From positions 1-49,713 of the forward strand of contig CACXBB010000031.1 in assembly GCA_902765735.1 (NCBI GenBank): a stretch of 49,713 nt of DNA, in the 5' to 3' direction. Numbering within the stretch: the stretch's first letter is position 1; each line of letters begins with the position of its first letter. Below are positions 1 to 49,713 of this stretch, piece by piece. The translations under genes and the position numbers were made by a program. The stretch comes from an uncultured Eubacteriales bacterium (lineage in GTDB: Bacteria; Bacillota; Clostridia; Christensenellales; Aristaeellaceae). The notes below the pieces were generated by a model. That model saw nothing but the letters and a program-made list of their open reading frames with translations, searched no databases and had not been told where the DNA came from.

Positions 1-112
1 CATGAGTTATATTCCACGTCTACCCCCTGTTTTCCTTTTGGTTTTATATGCCTAACTGCATATTTCCTCGTGTTTTTCTTGGATTTATGCTTTTGGAAAT
101 ACACTCTAATTC
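1..112. other. AT-rich stretch at window start, no gene seen
   Basis: This stretch is much richer in A+T than the coding DNA around it and contains no credible reading frame. Its right end, read on the minus strand, runs out of the aminotransferase stop codon into a short heptamer-like run (aattagg, aattaga, gtgtatt). That run resembles the sequence just after the stop at 8382 (attagagtgtgtttct). Confidence 0.4.
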
Positions 113-1297
113 CTAATTCTCTTTAATGACCCTGCCGAGCCTCTCCATGCCTGCATTGATCGTCGGTATATCGCTCATCGAGAAGTTGAGCCGGAGGGTG
201 TTCATGTGGCCGCCCTCGGTATAGAAGTGGGTGCCGGGCACGAAGGCGACGTTGTTTTCCACGGCGGCTTTAAACACCTTCATGGCGTCCATGCCTTCGG
301 GCAGTGCGGCCCAGACGAACAGCCCGCCCTGGGGCACGGTGTGCACGGTGCCCTCGGGGAAGTGCTTGAAGCCGTCCAGCATGGCGTCGAGCTGCACCTT
401 GTAGTCGCCGCAGATGCGCGCGAGGTGGGCGGGCATCAGGCCCTTGCGGAGGTAGGCGTCCACGATGGCCTGGGTCAGAAGCGGGGAGTGGGTGTCCGCC
501 GACTGCTTGCCGATGACCATCTTGCGGCGCAAAAGCGGGTTGCGGACGGCCGCCGCGCCCACGCGCAGGCCGGGGGCGACGTACTTCGAGAAGCTGGACA
601 TGTACACCACCCAGCCCTCCTCGTCGAAGGACTGTATCGTGGGCAGGGGCTCGCCGGAATACCGCAGGTCGCGGTAGGGGTCGTCTTCGGCGATCACCAC
701 GCCGTACTTCGAGGCAAGCTGAGCCAACGCCTTCCGGCGCTCCAGCGACAGCGTGATGCCGGTGGGGTTCTGGAAGGTGGGGATCACGTACATGAGTTTC
801 GGGTGATGCGCTTTGATCAATTCCTCCGCCGCCTCCACGATCACGCCCTCGTGGTCGGTGGGCATGGGGACGAGCTTTGCGTTGTACTCCCGCATGGCCT
901 GTATCGCGCCCAGGAAGGTGGGGCTCTCGCACAGCACCGCGTCCCCGGGGTTTATAAGCGCCTTCAAAAGCACGTCGAACGCCTGGGTGCCGCCCTGGGT
1001 GGGCAGTATGTCCTCGGCCTCGCAGTTCACCATCGAGCCCCGAAGGAACTCGGCGGCGCTCTCCCGGAAGGGATTGAAGCCGTCCGTCGCGCCATACTGC
1101 AGAAGCGACGTGCCGTATTTCGCCAGCGCCTCCTGCGCCAGGCCGGACACCACCTCCGGCTCCAGCGCCGTGTTGGACGGGTTGCCGCCCGCGAAGGAGA
1201 TCATCCCCGGCTTCGCCAGCAGCTTGAAGATCTCGCGGATGGCCGAGCCCGTGATGGGCCGCATGTGCTCCGCGAACAGTGCTTCTGTGAATTGCAT
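113..1297 (-). CDS. PLP-dependent aminotransferase, 2-aminoadipate/aromatic type (fold I, MocR-like)
   Basis: A 394-residue class I/II aminotransferase that should move an amino group between an amino acid and a 2-oxoacid in the cytoplasm. The N-terminus (ISFAGGNPS) is typical of the LysN/AadAT-like branch. The substrate-binding NPTG stretch is present, and the PLP lysine is K238 in SSFSKYVAPGLRVG. No helix-turn-helix domain precedes it, so it is an enzyme and not a GntR/MocR regulator. The ATG is preceded by aggagg at good spacing. The gene lies behind a T-box leader whose likely specifier is UAC, which suggests tyrosine control and so an aromatic aminotransferase. The fold is certain; the substrate is inferred from the leader. 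The TAG stop lies in a heptamer-like repeat. Confidence 0.9.
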   Translation of the reverse strand: MQFTEALFAEHMRPITGSAIREIFKLLAKPGMISFAGGNPSNTALEPEVVSGLAQEALAKYGTSLLQYGATDGFNPFRESAAEFLRGSMVNCEAEDILPTQGGTQAFDVLLKALINPGDAVLCESPTFLGAIQAMREYNAKLVPMPTDHEGVIVEAAEELIKAHHPKLMYVIPTFQNPTGITLSLERRKALAQLASKYGVVIAEDDPYRDLRYSGEPLPTIQSFDEEGWVVYMSSFSKYVAPGLRVGAAAVRNPLLRRKMVIGKQSADTHSPLLTQAIVDAYLRKGLMPAHLARICGDYKVQLDAMLDGFKHFPEGTVHTVPQGGLFVWAALPEGMDAMKVFKAAVENNVAFVPGTHFYTEGGHMNTLRLNFSMSDIPTINAGMERLGRVIKEN

Positions 1298-1387
1298 AGT
1301 GTACGCCTCCTGGAATGATTGTCGGCGTCTTTCCCTACAGGAGCCGCCGACCCGGAAAACGTTCCGTTTTCCTAATCATTTATTAAA

Positions 1388-1640
1388 TAAAAACAGTCGC
1401 CTCCCCTTACGGGAAGGCGACTGTGAATCGCGGTACCACTTCCGTTCGCCCCCCCGTGGGAGGGCCTCTGACACGCGGTTACGGGCGTGAACCGGACGGC
1501 CTACTCGTCGGTTCAGCCGCCTGCTCCGGGATGTATTCGTCCGCCCGTCACGACCCCCTCGCACCGACCGGGGGCTCTCTGAATCCGACCAAAGCGGCTT
1601 ACTTGTTCCCATCATCGCATCATAATATGACGATATAAGC
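1388..1640 (-). promoter_or_regulatory. T-box leader controlling the aminotransferase, probable tyrosine specifier
   Basis: Read on the minus strand, the leader has the Stem I AGAGAG motif (1571-1580 region) and a specifier context GAATACATCCCGGAG with TAC at 1533-1535. It also has the T-box core GTGGTACCGCG (1429-1439) and an intrinsic terminator with arms at 1393-1402 and 1415-1424 followed by a T run. The UGGU bulge would pair with an ACCA tRNA end, as expected for tRNA-Tyr. Uncharged tRNA should favour the antiterminator and turn on the aminotransferase. The T-box class is very secure. The codon is read by eye; ATC (Ile) one step along is the alternative. Confidence 0.93.
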
Positions 1641-1669
1641 ATCATAGCATGCCCGGCGGGTTCTGTCAA
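1641..1669 (-). promoter_or_regulatory. Strong sigma-A promoter of the T-box transcript
   Basis: On the minus strand, a perfect TTGACA (1664-1669) is followed after exactly 17 bases by TATGAT (1641-1646), placing the start of transcription at the head of the T-box leader. Confidence 0.9.
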
Positions 1670-1689
1670 GCGCGGCGGGGGTTAAATGT

Positions 1690-1741
1690 ATAGGCAATGG
1701 GGAATGGTGGGGGAGGGAACAGGGAACAGGGAACAGGAATG
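1690..1741 (+). repeat. Heptamer tandem repeat run (AGGGAAC type)
   Basis: Seven-base units aggcaat, ggggaat, ggtgggg, gagggaa, cagggaa, cagggaa, caggaat follow one another. The opening unit aggcaat and the following (a/g)gggaat recur at 34808-34842 and, inverted, at 22681-22712. Unlike most other runs, this one is not at a gene end; it lies just upstream of the T-box promoter. Confidence 0.75.
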
Positions 1742-1754
1742 GCCTGGGCCCGCC

Positions 1755-1960
1755 GTAGGGACGCCATTCATGGCGTCCGCGAATGCCGCGACCTCCGTAG
1801 GGGCGCCGATGCGGCGCTCGCTGGGAACGGGGGACGACCTCTTCCGTCACGCTTCGCGTGCCACCGTTCCGGGGGCCTGCCGGCCCGTTCTCGCTGAAAA
1901 CAGTCCACCGGACTGTTTTCCGGGCGCTCGAACCCCCTGAAGGGGAAGGCAGAGGCACCC
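1755..1960. repeat. Cluster of REP-like palindromes between the T-box promoter and cysE
   Basis: Three repeat types sit side by side. The palindrome core gacgccattcatggcgtc (1755-1781) recurs near 25961, 34854 and 39160. The core ggggcgccgatgcggcg (1796-1822) recurs near 25917, 38889 and 49471. A longer block opens with gacgacctcttccgtcacgc, continues ttcgcgtgccacc and ends cctgaaggggaaggc (1833-1955); it recurs at 27900-28050, 34888-35020 and 38995-39115. Short reading frames here have no ribosome binding sites and are taken as noise. Confidence 0.85.
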
Positions 1961-2038
1961 GCCACGCCCCGGCAAGGTCATTTGGAACACTGATGTGACC
2001 TGATCGTGACGTTGCTCGGGCATTTTCCGCTTCCTCTA

Positions 2039-2067
2039 TTGATAGAATGAAGTGTATTTGCTATAAT
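2039..2067 (+). promoter_or_regulatory. Sigma-A promoter for the serine acetyltransferase gene
   Basis: TTGATA (2039-2044), 17-base spacer, TATAAT (2062-2067). The start of transcription would fall about 35 bases before the ATG at 2108. Confidence 0.85.
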
Positions 2068-2107
2068 GGACCCACATTTATTGAAGGGCAATCGGGAGGA
2101 TGAGAGC

Positions 2108-3067
2108 ATGGCGGAGAACAGGGACGCCTTTGAGGCCAGGATCCAGGCGCTGGCGGACTACATTCTGGAGGATTACGGCAACGACCGGGTGATCGACCGG
2201 CTGGAGATGTTCACCCAGCCGGACCGGCGCATCATCGAGGAGTTGATCGGCAAGCTGCTGCGGCTGGTGTTTCCGGGCTATTACCGGGACTACACCTATC
2301 GCATCTACAATCCGAAGAACAACCTGTCCGCGCTCATAGAGGACGTGGCCTTCCACCTGAACCGGCAGATCGGCATCGCCCTGCGGGGCAGCGAGCCGGT
2401 GTCCCCGCAGGAGGCGGAGCGCCGCGCCGAGGACATCACCGCCGCCTTCCTCGAGAAGCTGCCGGGCATCCGCACCTACACGGAGACCGACCTGCAGGCC
2501 GCCTACGACGGCGACCCCGCCGCCAAGAACAAGGCGGAGGTCATCATCGCCTATCCCGGCCTGTACGCCATCACGGTCAACCGGCTGGCCCACGCGCTCT
2601 ACGAGCTGAACGTGCCGCTGATCCCCCGCATCATGACCGAGTTCGCCCACAGCCGCACCGGCATCGACATCCACCCCGGCGCGCAGATCGGGCGGTACTT
2701 CTTCATCGACCACGGCACCGGCATCGTGGTGGGCGAGACCACGGTCATCGGCGACTACGTCAAGATCTACCAGGGCGTCACGCTGGGCGCGCTGTCCACC
2801 CGCGGCGGGCAGAAGCTGCGGGGCAGGCGCCGCCACCCCACCATCGAGGACAACGTGACCATCTACGCCGGCGCGTCCATACTGGGCGGCGAGACGGTGA
2901 TCGGCCACGATTCCGTCATCGGTTCCAACGTGTTCATCACCCATCCCATCGCCCCCGGCACGCGCGTCAGCATTCGCAACCAGGAGCTCCTGTACAAGAA
3001 CGGGCAGGGCTATGTGCTCCAGCCCGAGGTGCCCGGGGATGATCCGGAGTGGTTCTACATTATTTAG
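2108..3067 (+). CDS. cysE: Serine O-acetyltransferase
   Basis: A 319-residue serine acetyltransferase, which makes O-acetylserine from serine and acetyl-CoA, the first step of cysteine synthesis. It has an N-terminal helical domain (about 1-165) and a left-handed beta-helix of hexapeptide repeats (about 190-300). Family residues are visible: the Asp-His pair D201/H202 in DHGTG, H243 in RHPTIEDNV, and DIHPGAQIG before them. It resembles the EpsC-type enzymes of Clostridia. The ATG at 2108 was chosen because gggagga stands 7 bases before it; the frame stays open upstream without a good site. The stop TAG is the first part of a heptamer repeat. Only 25 bases separate it from the export gene at 3093, so read-through transcription is likely. 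Confidence 0.93.
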   Translation: MAENRDAFEARIQALADYILEDYGNDRVIDRLEMFTQPDRRIIEELIGKLLRLVFPGYYRDYTYRIYNPKNNLSALIEDVAFHLNRQIGIALRGSEPVSPQEAERRAEDITAAFLEKLPGIRTYTETDLQAAYDGDPAAKNKAEVIIAYPGLYAITVNRLAHALYELNVPLIPRIMTEFAHSRTGIDIHPGAQIGRYFFIDHGTGIVVGETTVIGDYVKIYQGVTLGALSTRGGQKLRGRRRHPTIEDNVTIYAGASILGGETVIGHDSVIGSNVFITHPIAPGTRVSIRNQELLYKNGQGYVLQPEVPGDDPEWFYII

Positions 3068-3085
3068 GGAGTAGGGAGTAGGAGT
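3065..3085 (+). repeat. Heptamer run (TAGGGAG) overlapping the cysE stop and supplying the next ribosome binding site
   Basis: Units tagggag, tagggag, taggagt start with the cysE stop codon itself. The GGAG of the last unit (3081-3084) stands 8 bases before the ATG at 3093 and is the only Shine-Dalgarno candidate for that gene. Confidence 0.75.
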
Positions 3086-3092
3086 ATTTACT

Positions 3093-3509
3093 ATGCAGAA
3101 TTCGCTGTTTCGTGAAAAGAGTCTGGAGCGGATCGCGTCTCCGGAGCAGCTCAACGACTACATGCGGGTCACCAGTCCCGCCATGTGGATGGTGCTGGGC
3201 GTGGTGATCGCGCTGCTGGCGGGGCTTCTGGCGCTGTCTTGCGCGACGAACCTGGAGACCCTGCTGCCGGCGGAGGCGGTGGTGGCGGACGGCATGATGG
3301 AGATCAGGCTGCCGGCCTCGAAGGAGGACGAGGTGGACGACGGCATGACGGTCCGCGTCGCGGGGCAGGAGGTCACCATCGATTACGTGCGCCAGGACGA
3401 GACGGGAGAGGTCGTCTGCACCGCGGATATCGACGCGGAGGACGGCGCGTATGACGCCGATATCGTCACCGAATCCATATCGCCCATCAGCTTCCTGCTG
3501 AACAGTTGA
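3093..3509 (+). CDS. NHLP export system HlyD-like adaptor, minimal form
   Basis: This 138-residue protein opens like the NHLM/NHLP HlyD-type secretion proteins: FREKSLERIASPEQLNDYM followed by VTSP and one membrane segment (about 32-52). After the membrane segment comes only a short acidic beta-rich domain (about 60-138). The lipoyl and coiled-coil parts of a usual membrane-fusion protein, normally several hundred residues in all, are missing. The gene is directly followed by the peptidase-ABC transporter, whose ribosome binding site overlaps this stop, so a role in the same exporter is likely. Either it is a true short adaptor of a Gram-positive cell that needs no periplasmic reach, or it is an internally deleted one. 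Both ends look intact, which favours the first. Confidence 0.7.
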   Translation: MQNSLFREKSLERIASPEQLNDYMRVTSPAMWMVLGVVIALLAGLLALSCATNLETLLPAEAVVADGMMEIRLPASKEDEVDDGMTVRVAGQEVTIDYVRQDETGEVVCTADIDAEDGAYDADIVTESISPISFLLNS

Positions 3510-3522
3510 GGAGGGCGTCGCT

Positions 3523-5709
3523 TTGTTTGAGAAGAGAAGGCAGGTCAGGCAGCCGGTCAAAAACGGCGTGGCGAAGGTGCCGGTCATCATGCAGATGGAG
3601 GCGCTGGAGTGCGGCGCGGCATGCCTGGCGATGGCGATGGCCTACTATCAGAAGTGGGTGCCGCTGGAGCAGGTGCGGCTGGACTGCGGCATCTCCCGGG
3701 ACGGCTCCAACGCCAAAAACGTGATGCTGGCCGGGCGGCACTACGGCTTCGAGATGAAGGGCTACCGCGTGGAACTGGAGAGCCTTAAGCAGGTGGCGAC
3801 CTATCCCTGCATCATCCACTGGGATTTCGACCACTTCGTGGTGCTGGACGGCTTCCGCGGCAACAAGGCCGTGCTCAACGACCCCGCCCGGGGCGTGGTG
3901 CAGGTGGACATGGAGGCGTTCGACGCGGCCTTCACAGGCATCGTCATCACGATCAGGCCCGGGGAGGGCTTCGAGCCCTCCGGCAGGCGCAAGAGCACGC
4001 TGGCATTCGCCCGCAGGCGGCTGCGCGGCGCGGGGGTGGCGGTGGTGTTCGTGGCGCTGACCACGGTGATCTCCTACCTGTTCGGCATCATCAACCCCGT
4101 GATGTCCCGCATATTCTACGATCGGCTGCTGACCGGCAGAAACCCGGAGTGGCTCCACCCGTTCATCGCGCTGATGACGCTTCTGTGCGTCGTTCAGCTG
4201 GTGGTGGAGTGGGCCCGGGCGGTGTATTCGCTCAGGATCAACGGCAAGCTGACGGTCATCGGCAGCACCGCCTTCATGTGGAAGGTGCTGCTATTGCCCA
4301 TGGAGTTCTTCTCCCAGCGCATGGTGGGCGACATCCTCCAGCGCCAGTCCACCAACGCCACCATCGCGGGCACCCTGGTGGAGACCGTCGCGCCGCTTCT
4401 GCTGAACACCTTCATGACCGTGTTCTACCTGGTGCTGATGCTGCGCTACAGCCCGCTTCTGACGCTGATCGGCCTGGCCTCGGTGCTGATCAACCTGGTG
4501 GTCGCCCGGATCATGTCCGAGAAGCGGGTCAACGTGATGCGCGTGCAGATGCGCGACGAGGGCAAGCTGGCCTCCGCCACGCTGGCCGGCATCAGCATGA
4601 CCGAGACCATCAAGGCCTCCGGCGCGGAGAACGGCTTCTTCCGGAAGTGGGCGGGCTACCAGGCGTCCGTCAACACCCAGAACGTGAAGTACGCCCGCAT
4701 GGACGCGGGGCTGGGCATCATCCCCGCCTTCGTCAGCGCCGTGGCCAACTACATGGTGCTGTTCATCGGCGTGTACCTGGCGATGCACGATCAGTTCACC
4801 CTCGGCTCGATCACCATCTTCCAGGGCTTCCTGACCGCGTTCATGAACCCCGCCGAGACGCTCATCGAGGCGGGCCAGACCATCCAGGAGATGCGCACCC
4901 AGATGGAGCGCGTGGAGGACGTGATGCAGTACCCCTCCGACCCCATGGTGCGCTACGAATCCATCCGCGAGGACGTGGACTACGCCAAGCTGCGCGGCGG
5001 CGTGGAGCTCAGGGACGTGTGCTTCGGCTACGCCCCGCTGGGAAAGCCCGTCATCCAGGACTTCTCCATGAACATCAAACCCGGCAGCCGGGTGGCCATC
5101 GTGGGCGCCAGCGGCTGCGGCAAATCGACGCTGTCCAAGCTGATCTCCGGGCTGTACCTGCCCTGGTCCGGCGAGATACTGTTCGACGGAAAGCCCATCG
5201 CGGACATCCCCCGGGCGGTGTTCACCGGCTCGCTGGCCGTGGTGGATCAGGATATCATACTCTTTGAGGACACCATCGCCAACAACATCCGCATGTGGGA
5301 CGACACCATCCAGGACTTCGAGATCATACTCGCCGCCCGGGATGCCCAGCTCCACGACGATATACTCAGCCGCCCCGGCGGCTATCAGGGCCGCCTGACC
5401 GAGAACGGCAAGGACCTCTCCGGCGGCCAGCGCCAGCGGCTGGAGATCGCCCGCGTGCTGGCGCAGGACCCATCCATCATCATACTGGACGAGGCCACCT
5501 CCGCCCTCGACGCCAAGACCGAGTACGACGTGGTCAAGGCCATCAAGGACCGCGGCATCACCTGCATCGTGATCGCCCACCGGCTGTCCACCATAAGGGA
5601 CTGCGACGAGATCGTCGTGCTGGACAAGGGCGTCGTGGTGGAGCGCGGCACCCACGAGCAGCTCTACGCCAAAGGCGGCAAATACGCGGAATTGGTCACG
5701 AGCGAATGA
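3523..5709 (+). CDS. NHLP-type peptidase/permease/ATPase ABC transporter (C39 peptidase)
   Basis: A 728-residue half-transporter that cleaves a leader peptide after a double-glycine type site and exports the core. The C39 peptidase domain (about 18-145) has Q24, catalytic C30 in LECGAAC, H104 in DHFVVL and D120 in NDP. A transmembrane domain follows (about 165-470). The ATPase has Walker A GASGCGKST near 528, signature LSGGQ at 632, Walker B Asp 656 with Glu 657, and H686. The start is TTG at 3523, 8 bases after gaggaggg. It matches the first ABC protein of NHLM bacteriocin systems, and with the second at 6172 should form a heterodimer. The two are now separated by the repeat-bounded unit 5714-6148. 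No leader-bearing substrate gene was found in the window. Confidence 0.92.
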   Translation: MFEKRRQVRQPVKNGVAKVPVIMQMEALECGAACLAMAMAYYQKWVPLEQVRLDCGISRDGSNAKNVMLAGRHYGFEMKGYRVELESLKQVATYPCIIHWDFDHFVVLDGFRGNKAVLNDPARGVVQVDMEAFDAAFTGIVITIRPGEGFEPSGRRKSTLAFARRRLRGAGVAVVFVALTTVISYLFGIINPVMSRIFYDRLLTGRNPEWLHPFIALMTLLCVVQLVVEWARAVYSLRINGKLTVIGSTAFMWKVLLLPMEFFSQRMVGDILQRQSTNATIAGTLVETVAPLLLNTFMTVFYLVLMLRYSPLLTLIGLASVLINLVVARIMSEKRVNVMRVQMRDEGKLASATLAGISMTETIKASGAENGFFRKWAGYQASVNTQNVKYARMDAGLGIIPAFVSAVANYMVLFIGVYLAMHDQFTLGSITIFQGFLTAFMNPAETLIEAGQTIQEMRTQMERVEDVMQYPSDPMVRYESIREDVDYAKLRGGVELRDVCFGYAPLGKPVIQDFSMNIKPGSRVAIVGASGCGKSTLSKLISGLYLPWSGEILFDGKPIADIPRAVFTGSLAVVDQDIILFEDTIANNIRMWDDTIQDFEIILAARDAQLHDDILSRPGGYQGRLTENGKDLSGGQRQRLEIARVLAQDPSIIILDEATSALDAKTEYDVVKAIKDRGITCIVIAHRLSTIRDCDEIVVLDKGVVVERGTHEQLYAKGGKYAELVTSE

Positions 5710-5713
5710 ACAA

Positions 5714-6148
5714 CAGAGTGCAGAGTACAGAGTGCAGAGTACAGATTTGGTTTGCGGGGGTACGGAATGAGTATCACGAGGAACAAGAGCAAGCGGTTTG
5801 CGATTCGGATTGTCAATACATATCGGTATCTGTGTGAAGAGCAAAGGGAGTTTGTGCTGTCCAGACAGCTGCTTCGGTCGGGCACTTCCATAGGCGCCAA
5901 TCTTGCGGAAGCAGAGTTCGCGTTCAGCCGGAAGGAATTCCTGGCAAAGGTGTATATCGCCTTAAAGGAGACCTCAGAGACAAAATACTGGCTTGAGCTG
6001 CTGGTCGAGACGGATTATCTGACCCGGCATCAATTTGAAAGCCTTTATGCGGACGCGGAAGAGCTGAGCAAAATGCTGACAGCCACAACCAAAACCATCC
6101 GTGAAAACTGACTGCCTCTGCACTCTGTACTCTGCACTCTGCACTCTG
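5714..6148 (+). mobile_element. Heptamer-bounded unit carrying a four-helix-bundle (IVS-type) gene
   Basis: The left end has five heptamers cagagtg, cagagta, cagagtg, cagagta, cagattt (5714-5748). The right end, read inward on the minus strand, has cagagtg, cagagtg, cagagta, cagagtg, cagaggc (6148-6114). The two ends are therefore inverted repeats of about 35 bases made of the same seven-base word. The gene at 5767-6111 fills nearly all the space between. The unit begins 5 bases after the stop of one ABC gene and ends 23 bases before the start of its partner, in the same orientation. Calling it mobile is inference: no flanking target duplication was recognised. Confidence 0.6.
5767..6111 (+). 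CDS. Four-helix bundle protein, S23 / 23S rRNA intervening-sequence family
   Basis: A 114-residue all-helical protein with the family hallmarks RSGTSIGANLAEA (about 37-49), SRKEFLAKVYIALKE and an ETKYWLELL helix. Family members are encoded inside 23S rRNA intervening sequences and as free-standing genes; the related Avd protein serves diversity-generating retroelements, where it binds nucleic acid. The job of the free-standing members is not known. Start ATG at 5767, about 6 bases after gcgggg. It has no relation to export, and sits between inverted heptamer repeats, so it is better read as cargo or agent of that unit than as part of the NHLP operon. No reverse transcriptase or variable repeat was seen nearby. 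Confidence 0.85.
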   Translation: MSITRNKSKRFAIRIVNTYRYLCEEQREFVLSRQLLRSGTSIGANLAEAEFAFSRKEFLAKVYIALKETSETKYWLELLVETDYLTRHQFESLYADAEELSKMLTATTKTIREN

Positions 6149-6171
6149 AAGACGACCGAAGGGAGTAAAAG

Positions 6172-8382
6172 ATGGGTTGGTTTGACGAACAGATCCGGCA
6201 GCGCATGAAGCACGACGAGGAGGTCTTTGAGGACTCCTTTGCGCGCGTGGCCAGCTCGGTGCTGGGGGGCAGGGAGGCGTCCTGGCTGCACGACAGGCGG
6301 CTGGAGGCCAGGCAGGCGCTGGACGAGATACTGAAATACTACCGCTACAAGCCCGCCGAGATTCCGGAGGAGATCACGGACCCGGAGGCGCAGTTTGAGT
6401 ACGCCCTTCGGCCGGTGGGGCTGATGACCCGCGACGTGGCGCTCACGGAGGGCTGGTACAAGGACGCCTACGGGCCCATGCTGGGGTTTTTGAGGGATTC
6501 CGGCGCGGCGGTGGCGCTGCTGCCGGGCCGACTGCACGGCTACCGCTTCACCGACCCGGACACCGGCAGGCAGGTGCGGGTCACGAGGCAGAACGCCGGG
6601 CGGCTGGACCGTGCGGCGCTGTGCTTCTACCGGCCCCTGCCCATGAAGAAGCTGGGCATCCCCGACCTGCTCGCGTACCTGAGAAGCTGCATCACCAACG
6701 GCGACATCGCGGTGATCATGCTGGCCACCCTGGCGGTGGTGCTGGTGGGCATGATCGAGCCGAAGGTGGCCGAGGTGCTCACCGGGCCCGTGCTCAAGAG
6801 CAAAAACCTGTCGCTTCTGGTGGGCATGGCGGTGTTCCTGATCGCCTCTGCGTTCGCGTCGCAGCTTTTGCAGGTCACCAAGGACCTGCTGACCCAGCGC
6901 ATCTCCCAGAAGACTTCGATGGCCGTGGAGGCCTCGGTGATGATGCGCATACTCTCGCTGCCGGTCAGCTTCTTCCGGCGGTTTTCCTCCGGCGAGCTCT
7001 CGAGCCGCGCGGACTCCGTGGGCTCCCTGTGCGAGATGCTGCTGGACAACACCATGTTCACCGGGCTGACCTCGCTGATGTCGCTGATGTACATCAGCCA
7101 GATCTTCGGCTTTGCGCCGGCGCTGGTGTGGCCCTCCATCATCATCATCGTGGTCACGGTGCTCTTGAGCCTGGTCACCTCGCTTGCGCAGATCCGCATC
7201 TCCCGGCGGAAGATGAAGCTCAGCGCCGCCGAGTCCGGCATGAGCTACGCAATGGTCAGCGGCATCCAGAAGATCCGCCTCTCCGGGGCGGAGAAGCGCG
7301 CCTTTGCCCGCTGGGCCGGACTGTACGCGCAGAACACCGAGCTGGAGTACAACCCGCCGCCGTTTTTAAAGCTCAACAGCGTGTTGAACACCGGCATCAT
7401 GCTGGCGGGCAACATCGTATTGTACTACATCGCCGCCCGCACCGGCGTTGCCCCCAACGAATACTTCGCCTTCAGCGCCGCCTACGGGCGGGTGATGGGC
7501 GCCTTCTCCGCGATGGCCGGCATCGCCATCGCGGTGGCCTCGATACCGCCGGTGCTGGAGATGGCGGAGCCCATCCTCAAGGCCGAGCCGGAGGTCACCG
7601 CCGACAAGGAGGTCATCACAAAGGTCAGCGGCGGTATCGAGCTGAGCCATGTCTCCTTCCGCTACGAGCCGGACGCGCCCTGCGTATTGAACGACCTGTC
7701 GCTCAGGATCAGGTCGGGGGAGTACGTCGCCATCGTGGGCCGCACGGGCTGCGGCAAGTCCACGCTGGTCAAGCTGCTGCTGGGCTTTGAGACGCCGGAG
7801 AAGGGCGCGATCTACTACGACGGCAAGAACCTCAAGCGCATTGACCCCAAGTCCCTGCGCAAGCAGATGGGTGTGGTGATCCAGAACGGGCAGCTCATCC
7901 AGGGGGACATCTACTCCAATATCGTCATCTCCGCGCCCCAGCTCACCCTCGACGACGCCTGGGCCGCGGCGGAGATCGCCGGCATCGCCGACGACATCCG
8001 GGAAATGCCCATGGGCATGCAGACCATCATCTCCGAGGGGCAGGGCGGCATCTCCGGCGGCCAGAAGCAGCGGCTGATGATTGCCCGGGCCATCGCCCCC
8101 AAGCCGAGGATACTGATCTTCGACGAGGCCACCAGCGCCCTGGACAACAAGACCCAGAAGCAGGTGTCCGAGGCGCTGGACGCGCTCAAGTGCACGCGCA
8201 TCGTGATCGCCCACCGGCTGTCCACCATCCGCCACTGCGACCGCATACTGGTGATGGACGGCGGCGCGATCGTCGAGCAGGGCACCTACGACCAGCTCAT
8301 CGCCCAGAACGGCCGCTTCGCCGAGCTCGTCGCAAGGCAGAGGCTGGATGATACGAAGGAACCTGAGGCGGAGAATGTATAA
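6172..8382 (+). CDS. NHLP-type ABC transporter, second subunit without peptidase
   Basis: A 736-residue half-transporter of the NHLM ABC2 type. The first 160 or so residues are a soluble region in place of the C39 peptidase. Then come about six membrane segments (from about 175 to 470) and an ATPase with Walker A GRTGCGKST near 523, signature ISGGQ at 627, Walker B Asp 651 and Glu 652, and an H-loop in AHRLSTIR. ATG at 6172 is preceded by agggag at good spacing. It should pair with the peptidase subunit at 3523 to export a processed peptide. The stop TAA is followed within a few bases by another repeat-rich stretch. Confidence 0.92.
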   Translation: MGWFDEQIRQRMKHDEEVFEDSFARVASSVLGGREASWLHDRRLEARQALDEILKYYRYKPAEIPEEITDPEAQFEYALRPVGLMTRDVALTEGWYKDAYGPMLGFLRDSGAAVALLPGRLHGYRFTDPDTGRQVRVTRQNAGRLDRAALCFYRPLPMKKLGIPDLLAYLRSCITNGDIAVIMLATLAVVLVGMIEPKVAEVLTGPVLKSKNLSLLVGMAVFLIASAFASQLLQVTKDLLTQRISQKTSMAVEASVMMRILSLPVSFFRRFSSGELSSRADSVGSLCEMLLDNTMFTGLTSLMSLMYISQIFGFAPALVWPSIIIIVVTVLLSLVTSLAQIRISRRKMKLSAAESGMSYAMVSGIQKIRLSGAEKRAFARWAGLYAQNTELEYNPPPFLKLNSVLNTGIMLAGNIVLYYIAARTGVAPNEYFAFSAAYGRVMGAFSAMAGIAIAVASIPPVLEMAEPILKAEPEVTADKEVITKVSGGIELSHVSFRYEPDAPCVLNDLSLRIRSGEYVAIVGRTGCGKSTLVKLLLGFETPEKGAIYYDGKNLKRIDPKSLRKQMGVVIQNGQLIQGDIYSNIVISAPQLTLDDAWAAAEIAGIADDIREMPMGMQTIISEGQGGISGGQKQRLMIARAIAPKPRILIFDEATSALDNKTQKQVSEALDALKCTRIVIAHRLSTIRHCDRILVMDGGAIVEQGTYDQLIAQNGRFAELVARQRLDDTKEPEAENV

Positions 8383-8383
8383 G

Positions 8384-8616
8384 GTATTAGAGTGTGTTTC
8401 TAAATGCCGGGAGATGCAGTTTCGAGCGGATTTGGCTGCATTTCAAGGCGATTTTCCGCAGGCTTAGTGGGGCTAAGTCAAGGGAAATTGGGAATTGGGA
8501 ATGGAGAATTCCGGTGGAAATCCCTCGGATTTCTTTTGATAAAAGGGTTACGATGAAATGTATGTTCATTGGCTATTCAGGCATTCTGTAATTCCCCATT
8601 CCCCATTCCCAATTTA
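8384..8616. repeat. Non-coding repeat unit with inverted heptamer ends
   Basis: Just after the ABC stop comes tattagagtgtgtttct, similar to the sequence at 98-112 (inverted). At 8482-8510 lie ggga-type heptamers gggaatt, gggaatg, gagaatt. At 8590-8610 the same words occur inverted, reading inward from the right gggaatg, gggaatg, gggaatt. The 79 bases between hold no gene. A 50-codon frame from 8404 has no ribosome binding site and is not credited. The layout matches the unit at 5714 but without cargo. Confidence 0.65.
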
Positions 8617-8640
8617 TAAATGAACAAGGAGGTCACAATC

Positions 8641-9615
8641 ATGAAGAAACTAATGTGCGTACTAATGGTGCTGTCGCTGCTGCTGTGCGGCATGGCGCTG
8701 GCGGAGGCGGAGCGGTCCTTCGAGGGCCGCTGGGTGTGCGAGCGGGCCGCCATCGACATCGCCGACATCGGCGACGTCTACGACGTGAAGGTGGTCTGGG
8801 GCAACAGTGCCTTTGATCAGACCGAGTGGCACTACACCTGCCTGTTCGACGTCGAGCGCAACCTGCTGTACAGCAGCGAGCCCGGCACGAAGGAGATCGT
8901 CGGCTGCGACGAGAACGGGGCGCGCACCGTGCTCTCGACGGAGTACGAGGACGGCGCGGCCACCTTCGCCCTGGACGACGACGGCATGCTGATCTGGGAC
9001 GACGCCAAGGAGCACGCCGCCGAGGGCATGCGGTTCGAGCGCGGCGTGGACCCCGGGGAGTTCACGAACGCCCAGAAGGTCATCGCCCCGATGGACACCG
9101 ACATAGACCTGAGCGACGGCACCTATCCCGTCGGCTTCGACCGCGGGGACGTGAAGGACGGCGGCATTGCCGACGTGAGCATCTACACCGTGGACTGCTA
9201 CGACATCGTGGACGTGGCGCAGATGACCGTGGGCGACGCCTTCACCGTGGAGGGCGTCACGATCGACATCACGAGCCTCGAGGCGGGCGACGACGGCAGC
9301 GTCATCATCAACGGCGGCATGGACGGGGACGGCTACATCCTCCGCGCCTTCGACGAGGAAAACTGCTACAAGGTCGTGGAGAACGACGATTTCAACACCT
9401 TCACCGTGCGCGACGTGCAGACCCTGCCCTTCGCGGAGGACGTGGTGTACACCGACGGCTGGGACATCGAAAAGGACCCGGTGACCGTCACCGGCATCGA
9501 GGCCGTGACCGCGGCCATCGCGGAATCTGAGGACGAATACTACGACCCGTACAGCACCGAGATGCGGTTCGTGGACGGCAGGATCGCCGAGATCAACCGC
9601 GAGTACGTGCCGTGA
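8641..9615 (+). CDS. Secreted protein of unknown function
   Basis: A 324-residue protein with a clear signal peptide (lysines at the start, hydrophobic stretch about 4-18, AxA-type site near ALAEA at 21-25). The cysteine in SLLLCGM does not sit in a proper lipobox, so it is probably released and not lipid-anchored. The rest is acidic, beta-rich and without motifs that I recognise; the start FEGRWVCERA looks like a lipocalin-like or META-like strand pattern, but this is weak. The start at 8641 follows aaggagg at 7 bases; an ATG at 8620 is upstream of that site and is rejected. It stands between the NHLP exporter and a GH13 gene; a link to either is possible but unproved. Confidence 0.75.
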   Translation: MKKLMCVLMVLSLLLCGMALAEAERSFEGRWVCERAAIDIADIGDVYDVKVVWGNSAFDQTEWHYTCLFDVERNLLYSSEPGTKEIVGCDENGARTVLSTEYEDGAATFALDDDGMLIWDDAKEHAAEGMRFERGVDPGEFTNAQKVIAPMDTDIDLSDGTYPVGFDRGDVKDGGIADVSIYTVDCYDIVDVAQMTVGDAFTVEGVTIDITSLEAGDDGSVIINGGMDGDGYILRAFDEENCYKVVENDDFNTFTVRDVQTLPFAEDVVYTDGWDIEKDPVTVTGIEAVTAAIAESEDEYYDPYSTEMRFVDGRIAEINREYVP

Positions 9616-9641
9616 CGTGACGACGGAGGTCGGCTGAATCC

Positions 9642-11693
9642 ATGAATCAACCCTATAACGAACAGGACGCGCTGCTGTCGTCCGTATTCCACGACGGCAC
9701 GGCGCTGTTCAGGCAGCCCGCCGAGCCGGAGGCGGGGGACCGTGTGGCGCTGCGGCTGCGCCTCCGGCGGGATGCGGAGGCGGAGGTGTCGCTGCTCAGG
9801 GGCCTCCCCGCCGCGCGCATCGGCATGGCAAAGACCGGCAGCGACGCCTGCTTTGACTGGTACGAAGCCGCGCTGGACTGCCCGGAGGAACCGGTGTACT
9901 ACGCCTTCCTGATCGAATGGCGGGGGCGCTTTATACACTTCGACCGGCTGGGGGCCCGGTGGGTGGACTGCCCGCCCGCCCCGGACCCGGCGGGGGCCTT
10001 TAAAATCATCCCGGGCTTTCACGTGCCGGAGTGGTCCGTGGGGGCGGTGCAGTACCAGATACTGCCGGATCGCTTCAGAAACGGCGACCCCGGTAACGAC
10101 GTGCGCGACCGGGAATACTGGTATGCCCATGCCCCCATACGCCACGCCCCCGGCTGGGACGCCCCGCCGGAGGCCGACGACTACCACTGCCAGTACGGCG
10201 GCGACCTGGTGGGCGTGCTGGAAAAGCTGGACTACCTGCAATCGCTGGGGGTGGAGGCCATCTACTTCAACCCCATATTCGTGTCGCCCTCCGCCCACAA
10301 GTACGACACCCAGGACTACGCTCACGTGGACCCGCACCTGACGGTCATCCCCGTCGATCAGGGGGACATCCTGGCCTGCGGGGATCACGACAACGCCCAC
10401 GCCACCCTTTACATCACCCGCACCACCGACCCGGACAACCTGAGCGCCGGCGACGCCTGGTTCGCCGGCTTCTGCCGGGAGCTGCACCGCCGGGGCATGC
10501 GGGTCATACTGGACGGCGTGTTCAACCACTGCGGCTCCTTTCACCGCTGGATGGACCGGGAGGGCGTCTACGGCGGCACGGACGGGGCTTTCGGGCATCC
10601 AGACAGCCCGTACCGGGGGTACTTTGCCTTCCGCGACGATCACGGCTATCAGTGCTGGTGGGACATCGAGACCCTGCCCAAGCTGTGCTACGAGCAGTCC
10701 GACGCCCTGTGCGGACAGATCCTCAGCATAGCGGAGAAGTGGGTCGCGCCGCCGTACAGCATCGACGGCTGGCGGCTGGACGTGGCCGCCGACCTGGGCC
10801 GGACGCCGGAGTTCAACCACCTGTTCTGGAAGGCGTTTCGACGCCGGGTGAAGGCCGTCAACCCCAAGGTGCTGATCATCGCGGAGCACTACGGCAACCC
10901 CTCGGCCTGGCTGGACGGGGACGAGTGGGACACCGTGATGAACTACGACGCCTTCATGGACCCGCTGTCGTTCTTCTTAACGGGCATGGAGAAGCACTCG
11001 GACTACCGACGGGAGGATTTATACCAGAACGGCATGGCGTTTTTCCACACGATATTCGAGGCCATGTCCCGCATGCCCACGCCCTCGGTGTACTGCGCCA
11101 TGGACGAGCTGAGCAACCACGACCACAGCCGCTTTCTGACCCGCACCAACGGCCGGATCGGGCGGATGAACACCGTGGGGCGGGAAGCAGCCTCCGAGGG
11201 CGTCCGCCCCGAGGTGTTCCGGGAGGCGGCGGTGATCCAGATGACCTGGCCCGGCGCGCCGACGATCTACTACGGTGACGAGGCCGGGCTCACCGGCTGG
11301 ACCGACCCCGACAACCGCCGCACCTATCCCTGGGGCCACGAGGACCGGGCGATGATCGAATTCACCCGGGCGCTGGTGCGCGTGCGGCAGGCGCTGCCGG
11401 TCCTCAGGCGCGGCAGCGTGAAGCCCCTGTGCGCCGGGTACGGCTACATCGCCTACGGGCGGTTCGACGCCGAGAGCGCCGTCGCCGTGGCCTGCAACAA
11501 CACTGAGCGCCCCATGCGGCTCGACCTGCCGCTTCGGGACCTGGGCATCTCCGACGGCACGGAGATCGTCGTGCGCTTTGTCAGCACCGAAGCGGGCTAT
11601 GAGGCTAACGACGCCCCCGCGGGCGTGGTCAAAGAGGGCGTGCTGCGCTATGACGCGCCGGTGTACAGCGCCGCGATCCTGACGCCGGTGTGA
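9642..11693 (+). CDS. GH13 alpha-glucan hydrolase, neopullulanase/cyclomaltodextrinase-like
   Basis: A 683-residue alpha-amylase family enzyme. An N-terminal beta-sandwich (about 1-125, of the CBM34 kind) precedes the (beta/alpha)8 barrel. Conserved regions are visible: DGVFNH (D291), GWRLDVAAD with nucleophile D380, IIAEHYG with acid/base E415, and SNHDHSR with D494. A C-terminal beta domain ends the protein. Such enzymes cut maltooligosaccharides, cyclodextrins or pullulan. With no signal peptide it is cytoplasmic and likely acts on imported oligosaccharides. The ribosome binding site cggaggt is 13 bases before the ATG, a bit far. Only 26 bases separate it from the secreted-protein gene, so they may be cotranscribed. 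Confidence 0.9.
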   Translation: MNQPYNEQDALLSSVFHDGTALFRQPAEPEAGDRVALRLRLRRDAEAEVSLLRGLPAARIGMAKTGSDACFDWYEAALDCPEEPVYYAFLIEWRGRFIHFDRLGARWVDCPPAPDPAGAFKIIPGFHVPEWSVGAVQYQILPDRFRNGDPGNDVRDREYWYAHAPIRHAPGWDAPPEADDYHCQYGGDLVGVLEKLDYLQSLGVEAIYFNPIFVSPSAHKYDTQDYAHVDPHLTVIPVDQGDILACGDHDNAHATLYITRTTDPDNLSAGDAWFAGFCRELHRRGMRVILDGVFNHCGSFHRWMDREGVYGGTDGAFGHPDSPYRGYFAFRDDHGYQCWWDIETLPKLCYEQSDALCGQILSIAEKWVAPPYSIDGWRLDVAADLGRTPEFNHLFWKAFRRRVKAVNPKVLIIAEHYGNPSAWLDGDEWDTVMNYDAFMDPLSFFLTGMEKHSDYRREDLYQNGMAFFHTIFEAMSRMPTPSVYCAMDELSNHDHSRFLTRTNGRIGRMNTVGREAASEGVRPEVFREAAVIQMTWPGAPTIYYGDEAGLTGWTDPDNRRTYPWGHEDRAMIEFTRALVRVRQALPVLRRGSVKPLCAGYGYIAYGRFDAESAVAVACNNTERPMRLDLPLRDLGISDGTEIVVRFVSTEAGYEANDAPAGVVKEGVLRYDAPVYSAAILTPV

Positions 11694-11713
11694 CACATGG
11701 ATGTTGATTTCAT

Positions 11714-11814
11714 TACGACGGCCCGGATACCGTAGGGGCGGGCGATGAGGGGATCGCCCCTACGACGGCCCGGATACCGTAGGGGCGATCCCCTGATCGC
11801 CCGTCGTTGCGGAA
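11714..11814. repeat. Direct and inverted REP-like repeats between GH13 and the GH67 remnant
   Basis: The phrase acgacggcccggataccg followed by taggggcg occurs twice in direct order (from about 11715 and 11761). Between and after them lie the palindrome-type cores gggcgatgaggggatcgccc and ggggcgatcccctgatcgcc in opposite orientation. The same core recurs at 39232-39252 and at 47090-47155. Confidence 0.8.
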
Positions 11815-11838
11815 CCGAAGGATCATGGAGGCAGGACA

Positions 11839-12720
11839 ATGGGTGATACCTGGCGCGGATGGCTGGCGCGGCTGGGCGACGGGCCCGCGCGCGACGGCAG
11901 GGACCCCGCGGAGACGGCGGCGCTGGAGCTTCAGTCGGCGTGTCCGGTGCTGGGGGCGGAGACGCCCGCGCTCCGGGTCGAGCCGGCGATGGGGGAGGGC
12001 TACGCCGTCACCCGGGAGGCGGGCGGCGCGGTCATCACCGGCGGGGCGGTCGGCGTGCTCTACGGGACCTACGCCTGGCTGCTGGCCCTGGCGACCGGCG
12101 GGGGTGTGCCCGAGGGCGTGCAGCGCCCCTTCTACCCGCTGCGCATGCTGGACGCCTGGGACAACGTGGACGGCACCGTCGAGCGGGGCTACTCGGGCCG
12201 GTCGCTGTGGTTCGAGGGCGGGGCGTTCTCGTGGGAGCCCGCGCGCATACGGCTGCTGGGGCGGCTTATGGCCTCGGTGGGCGTCAACGTGCTGTGCGTC
12301 AACAATGTCAACGTGAAGGACGGCGCGGAACGTCTGATCGAGGATCAGCTGCCCGGCCTGGCGCGGCTGGCGGACGCCCTCCGGCCCTACGGCGTGCGGC
12401 TGATGGTCTCGGTCAGCTTCGCCCAGCCGCTTATGCGGGGTCTGCCCACCGCCGACCCGCTGGACGAAGGCGTGGCGGCCTGGTGGTGCGCGCGGGCGGA
12501 CGCGGTCTGGGCAGCCGTGCCCGACCTGGCGGGCTTCCTGGTGAAGGCGGACAGCGAGCATCGCCCCGGCCCGTTCACCTACGGCCGCAGCCACGCTGAG
12601 GGCGCGAACATGCTGGCCCGGGCCGTCGCGCCCCACGGCGGCGTGCTGGTGTGGCGGGCCTTCGTGTACAACTGCGCCCAGGACTGGCGCGACCACGCCA
12701 CCGACCGCCCGAAGGCTGCC
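11839..12720 (+). pseudogene. Alpha-glucuronidase (GH67) 5' fragment
   Basis: About 294 residues match the N-terminal domain and first part of the barrel of GH67 alpha-glucuronidases: YPLRMLDAWDNVDGTVERGY, NNVNV, GFLVKADSE, PGPFTYGRSHAEGANMLARA, VYNCAQDWRDHATDR. The full enzyme is roughly 680-700 residues, so the second half, with the later catalytic Asp and Glu, is absent. Immediately after DRPKAA the frame changes, without a stop, into the middle of an ABC permease. The ATG has a normal ribosome binding site (ggagg). GH67 enzymes remove methylglucuronic acid from xylan fragments, so this genome probably once handled glucuronoxylan here. It cannot be a working enzyme as read. Confidence 0.85.
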
Positions 12721-13297
12721 TGCGTCACCTACCTGCCGCACTTTCTGTCGCTGGTGATCGTGGTGTCCATGGCGCAGAACGTATTCTCCTCCGACGGCGC
12801 GGTCAACCAGCTCCTGCTGGCCCTGGGCATCATCAGGGAACCGGTGTTCTGGCAGGGGCGAGGGCAAGTACTTCTGGTGGCTGGTGGGCTTTATCAACGT
12901 CTGGAAGGAGATGGGCTGGAACTCCATCATCTACATCTCCACCATGACCTCCATCGACCCCAGCCTCTACGAGGCCGCCGCCATCGACGGCGCGGGCCGG
13001 CTGCAGAAGATACTGCACGTCACGCTGCCGGGCATCAAGAGCACCTTCGTGGTGCTGCTGATCATGAACATCGGCCACCTGATGGAGGCCGGGTTCGAGA
13101 TCCAGTACCTGATGGGCCAGAACCTGGTGGTGGACTGGTCCCAGACCATCGACGTGTTCGTGATGAAGTACGGCATCTCCAAGCAGCAGTACTCGGTGGC
13201 CGTGGCGGCGGGCATGTTCAAGAGCGTGGTGTCCATACTCCTGCTCTTCCTGGCCAACTTTATCGCCAGGAAGCTGGACGAGGACACGCTGATATAG
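12721..13297 (+). pseudogene. LplB-type sugar ABC permease, 5'-truncated and frameshifted
   Basis: From CVTYLPHFLSLVIVVSM onward the sequence is the central and C-terminal part of an LplB/YtcP-family permease (usual length about 300 residues); the N-terminal third is missing, replaced by the GH67 fragment. A single-base frameshift lies in the g-run near 12855-12859: the first frame ends its homology at EPVFWQ and the next frame resumes as EGKYFWWLVGFINVWKEMGW. The EAA loop EAAAIDGAG, which docks on the ATPase, is intact in the second frame, which ends at a normal stop just before lplC. Either this is real decay or an assembly join plus a homopolymer error. Confidence 0.8.
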
Positions 13298-13309
13298 GGA
13301 GGGATGGAC

Positions 13310-14227
13310 ATGACGACCGAAAAGCTGACCTATAAAAAGCCCCGGCTGCAGGGCGACGTGGTGTTCCCGATCATCAACGGCATCGTGCTCTGCCTGATCA
13401 TGTTCGTCACGCTCTACCCGGTGCTCAACACCGTGGCCATCTCCTTCAACGACGGCACCGACGCCCTGCGCGGCGGCATCGGGCTGTGGCCCCGGGTGTG
13501 GTCCTTCAAGAGCTACCAGTCCCTGCTGGCCGATCCCGCCACCTATCAGGCGGCCTGGATCTCCATGAGCCGCACCGCCATCACCACGATACTGAACCTC
13601 GTGCTCACCAGCATGCTGGCGTTCACGCTGTCCCGCAGGGAGTACGTGCTGCGCAAGTTCATCACACTGGTGATGGTGCTCACCATGTACGTCAACGCCG
13701 GGCTGATCCCCAACTACCTGCTGATCTCCAAGACGCTGAACCTGTCCAAGAGCTATTGGGTGTACATCGTCCCGACGATGTTCTCCTGCTTCAACATGAT
13801 CGTGCTGCGCACCTACATCTGCGGGCTGCCCGAAGCGCTGGTGGAGTCGGCGCGCATCGACGGCGCGGGGGATTTCCGCATCTTCTGGCAGATCATCTTC
13901 CCGCTGTGCAAGCCCGTGCTGGCCACGGTGGCGCTGTTCGTGGCCGTGGGCAGCTGGAACCAGTGGTTCGACACCCACCTCTATAACGCCGGCAAGCCCC
14001 ACCTGCACACCCTGCAATACCTGCTCAAGCTCAAGCTGGCCACCACCCAGGCCAGCGCCAACGCGGCCAAGTCCTCCGCGGACGCCATGAAGTCCACCAC
14101 CCAGATGACGCCCATCACCATACGCTGCGCCATCACCATGGTCTCCGCCGTGCCGATACTGATCGTCTATCCCTTCCTGCAGCGCTACTTTGTCACCGGC
14201 ATGGTGCTGGGCAGCGTGAAAGGGTAG
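13310..14227 (+). CDS. Carbohydrate ABC transporter permease, LplC/YtcP type
   Basis: A 305-residue inner-membrane permease of the CUT1 family with about six membrane segments and the ATPase-docking EAA loop seen as EALVESARIDGAGDF. It should pair with an LplB-type partner and a lipoprotein binding protein to import oligosaccharides, probably acidic xylo-oligosaccharides given the GH67 remnant. The partner directly upstream is broken and no binding protein follows, so the transporter is likely incomplete here. Start at 13310 chosen because agggaggg lies 6-7 bases ahead; the ATG at 13304 abuts that site. An extra segment rich in Ala/Ser/Lys (about 245-262) precedes the last membrane helix. Confidence 0.88.
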   Translation: MTTEKLTYKKPRLQGDVVFPIINGIVLCLIMFVTLYPVLNTVAISFNDGTDALRGGIGLWPRVWSFKSYQSLLADPATYQAAWISMSRTAITTILNLVLTSMLAFTLSRREYVLRKFITLVMVLTMYVNAGLIPNYLLISKTLNLSKSYWVYIVPTMFSCFNMIVLRTYICGLPEALVESARIDGAGDFRIFWQIIFPLCKPVLATVALFVAVGSWNQWFDTHLYNAGKPHLHTLQYLLKLKLATTQASANAAKSSADAMKSTTQMTPITIRCAITMVSAVPILIVYPFLQRYFVTGMVLGSVKG

Positions 14228-14251
14228 GTGCAGAGAATGAAATCACACAGA

Positions 14252-14288
14252 GATTGCCGTCAGGCGGAATGTTCGCCGGGCGGCAATC
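14252..14288 (+). other. Hairpin between the permease and yitT-like genes
   Basis: Arms gattgccgtcaggcg (14252-14266) and cgccgggcggcaatc (14274-14288) can form a strong stem. No T run follows, so it is not a normal intrinsic terminator; it may be a weak terminator or an RNA-processing or stability element. Confidence 0.4.
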
Positions 14289-14336
14289 GCCGTCCCGGGC
14301 GACTTTAACGCGATAACAGAATGATGGAGGTGCGCC

Positions 14337-15206
14337 ATGAAGGAGAAGCTGCGTCAGGAAGGCAAGAACGCCGCGCTGATCATACTGGGGCTTCTGATCG
14401 GTTCGCTGGCCTACAAGATGTATCTGATCCCCAACCAGGTGGTGTCCGGCGGCTTTACGGGCATCGGCCAGCTTTTAAACAGGTTCACCGGCTTGAGCGT
14501 GGGCACGGTGAACGTTTTGCTGAACGTGCCGCTGTTCATCATCTCGATGAAGTCCATGGGCATGCCCTTCGGCGTGCGCTCGCTGCTGGCCATGTTCGCC
14601 CTCTCGGCGCTGATCGACCTCATGCCCCTGCCCCCGGCCACCGACGACCTGCTGCTCGCGGCGGTGTACGGCGGCGTGACGATGGGCATCGGCTTCGGCC
14701 TCATACTCCGCGGCAGCGCCACCACCGGCGGCACGGACATGCTCTCGGCGCTTTTACACCGGATATTCCCCCAGATGCGCGTGAGCATCGGCATCTTCCT
14801 GATCGACGGGCTGGTGATCGTGGCCTCCGCCTTCGTGTTCGAGCCCCAGTCCGCCATGTACGGCCTGATCAGCGCCTTCATCGCCAACGTGCTGGTGGAC
14901 GTGGTGCTGGAGGGTCCCAACGCCGCCCACGCCTACTTCATCGTCTCCGATAAGAGCGACGCCATCGCCGAACGCATCATGTCCGAGATGGACCGCGGCG
15001 TCACGGCTTTAAACGCCATGGGCATGTACAAAAAGACCGAAAAGCGCGTGCTGCTGTGCGTGGTCAACCGCTTCCAGACCATGGTCCTCCGCCGCATCGT
15101 GTTCGCCGTGGACCCCGCGGCCTTCGTGTTTTCCACCCGCGCCAATGAGGTGCTGGGGGAGGGGTTCAGTACGTACATGGTACAGACGAAGAACAAGCAG
15201 GCATAA
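14337..15206 (+). CDS. YitT family membrane protein
   Basis: A 289-residue protein with five or six membrane segments in the first about 190 residues and a C-terminal DUF2179 domain (about 200-285). The family opening GLLIGSLAYKMYLIPNQVVSGGFTG and the later GSATTGGTDMLS are diagnostic. The transport role and substrate of YitT proteins are not established. The ATG follows atggagg. The stop at 15206 is 2 bases before a hairpin that covers the ribosome binding site of the very large next gene, which suggests translational coupling. Confidence 0.9.
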   Translation: MKEKLRQEGKNAALIILGLLIGSLAYKMYLIPNQVVSGGFTGIGQLLNRFTGLSVGTVNVLLNVPLFIISMKSMGMPFGVRSLLAMFALSALIDLMPLPPATDDLLLAAVYGGVTMGIGFGLILRGSATTGGTDMLSALLHRIFPQMRVSIGIFLIDGLVIVASAFVFEPQSAMYGLISAFIANVLVDVVLEGPNAAHAYFIVSDKSDAIAERIMSEMDRGVTALNAMGMYKKTEKRVLLCVVNRFQTMVLRRIVFAVDPAAFVFSTRANEVLGEGFSTYMVQTKNKQA

Positions 15207-15207
15207 T

Positions 15208-15274
15208 CCTCCCGGTATGATATCCACAACATCCGCACATAATACAAGATATCTGCCCATATCCTATCGGGAGG
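15208..15274 (+). promoter_or_regulatory. Hairpin masking the ribosome binding site of the glucan synthase-like gene
   Basis: Left arm cctcccggtatgatat (15208-15223) pairs with right arm atatcctatcgggagg (15259-15274), 13 of 16 positions by strict pairing. The right arm ends with the gggagg that serves the ATG at 15282. The left arm starts 2 bases after the preceding stop, so a ribosome ending there would free the site. There is no T run, so a terminator is unlikely. Confidence 0.5.
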
Positions 15275-15281
15275 TATTGTT

Positions 15282-18200
15282 ATGCGAAAATGCGCGCGCC
15301 AAGAGCGCATGGATAGAAAAAAAGACGATCTGGCCTGCGACGGGCTGGGCGCGCTGGCGGTCAGCCGGGGGGCGCGGCGGCGTCTGGACCGCGCCCTCAC
15401 GGAGACCCGGCGGCTGAGCGCCCTGGAGATCGACGCCGGGGACGGCCTGCGGCGGCTGACGGAGGACGCCCGTCTGATCGAGGCCGCCGTGCCCGCCGAC
15501 CGGCTGCGAGGCCTGCCGACCTGCGGCGGGCGGGCGCGGCTTTCGGTCATCGCGGAGGGGCTTCTGCGCGGCGGCGAGCTGGCGCTGACGGAGGATAACC
15601 TGACGGCGGCCCTCGGCGCCCGGCCCCTGACCCTGCGGGAGCTGTGGTCCGCCCCCGCCGCCCTGCGCATCTGCATCGCGGAGGCGCTGTCCCGGGTGTG
15701 CGGGGCCATCGCTGAAAGCGCCTCGGAATGCGCGCGGGCGGAGGATTGGCTCGATCACCCCGGCAGGCTGCGTCGCGCGCCGTCGGCGGACTTCACGGAG
15801 CACGCCCTGCGCCGGTGCGCCGAGGAGAACCGCGCAAGGCCCCGGGCGCTCATGGAGGACTGCCTCCGCCGGCACGGCATGAGTCCCGCCCTGTTGATCC
15901 GCCAGGCCCACGACGCCCGCGCCCACCGGCTGCTCCGGCTGGACAACCTGATGGGTGCCCTGCGACTGATCGACCGGCTGGACTGGCAGGCCGTATTCGA
16001 GGCCCTCTCGGAAACGGACGCCGAGCTGCGCCGGGACCCCGCGGGGGTCTATCCCCTGATGGACGAGCCCTCCCGCCGCGCGGTGCTCGCGCAGGCGGAG
16101 GCCGTCGCCCGCGCCGCCCGGTGTTCTGAGATCGCCGCGGCCCGTCACGCTGTGTCCGCCGCCAGGGAAAACCGGAAGCCCTCGCGCGAAGCGGCCCCGT
16201 GTCTTGAGGATTTGGATACCGTCGACCCCCGGGAGAGCTGCTGCTGGTGGCTGTATGACGATGAAGGCCGCGCCGGCCTGCTCAGGCGGCTGGGCCGCAC
16301 CCATACCCGGCTGCCCCGTTTGATCCCCGACCCCCGGGGCGCGGGCTGCATCCTCGCGTCGCTTTTGCTGACCGCCGCCGTCGCCGCCCTCACCGGGCGG
16401 TTCATCGGCATGCCCTGGCTGTGCGCGGCGTCCATCCCCGCGGCGTGGGCCGCCTCGGACGCCATCATGAACCGCATCTTTCCCATGTTCGTCAGGCCCG
16501 CCCGCCTTTTGAAGCTGGAGATCGAGCGCCTGCCGGACGCCTGGCGGACGCTGATCGTCACGCCGGTGCTGCTGCCGGACATCGCCCACGCCGACGCCGC
16601 CTGCGACAACCTTGAGGCGCTGGGCTGTCTGGAGGACGACCCCAACCTGGCCTGCCTGCTGCTGGGGGACTTCGCCGACGCCGACCGCGCCGAGATGCCC
16701 GGCGACGACGCCGTCGTGAACCGGGTCCGCGCCCGCATACATGAGATGAACCGCCGCGCCGGGCGGGAGAAGTATTTCTACCTGCACCGTCCCCGCACGC
16801 TGCTCGAGGCCGACCGCCGCTACATGGGCCGGGACCGCAAGCGCGGCGCGCTGATGGACTTAAACCGCCTGCTGCTGGGCGGCGCGTCGGCGTTCAGCGT
16901 GGAGGGCGCGGCCTGCGACGCCCTGCGGGGGCGGTATGCCTACGTCGTCACGCTGGACGCCGACACCCGCATGCTCCCCGGCACGGCCCACAAGCTGGTG
17001 GGGGCGCTGGCCCACCCGATGAACCGCCGCTACGCCGTGCTGCAGCCCCGTATGGAGGTGTCCCCGGCCTCGGTGAACAGCCGCTTTGCGCTCTTGACCT
17101 CCGGCGTGGGCGGGCTGGACACCTACCCCGTCAGCGCCGCCTCCCTGTGGATGGACCTCACCGGCGCGGGCATCTACGGCGGCAAGGGCGCCTACCGCGT
17201 GGCGGACTTCCAGCACGCGGTGGAGGGCATGCTGCCCGAGGGTCGCATACTCTCCCACGACCTGATCGAGGGCGCGCTGGCCGGCACGGGCTACGTGGGG
17301 GACGTGGCCCTGTTCGACGGCTGTCCCGCCACGCTGTCCGGCTGGATGAAGCGCCAGCACCGCTGGACCCGCGGCGACTGGCAGCTTCTGCCGCTGATGT
17401 TCTCCCGAAAGCGCCCCCTGCGCGCCGCGGATCGCTTCCGCATGCTGGACAACCTGATGCGCAGCCTGCGGGCCCCGGCGCTGTGGCTTTTGATGATGTT
17501 ATCAGTCTGGACCGGACGCGCGGAGGGCGCGGCGGCGGGCATGCTGTACCTGTTTCTGGACGCATTTCTGCACCCCACGGACCCGTACGGCTGGCGGCGG
17601 GGCCTGATCGCCCTGGCCACGCTCCCCCTGACGGCGCGCCGCATGGCTGACGCCGCGCTTCGCGCGCTCTGGCGGGTGTTCGTCAGCCATCGGCGGCTGA
17701 TGGACTGGGTGCCCTCCGCCGACGCGGAGCAGTCGCCCGAGCGCGAGGGCCGCGGGGACAGCGTCGCGGCGCTTATGGCCCTGCCCGGCCTGCTGGTCCC
17801 CGGCGGCGCGCCGCTGGCGCTGGCGCTGCTCATGCTGTTCTGGGTCGGGGCGGACTGGGTGCGCGACATGGAGCGCCAGCCGGTCCGCCCGGCGCGGCCG
17901 CTGAGCCCGGCGCAGCGCGACATGCTCCGTGAACTGGCCCGGGACACCTGGCGCTTCTTCTCGGATAGCGTGACGCCGGAGGGCCCTGCGCTGCCCCCGG
18001 ACAACGTGCAGATCGACCCGCCCGCGCCCGCAGTCCGCAGGACCTCCCCGACCAACATCGGGCTGTACCTGTTGAGCTGCATTGCCGCGCGGCAGCTCGG
18101 GCTCATCGACCCGGCGGACTGCGCCGAGCGGGTGCGCCGGGCGCTGGACGCCGTGGCGTCCATGGAAAAGTGGCGCGGCCACCTGTTCAACTGGATCGAC

Positions 18201-21200
18201 ATCGACACCCTCGCGCCGCTGCATCCGCGCTACGTCTCCGCCGTGGACAGCGGCAACCTCGCCGCCTGCGCCGTCGCCTGCGCCCGTATGATCGGCGACG
18301 ATGCGCTCTCCGCGCGGCTGGACGCCCTCGCCGCGGGCATGGATTTCGCGGCGCTGTATGACAGTGACCGGCAGCTCTTTTATATCGGCGTGGACGTGGA
18401 CGCCGACCGTCCGAGCGCCTCCCACTACGACCTCCTGGCCTCCGAGTCCCGCATACTCAGCTACACCGCGCTGATGCTTCATCAGATCCCGCTCAAGCAC
18501 TGGGCGCGGCTGGGGCGGCGGTGCGTGCGCGCGGGCGGCGGAGCGACGCTGGTGTCCTGGAGCGGCACGCTGTTTGAATACCTGATGCCCGAGCTGCTGA
18601 TGCGCGCGCCGGCGCTGTCGCTGCTGGGCTGCGCCAACCGGCAGGCCGTGCGGGCGCAGATGCTGCAATCTTCTCCCTGGGGGGTGTCCGAATCGGGCTA
18701 TCACGCCTTCGACGCCCGCATGAACTACCAGTACCGGGCCTTCGGACTGAAGGCGCTGGCCCTGGGCGGCACGAGTGAGGGCGGCGTGATCGCTCCCTAC
18801 GCCTCCGCACTGGCGCTGGCGGTGCGACCCGGGGACGCCGCGGAGAATCTTGAGCGCATGACCGGGCTGGGCTGGCGTGGCAGCATGGGCTTCTACGAGG
18901 CCGCCGACGCCCGCCACCCAGACGATCAGGGCAGGCCCGCGCTGGTCAGGAGCCACATGGCCCACCACCAGGGCATGACGCTGTGCGCCGTGTGCAACGC
19001 CCTGACCGGCGACAGCCTGGCCCGGGGCTTCATGGGCGACCCCCGCGCCCGGGCCCTCGGGCTGCTGCTGGAGGAGCGCCCCGCCTGCACAGCCCGCTTA
19101 AAGCCGCTGCCCGAGTGCGCGGAGGCAAAGCCGAAGCCCCGCGCCATCCAGCGCGCGGCCCGCAACGCGCTGGATATCCACCTGCTGTGCGGGCAGAAGG
19201 CCCGGGCGTGGGTCGGCGGGGACGGCGCGATCCACTACGCCCGCGGGGGCATCGACGCCACCCGCTTCTACGGCGACCTCATCGACCGGCCCGACGCCGC
19301 CAACCTGCGCCTGCGCGTGGACGGCGCGCCCGTCATGCCGCGCTACACCTGTCTCTACGACGCCGGCTCCGCCCGGTTCGAGGGCACGGCAGGCCCCCTG
19401 TCCGTCGACATGACCGTCAGCCTGTCCCCGGAGGACGACACGCTGTACCGCGCGGTGGAGGTCAAGAACACAACCGCCCGCCGGGTCGCTGTGGAGGTCA
19501 TGGACGCCCTGCCGGTGTCGCTGGCTGCGCCGCGGGACTTCACGGCCCACCCGGCCTTTCAGCTGCTGTTCGTGGAATCGGAGTACCACGGCGACAGCGC
19601 CCTTTTGTTTCGCCGCCGCCCGCGCAACCCCGGCGAGCGCTGTCCCATGCTGCTGCACGCGGCCTTCGCCGAGGGTCTGGTGCGGCGGGAATCCCGCTAT
19701 GAGCACATCTTCGACCGCACGGGCGTCGCACGCTTCGACTGGCCCGGCGGCGTCGGCACGGTGCTGAATCCCGCCAGCGCCCTCAGTATCGCCCTCGATC
19801 TCCGGCCCGGCGAATCGCAAAGGATATGCTTCGCGCTTCGACTGTGCGACGGCCCGGAGGACTGCGCCGTCCAGCGCCTGCCGGAGCGCGCCGCGGCGCT
19901 GAACCGGGCGCGGGCGGAGGCGATGCTGGGCTTCCTCGGCATCGCCCCGGCGCTCTACCACCGGCTGGACCGGCTGTCCGCGCTGCTTCTGGACCCCCGG
20001 CTCGCGGCGCAGGCCAAGGCGGACCGCACCCCCGCCCCCGGCCTGTCCCGGGAGGCGCTGTGGCCCATGGGCATCTCCGGGGACCATCCCATACTCTCCA
20101 TGGTTGTCGCCGACCCCCGCCACGCCCCTGCGGTGCAGGCCATGGTCCGGGCCCAGGGCTTCTACCGCGCCATGGGGCTCATGACGGACCTCGTGCTCAT
20201 CGACACGAGCCCGGGCGGCTACGACCAGCCCGTGGCGACCCTGCTGCGCCGCATGATCGACGCCTCCCCGCTGGAGGACCGGGCGCATATGTTCGTGCTG
20301 ACCGAGCTGACCGCGGCGCAGATCGAGGCCGTGCGCCGCGCCTCCGCCGTGGCCCTGACTGCCGACCGGGACTTTGCCGCCCAGCTCCGGCCGCTGCCGG
20401 ACACATTGGACCTCCCCGCGGAGGCCCCCGCCCTCGACCCGGGGAATAGCCTGCCTGAACCCGCCCGGCGCTTCATGGACAACGGCTTCGGCGGCTTCAC
20501 CGACGCGGGCTACTCGATCGACGTCCGCCCCGGCCGCATGACCCCCGCGCCCTGGTGCAACCTGCTGGCCACCGACGGCATGGGCTTGCTGCTCACCGAG
20601 CGGGGCGGCGGCTTCGTCTGGCGCGGCAACAGCCGCTTCTGCCGGCTGACCGGCTACCGCGGCGATCCCCGGAGGGAATGCTTCTGGCTGTCGCTTGGGC
20701 TGGTGACCGGGCACGGCGAGCAGCTCCCGCTGCTGCCGGGCAGCGCGCCGACCCTGCCCTTCCGGGTCGAATATTCGCCGGACGCGGCATCCTATTCATT
20801 CTCGGCGGAGCGTGCCTCGGGCCGGGTGACCTTCACCGTCCACGAGTCCGCCGTGCTGATCGACGTGACCCTCACCCTGCGGCGGCTTCGCGGGGTGCTG
20901 CGCGCCTCGATGGACTGGCTGATGGGCGCCGAGCGCGCTGACGCCGCCTGGCTGCGCACGTGGACCTCGGACGGGGCGCTGTTCGCCTCGGGCACGGCGG
21001 CGGGCGTGGGCTTTCTCGCCTGCGACAGCCTGGACGCCGAGTGCGGCGAGGCGCTGTTTACTCCGCTGAACGAGGGCGAAAACCACATCCGCCTGGCGCT
21101 GGGCTGGGCGGAGGACCTCCCCGCGGCCCGGAGGCTGGCACGGCTGGCCCGGGAGGGGGCGCTGGGTCCCGCCCGGAGGGAGGACAACGGCGCGCTGGTC

Positions 21201-22640
21201 GTCGAGACGCCCGACGGCGTCCTCAACCGCATGATGAACGCCTTCCTGCCCCATCAGGTGCGGGCCTCCCGCGTGCTGGGGCGCACCGGCTACGCCCAGC
21301 CCGGCGGGGCCTACGGCTTCCGCGACCAGCTCCAGGACATGCTTGCGCTGATCCCACTGGAGCCCGGGCGCGTGCGCGGCCACCTGCTGCTGTGCGCCGG
21401 GCGGCAGTTCGCCGCGGGGGACGCGCTGCACTGGTGGCACATGCCGTACCTCGGCGTGCGCACGCGCATCCGGGACGACCGGCTGTTCCTGCCCTGGGTG
21501 ACGGCGGAATACGTGTTGCAGACCGGCGACAAGGCCGTGCTTTCCGAGGTCGTGCCCTATCTGGAGGACGTGCCCGTCCCCGACGACCGGGAGGACGTGT
21601 TCCGCGCCATGACCCCTTCCGGCGCCGTGGGCACGCTGCACGACCACTGCATGCGGGCCTTCCGCGCCTCGGACGCGACGGGCGCGCACGGCCTGGCGCT
21701 GATGGGCGCAGGGGACTGGAACGACGGCATGAACCGGGTGGGTCGGCTGGGAAAGGGCGAGAGCGTGTGGCTGTCGGAATTTCTGGCCGCCTGCGCGGAT
21801 CGTTACGCCGAGGTCTGCCCCGTGCCCGCGGACGCCGATTGGCTCCGCGCCCTGGCCCGGAGGCACCGCGGGGCGGTGGAGCTGTACGGCTGGGACGGCG
21901 GGTGGTACCTGCGGGCCTTCACGGACGACGGCGCGCCCCTGGGCGGCGCGGACAGCGCCGCCTGCCGCATCGACCTGATCGCGCAGGCGTGGGCGGCGCT
22001 GTCCGGCCTGTCGCCGGAGCGCTGCCGGACCGCGCTGGACGCCGCCTGGGACCTGCTGGTGGATGAGAAAACCGGCATTATACGGCTGCTGACCCCGCCC
22101 TTCGGCGCGGAGGGACCCGACCCCGGCTACATCCGGGGCTATCCCGGGGGCGTCCGGGAGAACGGCGCGCAGTACACCCACGCGGCGTGCTGGCTGCTGC
22201 TGGCGCTCATACGCATGGGCGACGCGGACCGGGCGCACCGGGCGCTTGAGATGCTGCTGCCCGCCAGACACGCCGACACCCCCGAAAAGGCGCTTCGCTA
22301 TCGGGCAGAGCCCTATGTGACGGCGGCGGACATCTATGACCTGCCCGGGGAGACGGGCCGCGGCGGCTGGACCTGGTACACCGGCTCCGCCGCGTGGCTG
22401 TATGTCGGTGTGCTGGCCCTGCTGGGCTACGAGCGCCGGGGCGACCGGGCGCGGCTGAACGCGCTGCTGGGCCCCTGGCCGGAGGTCAGCGTCACCCTGA
22501 GATACGGTGAAAGCCGCTACCGGCTGGTGTGCGCCAGGGGTGTGGAGAAGGTCGCGCTGGACGGCGTGCGCGTCGGAGGCGACTTCATTACCCTGACCGA
22601 CGACGGAAGGCCTCACGAGGCGCTGTTCCCGCCGCGCTGA
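15282..22640 (+). CDS. Cyclic beta-1,2-glucan synthase-like protein (GT84 plus GH94)
   Basis: A 2452-residue membrane protein of the NdvB/Cgs type, somewhat shorter than the about 2800 residues of proteobacterial forms. Order: N-terminal region (1-360); two membrane segments near 365-400; a GT84 glycosyltransferase domain with VVTLDADTRM near 553 and QHRWTRGDWQ near 690; more membrane segments (about 725-870); a glucoamylase-like/cyclisation domain (about 880-1290); then a GH94 part with GAYGFRDQLQDML and the catalytic Asp D2148 in GDWNDGMNRVG. Known members build beta-1,2-glucan on UDP-glucose, cyclise it and trim its length by phosphorolysis. All the key motifs are present, so it is probably active. 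The product could be linear or cyclic. Start ATG with gggagg inside a hairpin. Confidence 0.88.
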   Translation: MRKCARQERMDRKKDDLACDGLGALAVSRGARRRLDRALTETRRLSALEIDAGDGLRRLTEDARLIEAAVPADRLRGLPTCGGRARLSVIAEGLLRGGELALTEDNLTAALGARPLTLRELWSAPAALRICIAEALSRVCGAIAESASECARAEDWLDHPGRLRRAPSADFTEHALRRCAEENRARPRALMEDCLRRHGMSPALLIRQAHDARAHRLLRLDNLMGALRLIDRLDWQAVFEALSETDAELRRDPAGVYPLMDEPSRRAVLAQAEAVARAARCSEIAAARHAVSAARENRKPSREAAPCLEDLDTVDPRESCCWWLYDDEGRAGLLRRLGRTHTRLPRLIPDPRGAGCILASLLLTAAVAALTGRFIGMPWLCAASIPAAWAASDAIMNRIFPMFVRPARLLKLEIERLPDAWRTLIVTPVLLPDIAHADAACDNLEALGCLEDDPNLACLLLGDFADADRAEMPGDDAVVNRVRARIHEMNRRAGREKYFYLHRPRTLLEADRRYMGRDRKRGALMDLNRLLLGGASAFSVEGAACDALRGRYAYVVTLDADTRMLPGTAHKLVGALAHPMNRRYAVLQPRMEVSPASVNSRFALLTSGVGGLDTYPVSAASLWMDLTGAGIYGGKGAYRVADFQHAVEGMLPEGRILSHDLIEGALAGTGYVGDVALFDGCPATLSGWMKRQHRWTRGDWQLLPLMFSRKRPLRAADRFRMLDNLMRSLRAPALWLLMMLSVWTGRAEGAAAGMLYLFLDAFLHPTDPYGWRRGLIALATLPLTARRMADAALRALWRVFVSHRRLMDWVPSADAEQSPEREGRGDSVAALMALPGLLVPGGAPLALALLMLFWVGADWVRDMERQPVRPARPLSPAQRDMLRELARDTWRFFSDSVTPEGPALPPDNVQIDPPAPAVRRTSPTNIGLYLLSCIAARQLGLIDPADCAERVRRALDAVASMEKWRGHLFNWIDIDTLAPLHPRYVSAVDSGNLAACAVACARMIGDDALSARLDALAAGMDFAALYDSDRQLFYIGVDVDADRPSASHYDLLASESRILSYTALMLHQIPLKHWARLGRRCVRAGGGATLVSWSGTLFEYLMPELLMRAPALSLLGCANRQAVRAQMLQSSPWGVSESGYHAFDARMNYQYRAFGLKALALGGTSEGGVIAPYASALALAVRPGDAAENLERMTGLGWRGSMGFYEAADARHPDDQGRPALVRSHMAHHQGMTLCAVCNALTGDSLARGFMGDPRARALGLLLEERPACTARLKPLPECAEAKPKPRAIQRAARNALDIHLLCGQKARAWVGGDGAIHYARGGIDATRFYGDLIDRPDAANLRLRVDGAPVMPRYTCLYDAGSARFEGTAGPLSVDMTVSLSPEDDTLYRAVEVKNTTARRVAVEVMDALPVSLAAPRDFTAHPAFQLLFVESEYHGDSALLFRRRPRNPGERCPMLLHAAFAEGLVRRESRYEHIFDRTGVARFDWPGGVGTVLNPASALSIALDLRPGESQRICFALRLCDGPEDCAVQRLPERAAALNRARAEAMLGFLGIAPALYHRLDRLSALLLDPRLAAQAKADRTPAPGLSREALWPMGISGDHPILSMVVADPRHAPAVQAMVRAQGFYRAMGLMTDLVLIDTSPGGYDQPVATLLRRMIDASPLEDRAHMFVLTELTAAQIEAVRRASAVALTADRDFAAQLRPLPDTLDLPAEAPALDPGNSLPEPARRFMDNGFGGFTDAGYSIDVRPGRMTPAPWCNLLATDGMGLLLTERGGGFVWRGNSRFCRLTGYRGDPRRECFWLSLGLVTGHGEQLPLLPGSAPTLPFRVEYSPDAASYSFSAERASGRVTFTVHESAVLIDVTLTLRRLRGVLRASMDWLMGAERADAAWLRTWTSDGALFASGTAAGVGFLACDSLDAECGEALFTPLNEGENHIRLALGWAEDLPAARRLARLAREGALGPARREDNGALVVETPDGVLNRMMNAFLPHQVRASRVLGRTGYAQPGGAYGFRDQLQDMLALIPLEPGRVRGHLLLCAGRQFAAGDALHWWHMPYLGVRTRIRDDRLFLPWVTAEYVLQTGDKAVLSEVVPYLEDVPVPDDREDVFRAMTPSGAVGTLHDHCMRAFRASDATGAHGLALMGAGDWNDGMNRVGRLGKGESVWLSEFLAACADRYAEVCPVPADADWLRALARRHRGAVELYGWDGGWYLRAFTDDGAPLGGADSAACRIDLIAQAWAALSGLSPERCRTALDAAWDLLVDEKTGIIRLLTPPFGAEGPDPGYIRGYPGGVRENGAQYTHAACWLLLALIRMGDADRAHRALEMLLPARHADTPEKALRYRAEPYVTAADIYDLPGETGRGGWTWYTGSAAWLYVGVLALLGYERRGDRARLNALLGPWPEVSVTLRYGESRYRLVCARGVEKVALDGVRVGGDFITLTDDGRPHEALFPPR

Positions 22641-22650
22641 GGCATGAAAC

Positions 22651-22680
22651 AGGGGCTGTGTCTGTACTGACACAACCCCT
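22651..22680. terminator. Hairpin between convergent genes, possible shared terminator
   Basis: Arms aggggctgtgtc (22651-22662) and gacacaacccct (22669-22680) pair with one mismatch. It lies between the 3' ends of the plus-strand glucan synthase gene and the minus-strand L,D-transpeptidase gene. T runs on either side are poor, so termination is likely but not certain. Confidence 0.5.
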
Positions 22681-22712
22681 GCTCCCTATTGCCTACTCCC
22701 TAAATCCTATGT
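22681..22712 (-). repeat. Heptamer run at the L,D-transpeptidase stop
   Basis: Read on the minus strand: aggattt, agggagt, aggcaat, agggagc, beginning at the TAG stop of the transpeptidase gene. The aggcaat-agggag order is shared with the runs at 1690 and 34808. Confidence 0.7.
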
Positions 22713-23819
22713 CCCCTGTATCACGATCTTCACGCCGGGCTTGGCCCACTGGATGATCTTCTTCATGCTGGCCTCGCTGACGGCCACGCAGCCCAGGGTG
22801 GAGTTCTTCTTGCCCTTGCAGTGCAGGAAGATGCAGCTGCCCTTTCCTTTGACGCCCTCGACGTTATAGTCGATGAACATGGCGTAGTTGTAATAACCCT
22901 TGTAGTCGATCAGGTGCTCGTCGGACTTGGTCCACTTGCGCTTGGTATCCCGGTAATCGACCAGCTTGTTGTAGTAATCCGAATCGGAGGAGCCGCACCA
23001 GTAGTGATACTTGGTCACCTTGGTGTAGGTCATCTTCGCGCCGGGATCGGCTTTGATGCCGAAGGGGGTGGTCAGGTTGAAGGTGCCGGTGGGGGTGCGC
23101 TTGTCGCCCTCCTTGGTCTTGTCGATGCCGTTCTTGCCGACGTAAGCCGGGGTCTCGAGCAGCTGCTTCCAGTGGCCGTCCTGCTTCTCATGCACGGACA
23201 GCGTGGCCTTGCTGCCGCTCTTGTACTCCACCAGCACGATCTGGTCCGTCTCGGCGGCCGCGGCCAGCTTGGCGGCCTTGCTGTCGCCGTTGTCGTCCGT
23301 TTCGCCGCCCTTGTCCTTGACCTCCACGGTCAGGGTGCGCTTCTGCTTGCCGCAGACCATGAGCAGCTTGGTCTTGCCGGCCTTCACGCCCTTCACGACG
23401 CCCTTCTGGCTGACCTTGGCGATCTTTATGTCCTTCATCTTGAACTTCACATCGGTCGCCGTGGGCAGGGTGACCTTCTCGCCCACCTCGAGGGAGAGGC
23501 CCTTGGGCACCACCAGTATGGCGCACTTGGCCTTCGCGCCGCCGCCGGACACGGTGACCGTCACCTTGCCCTGAGCTACGCCCTTGATAACGCCCTTCTC
23601 GGAGATCTCGACGACCCCGTCCGCGGAGGTCGCGTAGGTCAGATCGTCGCTCTTGACGCCCTTGAGCTTGGGCTTTAGCTGCATCTGTCCCTCGACGAAC
23701 AGCAGCCCCACCTTTGCCGGCAGCTTGATCGCCGCCTTCTGCGCCGCCATCGCCCCTGCGGGGACCGCGGCCATGATCAGCATTGCCATCATCAGGCACA
23801 TCCATCTCTTCATGCGCAT
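22707..23819 (-). CDS. Secreted L,D-transpeptidase (YkuD) with bacterial Ig-like repeats
   Basis: A 370-residue exported protein. A signal peptide (MRMKRWMCLMMAMLIMAA, AxA site near AMAA) is followed by two Ig-like group 2 repeats (about 27-100 and 105-170), a short acidic linker and a YkuD domain (about 195-370). The catalytic motif is complete: FLHCKGKK, then STLGC with the nucleophile C344. YkuD enzymes make 3-3 cross-links in peptidoglycan or attach proteins to it; the Ig-like repeats probably bind or space the enzyme in the wall. Start set at 23819 because agagggc stands 6 bases ahead; several ATGs are nearby (23813, 23825, 23870). Confidence 0.88.
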   Translation of the reverse strand: MRMKRWMCLMMAMLIMAAVPAGAMAAQKAAIKLPAKVGLLFVEGQMQLKPKLKGVKSDDLTYATSADGVVEISEKGVIKGVAQGKVTVTVSGGGAKAKCAILVVPKGLSLEVGEKVTLPTATDVKFKMKDIKIAKVSQKGVVKGVKAGKTKLLMVCGKQKRTLTVEVKDKGGETDDNGDSKAAKLAAAAETDQIVLVEYKSGSKATLSVHEKQDGHWKQLLETPAYVGKNGIDKTKEGDKRTPTGTFNLTTPFGIKADPGAKMTYTKVTKYHYWCGSSDSDYYNKLVDYRDTKRKWTKSDEHLIDYKGYYNYAMFIDYNVEGVKGKGSCIFLHCKGKKNSTLGCVAVSEASMKKIIQWAKPGVKIVIQGT

Positions 23820-23922
23820 CGTCATGCCCTCTTTGCTTTTTTCTTTCATTCTAACATACAAATAAGGCATTATATACCCATAACCGCGTCCGAGAATATG
23901 ACGTTCGCGCGCTTTATGAATA

Positions 23923-25791
<1,869 letters not shown>

Positions 25792-25823
25792 AATCATTAC
25801 CCCGTTCATTGAACTTCCCGGTT

Positions 25824-25853
25824 ATTTTACCACATTAAAGCACTTGCGGTCAA
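25824..25853 (-). promoter_or_regulatory. Promoter of glmS
   Basis: On the minus strand TTGACC (25848-25853), 18-base spacer, TAAAAT (25824-25829), about 30 bases before the ATG. Confidence 0.7.
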
Positions 25854-25908
25854 TTCCGGTGTGTAAAAACCTCATTACGGATGGGGCCCAAAGGCAAAAA
25901 GACCCATG

Positions 25909-26003
25909 AAACATGCGTAGGGGCGCCGATGCGGCGCCCGCCCGGGTACGAAACATTTGCGGACGCCATGAATGGCGTCCCTACGGGCGGGCGGCGCATC
26001 GCC
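25909..26003. repeat. REPIN-like inverted pair enclosing a second palindrome
   Basis: The left copy aacatgcgtaggggcgcc continues with gatgcggcgcccgcccggg; the right copy is its inverse, gggcgggcggcgcatcgcc (to 26003). Between them sits the other palindrome, ggacgccatgaatggcgtcc (25961-25980). A sister pair without the inner palindrome lies at 49466-49556. Confidence 0.85.
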
Positions 26004-26032
26004 TTATGCGTTATAAGACAGCCCCGGCCGCG

Positions 26033-27667
26033 TCACTTGTCGCGGTGGTCGATCAGCGCCGTGGCGATGTTGATGCCCTGATCGGAGCAGCGCTCCAGAT
26101 CGGTGCACAGGTCGGTGAATATGACGCCGCCCAGCGGGTCGCAGGTATCTACCATCAGGCGCTCCACGTGGTTCTGCATGAACTTCTCCTGCATGTCGTC
26201 CACCTTCTGCTCCAGCGCCTCCGCCTGGGGCAGCAGGTCGAAGCGCTCGCCCTCGTAGACCCTGCGGGACACGTCGATGGTCTCCAGCACGGCGTCGCCC
26301 ATGGCACGAAGCTCGCCCAGGGCCTTCTCGGAGATCACGGCCTTCTCCTCCCGCATGCGGTCGGCGAACTCCATGATGTTCTCCGCATGGTCGCCAATGC
26401 GCTCAAAGTTGGCCACCACCAGCACCATGCGGGAGAGGCGGAACACGTCCCGGTCCGAAAGCTGCAACGACCTAAGCTCCACCAGCTTGTCCTCGATGGC
26501 GTGGTTGAGGAAATCTATGGTCTCCTCCGTCTCGACGATCTTCTCCCGAAGCGCCGCGTCGGTGGGGTTGAAGAAGTACTTCAGCGCGTCCGCCAGGTTG
26601 TCCCGGGCCAGCAGGCCCATGCGGTTGACCTCCAGCATAGCCTGCCGCAGGGCCACCGCGGGCACCATGCGCTCGGCGTTGTTCAGGTAGATGAGCCTGC
26701 GGGACTCCATCGCCCGCTTCTCGGAGGGCAGCGGCGGCAGGATCAGCATGGCCAGCGCCACGATCTTGTCGGAGAAGGGCAGCATCACCAGCACCGCGAA
26801 TATCGCAAACAGCGTGTGGGTGTTGGCGATCTGACGGCCGATGTCGTTGGGCGAGAGGCTCTGTATCCCCCTGAGCACCGCGGGGAACACGTTGATCACC
26901 GTGATCAGAAGCGCCGCCCGCAGCAGGTTGAACAGCAGGTTCAGTATGGCCGTGCGCTTGCCGTTTCTGTCGGCGGTCAGCGACGCCAGCAGGTTCGGCG
27001 TCACCGAGCCGATGGCCGCGCCGATCACCAGGTACACGCACTGGTGATAGCTCAACAGCCCCTGCATGGCGAAGGCCTGGAAGATGACCGTGGAGGACGA
27101 GGAGCTCTGCAGAAGCGCCGTGAACCCCACGCCGAAGAGCACCGCGGCGGCGGGATGGTCCAGCGCCGACAGCAGCGCGACGAAGGCGGGCTCGTCCGCC
27201 AGCGAGCCGATGGCCGCCTTGATCATGCCCACGCCCACAAACAGCATGCCGAAGCCCAGTATCACGCTGCCGATGTTGCGAATGAGAGTCTTCTTGCCGA
27301 AGAGCGCCATCACCGCGCCGAGAAACAGTATCAGCGGGGCGAAGGCCGTCAGATTGAACGCGGTGATCTGGGCCGTCACCGTGGTGCCGATGTTCGCGCC
27401 CATGATGACCCCCACCGCCTGGAACAGGTTCATCAGCCCCGAATTCACGAAGCCTATGACCATCATGTCCGTGGCCGAGGAGCTCTGTATCAGTATGGTC
27501 ACCAGTATGCCGATCATCACCGACATCACCCGGTTGCCCGTCACCTTCTCCAGGATCACCCGCAGCCGGTCGCCGGCGGCGTTCTTCAGGCCCGTGGACA
27601 TCACGGTCATGCCGTACAAGAACAGACCGATGCCGCCTGTCATCGACAGGATTTCCTCAATGCTCAC
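26033..27667 (-). CDS. Na+/phosphate cotransporter with C-terminal PhoU domain
   Basis: A 544-residue NptA/YjbB-type transporter for sodium-driven phosphate movement across the cytoplasmic membrane. Two inverted Na/Pi halves are seen, with the hallmark QSSSAT (about 62-67) and LLQSSSSSTV (about 187-196), plus GANIGTTVTAQ. After about ten membrane segments, a helical PhoU-like domain fills about 335-540. Start: GTG at 27667 stands 7 bases after ggaggg, whereas the in-frame ATG at 27673 is only 1 base from it; the longer form (546 residues) is the alternative. The upstream region has TATAAT-type boxes and the repeat unit 27840-28161. Confidence 0.92.
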   Translation of the reverse strand: MSIEEILSMTGGIGLFLYGMTVMSTGLKNAAGDRLRVILEKVTGNRVMSVMIGILVTILIQSSSATDMMVIGFVNSGLMNLFQAVGVIMGANIGTTVTAQITAFNLTAFAPLILFLGAVMALFGKKTLIRNIGSVILGFGMLFVGVGMIKAAIGSLADEPAFVALLSALDHPAAAVLFGVGFTALLQSSSSSTVIFQAFAMQGLLSYHQCVYLVIGAAIGSVTPNLLASLTADRNGKRTAILNLLFNLLRAALLITVINVFPAVLRGIQSLSPNDIGRQIANTHTLFAIFAVLVMLPFSDKIVALAMLILPPLPSEKRAMESRRLIYLNNAERMVPAVALRQAMLEVNRMGLLARDNLADALKYFFNPTDAALREKIVETEETIDFLNHAIEDKLVELRSLQLSDRDVFRLSRMVLVVANFERIGDHAENIMEFADRMREEKAVISEKALGELRAMGDAVLETIDVSRRVYEGERFDLLPQAEALEQKVDDMQEKFMQNHVERLMVDTCDPLGGVIFTDLCTDLERCSDQGINIATALIDHRDK

Positions 27668-27839
27668 GCGCATACCCTCCAGATATAAACATTTGTAATT
27701 ATCACCTTAACTACGCTTATATTATATCGGACATGCGCCCGATAATCCATAGAGGCTGTGTTGTATTGGCATTACGTTCCCGTTATATATGTATAATATA
27801 TACTTATACTCATGTCTGGCGGCATCAGATTATATGTTT

Positions 27840-28161
27840 GAGAGTGGAGAGTGAAGAGTGGAGTGTGGAGTTATAGTTAGCCGCGCACAACACATGTGAC
27901 GGCAGAAAACGAGGGGACGACCTCTTTCGTCACGCTTCGCGTGCCACCTTCCCCTGAAGGGGAAGGCTTAGGGAAACGCTGCCAAAAGCCTTCCCCTTCA
28001 GGGGAAGGTGGATTAATGCCGCCAGGCATTAAGACGGAAGAGGTCGTCCTCCACGCTCTCCCCATGACAGTTGAAAACTAAACGTTTTGTGGCAGAAGAT
28101 CGCATTGCATCGTTCCCAGGCACTCTTTATCTCCGCTCTCCACTCCTCACTCTCCACTCTC
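27840..28161. mobile_element. Non-coding unit with inverted heptamer ends and an inner REP block
   Basis: Left end, going inward: gagagtg, gagagtg, aagagtg, gagtgtg, gagttat (27840-27874). Right end, going inward on the minus strand: gagagtg, gagagtg, aggagtg, gagagcg, gagataa (28161-28127). Five heptamers at each end is the same architecture as the gene-bearing unit at 5714-6148, with a different word. The inside holds no gene but a large imperfect inverted repeat (about 27905-28055) of the type gacgacctctttcgtcacgc with ccttcccctgaaggggaagg. The unit starts 17 bases after the trmL stop. Mobility is inferred. Confidence 0.6.
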
Positions 28162-28178
28162 GAGCGAAGCCCGTCGCG

Positions 28179-28697
28179 TTACACGTAATCCCTCCACTCT
28201 TCACCCTTCGGCGCGGTGTGGTGCAGATGTCCCTGCCCGGACAAGCCGGCAAAGCCCTGCTGCCGCAGGGCCTCGTAGAGCACGACGGCCACGGAATTGG
28301 AGAGGTTCAGGGACCGCGCCTCCGCCACCATGGGGATGCGGATGCAGCGGTCGTAGTTTTGAGCCAGCAGTGCCTCGTCCAGCCCCTTCGTCTCCCGGCC
28401 GAACACCAGGTAGTCCTCCGGGCCGTAGGCCGCCTGGCAGTAGTCCCGGGGCGCCTTGGTGGTGGCGTAGTACAGCGACGCGCCGGGGTTGGCGTCCAGG
28501 AAGTCCCGCCAGCTCTCGTGGACCTCATAGGTCATCATGTGCCAGTAGTCCAGCCCGGCGCGCTTGAGGTATTTGTCGCTGAGCTCGAACCCCAGCGGCT
28601 TGATCAGGTGCAGCTTCGCCCCGGTGGCGGCGCAGGTGCGGGCGATGTTGCCGGTGTTCTGGGGGATCTCGGGGTTGACCAGTACGATGTGCATCAT
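28179..28697 (-). CDS. trmL: tRNA (cytidine/uridine-34-2'-O)-methyltransferase
   Basis: A 172-residue SPOUT methyltransferase that 2'-O-methylates the wobble base of certain leucine tRNAs using SAM. The three knot motifs are visible: NTGNIARTCAATG (about 14-26), LVFGRETKGL and NLSNSVAVVLYEAL. Start ATG at 28697 overlaps the stop of the HAD gene as ATGA, with ggagg 7 bases before it; a second ATG follows directly. It is the last gene of a four-gene minus-strand operon. Confidence 0.93.
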   Translation of the reverse strand: MMHIVLVNPEIPQNTGNIARTCAATGAKLHLIKPLGFELSDKYLKRAGLDYWHMMTYEVHESWRDFLDANPGASLYYATTKAPRDYCQAAYGPEDYLVFGRETKGLDEALLAQNYDRCIRIPMVAEARSLNLSNSVAVVLYEALRQQGFAGLSGQGHLHHTAPKGEEWRDYV

Positions 28698-29521
28698 GTC
28701 CGCGCCTCCAGTACACAGCGCTCGATGACCTTCGCCACGCCGTCGTCCACGTCGGCGGGGGCGACGATCCGCGCGGCCCTCTTCAGCGCGTCGTCGCCGT
28801 TGCACATGGCCACGCTCCAGCCCGCGGCGTTGAGCATGTCCAGGTCGTTCATGTTGTCGCCGAAGGCCATGCAGCAGGCCATGGGCACGCCCAGCGCCCC
28901 GGCCAGCCACCTGAGGGCGCTGCCCTTGTTCACCCCGGCGGCCATGATCTCCACGTTGCGGCGAGAGGAGTGGGTGACGGACAGGCCGACATCGCCGAGC
29001 GCCGCCTCCACGCCGGCGACCACGTCGGGGTCCTCCGACAGCGCCTCCAGCTTGTAGGCGTCGTGCAGCGCCTCGCGCTCGAAGGTCTCCACATCGTCGG
29101 TGACCAGCCGGCAGCCCGCCCCGCCGATGTAGCTTGAGATCATTGCGGAGCGCCGCTTGAGGGCGGCGGTGTTCACGCAGAACAGCTCCCCGCGCTTGTA
29201 GCCGTTGATCTGCACGTCGAAGCGGCGGAGGATGTCGTACACCCGGCGGGCGTCGGCGTCGTCGAGCAGCCACTCCCGCATGGGCGCGCCGTCCGCGCCG
29301 ATGATCGCCGCGCCGTTGGCGATTATCATGGGCATGCCCTCCGCCCCGGACTGGCGGATCACGTCGCCCATCGCGCCGATCCAGCGCCCGCTGGCGATGA
29401 TGAAGGGGATGCCCGCCTCGCGGCAGCGGCGGATGGACGTCCTCAGCCTGTCGGAGATCACCCCGCCTCGAGGCAGCATGGTGCCGTCCACATCCGAGGC
29501 GATCAAGCGTATGTCGTTCAT
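28694..29521 (-). CDS. HAD superfamily phosphatase, Cof type
   Basis: A 275-residue haloacid-dehalogenase hydrolase of the Cof/IIB branch. The nucleophile motif is ASDVDGTML with D10 and acid D12; SGR and the last motif GDNMNDLDML are seen. Members dephosphorylate sugar phosphates, nucleotides or flavin intermediates; the substrate here cannot be told. The start at 29521 was chosen because the family motif begins there and it overlaps the preceding rluA-type stop as ATGA; the open frame upstream is the out-of-frame shadow of that gene. Confidence 0.92.
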   Translation of the reverse strand: MNDIRLIASDVDGTMLPRGGVISDRLRTSIRRCREAGIPFIIASGRWIGAMGDVIRQSGAEGMPMIIANGAAIIGADGAPMREWLLDDADARRVYDILRRFDVQINGYKRGELFCVNTAALKRRSAMISSYIGGAGCRLVTDDVETFEREALHDAYKLEALSEDPDVVAGVEAALGDVGLSVTHSSRRNVEIMAAGVNKGSALRWLAGALGVPMACCMAFGDNMNDLDMLNAAGWSVAMCNGDDALKRAARIVAPADVDDGVAKVIERCVLEART

Positions 29522-30402
29522 GTCTGTCCTCCGGGATGATTGTTGAGCCACTCCGGCGCGGGGACCTCGAAGGTCCTGCCCCGGTAGCTTGCAAGCGGGC
29601 TGTCCTCGGGAATGAGGCATTTCTCGTGCCACAGGCACAGCGGCGCGCCGGGGTATCGCCGGTTCGCGGCCCGGTCGCCGTATTTATCGTCCCCCAGCAG
29701 CGGATGGCCGCAGTCGGCCATGTGGGCGCGGAGCTGGTGGGTGCGCCCGGTGACGGGCTCCAGCCACACGTGCCAGAGCCCTTCCGCGGCCGCCCCGCCG
29801 ACCTTAAAGCGGGTCTCAATGGGCTTTGCGTTCGGCGCGTCCCGGTGCAGCACCCGCACCTCCGCGCACCGGGCATCCTTGACGAGCCAGGCATGCAGCG
29901 TGCCCTGCTGCCTGTCAAAACGGTTCAGGGCCAGCGCATGGTATTCCTTCCGGATGCGGTGGGCTTTGAAGGCCTCGAGGGCCTGCGCGAGCACGATTTC
30001 GTCCGCCGCGGCCAGCACGATCCCGCCGGTGGCGGCGTCCAGCCGGTGGCACAGCCGCGCTTCCGGCCAGCGCCTCTGAAGCCGGGTCAGCAGCGTGTCC
30101 GCGCCGACGCCGTCCCGGTCCGCGTCCACCGGCAGGCCCTGGGGTTTCACAGCGACGATCAGTTGATCGTCCGTCCACAGCACGTCCGGCATCGGCTCAA
30201 ACCACCTCGCGTCGGCGTACAGGCACAGCGCATCGCCGCCGCGGACCGAAGCCTTCCCGTCGGACCGGACCCCGTTGACCCGCGCGTCCTTCTTCTTCAA
30301 AAGCTCCCGGAACACCCGCCCCGGGACCAGCGGCCAGGCGCGGCGCAGGTACTTCTCCAGCGGCATGGCGGGCACGGCGCCGGGGATGATGTGTTCGATC
30401 AC
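29518..30402 (-). CDS. RluA family 23S/tRNA pseudouridine synthase
   Basis: A 294-residue pseudouridine synthase. An S4-like RNA-binding segment (about 12-70) precedes the catalytic domain. The catalytic motif is HRLDAATGG with D122; the usual Ser after Thr is replaced by Gly. GRTHQLRAHM is the second family motif. The start is GTG at 30402, overlapping the yigZ stop by 4 bases (GTGA), with ggagg before it. The exact RNA target cannot be told. Confidence 0.92.
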   Translation of the reverse strand: MIEHIIPGAVPAMPLEKYLRRAWPLVPGRVFRELLKKKDARVNGVRSDGKASVRGGDALCLYADARWFEPMPDVLWTDDQLIVAVKPQGLPVDADRDGVGADTLLTRLQRRWPEARLCHRLDAATGGIVLAAADEIVLAQALEAFKAHRIRKEYHALALNRFDRQQGTLHAWLVKDARCAEVRVLHRDAPNAKPIETRFKVGGAAAEGLWHVWLEPVTGRTHQLRAHMADCGHPLLGDDKYGDRAANRRYPGAPLCLWHEKCLIPEDSPLASYRGRTFEVPAPEWLNNHPGGQT

Positions 30403-31046
30403 GGCGCGCCCTCCTCCGGCCAGGCCAGGTAGAGCTCCTCATAGCGCAGGGGCTCCACGGCGCCCTCCGACATGTCGGTCAGCCGGGCGAGGAAGCCCGC
30501 CTCGTCCGCGCAGCGCACCACGAGGGTATAGGTGATCACGTCGGTGAAGGTCCTGTCCTCCACCTGCACCGGCTCGTCCTTCAGGAAGTAGTCCATGCGG
30601 TTTAAAAGGGGGTAGGGGATCTCCATCAGGTAGCGGGACGTGGGGTGCATCACCCCCACGCCGCTGGCGTTGATGGCCGCCGCCGCGCCCTGGGAATAGG
30701 CCCGCACCAGGCCGCCCGCCCCCAGCAGCACGCCGCCGAAGTAGCGGGTCACCACCACGGCGCAGTTGGTCACGCCCCGGGCCTTCATGACCTCGATGAT
30801 GGGCATGCCCGCCGTGCCGCCGGGCTCGCCGTCGTCGGAGTAGCGCATCACGCCCATGTTCGCCCCGATGATGTAAGCGTAGCAGTTGTGGGTGGCGTCC
30901 CGGTACTTCGCGCGCATTTCCGCAAGGAACGCCAGCGCCTCCTCCTCCGTCTCGCAGGGGCGTCCGTGGCCGATGAAGCGGGATTTGTTGACGATGAACT
31001 CGTCCTGCGCGTCCCGGATCAGCGTCTTGTAGGGCTTGAGCGACAT
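30399..31046 (-). CDS. yigZ: YigZ/IMPACT family protein
   Basis: A 215-residue protein of the UPF0029 (IMPACT) family. The first domain has the signature DGEPGGTAGMPI and VVVTRYFGGVLLGAGGLVRAY; a second DUF1949 domain (about 135-205) follows. Cellular role is not settled. It is the first gene of the yigZ-rluA-HAD-trmL chain, in which each junction overlaps by 4 bases. Start at 31046 is preferred over ATG 31052 because gggaggg abuts the latter. Confidence 0.92.
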   Translation of the reverse strand: MSLKPYKTLIRDAQDEFIVNKSRFIGHGRPCETEEEALAFLAEMRAKYRDATHNCYAYIIGANMGVMRYSDDGEPGGTAGMPIIEVMKARGVTNCAVVVTRYFGGVLLGAGGLVRAYSQGAAAAINASGVGVMHPTSRYLMEIPYPLLNRMDYFLKDEPVQVEDRTFTDVITYTLVVRCADEAGFLARLTDMSEGAVEPLRYEELYLAWPEEGAP

Positions 31047-31163
31047 GGACATCCCTCCCGGCGATCGGCGTATTGCGGGCCTCATGCCCGCTTCCTATTA
31101 TACCCAAATCCCCGCCCGCGCGCAAGGGCAAACTGCGAGGGGAGCGCGCTCTTTCCGGCCGAC

Positions 31164-31192
31164 TTGACATAACGCCGGCAAACCATTATAAT
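31164..31192 (+). promoter_or_regulatory. Strong sigma-A promoter for the small membrane protein gene
   Basis: Perfect TTGACA (31164-31169), 17-base spacer, perfect TATAAT (31187-31192); the ATG lies about 34 bases downstream. Confidence 0.92.
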
Positions 31193-31225
31193 ATCCGTAT
31201 ACATCATAATGTGAGGGGAATCATC

Positions 31226-31495
31226 ATGGGCGTTATAAGCATACTTCTTGGCATCATTGCGTTTATAGGCTTCACCGGCGCGGGGGCCGTGCTGGGCAAC
31301 GTGTATATCCAATCCTTCAAGGCCCTGGGGCAGACCTTCGTGTCGATGCAGTCCCAGGTGTCCGACACCACCATCATGATCGCCTTTATCGGGGTGTTCG
31401 GCTTCATCGGGCTTTTGATCTGCATCACCATGGTCATGCAGGGCCTGACCTACAACAAGGTGTGCAAGATCCAGAAGCGCATCCGCCGGCTGTGA
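31226..31495 (+). CDS. Small two-helix membrane protein, unknown
   Basis: An 89-residue protein with two membrane segments (about 2-24 and 51-73) and a basic C-terminus KIQKRIRRL. I recognise no family. It has its own consensus promoter and is followed by a strong terminator, so it is a single-gene transcription unit and probably well expressed. ATG at 31226 follows gagggg at 6 bases; the longer upstream reading would run through the promoter and is rejected. Confidence 0.8.
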   Translation: MGVISILLGIIAFIGFTGAGAVLGNVYIQSFKALGQTFVSMQSQVSDTTIMIAFIGVFGFIGLLICITMVMQGLTYNKVCKIQKRIRRL

Positions 31496-31507
31496 GCCGA
31501 AAGACGA

Positions 31508-31551
31508 CGCGCCCCGTTTCCCCGGCCTGCGGGCGGGGCGTTGTTTTTTGT
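31508..31551 (+). terminator. Intrinsic terminator of the small membrane protein gene
   Basis: Arms acgcgccccg and cggggcgttgt around a 16-base loop, followed by a T run (gttttttgttt). Confidence 0.85.
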
Positions 31552-31595
31552 TTACTGAATTGACAAGAAATAAACGTGCCAGAAGGGGGAATGTG

Positions 31596-31604
31596 TGCTA
31601 TAAT
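31596..31604 (+). promoter_or_regulatory. Extended -10 promoter of the penicillin-binding protein gene
   Basis: TGC directly before TATAAT (31599-31604) forms an extended -10; a matching -35 is weak (gtgcca). A TTGACA about 33 bases upstream is too far to pair with it. Confidence 0.6.
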
Positions 31605-31643
31605 GGATTTGTAAAGGTATGATATTCGGGAGGAACATCTGTT

Positions 31644-34034
31644 TTGAAATATATACTCTTCAAGCCCCGGGAGCACGAGCGCAATTTCATATTCGCCGTG
31701 GCGCTGATGACGGTGAAGATGCTGTTCTTCGTGATACTGCTCATCGCGCTGACCGGCATGGGCCTGGTGGCCGGCATCGCCAAGGGTTGGGTGGACACCT
31801 CGCCCAACCTGGACCTGGCCGCCATCGGCGCGCAGTCCCAGACCTCCTTCATCTATGACCGTTCCGGCAACCTGATCATGGAGTTCAAGGGCTCGGAAAA
31901 CCGCATCTACGTGGAAATCGAGGACATCCCGCAGCAGCTCATCAACGCGGTGATCTCCGTCGAGGACGCCCGCTTCTACGAGCACCACGGCGTGGACCTC
32001 AAGCGCATCGTGGGCTCCATGGTGAACAACCTGGTCGGCGGCTCGACCCAGGGCGCGTCCACGATCACCTGCCAGCTGGTGAAGCTGACCCTTTTGAACA
32101 GCGAGCAGACCTACAAGCGCAAGATGCAGGAGGCCTATCTGGCCCTACAACTGGAAAAGAACCTGACCAAGAACCAGATCCTCGAGGCGTATCTGAACGT
32201 CATCTACATGGGCGGCTCGTCCTACGGCGTGAAGATCGCCGCCCAGGACTACTTCGGCAAGGACCTGAGCCAGCTGAGCCTGCGGGAGTGCGCGGCGCTG
32301 GCCCGCGTGATCCGCAACCCCTCCCGCTACAACCCCCGCAGCAACTACTACCGCCGGCACACGCCGGAGGTCATCGAGGACAACACCGACTACGTGCTGG
32401 GCGAGATGCTGGAGCAGCGCCTGATCACCCAGGAGGAGTATGACAGGGCGAAGTCCGAGCGGCTGAACGTCATCGAGAAGTCCACCGCCGCCAGCGACAA
32501 CATGTACGACAACGCCTACTACGTGGAGTATTCCATCTACGACGTGGTCACCAAGATGCTGCGCGTCGAGGGCCTGGAGGACAACTCCCTGAACCGCTCC
32601 TCCATGGAGACGAAGCTGCGAAACGGCGGCTACAAGGTGTTTACATCGCTGAACGCGCCGGTTCAGAAGGCGGTGCAGGAGACCATCACCAACTGGCGGC
32701 AGTACCCCAGGATGCGCTACTCCAACGACGGCTCCACCCAGGCCTCCCTGGGCGGCGGCGAGTACCTCACCGTGGTGCAGCCCCAGGCCGCCGCGGCGGT
32801 GATGGACTGGCACACCGGCGAGCTGGTGGCCATCGTGGGCGGGCGCAGCGAGCCCGTGCAGCGCAAGCAGCTGAACCGCGCCTACCAGAACGACATGCCC
32901 GTGGGCTCGTCGCTGAAGCCGCTGGCGGTCTACGGCCCGGCCTTCGACATGGGCTACTCCCCGGGCACGCCGGTGTTGAACCTGCCCATCGCCATCAAGG
33001 ACTGGGTCGGCGGCGAGGGCTATCCCGCCAACTTCGGCAACTCGGGCTTCAACGGCGTGGAGTCCATGCGCCAGGCCATCAACAAGTCCCACAACACCTC
33101 CACCGCCCACGCGCTGATGGACTACGTGGGCATCCAGAACTCCGTCACCTACCTGCTGAAGCTGGGCGTGGACCCGGATCACATCTGGGCCACCGGCTCC
33201 GGCCTGGCGCTGGGGTCCTCCGGCCTGTCGGTGATTGAGCTCGCCGCCGCGTTCGGCGCGATCTCCAACAACGGTGTGTACCAGGAGCCCTACGCCTTCA
33301 CGCAGATCCTGAACCCCGACGGCACGGTATACATCGACGTCAAGGAGGTGCAGGAGACCTGGCAGGCCTTCAAGCCCTCCACCGCCTACATGCTGGTGGA
33401 CGTGCTCAAGGGCTGCGTGAGCGAGCAGGGCACGGGCAGCAAGGCCAACTTCGGCGGGCTGACCGTGGCGGGCAAGACCGGCACCAACACCAACAACATC
33501 GGCGTCACCTTTGCCGGCATGACCGGTTACTACTCCGGCGCCGTGTGGGTGGGGTCGGACAACTACAAGCCCCTGGATTCCTCCGCCACCGGCGGCAACG
33601 ACGCCGCGCCGCTGTGGGCCGCGATGATGGAGCAGGTCCACACCCTCACGGGCTGCACCCAGGATCGGCCCATACTGAACGGCACGCCCTCGGATTACGG
33701 GCTGACCGTGGCCACGGTGTGCGCCGTGTCCGGCATGCTGCCCACCGCCGCCTGCCAGAACGACGTCAACCGCTACGGCACCAACACCGACTACTATCTC
33801 GAGGGCACCCAGCCCACCCAGAAGTGCAACATGCACCGCACCGTGCGCGTGTGCCTGACCAGCCGCAAGGTGGCCAACCCCCGCTGCCACAACACCCGGG
33901 TGGTGGGCATGATCTACATCCCCGAGGGGCATCCGCTGCGGTACGCCAAGGAGCTGGATCAGGTCACCGAGTACTTCATCGGGGCCTCCACCACCGAGGA
34001 CGGATCGAGCCTCGGCAGATGTACGATACACTGA
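31644..34034 (+). CDS. Class A penicillin-binding protein (transglycosylase/transpeptidase)
   Basis: A 796-residue bifunctional peptidoglycan synthase of the PBP1A family. One membrane anchor (about 20-45) is followed by the GT51 domain with catalytic E107 in EDARFYEHHGVD and QLVKLTLL. The transpeptidase has S422-x-x-K425 (GSSLKPL), S482-H-N and K611-T-G. The last about 140 residues hold seven cysteines and could form disulfides or bind a metal outside the cell. Start TTG at 31644 is about 10 bases after gggagga. It has its own promoter and a perfect terminator. Confidence 0.95.
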   Translation: MKYILFKPREHERNFIFAVALMTVKMLFFVILLIALTGMGLVAGIAKGWVDTSPNLDLAAIGAQSQTSFIYDRSGNLIMEFKGSENRIYVEIEDIPQQLINAVISVEDARFYEHHGVDLKRIVGSMVNNLVGGSTQGASTITCQLVKLTLLNSEQTYKRKMQEAYLALQLEKNLTKNQILEAYLNVIYMGGSSYGVKIAAQDYFGKDLSQLSLRECAALARVIRNPSRYNPRSNYYRRHTPEVIEDNTDYVLGEMLEQRLITQEEYDRAKSERLNVIEKSTAASDNMYDNAYYVEYSIYDVVTKMLRVEGLEDNSLNRSSMETKLRNGGYKVFTSLNAPVQKAVQETITNWRQYPRMRYSNDGSTQASLGGGEYLTVVQPQAAAAVMDWHTGELVAIVGGRSEPVQRKQLNRAYQNDMPVGSSLKPLAVYGPAFDMGYSPGTPVLNLPIAIKDWVGGEGYPANFGNSGFNGVESMRQAINKSHNTSTAHALMDYVGIQNSVTYLLKLGVDPDHIWATGSGLALGSSGLSVIELAAAFGAISNNGVYQEPYAFTQILNPDGTVYIDVKEVQETWQAFKPSTAYMLVDVLKGCVSEQGTGSKANFGGLTVAGKTGTNTNNIGVTFAGMTGYYSGAVWVGSDNYKPLDSSATGGNDAAPLWAAMMEQVHTLTGCTQDRPILNGTPSDYGLTVATVCAVSGMLPTAACQNDVNRYGTNTDYYLEGTQPTQKCNMHRTVRVCLTSRKVANPRCHNTRVVGMIYIPEGHPLRYAKELDQVTEYFIGASTTEDGSSLGRCTIH

Positions 34035-34046
34035 CGAATACTACAG

Positions 34047-34085
34047 ATGCGCCGCCGGAAAAACCTTCCGGCGGCGCATATTTTT
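34047..34085 (+). terminator. Intrinsic terminator after the penicillin-binding protein gene
   Basis: A perfect 14-base-pair stem (34047-34060 with 34066-34079), loop aaacc, then a run of T. Confidence 0.95.
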
Positions 34086-34124
34086 GCCCTTTCACGTCGA
34101 TAATCGGTGTGGGAGGCGATGGAA

Positions 34125-34793
34125 ATGATTGGCAGGATGATCGACAGGGTCGCGCTGACGCTGCTTCTGACATCGGGGCTCTACCTGTTCTTCCTGAACG
34201 CGGGGTTCGGCATCCCCATAAGCTGCGCCCTGACGCTCGTGTGCGTGGCGCTCATGCGATATCTGTACAGGCGGCGGCCCGGGGCGCGGCGGATCACCGC
34301 ATCGCGGGCGGAGGCGGGGCTCATGTCTGTCTCGATGATGGGGGAGGAGGAGGCCCGCGATGCGCTTCGGACGCTGACGGGGATCGACGACGCCGTGTTT
34401 CTGATCCGTCACCCGGAGGACGTCCTTACATTGAACGCGCTGTACGCGCTCTGGTGCGGGGCGGGGGACGGCGCGACGGTCGTGGTCACCTGCGGGGTCG
34501 GGGACGACGCGGCGCGGTTTGCGAAGGCGCGGAAGCTCACGCTCATCGACAGGAGCGCGCTCGTCCGGCGCATCCGGCAGACCGGGCTTTTCGCAGGGGA
34601 GGAGCCGTCCGCCCCGCCCGTCTCGCAACGGCTTCGGCGGCTCTGGGACGGCATCCGCCCGCGCCCCCGGATGATCGCCTACGGCCTCAGCCTGATGGGC
34701 ATGTACCTGGCCACTGGCCGGGCGCTGTGCCTCATCTGCGCTCTCGGGGTGATGGGCGTGGCGGGAGCGAAGGTGCTCGAGAGGATGGTGTAG
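34125..34793 (+). CDS. Membrane protein of unknown function
   Basis: A 222-residue protein with two N-terminal membrane segments (about 8-26 and 33-50), a soluble middle (about 55-165) and one long or two short membrane segments near the end (about 188-216). The middle contains VVVTCGVGDDAARFAKARKL followed by TLIDRSALV, a pattern reminiscent of the end of a restriction-endonuclease-like (Mrr type) fold, but I see no complete D-ExK site, so I assign no function. Start ATG 34125 follows gggagg by 8 bases; ATG 34119 is too near. The gene is separated from the PBP gene by a terminator. Its TAG stop is followed 14 bases on by a heptamer run. Confidence 0.7.
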   Translation: MIGRMIDRVALTLLLTSGLYLFFLNAGFGIPISCALTLVCVALMRYLYRRRPGARRITASRAEAGLMSVSMMGEEEARDALRTLTGIDDAVFLIRHPEDVLTLNALYALWCGAGDGATVVVTCGVGDDAARFAKARKLTLIDRSALVRRIRQTGLFAGEEPSAPPVSQRLRRLWDGIRPRPRMIAYGLSLMGMYLATGRALCLICALGVMGVAGAKVLERMV

Positions 34794-35037
34794 GGGGATG
34801 GAGGAATAGGCAATAGGGAATAGGGAATAGGGAATAGGAATAGACAGGCCGTCGTAGGGACGCCATTCATGGCGTCCGGGGACGGCAAGGGGTTACGACC
34901 TCTTCCGGCGCTACGCGCCACCTTCCCATCAAGGGGAAGGCTTTTGGAGGCGCTGTCTTATGCCTTCCCCTTCAGGGGAAGGTGGCAGCCCGAAGGGCTG
35001 ACGGAAGAGGTCGGCACCCCTACGATAAATCTGCTGC
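34794..35037. repeat. Intergenic repeat cluster: heptamers and REP-like palindromes
   Basis: Heptamers aggcaat, agggaat, agggaat, agggaat, aggaata run from 34808 to 34842. Then come gtagggacgccattcatggc with gtcc (34854-34877) and a block with acgacctcttccg, ccttccc-aaggggaaggc and its inverse, ending ggaagaggtc (34886-35012). No gene is seen. The cluster separates convergent genes. Confidence 0.85.
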
Positions 35038-35334
35038 TCAAAGGTCTTCCAAACGAATCTTTGACCCTTCCCTTGCCTGCCGGTAGATGCTGAACCGACT
35101 GCCGATGGTCTGCACCGGCTCGGCGTGCACCCTTTCGCACAGCTCGTCGCAGGCTTCCCGGGCGGAGTCGAAGGGCGCGTTGCGCTGGACCGTCACCTTG
35201 ATGAGCTCCCGGGCCTCCAGCGCGTCCCAGCACTGCTTGACGAGGTTGTCCGTGATGCCGTCCTTGCCGATGTGGAGCACCGGCTCCATCGTATTGCACA
35301 TTGCGCGCAGCTTTGCGCGCTGTTTCGTCGTCAT
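35038..35334 (-). CDS. yhbY: YhbY-family RNA-binding (CRM domain) protein
   Basis: A 98-residue single CRM domain protein. The RNA-binding loop is GKDG in VLHIGKDGITDN, and GSRFSIYRQ is conserved near the end. Family members bind pre-50S ribosomal particles. It follows obgE by 18 bases on the same strand, a common neighbour for it. Start at 35334 was chosen because ggagga lies 7 bases before; the TTG at 35349 would put the ribosome site inside the gene. Confidence 0.92.
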   Translation of the reverse strand: MTTKQRAKLRAMCNTMEPVLHIGKDGITDNLVKQCWDALEARELIKVTVQRNAPFDSAREACDELCERVHAEPVQTIGSRFSIYRQAREGSKIRLEDL

Positions 35335-35352
35335 ATCGTATTCCTCCAAATA

Positions 35353-36627
<1,275 letters not shown>

Positions 36628-37260
36628 TCAGCTCTCCATGTGCTTTTCGCAGAGTTCTTCATTGAGGGAGCAGCGCCCGCACTCGGGCTTGCGCGCGTGG
36701 CAGCAGCGCCGCCCATGCCAGATGATCAGGTGATGCCCCAGGGACCAGATGTCCCGATCCAGCAAATCCCGAAGCTGGGCCTCCACCTTCTCGGGGGTAT
36801 TGGCGTCGGCCAGGCCGATGCGCCGCGCGACCCGGAACACGTGGGTGTCCACCGGGATCTGAGGGTCCCCGAACGCCGCCAGCAGCACCACGCCCGCGGT
36901 CTTCTGGCCCACGCCGGGCAGCGCCATCAATGCCTTTCGGGTATCGGGCACCTTCCCGTCGTACTGCTCCACCAGTGCCCGGCAGGCGGCCACGATGTTC
37001 TTCGCCTTGTTGCGGTAGAGACCGCACTCCCTGATCAGCGGCTCCAGTTCCTCCGGCGTCAGCTTCGCCATCGCGAAGGCGTCCGGGTACAGGGGGAACA
37101 GCCTTTCGGTGACCAGGTTCACCCGCCTGTCGGTGCACTGGGCGGAGAGTATCGTGGCGATCAGCGTCTCGAAGGGGTTTCGAAAGTGTAATTCTGGCCT
37201 CGCCTCCGGGTAGAGCTCCTGAAGCGCCGCCATCACCTGCGCCGCCCGCCGTGCGTCCAT
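36628..37260 (-). CDS. nth: Endonuclease III
   Basis: A 210-residue base-excision repair glycosylase/AP lyase for oxidised pyrimidines. The helix-hairpin-helix LPGVGQKTA gives the catalytic Lys, and PVDTHVFR the catalytic Asp. The C-terminal iron-sulfur loop has four cysteines spaced C-x6-C-x2-C-x6-C; the last spacing is usually x5, a small variation. It heads the nth-obgE-yhbY group; a TATAAT on the minus strand (37291-37296) is a likely -10, but its -35 is poor. Confidence 0.95.
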   Translation of the reverse strand: MDARRAAQVMAALQELYPEARPELHFRNPFETLIATILSAQCTDRRVNLVTERLFPLYPDAFAMAKLTPEELEPLIRECGLYRNKAKNIVAACRALVEQYDGKVPDTRKALMALPGVGQKTAGVVLLAAFGDPQIPVDTHVFRVARRIGLADANTPEKVEAQLRDLLDRDIWSLGHHLIIWHGRRCCHARKPECGRCSLNEELCEKHMES

Positions 37261-37337
37261 GGGTCAGTCCCCCTTTTGTATATTATCCCCATTATAGCGT
37301 TTTCCCGCGGATTCTGCCAGTATTGACAGGTTAATTC

Positions 37338-37604
37338 CTACCGAAGCGGGCTGACCCGCAGGCGCTGGCCGTCGTACTCGGCGCGGTACAGCCCGATGAG
37401 GTTCGAGGTGTTGACCTCCCGAAGCGCCCGGCGTACATCGTCTGTGCGGCTCAGCGGAAACCGTATCGACAGCCCGCAGCCCATGGAGATATCCCGGGGC
37501 GTGGAGATCACGCTGACCGGCACGCCGTACCGGCGCAGCACCTGCTCAAACCACATGACGTGCTGGCGGGAGCGAAACGCCGCCACGCCGTAAGCCTCCT
37601 GCAT
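37338..37604 (-). CDS. DUF3343 protein, putative Se/S carrier-like
   Basis: An 88-residue protein matching the DUF3343 pattern: an opening like AFRSRQHVMWFEQVLRRYG, then STPRDISMGCGLSIRF with the conserved Cys-Gly. The family is small and often found beside cysteine desulfurases, YedF and selenium genes; carrying sulfur or selenium on the cysteine has been proposed and not proved. Here it is divergent from a cysteine desulfurase-like gene with 113 bases between them. Start ATG with gggaggg upstream. Confidence 0.82.
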   Translation of the reverse strand: MQEAYGVAAFRSRQHVMWFEQVLRRYGVPVSVISTPRDISMGCGLSIRFPLSRTDDVRRALREVNTSNLIGLYRAEYDGQRLRVSPLR

Positions 37605-37717
37605 GTCATCATCCCTCCCAAGCGTTCAATTCCCGCGCGGCGGGTTCTGTTTGGCCGCCGGCGCAAGTATTATATCTTACGCGGCAGCGCCGCCGGGCGT
37701 GAAGGAGGGGTTCATCG

Positions 37718-38848
37718 ATGTCGATCTATCTGGACAACGCGGCCACCAGCCATCCCAAGCCGGAGGCGGTGATCCGCGCGGTGACGGGGGCCATGACGGT
37801 CGCCAACGCCAACCCGGGCCGCTCGGGCCACGCCGCGGCGCTGGCGGCGGCGCGCATCGTGCTGGACACCCGGGAGGCGCTCTCGGGGCTGATCGGCGCG
37901 AAGGACGCCATGTCGGTGGTGCACTGCTTCAACTGCACCGACGCTCTGAACCTGGCGATAAAGGGCTCGCTTCACCTGGGGGACCACGTGATCGCCACGG
38001 CGCTGGAGCACAACTCGGTGCTTCGGCCCCTGTGCGGCCTGGCGGCGCGGAAGCGGATCACGCTCACGCTGATCGAGCCCCGGCCGGACGGCTTCATCGA
38101 CCCGGAGGACGTGGCGCGGGCCGTCACGGACAAGACCGCGCTGATCGCATGCACCCAGGCCAGCAACGTCACCGGGGCCATACAGCCGGTGGCGGCCGTC
38201 GGGCAGATCGCCCGGAGGTGCGGCGTGCGCTACCTGATCGACGGGGCCCAGGCTTTAGGCGCGATGCCGGTGGACGTGAACGCGCTGGGGTGCGACCTGT
38301 ACGCCTTCCCGGGGCACAAGGCGCTGCTGGGGCCTCAGGGCACCGGCGGGCTGTACATACGCCCAGGGCTGCGGCTCAGCCCCCTGCGGGAGGGCGGCAC
38401 CGGGTCGGCCTCGGACAGCGTGCTGCAGCCGGAGGAGGCGCCGGAGCGGTATGAGTCCGGCACGGTGAACCTGCCCGGCATCGCGGGGCTGGGGGAGGGC
38501 GTAAGATATGTGGCCGCGCGGCTTTCCCAGATCATGATGCACGAACGGGAGCTGACCGGGGCGCTGATGGAGGGCCTGCGGGCCATATGCGGCGTCAAGC
38601 TGTACTCGCCTGCCGAGGAGGCCGCCCGGGCGGGTATCGTGGCCTTCAACGTGGGGGACCTGTCCTCCTCGCAGGCCGCGGACGCGCTGTCAGACAGGGG
38701 CTTCGCCGTGCGCGGCGGGCTGCACTGCGCCCCCTACGCCCACCGGTTCCTCGGCACGCTGAAGCGCGGCGCGGTGCGGGCCAGCGTGGGGCACGCGAAC
38801 ACGTTTGAGGAGATCGAGGCGTTTGTCGAGGCGGTGAAAGGGATTTGA
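37718..38848 (+). CDS. Cysteine desulfurase family protein (class V aminotransferase fold)
   Basis: A 376-residue PLP enzyme starting YLDNAATSHPKPEAV, of the branch often found near selenium-related genes in Clostridia, separate from housekeeping IscS/SufS. PLP lysine is K201 in FPGHKALLG; the active cysteine is C337 in GLHCAPYAHR. It should take sulfur (or selenium) from cysteine (selenocysteine) to alanine. Start ATG 37718, with ggagggg 7 bases before. The divergent DUF3343 protein may accept the sulfur; this is inference from family associations. Confidence 0.9.
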   Translation: MSIYLDNAATSHPKPEAVIRAVTGAMTVANANPGRSGHAAALAAARIVLDTREALSGLIGAKDAMSVVHCFNCTDALNLAIKGSLHLGDHVIATALEHNSVLRPLCGLAARKRITLTLIEPRPDGFIDPEDVARAVTDKTALIACTQASNVTGAIQPVAAVGQIARRCGVRYLIDGAQALGAMPVDVNALGCDLYAFPGHKALLGPQGTGGLYIRPGLRLSPLREGGTGSASDSVLQPEEAPERYESGTVNLPGIAGLGEGVRYVAARLSQIMMHERELTGALMEGLRAICGVKLYSPAEEAARAGIVAFNVGDLSSSQAADALSDRGFAVRGGLHCAPYAHRFLGTLKRGAVRASVGHANTFEEIEAFVEAVKGI

Positions 38849-39267
38849 TGAATGGGGAATTGGGAATTATAGAATGCCGGAGAACATGCGTAGGGGCGCC
38901 GATGCGGCACCCGCCCAGAGTGATGTCAGCATAACTGTCAATCAATTCCACCGCATCCGTCTTTCGGCAAAATTGCAGGCAATTTTGCCGAAATCCACCT
39001 TCCCCTGATAGTAGGCGCGACCAGCCCGCGCGCATCCTACGGATGCCAGCGCGGCGCTGCCGGCGCTTCCGCAAAGCGGAGTAGCGCCGGTGCGTAAAGG
39101 GGAAGGCTTGGGCGGGCGGCGCATCGCCGCCCCTACGCGACATCGAGGTTTATCCATCCGTAGGGACGCCATTCATGGCGTCCGCGGGCGGCATGAATGC
39201 CGCCCCTACAATACGCATTATCCGTAGAGGCGATCCCCTGATCGCCCGTCGGACTGAATGGTGACGT
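38849..39267. repeat. Nested intergenic repeats between convergent genes
   Basis: Five bases after the desulfurase stop, two heptamers ggggaat, tgggaat are followed by tatagaatgccgg, which resembles the inverted sequence near 8575. A REP pair aacatgcgtaggggcgcc (38883) and cggcgcatcgccgcccctac (about 39117-39136) encloses another repeat block (about 38995-39110) with ccttcccctgatag and ggggaaggc. Then follow gacgccattcatggcgtc (39165-39182), ggcggcatgaatgccgcc (39187-39204) and gcgatcccctgatcgc (39230-39245). No gene is seen. Confidence 0.85.
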
Positions 39268-41586
39268 TTATTCGATGATATGCGCCCGCATGTCCGCCCG
39301 CACCGGCGACAGCGTTCGCGCGGCATCGTCCCAGTGCAGGTGTGTGACGGTATATTCGCCGCGCTCGTAGCCGTAGCCGTCGCCCTCGTCCTCATAGAGC
39401 TCGAAGTCGGCGTCCGCGCCGGGGTAGACCCGCACCTCCATGGGGCCCTCGGGCCTCTGGTCGGCGTACTGGAGGCCCTCGGCTATGGGGATGATCGAGC
39501 CCGCGCGCACGAACAGCGGCATGCGGTCGAGGGGCGCGTCTACGGTGACCTCCTGCCCGCCGCGATAGCGGGCGTTGTCCCAAAAGTCGAACCAGTCGCA
39601 GCCCTTGGGCAGGTAGACGGTCCAGCGCTTTTCGCGCGCTATGACCGCGCCGCCGGGGGCGTAGGCCATGGGCTCAGTGACCGGGCACACCAACAGCGAC
39701 GGCCCGAACATGTACTCGGTGGCGGTGCGGACCGCGCGCCTGTCCTTCGCAAAGTCGAACAGCAGCGGGCGCAGCATCATGCCGTCGCCGTACCACACCC
39801 TTCCGGCCAGCGCGTAGATGTAGGGCATCAGCTGGTAGCGCAGGCGGATGGTGGCCGCGATGGCGTCGTAGAACGGCTCGCCGGGCTTGCCGAAGTGCCA
39901 GATCTCCCGGGGCGCGTCGGTGCCGTGGGACCGGAACATGGGCAGGAAGGCGCCGAATTGCAGCCAGCGCACGTAGAGCTCCCGGTAGCCGGGGTCGTCG
40001 ATGCCGCCTTCGAAGTCGCCCTGCCAGAACCACTTGGGGGCGGGGTCGCTGTCGCAGCCGCAGCCCCGGGCGCGCCAGTTCTCCTTCACCACGAAGAAGC
40101 CGCCGATGTCCAGCGTCCACCAGGGATAGCCGCTGGCGGCCATGTTCAGCGCCTCGGCGATCTGGGCCTTCATCACCGACCACTTTGCGGCGATGTCGCC
40201 GGACCACAGCACCGCGCCGTAGCGCTGGCCGGACACGTACCCGGAGCGGGTGAGGTTCAGTACCCGCTTCTCCGGCGCGTCCCGGCGCTGGTTTTCATAG
40301 ATGCCCTTCGCGTGGGCCACGGCGTACAAATTGGCTCGCTCGGGGTCCAGGAATTTCTTGTGCTCGCCGCCCACCAATGTGAAGCGCTCCCAGGGCTCCC
40401 GCTTCTGCGCGCCGTTCCAGTCCGGGCCGGAGAAGGGCTCGGTCGAATCGCACCACCAGGCGTCGAAGCCGCCGTCGAACAGCTCCGCCTTCGCCTGTCG
40501 CCAGTACATCGCCCGGGCCTCCGGGTTGAAGGCGTCGTAGGTGGAGAGGTCGTTCAGGAGCCATCCGGCGCGATTGAATTCCTCCCAGTCCGCGGTGCCG
40601 GTGTTCATGTTGGGCCACACGGACACCATGGCGTGGGCGTGCATCGCGTGGATCTCGTCCATGCGCGAGCGGAGGTCGCCGTAGCGTGCCTTATCCACCC
40701 GCTTTTCGCCCCAGTGGTCCTCGACCCAGGTGTGCCAGTCCTGCACCACGCCGTCCAGCGGCACGCCCAATTCGCGGTAGCGGCACACCACATCCGATAG
40801 CTCCGCAGCGGTCCTGTAGCGCTCCTTCGACTGGATGAAGCCGAAGGCCCACTTCGGCAGCAGCGCCGCCTTGCCCGTGAGCCCGCGCAGATTGGCGATG
40901 ATGGCGTCGAAGCTGTCGCCGGTGATGACGTAGTAGTCCAATTGGGGCACGGCGTCGAGATAGAGGTAGCAGCCGTTTACGTCGTCCTGGAAGGTCATGA
41001 GGCTGCCGCAGTCCGCCAGCACGCCGTAGCCTCGGTCGGACAGGAAGAAGGGCATGGGAATGCGCATGTTGTGCTGGTACAGGTACTGGTTCTGATGCCG
41101 CCAGTTCCACACGCCCTCCTCGCCCTGGCCCAGGCCGTAGACGCCCTCGTCCGGAGCAAAATCGAAGCACAGCTTCGCCCGGCAATCGGCGCCCGCCGCC
41201 ACGGGGGACAGGTTTTTGATGAAGTTGCGCTCGCCGTCCACGGTCTTCACGCGCTCCACCACGGGGGCCTCGCCACCGGTGGTGTAGCGGATCACGGTCT
41301 GCTCCGCCAGCGCGTGGCCGGCCTCGTGAAGCAGCGTCTCCCCGGTGTCCGTCCGGGACCAGGTGATGAAGCCGGTATCGGGGCAGACGGCGGCGCGCAG
41401 GCGGCCGGAGACGATGCCGTCCGCCTTCGGTTCAAAGGGGAAGTCCGGCGCGGGGGCGGGGACAATCAGCCCGGACGGCGGGCGGAGGGGCGATTTCAGC
41501 GTCTGCACGCAGCGAATGACGTCGCGCCGCACGGCCTCCAGCCGCAGGACGCCGTCCTTTACGGGAAATTCGACGTAGTTTTTCAT
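39268..41586 (-). CDS. GH31 alpha-glycosidase (alpha-glucosidase/alpha-xylosidase type)
   Basis: A 772-residue cytoplasmic GH31 enzyme. An N-terminal beta-sandwich (about 1-225) leads to the barrel. The nucleophile is D380 in WWCDSTEPF; the later acid/base region is seen as MFRSHGTDAPRE. C-terminal beta domains end the protein. WPNMNTG and the ISGGFF-like stretch LDIGGFF also fit the family. The glycosidic substrate cannot be told. The start at 41586 overlaps the dnaB stop as ATGA; the open frame further upstream is only the shadow of dnaB. The coupling to dnaB is unusual. Confidence 0.9.
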   Translation of the reverse strand: MKNYVEFPVKDGVLRLEAVRRDVIRCVQTLKSPLRPPSGLIVPAPAPDFPFEPKADGIVSGRLRAAVCPDTGFITWSRTDTGETLLHEAGHALAEQTVIRYTTGGEAPVVERVKTVDGERNFIKNLSPVAAGADCRAKLCFDFAPDEGVYGLGQGEEGVWNWRHQNQYLYQHNMRIPMPFFLSDRGYGVLADCGSLMTFQDDVNGCYLYLDAVPQLDYYVITGDSFDAIIANLRGLTGKAALLPKWAFGFIQSKERYRTAAELSDVVCRYRELGVPLDGVVQDWHTWVEDHWGEKRVDKARYGDLRSRMDEIHAMHAHAMVSVWPNMNTGTADWEEFNRAGWLLNDLSTYDAFNPEARAMYWRQAKAELFDGGFDAWWCDSTEPFSGPDWNGAQKREPWERFTLVGGEHKKFLDPERANLYAVAHAKGIYENQRRDAPEKRVLNLTRSGYVSGQRYGAVLWSGDIAAKWSVMKAQIAEALNMAASGYPWWTLDIGGFFVVKENWRARGCGCDSDPAPKWFWQGDFEGGIDDPGYRELYVRWLQFGAFLPMFRSHGTDAPREIWHFGKPGEPFYDAIAATIRLRYQLMPYIYALAGRVWYGDGMMLRPLLFDFAKDRRAVRTATEYMFGPSLLVCPVTEPMAYAPGGAVIAREKRWTVYLPKGCDWFDFWDNARYRGGQEVTVDAPLDRMPLFVRAGSIIPIAEGLQYADQRPEGPMEVRVYPGADADFELYEDEGDGYGYERGEYTVTHLHWDDAARTLSPVRADMRAHIIE

Positions 41587-42956
41587 GACGATTGCTGCAC
41601 AGCCTCCCTGGCGTGGGGGGAGAGGTCGGTAAACCAGGTGTACTCGCCCTTCCAGCCCAGCTTGACCGTGCCCAGCGCGCCGTTTCTCTGCTTGGCGATG
41701 ATGAGCTCGGCCATGCCCTTGTCGGGGGTGTCGGGGTCGTAGTATTCCTCGCGGTGGATGAACATGACCACGTCGGCGTCCTGCTCGATGGCGCCGGATT
41801 CGCGGATGTCGGACAGCAGCGGCCGGTGATTGGAACGGCCCGTGGGGGCGCGGGAGAGCTGCTGCAGCGCGATGACGGGCACGCCCAGCTCCAGCGCCAG
41901 GCCCTTCAGGGTGCGGGAGATCTGGGAGACCTCCTCCTGACGGCTGCCGAAGCGGCCCGTGGCGGACATCAGCGACAGGTAGTCGATCATGATGACGTCC
42001 AGCCCGTGCTCCAGCTGGAGCCTGCGGGCCTTGGAGCGCAGCTCCGGCACGGTGATGCCCGGGGTGCAGTCGATGTGTATGGACGCCGGGCCGATGCTCA
42101 CCAGCGCGTCGCACAGGCGCTCCCACTCGTCGTCGCCGATCTGGCCCCGCCGCACGTTCTGCATGTTCACGCGGGCCTCGGTGCACAGCATGCGCATGGC
42201 GAGCTGCTCGGCGGGCATCTCCAGCGAGAACACGGCGGCCTTTCGGCCCGCGCGGATGGCGGCGTTTTCGATGAAGTTCATGCCGATGGAGGTCTTGCCC
42301 ATGGCGGGACGCCCGGCCACCAGCACCAGCTCGCCGGGGTGAAGGCCGGTGAGCAGGTCGTCCAGCTCGGTGTAGCCGGTGGGCACGCCCTCGATGCGCC
42401 CGTGGTTCTTGACCAGCTGCTCGATCTTTTCAAAGGTGGCGATCAGCACAGGCTGGATGGCCTGCAGCTCCTCGCCGCCCTTTCGCATGGTGATGTTGTA
42501 GATGGCCTTCTCGGCGGCCTCCAGGATGTCCTGGGTCTCGGTCTCCCCGGCGTAGCAGTCCCGGAGGATGGTCTCAGCCGCGGCGATCAGCTTTCGCAGG
42601 GTGGACTTCTCGTCCACGATGCGGATGTAGGCCTGTATGTTGGCGGCGGAGGGCACGCTGCGGGAGAGCTCGACCAGGTAGGCCGCGCCGCCCACGGTGT
42701 CCAGCTTGCCCCGGCGGGTGAGCTCCTCATCGAGGGTCACCAGGTCGATGGGCCGGGACTGGGCGGACATGGCCTGCATGGCGGAATAGATCTCGCGGTT
42801 GGCGGGATCGTAGAAGTCGTCCGGTCGCAGGTTCTCCACGGCCAGCAGCGCGGCCTCGCGGGAGCGAAGCATCGCGCCCAGCACGCTGCGCTCGGATTCC
42901 GGGTGGCAGGGCATGGCGCGGGCTTCGTCCGAGGACGGTATGTACTGCTGTTCCAT
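41583..42956 (-). CDS. dnaB: Replicative DNA helicase
   Basis: A 457-residue hexameric helicase of the replication fork. The N-terminal domain begins PCHPESERSVLGAML; the RecA-like domain has Walker A AGRPAMGKTS, Walker B VIMIDYLSLM and QQLSR, and ends with the Arg-finger region. It lies 3 bases after rplI. ATG at 42956. No intein or truncation. Confidence 0.96.
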   Translation of the reverse strand: MEQQYIPSSDEARAMPCHPESERSVLGAMLRSREAALLAVENLRPDDFYDPANREIYSAMQAMSAQSRPIDLVTLDEELTRRGKLDTVGGAAYLVELSRSVPSAANIQAYIRIVDEKSTLRKLIAAAETILRDCYAGETETQDILEAAEKAIYNITMRKGGEELQAIQPVLIATFEKIEQLVKNHGRIEGVPTGYTELDDLLTGLHPGELVLVAGRPAMGKTSIGMNFIENAAIRAGRKAAVFSLEMPAEQLAMRMLCTEARVNMQNVRRGQIGDDEWERLCDALVSIGPASIHIDCTPGITVPELRSKARRLQLEHGLDVIMIDYLSLMSATGRFGSRQEEVSQISRTLKGLALELGVPVIALQQLSRAPTGRSNHRPLLSDIRESGAIEQDADVVMFIHREEYYDPDTPDKGMAELIIAKQRNGALGTVKLGWKGEYTWFTDLSPHAREAVQQSS

Positions 42957-42959
42957 GGC

Positions 42960-43412
42960 TTACTTGGCGGCCACCCGCACGTTGACGATCATGCGGGTGT
43001 TGATGCCCGCCACCAGCTTGAGGTTGACGAAGAACTGCCCGGCGGTCTTGATGGGCTCCTCCAGCTCCAGCTTGCGCCTGTCCACGTCCACGCCGTGCTG
43101 GGCCTTGAGGGCGGCGGCGATCTGGTCGGTGGTCACCGCGCCGAACAGCTTGCCGTTCTCGCCGCCCCGGGCCTCGATCTGGACCACCTTGCCCTTGAGC
43201 TCGCGGGCCTTGACCTCGGCCTCCTGGCGGCGCACCTCCTGGCGGTGCCGGTCCGCGCCCTTGGACTTCTCCAGCGCGTTCACGGCCTCGGCGGTGGCCT
43301 CCTTCGCCATCTTGCGGGGCAGCAGGTAGTTGCGGGCGTAGCCGTCGGAGATCTCGAGGATCTGGTCCTTCTTGCCGGTGCCCTGGATGTCCTGAAGCAG
43401 TATCACCTTCAT
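42960..43412 (-). CDS. rplI: 50S ribosomal protein L9
   Basis: A 150-residue L9 with the N-terminal KVILLQDIQGTGKKDQILE, the ARNYLLPRKMA motif and a C-terminal domain. Twelve bases follow yybS and three precede dnaB, the standard Firmicutes order. ATG at 43412 with aggaggt upstream. Confidence 0.96.
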   Translation of the reverse strand: MKVILLQDIQGTGKKDQILEISDGYARNYLLPRKMAKEATAEAVNALEKSKGADRHRQEVRRQEAEVKARELKGKVVQIEARGGENGKLFGAVTTDQIAAALKAQHGVDVDRRKLELEEPIKTAGQFFVNLKLVAGINTRMIVNVRVAAK

Positions 43413-43424
43413 GGTCGTTACCTC

Positions 43425-44498
43425 CTATTGCTGTGTATCGTCGTCATTGCCGCCGGACAGGGGGCGGCGGAAGGCCCCGTGGGAGCCGAAGAGCGCCGAG
43501 CCCGCGCCGATGGCGAAGAGAAGCGTGTTGATGAACCGGAACAGAAGCCCCAGTATCAGGGCGATGACGAGCAGCGCCCTGCGCCGGCCGTCCGGCATGC
43601 CGCGCCGGAAGAAGAAGCGGTCGATCGCGCCCAGCGCCTGTATGAAGAAGGCCAGCGACGCCAGGCTGTACACGGTGAAGTAGACGGTCTCGCCCTGGGC
43701 GTACCGGGTCTCGGAGAGTATGAAGGCCGCGATCCACATGAGCGTGAGCCCCAGCGTCACGTTGCGGGGCAGAAACCAGCGGGTCGGGCCGACGTAGCTT
43801 GCCTCGGTGGCCAGGCCCCGGCGGGCCCGAAGCCAGTTGCCCCACAATACCGACAGCACCCCGGTCAGCGCCGCGCCGGAGAGCAGCGCCCCCGGCAGGG
43901 ACTTCTGGTAGACCTCGGACATCAGGTCCAGTATACCGCTGACCTGCGCCCGGTAGCTCTGCACCGTCATGACCTTGACGCCGGGGATGCCGGTGGACAT
44001 CGCGGAGTTGATCATGTCCACGAAGGGCGCGAAGAAGGCGTCCGGCATCAGCGCGAACTGGGCCTTCAGCATGTCCGCCATGCGCTCGATCATGTTGCCG
44101 CCGAAGCTCATGTAGGCGACGGTCACCGCCGCCAGCATGCCGGCCAGGGACGTAGCGACGCCAAGCTTCATCTGGTCGAAGAAGGGTTTTTTCAGGACGA
44201 TCAAGCGCATGCACACCAGCGCCGGGACCGTGCCCGAGACCAGCAGCATCAGCAGAAACCGCTCGCCCAGCAGCACGCCCGCCGCGGCCAGATGCACGAT
44301 CGTGAAAAGCCACGCAGGGAGCGGCCCCGCGTAGCAGAACAGAAACACCATGAACACGCCGCCCGGCAGCACCACGGGCATCAGTACGGACATCTCAAGC
44401 ACTGTGATCAGCGGCGTCAGCGCGCCCACGATCAGCGCCAGCACGATGCCCAGCGCCAGCTTGCCGCCCGACACGCGGGAGGGATCATTGGAAGTCAA
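43425..44498 (-). CDS. yybS: YybS family membrane protein (DUF2232)
   Basis: A 357-residue polytopic protein with about eight or nine membrane segments, in the place where yybS stands in Firmicutes, before rplI and dnaB. Function unknown. The start is TTG at 44498, 7 bases after ggagg; the nearer ATG is out of frame and hits a stop at once. Confidence 0.85.
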   Translation of the reverse strand: MTSNDPSRVSGGKLALGIVLALIVGALTPLITVLEMSVLMPVVLPGGVFMVFLFCYAGPLPAWLFTIVHLAAAGVLLGERFLLMLLVSGTVPALVCMRLIVLKKPFFDQMKLGVATSLAGMLAAVTVAYMSFGGNMIERMADMLKAQFALMPDAFFAPFVDMINSAMSTGIPGVKVMTVQSYRAQVSGILDLMSEVYQKSLPGALLSGAALTGVLSVLWGNWLRARRGLATEASYVGPTRWFLPRNVTLGLTLMWIAAFILSETRYAQGETVYFTVYSLASLAFFIQALGAIDRFFFRRGMPDGRRRALLVIALILGLLFRFINTLLFAIGAGSALFGSHGAFRRPLSGGNDDDTQQ

Positions 44499-44534
44499 GG
44501 CATTGCCTCCGTCAATCGAATCTTTATTCAGTTT

Positions 44535-44543
44535 ATTATAGCA
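44535..44543 (-). promoter_or_regulatory. Extended -10 promoter of yybS-rplI-dnaB
   Basis: On the minus strand TGC directly before TATAAT (44535-44540); the -35 (TGTGCA at 17 bases) is weak. It lies about 35 bases before the TTG start. Confidence 0.6.
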
Positions 44544-44609
44544 CGGTTTCAGGGATTTGCACAGACCCTTTTAAAAATAATGCCGTCATTCACAGTTAAC
44601 ATAAAGTGC

Positions 44610-44638
44610 TTGCAATTATATAAGAAGTGTGGTAAACT
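44610..44638 (+). promoter_or_regulatory. Promoter of the SRP RNA gene
   Basis: TTGCAA (44610-44615), 17-base spacer, TAAACT (44633-44638). Confidence 0.75.
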
Positions 44639-44644
44639 GATACA

Positions 44645-44776
44645 GTCTGCGGGTGATGATGACTGGGTCCCGTGCGGCGTCATGCCGTGAATCTTGTCAG
44701 GGTCGGAAGGCAGCAGCAATAAGCGGAAGTTGGCGAGCGCCGCGGGAGCTGCCTGGTTTGAACCCGTGGGCCTTGA
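44645..44776 (+). ncRNA. ffs: Signal recognition particle RNA, small bacterial type
   Basis: The conserved domain IV is plain: gtcagggtcggaaggcagca followed by gcaataag, with the GGAA tetraloop and the symmetric loop that binds Ffh. Flanking sequences gtcccgtgcggcg and cgccgcgggagc pair, and the outer ends gcgggt and acccgt close the hairpin. It is preceded by a promoter and followed by a strong terminator. Ends are estimated to within several bases. It appears to be the short form without an Alu domain. Confidence 0.93.
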
Positions 44777-44781
44777 CTGAA

Positions 44782-44826
44782 CGAAAACGCGCAATCCACG
44801 GCGGATTGCGCGTTTTCGTTTGTTTT
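44782..44826. terminator. Terminator of SRP RNA, probably shared with the aldo/keto reductase gene
   Basis: A perfect 16-base-pair stem, cgaaaacgcgcaatcc (44782-44797) with ggattgcgcgttttcg (44803-44818), followed by tttgtttt on the plus strand. The convergent gene ends at 44828, and the stem is flanked by T-rich sequence on the other strand as well. Confidence 0.93.
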
Positions 44827-44827
44827 C

Positions 44828-45835
44828 TCACCCACAAATCGCATCGATCCGTGCGAGCTCCTCGTCGGTGAAGCGGCAATTCTCGACGGCCCTGATATTA
44901 TCGAGTATCTGCTCGGGCCGGGAGGCGCCGATGAGCACGGAGCACACGTCGCCGTCCTTCAACACCCACGAAAGCGCCATCTCGGCGAGGGTCTGGCCGC
45001 GCTGGCGGGCGAGGTCATTGAGGGCGCGGATCTGTTGAAGGCGCTCCGTTGTCAGACTGCTCTCCTTTAAAAACCTGCCGTCCCGGGCGATGCGGCTGTC
45101 GGCGGGGATGCCGTCGAGATAACGGTCGGTCAGCAGTCCCTGGGCCAGCGGGGAGAAGGCGATGATCCCCATGCCGCACGCCCGGCAGTAGTCCTTCACG
45201 CCGTCGCGCTCGATGGTCCTGTCGAACAGGGAGTAGCGGCGCTGGTTAACAATCAGCGGGAGGCGTATTTCCTTCGCGATTTCGACGGCCCTGGCGGTGG
45301 ATTCCCGGTTGTAGTTGGAGATGCCCGCGTAAAGCGCCCGGCCGCTTCGGACGATGAAGTCCAGCGCCGCCATGGTCTCCTCCAGCGGCGTCTCCGGGTC
45401 CATGCGGTGGTGGTAGAATATGTCCACGTAGGAAAGTCCCAGCCGCTTCAGACTCTGGTCGCAGCTCGCCACCAGGTACTTCCGGCTGCCCCAGTTGCCG
45501 TAGGGGCCGTCCCACATGTCGTAGCCGGCCTTGGAGGTGATCACCAGCTCGTCCCGGTAGCGGGCGAAGTCCTCCCGGAGGATGCGCCCGGCGTTGGTCT
45601 CGGCGCTGCCGTAGACCGGGCCGTAGTTGTTGGCCAGGTCGAACTGGGTGATGCCGTGGTCGAAGGCCGTGCGGCACAGGGCGCGCATGTTGTCGTAGTC
45701 GCCGTTGGAGCCGAAGTTGTGCCAGAAGCCCAGCGAGACCGCCGGGAATTTGAGCCCGCTTCTGCCCACGCGGTTGTAGGGCATGCGGTCGTAGCGCCCG
45801 TCGTCGGCGCGGTAGATGTTTGCGATGTCCGCCAT
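44828..45835 (-). CDS. Aldo/keto reductase, L-glyceraldehyde 3-phosphate reductase-like (YghZ type)
   Basis: A 335-residue NADPH-dependent TIM-barrel reductase. The catalytic tetrad is visible: Asp and Tyr in FDLANNYGP, Lys in ITSKAGYDMW, His in FYHHRMD. The insert GYDMWDGPYGNWGSRKYL marks the YghZ/AKR14 branch, which reduces L-glyceraldehyde 3-phosphate and methylglyoxal. The gene follows the isomerase-like gene by 12 bases on the same strand, so both probably work on one sugar or aldehyde. Confidence 0.9.
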   Translation of the reverse strand: MADIANIYRADDGRYDRMPYNRVGRSGLKFPAVSLGFWHNFGSNGDYDNMRALCRTAFDHGITQFDLANNYGPVYGSAETNAGRILREDFARYRDELVITSKAGYDMWDGPYGNWGSRKYLVASCDQSLKRLGLSYVDIFYHHRMDPETPLEETMAALDFIVRSGRALYAGISNYNRESTARAVEIAKEIRLPLIVNQRRYSLFDRTIERDGVKDYCRACGMGIIAFSPLAQGLLTDRYLDGIPADSRIARDGRFLKESSLTTERLQQIRALNDLARQRGQTLAEMALSWVLKDGDVCSVLIGASRPEQILDNIRAVENCRFTDEELARIDAICG

Positions 45836-45847
45836 GGTTGCCTCCCG

Positions 45848-47023
45848 TCACAGTTCGATTTCGCTCAATCTGACGCCGTCCTTCGGGATCCACCGCCGCC
45901 AGCAGCGCACGGATTCGGCGATGTCGTCCAGAAGGTCGAAGGTGTTGCCCGCCGTGGCGATGAAGGGCTCGAAGGTCAGCGTGATCTCGCCGCACTTCGG
46001 GGGCATGGCGGGGTCGTCGGGCATGAGGTACGCGGCCTTGAGCGCCCTCAGGAACGCCTCCGGCTTCACGATGCCGTTCCGGTTGTTCTCCGGGGTGAAG
46101 GTCCAGTGGGGCGAGGACTTGCCGTCGGTCTGCTGCAGGTGGATGATGGGGGAGTAGCAGCCCGCCCGGCGCACCCAGGCGTCGTTGGAGGCATCCGCTG
46201 GCTCCGCGAACAGGTGGGGATGGGCGGCGACGTCCTCGAGGATGGCCCCGACGGCGGCGGCGACGCCGGTCTCCCCGGCGACGGCGCGCTTATACAGGTC
46301 GCGAGCCCTGACGCTGCCCAGCCACAGGCGGCGCAGGGGCGTGCCCTCCCGGGCGCGCAGTATGGCGGCTTCGACGGATTCGGCGTCGGGCCGCAGGAAG
46401 TATTGCTGGCCGTTCATGTGGCCCAGGTCGGCGGTGATGTAGAAGGGCGCGCCGGAGCGCCTGAACACCTCCCGCATCAGCTCCTCGGCGTCGGCGATGC
46501 GCCACGGCGGCTGGTGGGGCGAGTACATCTGCTCGATGCCCACGTAGTCCACGCCCCGCGCCTTCGCGTAGGCGGCCAGCTCGGAGAGGGTGTCGTAGAG
46601 CTCGTTCAGCTTTTCCACATACAGCGCGTCGTCCTGCAACAGCAGCTCCTCGAACCCGTGGGCGAAGAAGCCGAACCCCGCGCCAAGGGCGGCGGCGGTG
46701 TCCACCTGGACCTTCATCCAGCCGTTGAGGAAGCGGCGGGTCACCCTGGGGTCGTAGTGACTCAACCCGCAGGTGGCGTAGGAGCCGTGGCCGGAGTACA
46801 CGTTTTTGACCACGATGCCCTGCTTTTCGCAGGCCTCGCGGGTATCCTCGATCCAGTCTTTTGTGAATTCAGCGCCCATGTAGAGCGGGTCACACTCGGT
46901 GTCCGCGCTGGCCTCGACGTATGTAAGCCCCAGGTCGCGGATCACCCGGGTCCACTCCGAGGGCCGCACCCAGCGCTTGGACGCGAAGCAGTTGTCGATG
47001 CCCAGATAGATGATGGGGTCCAT
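45848..47023 (-). CDS. Xylose isomerase-like TIM barrel protein (sugar phosphate isomerase/epimerase family)
   Basis: A 391-residue protein of the AP endonuclease 2/xylose isomerase-like barrel type. Likely metal ligands are the Glu in YVGIEQMYSP, Asp/His in ITADLGHMNG, His in IIHLQQTDG and Glu in LTFEPF. The substrate is unknown; the neighbouring aldo/keto reductase points to a short sugar or sugar phosphate. Start at 47023 because gggagg stands 8 bases before; ATGs at 47029 and 47038 are too near or upstream of that site. Confidence 0.8.
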   Translation of the reverse strand: MDPIIYLGIDNCFASKRWVRPSEWTRVIRDLGLTYVEASADTECDPLYMGAEFTKDWIEDTREACEKQGIVVKNVYSGHGSYATCGLSHYDPRVTRRFLNGWMKVQVDTAAALGAGFGFFAHGFEELLLQDDALYVEKLNELYDTLSELAAYAKARGVDYVGIEQMYSPHQPPWRIADAEELMREVFRRSGAPFYITADLGHMNGQQYFLRPDAESVEAAILRAREGTPLRRLWLGSVRARDLYKRAVAGETGVAAAVGAILEDVAAHPHLFAEPADASNDAWVRRAGCYSPIIHLQQTDGKSSPHWTFTPENNRNGIVKPEAFLRALKAAYLMPDDPAMPPKCGEITLTFEPFIATAGNTFDLLDDIAESVRCWRRWIPKDGVRLSEIEL

Positions 47024-47043
47024 GTGCATACCTCCCAACGATT

Positions 47044-47176
47044 GTTGTATTCATTTGCAACGGTTCAGTCCGGGTGTGCTTTCCAAACGGGCGATGAGGG
47101 CATCGCCCCTACAACAGCCGGAAACCGTAGGGGCGATCCCCTGATCGCCCGACGGACTGAACAGTTGTATTCATTT
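47044..47176. mobile_element. MITE-like element with 10-bp inverted ends and 13-bp flanking direct repeats
   Basis: The 13-base direct repeat gttgtattcattt stands at 47044-47056 and 47164-47176. Inside it, gttcagtccg (47063-47072) and cggactgaac (47153-47162) are inverted ends, and two copies of the gcgatcccctgatcgc-type palindrome lie within (47090-47113 and 47126-47155). Length between direct repeats is 107 bases. The flanking repeat looks like a target duplication. It sits in the leader of the isomerase-like gene. Confidence 0.65.
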
Positions 47177-47201
47177 CATCACAAAGCCCGGCGGATGTCA
47201 A
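47173..47201 (-). promoter_or_regulatory. Possible promoter of the isomerase-like/reductase operon
   Basis: On the minus strand TTGACA (47196-47201), 17-base spacer, TGAAAT (47173-47178). The -10 overlaps one copy of the 13-base direct repeat, so the repeat element would be transcribed as a 5' leader. Confidence 0.5.
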
Positions 47202-47273
47202 GTATCCCGCCGGTTTTTTTCACTTAAAGCAATTATAACAGAAATACTTGCGGGTCGGAGGGCCTGATTCCGG

Positions 47274-47302
47274 TTGACAGGGGGGTCAAAAGCGTGTATA
47301 AT
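47274..47302 (+). promoter_or_regulatory. Strong promoter of greA-lysS
   Basis: Perfect TTGACA (47274-47279), 17-base spacer, perfect TATAAT (47297-47302). The leader to the greA ATG is about 95 bases; no riboswitch was recognised in it. Confidence 0.92.
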
Positions 47303-47402
47303 AGCTTGCGGACCGAATAGACAGGCACTGCTATATTGTAGTAGTGTTGTTGTTTATTCGGCTATATTGCGTCTATCGACCATATCCGGGAGGAAAACAA
47401 TC

Positions 47403-47897
47403 ATGGCAGACACTCGTATTCTCACATTTACAGATAAGAAAAAGCTGGAGGAGCAGCTGGAGGAGCTGAACGTAGAGCGCAAAAAGGTCGCGGAGGAGAT
47501 ACAGATCGCCCGCGGCTTCGGCGATCTGAGCGAGAACGCCGAATACGACGCCGCCAAGGCCCGCGAGGCCGAGGTCTACGGCAAGATCAGCGAGATCCAG
47601 GGCATACTGAACACCGCCCAGTTCGTCGATGACAACGACGTGTCCTCCGACACCTGCGCCCTGGGCACCGTGGTGCGCGTGCTGGACATGGAGTACGACG
47701 AGGAGGACGAGTACACCCTGGTGGGCTACACCGAGGCGGACCCGCTCAAGCTGTTCATCTCCAACGAATCCCCCATCGGCAAGGCGCTGACCGATACCGA
47801 CGGCAAGGGCACCGGCGCGCGGGTGGGCGACATCGTGGAGGCCAACACCCCCGGCGGCATCATCAAGCTGAAGGTGCTCGGCATCCGCAAGCGCTGA
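47403..47897 (+). CDS. greA: Transcription elongation factor GreA
   Basis: A 164-residue GreA, which rescues backtracked RNA polymerase by stimulating transcript cleavage. The N-terminal coiled coil (about 10-75) carries ARGFGDLSENAEYDAAK with the acidic tip, and the C-terminal FKBP-like domain is complete (ESPIGKAL). Start at 47403 with gggagg before it; the longer open frame would run through the promoter. It is 34 bases ahead of lysS, a standard pairing. Confidence 0.95.
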   Translation: MADTRILTFTDKKKLEEQLEELNVERKKVAEEIQIARGFGDLSENAEYDAAKAREAEVYGKISEIQGILNTAQFVDDNDVSSDTCALGTVVRVLDMEYDEEDEYTLVGYTEADPLKLFISNESPIGKALTDTDGKGTGARVGDIVEANTPGGIIKLKVLGIRKR

Positions 47898-47931
47898 TAC
47901 TGTTTCCACAAGCGAGAGGAGAAAGTGAACC

Positions 47932-49416
47932 ATGGCTCAGACCTATCAGGCCCCGGCGGGCTTTACCGAGCAGGACACCATTCGCCTGGGCAAGCTGAAT
48001 CAACTGATCGAGCAGGGGCGAAATCCCTACGAGATCACCACCTATGACCGCACCCACACCTCGGGCCAGATCGTCGGCAATTATGAGGCGCTGGAGGGGC
48101 AGAGCGTGCGCATCGCGGGCCGCATGATCGGCCGCCGCGTGATGGGCAAGGCCAGCTTCGCCCAGCTTCTGGACCCCGACGGCAAGATCCAGATCTACGT
48201 GCGCCGGGACGACGTGGGGGAGGAACCCTACAAGGACTTCAAGGCGCTGGACATCGGCGACATCATCGGCGTATCCGGCGTGGTGTTCAAGACCAAGACC
48301 GGCGAGATCTCCGTGCATGCCGGCGAGGTGGCGCTTCTGAGCAAGAGCCTGCACCCGCTGCCGGAGAAGTTCCACGGCCTGACCGACACCGACACCCGCT
48401 ACCGCCAGCGCTATGTGGACCTGATCGTCAACCCCGAGGTGAAGGATACCTTCGTCAAGCGAAGCCGCATCCTCAGGGAGCTTCGCGCCTTCCTCGACAA
48501 CCGGGGCTATCTGGAGGTGGACACCCCCATACTCACCCCCTTCGAGATCGGCGCGGCGGCCAAGCCCTTCTACACGCACCACAACAGCCTCGACATGGAC
48601 ATGGTGCTGCGCATCGAGACCGAGCTCTACTTAAAGCGCCTGATCGTCGGCGGCCTGGACCGGGTCTATGAGGTGGGCCGCATCTTCCGCAACGAGGGCA
48701 TGGACACCAAGCACAACCCCGAGTTCACCACCATCGAGCTCTACGAGGCCTACACCGACTTCCACGGCATGATGGACCTCGTCGAGGACATGATGAAGAC
48801 CGTGACGCAGAAGGTCTGCGGCAGCCTGGTGATCCCGTATCAGGGCAACGACATCGACATCGGCCACTGGGAGCGCCTGACCATGATCGATGCCGTGAAG
48901 AAGTACAGCGGCGTGGATTTCCGCGACTGGAAGACCGATGAAGACGCCGTCGCCGCCGCCAAGGCCCACAACGTGGAGCTGCCCGAGATCCCCACCCGGG
49001 GCGCGATCCTCGCGGAGTTCTTCGACGCCTTCGTGGAGGAAAAGCTCATACAGCCCACCTTCATCTACGACTACCCGGTGGAGATCAGCCCGCTGGCCAA
49101 GCGCAAGCCCGACGATCCTGAATTCACCGAGCGCTTTGAGTACTTCATCAACGCCACCGAGTTCGGCAACGCCTTCTCCGAGCTCAACGACCCGCTGGAC
49201 CAGCGCGGCCGCTTCGAGCGCCAGGTGGCCGAGCGCAAGGCCCTCAATCCCGAGAGCCGCGCCCAGGTGGACTACGACTACGTCAACGCCCTCGAGTACG
49301 GCATGCCCCCCACCGGCGGCCTCGGCTTCGGCGTGGACCGCCTCGTGATGCTGCTCACCAACTCCGACAGCATCCGCGATGTGCTGCTCTTCCCGACGAT
49401 GAAGAGCCTGGACTGA
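47932..49416 (+). CDS. lysS: Lysyl-tRNA synthetase, class II
   Basis: A 494-residue LysRS. An OB-fold anticodon-binding domain (about 45-150) is followed by the class II catalytic core with motif 1 (EVDTPILTP), motif 2 (GRIFRNEGMD) and motif 3 (GLGFGVDRLVMLL). Complete and normal in length. ATG at 47932 follows agaggagaaag. It forms an operon with greA. Confidence 0.97.
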   Translation: MAQTYQAPAGFTEQDTIRLGKLNQLIEQGRNPYEITTYDRTHTSGQIVGNYEALEGQSVRIAGRMIGRRVMGKASFAQLLDPDGKIQIYVRRDDVGEEPYKDFKALDIGDIIGVSGVVFKTKTGEISVHAGEVALLSKSLHPLPEKFHGLTDTDTRYRQRYVDLIVNPEVKDTFVKRSRILRELRAFLDNRGYLEVDTPILTPFEIGAAAKPFYTHHNSLDMDMVLRIETELYLKRLIVGGLDRVYEVGRIFRNEGMDTKHNPEFTTIELYEAYTDFHGMMDLVEDMMKTVTQKVCGSLVIPYQGNDIDIGHWERLTMIDAVKKYSGVDFRDWKTDEDAVAAAKAHNVELPEIPTRGAILAEFFDAFVEEKLIQPTFIYDYPVEISPLAKRKPDDPEFTERFEYFINATEFGNAFSELNDPLDQRGRFERQVAERKALNPESRAQVDYDYVNALEYGMPPTGGLGFGVDRLVMLLTNSDSIRDVLLFPTMKSLD

Positions 49417-49628
49417 TATCATCGACAAACAAAAGGCTGTCTCAGAACGGTTTTGGATTCAAGAAACATGCGTAGGGGCGCCGATGTGGCGCCCGCCCGG
49501 GTACGATACGCAACGTACCTCACGGCGGGCGGCGCATCGCCGCCCCTACAACATGTACGAACCCGAATGAATATGCGTTCTGATACTAATCCTGCTCTAA
49601 AATCTATAAAAAATAGGAAAAGAATGGT
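49417..49628. repeat. REPIN-like pair in the gap after lysS
   Basis: The left copy aacatgcgtaggggcgcc with gatgtggcgcccgcccggg (49466-49501) and the inverted right copy ggcgggcggcgcatcgccgc (49524-49543) ending cccctac flank a short spacer containing gtacgatacgcaacgtac. Outside them lie cagaacg (49446-49452 region) and cgttctg (49574-49580 region), and aggctgtctcag near 49433, which is like the ends of some insertion sequences. No gene is seen. Confidence 0.7.
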
Positions 49629-49634
49629 ATAATG
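49629..49634 (+). promoter_or_regulatory. Possible -10 box before the last gene
   Basis: TATAAT about 17 bases ahead of the ATG at 49651, in an A-rich stretch; no clear -35. Confidence 0.4.
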
Positions 49635-49650
49635 GAAAAGGTGATGAAAG

Positions 49651-49713
49651 ATGAACCGATTTCAGATTAGAGAAGAAGAATATGAAGCGATAAAGCAGGC
49701 AGAGAAGGAAACG
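49651..49713 (+). CDS. Start of a low-GC gene, unknown, cut by the window end
   Basis: Only 21 residues are seen (MNRFQIREEEYEAIKQAEKE plus Thr). Base use is clearly richer in A than the rest of the window. The charged helix resembles the start of some transposase DNA-binding domains (IS630 type), which would agree with the repeat-rich surroundings, but this is a guess from very little sequence. Confidence 0.45.
   Translation, partial: MNRFQIREEEYEAIKQAEKET

Follow-up and report, generated by a model that had tools for sequence, protein, structure and literature searches.

The window analyzed here, a stretch of 49,713 nucleotides from a contig of an uncultured Eubacteriales bacterium, carries between two ABC exporter genes a small gene for a four-helix-bundle (4HB) protein that is enclosed by inverted arrays of a heptamer, and this arrangement raises the question of whether gene and arrays form one element and, if so, of which kind. 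A sequence-only reading had proposed that they are a single mobile or RNA-based unit. Intervening sequences (IVS) with an ORF of the S23/IVP type are known in 23S rRNA, and PF05635/TIGR02436, to which the 4HB protein belongs, is to our knowledge a large family without a known function.

The 4HB gene of the window lies between complementary heptamer arms

The unit and its two neighbors comprise the following features.

3523-5709, + strand: ABC exporter gene 1, with an N-terminal peptidase C39 domain (Pfam PF03412, PF00664, PF00005); upstream neighbor
5714-5745, + strand: 5' arm, made up of about 4.6 tandem copies of CAGAGTR, 4 nt past the upstream stop codon
5767-6111, + strand: 4HB gene (23S_rRNA_IVP/TIGR02436; PF05635, TIGR02436, PDB 2rld), ATG start, alternative TTG start at 5752
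6117-6148, - strand: 3' arm, CAGAGTR array inverted, forming the closing stem with the 5' arm in the RNA fold
6172-8382, + strand: ABC exporter gene 2 (Pfam PF00005, PF00664); downstream neighbor

The unit measures 435 bases, and the 4HB gene and both ABC genes are all on the plus strand. The arrays, the Pfam matches and the strands confirmed the earlier description of a 4HB gene set in the operon direction between inverted CAGAGT(G/A) arrays at an ABC-ABC junction; the array ends were also as described, but the five heptamer copies claimed for each end proved to be four whole CAGAGTR words plus a part (about 4.6). The protein matched PF05635 with 101.5 bits in a Pfam profile search (cut-off 33.8) and TIGR02436 (four helix bundle protein) with 105.9 bits (cut-off 24), as well as the solved structure PDB 2rld (E 5e-38) and, weakly, 2gsc (XCC0516; E 0.34).

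The two arms, of 32 nt each, are 91% complementary, and a shift by one word gives 26 nt of perfect pairing (5714-5739 with 6116-6141). In the RNA fold of the unit they make up the closing stem (z -3.40), and z-scores of -3.07 and -7.92, the latter from a case in RNase P RNA, were obtained for further units, which are accordingly predicted to fold as hairpins closed by their arms. As in an IVS, the S23/IVP ORF lies within complementary termini that form a stem; the window unit sits between two ABC genes and not inside a 23S rRNA gene.

Matched arms around genes of the 4HB family

Each 4HB locus, fetched among the best matches of each search, was tested for an inverted match of its upstream against its downstream flank and for a tandem period. 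The pooled set held 238 loci, 207 after removal of near copies (same-site orthologues were kept) and 197 with flanks. An arm alignment score of at least 14 was found in 141 of these 197 loci, and 154 had either such a score or a shared period; the 43 with neither include the SIGANIAEGN-type genes L042, L043 and L058. In the sample from the genus and the phylum, where flanks were available for 58 of 60 loci, 47 reached the arm score compared with 2 of 203 control intervals from the same loci, and lag 7 was seen on both sides in 42 compared with 3 of the 203 controls. Among named genomes (best 80 of 582 matches) the arms were present in 41 of 75 loci and in none of 467 controls. Nineteen phylum labels occur among these 75 loci; 10 have at least one passing locus, by arm score or by shared period, and 9, represented by one locus each, have none. 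Matched arms were likewise frequent in viral contigs, which include some near copies (25/32, controls 0/148), in the phylum of a Gastranaerophilales genome, which we take to be cyanobacterial (24/29, controls 0/28), in further units (17/24, controls 0/24) and in the 4HB copies of genome G454 (9/13, controls 0/13). ParE genes of the same genus had matched arms in 0 of 29 cases (30 loci, one of them without a flank). The sequence-only reading had suggested asking whether arrays flank 4HB genes more often than other genes, and the answer is affirmative (141/197 versus 2/203, 0/467, 0/148 and, for ParE, 0/29).

The pairing was specific to the unit, with a mean score of 20.2 for an arm and its own partner and of 8.7 for swapped partners. 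The shared period was 7 in 104 of 120 loci, 8 in ten, 9 in three, 11 in two and 6 in one. A period of 8 (e.g. AGTGAATA) was the best lag in both arms of L229, L230, L232, L234, L236, L240, L242 and L253, and L245 showed very long complementary flanks (alignment score 68) with the word CTGAGTG around its 4HB gene. That the period is set by the protein was considered and not retained: in a FastTree tree of 196 proteins the label 7/not-7 needs 11 changes with 16 non-7 rows, and no clustering is claimed.

Polarity and orientation of the units

The 5' arm, read in the sense of the gene, contains 36% G and 9% C, and G exceeded C in 135 of 141 loci and C exceeded G in five. Over all loci, both neighbors were in sense with the 4HB gene in 106 of 177 cases and both antisense in 22. 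Because spurious antisense ORFs in GC-rich DNA dilute this full set, loci with a GC content below 50% were used for orientation; with the longest ORFs taken as neighbors and 11 loci without a long ORF set aside, both neighbors ran along the 4HB gene in 79 of 99 and against it in 3. Where the upstream gene was in the same sense and the array could be seen, the array started between -30 and +33 nt from the upstream stop codon in 34 of 49 loci. Judged from the reading frames, the 4HB units thus lie mostly in sense orientation behind stop codons. In L300 and L295, both at purA-purB, the array's own TGA is, by eye, the stop codon of purA. Such array starts at stop codons suggested that the word might be copied from the target; this does not hold in general, since the same word is found in units at two different sites.

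Sites that are empty, filled or differently filled among relatives

Of 24 loci returned for the ABC junction, 18 were examined, one per genome. The two ABC genes were adjacent in 17 genomes, the own genome included, and the junction was empty in nine and filled in eight, so that the empty ABC1-ABC2 sites anticipated in related genomes do exist. The empty junctions have a gap of 14-25 nt and include those of the two genomes whose ABC2 is the most similar (90% and 88%). Five of the eight filled junctions had matched arms, in five different words: the window unit, L185 and L182 with a 4HB gene of the other subfamily, and L177 and L183, which are non-coding. The 4HB gene of L182 is split by a hairpin element that bears one heptamer array. 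A right-hand array with no matching left arm was present in L179 and L180. L186 had looked like a heptamer unit by eye, but with lag-7 scores of only 2 and 3 it fails the array test and was left out of the matched units. A 4HB gene at this junction devoid of arrays, which was to count against the proposed unit, was not seen, the arms being matched in all three cases (L173, L182, L185). Compared by eye with the empty sites L174 and L175, the ABC site showed no recognizable target-site duplication, although edges may have drifted. The inserts of L177 and L182 contain an element with inverted ends like GTAACTATTCAGTC..GACTGAACAGTTAC (by eye), which in L182 lies within the 4HB gene.

The own genome carries two PF05635 genes. 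The second (L001) is located between purA (Pfam PF00709) and a gene which, as read from its start, we take to be purB, although the first 131 residues of the latter matched no Pfam model; it is likewise enclosed by inverted heptamer arrays, with another word, AATTAGG. Inspected by eye in 28 genomes, the purA-purB site held a 4HB gene or remnant in nine, a bare array hairpin in one, other sequence in 13, and was empty in five. This site (L275-L302) is a hot spot, and several of the 13 other inserts have acetyltransferase-like ORFs (by eye). At gyrB-gyrA (Pfam PF00986, PF00521), 22 loci comprised nine 4HB units, one remnant, three empty sites, seven with other sequence and two in which the site was not visible. 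In L343 of this site the arrays are kept and the gene is deleted, and arrays also remain where the gene is lost or broken in L295 and L182. As read from these loci, relatives may lack an insert at a given site, carry a unit there or carry a different one.

Concerted change of the arms and movement between sites

In 10 of the 11 gyrB-gyrA units, L007 being cut by the contig end, the word was AGGGATT, AGGGAGT, AGGGAAC or AGGGAAA, and in each of these 10 the commonest word was equal on both sides (with a tie in L011); L009, L016 and L023 even have an AGGCAGT variant common to both arms. None of 20000 permutations of partners at gyrB-gyrA reached the observed arm fit. For eight of the nine purA-purB units 9 of 40320 did, and the own partner fitted best for five of eight upstream arms; L276 gave no arm match in the stretch used. 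Both permutation figures ignore kinship and, since units with one word are relatives, are not probabilities of independent events. Both arms of a unit evidently change word in concert, and this joint change at the fixed gyrB-gyrA site calls for arm-to-arm copying or strong selection at the RNA level.

Purifying selection acts on the 4HB gene at gyrB-gyrA (pN/pS with a median of 0.29 over 36 pairs). Its synonymous difference was 0.78 compared with 0.27 for gyrB, and was the higher of the two in 33 of 36 pairs; at purA-purB it was 0.86 compared with 0.33 for the neighbor, and higher in 28 of 28 pairs. Therefore, either units have been replaced at a given site or they change far faster than their flanks.

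One branch of the protein tree (91/95) separates the purA-purB units from all others. The units L012, L013 and L022 of another site, siteX, which have the word AGGGAGT, nest within the gyrB-gyrA units, where their neighbors L016 (95/89) and L023 (90/83) have the same word, and L005, at a third site, is sister to the gyrB-gyrA unit L014 (91/81), both with AGGGAAA. In the three between-site pairs the best flank alignments consisted of the arrays plus a few bases: L016 and L013 agreed at 31 of 31 nt (3' arm), L023 and L022 at 35 of 37 nt (5' arm), and L014 and L005 at 28 of 31 and 35 of 37 nt. Because the similarity between sites is confined to the arrays, the arms are read as the ends of the moved piece. 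By tree and alignment, arms and gene thus moved together, and the word is read as having been carried along with the moving unit rather than made from the target.

Arrays and hairpins without a 4HB gene

The window contains six lag-7 arrays scoring at least 14. Since none was found at lags 5, 6 or 8-12 and 40 first-order Markov simulations of the window produced no such lag-7 array, they are not due to chance, and in having tandem period-7 arrays beyond chance the window resembles STRR-type sequences. Apart from the unit at the ABC junction, the following arrays were found.

1714-1737, + strand: single AGGGAAC array; L010 and L024, coding gyrB-gyrA units in relatives, have this word
3065-3082, + strand: single TAGGGAG array, word as in L009, L016 and L023
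8486-8614: non-coding pair of inverted heptamer arrays with the word AATTGGG/AATGGGG, arms 8486-8509 and 8591-8614
27840-28161: non-coding inverted heptamer pair, word GAGAGTG, arms 27840-27871 and 28130-28161
34805-34838, + strand: single GGAATAG array, from the lag-7 scan of the window

The first three bases of the array at 3065 are the stop codon of the ORF that ends at 3067. The word family of the pair at 8486-8614 is that of the coding unit L281 of a relative, and words similar to that of the GAGAGTG pair, which encloses CCTTCCCC..GGGGAAGG hairpins, occur in the coding units L017-L019. The two empty pairs had been announced by the sequence-only reading at 27840-28161 and 8482-8610, and both exist. 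Their interpretation as non-autonomous forms of the coding unit holds in part: their words match coding units of genus-mates and not CAGAGTR, and the other cargo of the pair at 27840-28161 speaks against a plain non-autonomous reading, which applies better to hairpins that share both word and inner end with coding relatives.

Such a hairpin, of 95 bases, is present near purB of the own genome and aligns with the coding purA-purB unit of G001 over arm and inner end (94%, 51 nt). The own genome has 70 matches to it, and 7 of the 9 genomes with a purA-purB-type unit have 40-91; at least 40 matches were found in none of the 19 genomes that lack such a unit (largest count 25; Fisher p 3e-5, with the threshold of 40 set after the counts were seen, both strands counted, kinship ignored and up to 32 candidate stretches scored per genome). 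Some gene-less hairpins therefore share arm and inner end with coding units, which supports their reading as non-autonomous forms. The motif GGAATRG near the inner array ends (16 of 48 coding-class and 6 of 31 non-coding-class arrays, compared with 19 of 5100 background windows) is not leaned on because it resembles some of the words and because the non-coding class includes the missed coding units L015, L017, L019, L027 and L030.

Genome G454 has ten near-identical array-4HB-array copies (L227, L257-L265). In eight of them the left end of a conventional TIR MITE (ACTGACGTTACGCA..TGCGTAACATCAGT) was seen by eye, and 5-bp duplications were recognized, also by eye, in L227 (TAATA), L260 (TACTA) and L263 (AATTA); the true TIRs lie outside the heptamer arrays. 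This unit was multiplied as MITE cargo, so that hitch-hiking also occurs and not every copy moved by itself. Eight of the ten copies also have a second, nested MITE inside the 4HB gene, bearing heptamer arrays of its own.

Units in structural RNA genes

Four 4HB loci, L048, L054, L059 and L060, are situated inside 23S rRNA and have heptamer-type arms with lag-7 scores of 12/11, 6/11, 9/3 and 12/17, respectively. A further case lies within an RNase P RNA gene.

L057:1229-2003 and L385:1229-2003: heptamer-armed 4HB ORF in the class A RNase P RNA gene, in two genomes of one genus code

In L057 the class A model matched from 1 to 367 with 294 bits, and the insert, of more than 400 nt, is found at a stem tip after ACCGCC; the stem is presumably P12. 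L385, from the second genome, is likewise in class A RNase P RNA (293.7 bits). The arms prolong the host stem (z -7.92). As the gene models and folds indicate, some units thus reside in RNA stems, either of 23S rRNA or of RNase P RNA. A scan of 60 further loci found none inside an Rfam family, which rules out structural RNA hosts as a rule and makes the 23S rRNA and RNase P RNA cases a minority.

Comparison with known systems

The nearest described element is the 23S IVS of Coxiella, which is 428 nt long, has tandem GACAGAT heptamers at its 5' end, is cleaved by RNase III in its stem, and whose S23p protein was suggested not to be made in vivo (PMC4990558). The window unit has the same kind of protein and an ORF within complementary stem-forming ends, but is located between protein genes and not in rRNA. 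The available text of that paper makes no mention of a period-7 make-up of both arms, of word drift or of movement from site to site (PMC4990558).

Tandem 7-mers are also known as repeats, namely in Xanthomonas (GGGAATC, with 70 and 75 convergent pairs) and Nostoc (PMC4692102), as TAACTGA in Beggiatoaceae (PMC4679880), and as STRRs within cyanobacterial RNase P RNA genes (Vioque 1997, cited in PMC2858038). In the text available, these sequences are described as repeats, and the terms S23, four helix and xcc0516 do not occur in the main text of PMC4692102, nor S23 and four helix in PMC4679880. The P6b stem of the Nostoc trnL (UAA) intron is built of 7-nt repeats of the class TDNGATT or NNTGAGT, and the class has been replaced between Nostoc lineages, which resembles the units in both respects; unlike them, it is the stem of one group I intron, and no ORF is mentioned in the accessible part of the source (PMC4476775). 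In the literature covered, which is partial, no link between the 4HB family and heptamer arms was found beyond the remark on Coxiella, and given this limited coverage the absence of a described link is weak evidence of novelty.

The Avd proteins of diversity-generating retroelements also have a four-helix-bundle fold. Distant homology to them is apparent through L038, which matches DivGenRetAVD with 30 bits (cut-off 80) and a PHROG Avd family; the window protein, in contrast, did not match the DivGenRetAVD model at E<=0.001, and the own genome (96.7% complete) has no RVT_1 match. With MITEs and other non-autonomous transposons the units share short inverted-repeat ends and gene-less copies; unlike them, they end in tandem arrays of unit-specific words and have no fixed TIR.

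A probable mobile IVS-type element and its alternatives

Patchy sites, the association of gene and arrays and their joint movement support the proposal that the 4HB gene and its heptamer ends are one mobile or RNA-based unit. We consider it likely that the window unit belongs to a widespread kind of small mobile IVS-type element, with a 23S_rRNA_IVP 4HB gene, inverted unit-specific arrays (usually of 7 nt), arms that close a hairpin, words kept matched by slippage plus copying, and a protein that is a putative chaperone. In the transcript, the arm stem would isolate the insert and leave the host RNA usable; in 23S rRNA, RNase III would cut the arm stem, as published for Coxiella (PMC4990558). 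The G-rich, C-poor composition of the 5' arm may avoid self-folding, and tandem slippage followed by template copying from arm to arm within the hairpin could keep the arms matched. The 4HB protein would be a nucleic-acid chaperone acting in trans; bound to the arm hairpin, it would help both its own unit and gene-less ones to be copied or inserted.

That the arrays are host repeats only, i.e. period-7 arrays that expand by slippage in many intergenic regions of genomes rich in repeats and adjoin 4HB genes by chance, would fit the arrays found without a 4HB gene in the window and the genus and the heptamer repeats reported, in the text available, for Xanthomonas, Nostoc and Beggiatoaceae (PMC4692102, PMC4679880). 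This explanation is already strained, and we find it hardly credible, because the two arms share word and period, face inward and keep a G-rich polarity (135/141), swapped partners do not pair, ParE genes have no such arms (0/29), the arms moved with the gene, and, in the sample of the best 80 of 582 matches, 10 of the 19 phylum labels include passing loci. At the opposite end, the arm stem and the 4HB protein might be a domesticated module that controls in what ratio or when two co-transcribed genes are expressed and is kept for the benefit of the host, which would account for the purifying selection on the 4HB gene (median pN/pS 0.29) and for its sense position between neighboring genes such as gyrB-gyrA; occupancy is, however, patchy among relatives at all three sites examined, and the gene is lost or broken while the arrays remain in L295, L343 and L182, so that a host function of this kind seems highly doubtful.

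Two other explanations accept mobility and differ in its agent. A hairpin RNA bound by an Avd-like 4HB protein might be copied by a reverse transcriptase acting in trans; the relatedness to Avd (L038: DivGenRetAVD 30 bits, PHROG Avd), the sense orientation and the insertion in structured RNA genes would suit an RNA intermediate. Yet the own genome has no RVT_1 match despite its two 4HB genes, and within the genus a reverse transcriptase was found in 6 of 20 genomes with a 4HB gene and in 2 of 8 without one (Fisher p = 1), so that no association with 4HB presence is apparent and such a retro-mobile route is unlikely. A MITE-like DNA element, in which the arms are terminal inverted repeats for a host transposase and the 4HB gene is cargo, would agree with the numerous gene-less relatives and with the G454 units that lie in a MITE with ACTGACGTTACGCA/TGCGTAACATCAGT ends and 5-bp duplications. 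We regard it as decidedly unlikely, since arm words vary from unit to unit, as transposase sites do not, no duplication was recognized by eye at the ABC site, and the true TIRs of G454 are outside the arrays.

If most PF05635/TIGR02436 genes sit in word-matched heptamer arms, the arm hairpin would be the likely substrate of the protein and give this family a testable job. The occurrence of such armed 4HB genes in many bacterial phyla suggests a widespread small mobile element with self-rewriting ends, and the arms offer a natural experiment in concerted evolution. A broader proposal, which we put forward tentatively and do not favor over its negation, is that the S23/IVP 4HB genes represent the coding part of a general class of mobile RNA hairpins, present in at least 10 phyla, with self-rewriting tandem-word arms; the scattered heptamer repeats (STRRs, the GGGAATC of Xanthomonas, the stems of the trnL intron and RNase P RNA) would then be its gene-less forms, the IVSs of rRNA would be the insertions that were noticed because the rRNA is split, and the protein would act in trans to copy or insert arm hairpins, whatever their word, at a set period. 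Were this true, rRNA intervening sequences, heptamer simple repeats and structural-RNA hairpins would be one kind of element.

Additional repeats in the window and beside gyrB-gyrA units

Two types of repeated hairpin recur in the window. The hairpin CGTAGGGACGCCATTCATGGCGTCC is found at 1754-1778, 34853-34877 and 39159-39183, two of the three copies lying just inside single heptamer arrays, and the CCTTCCCC..GGGGAAGG hairpin, a second type of repeated cargo, is found at 27947, 27989 and 34963. Among the gyrB-gyrA loci, L007 and L023, both from the G015 assembly, are two distinct 4HB units that adjoin gyrB and gyrA at the ends of contigs, for which a bin of mixed strains is possible, and L006 has, upstream of its unit, longer tandem copies that each contain a short TAGGGAGTAGGGAG array.
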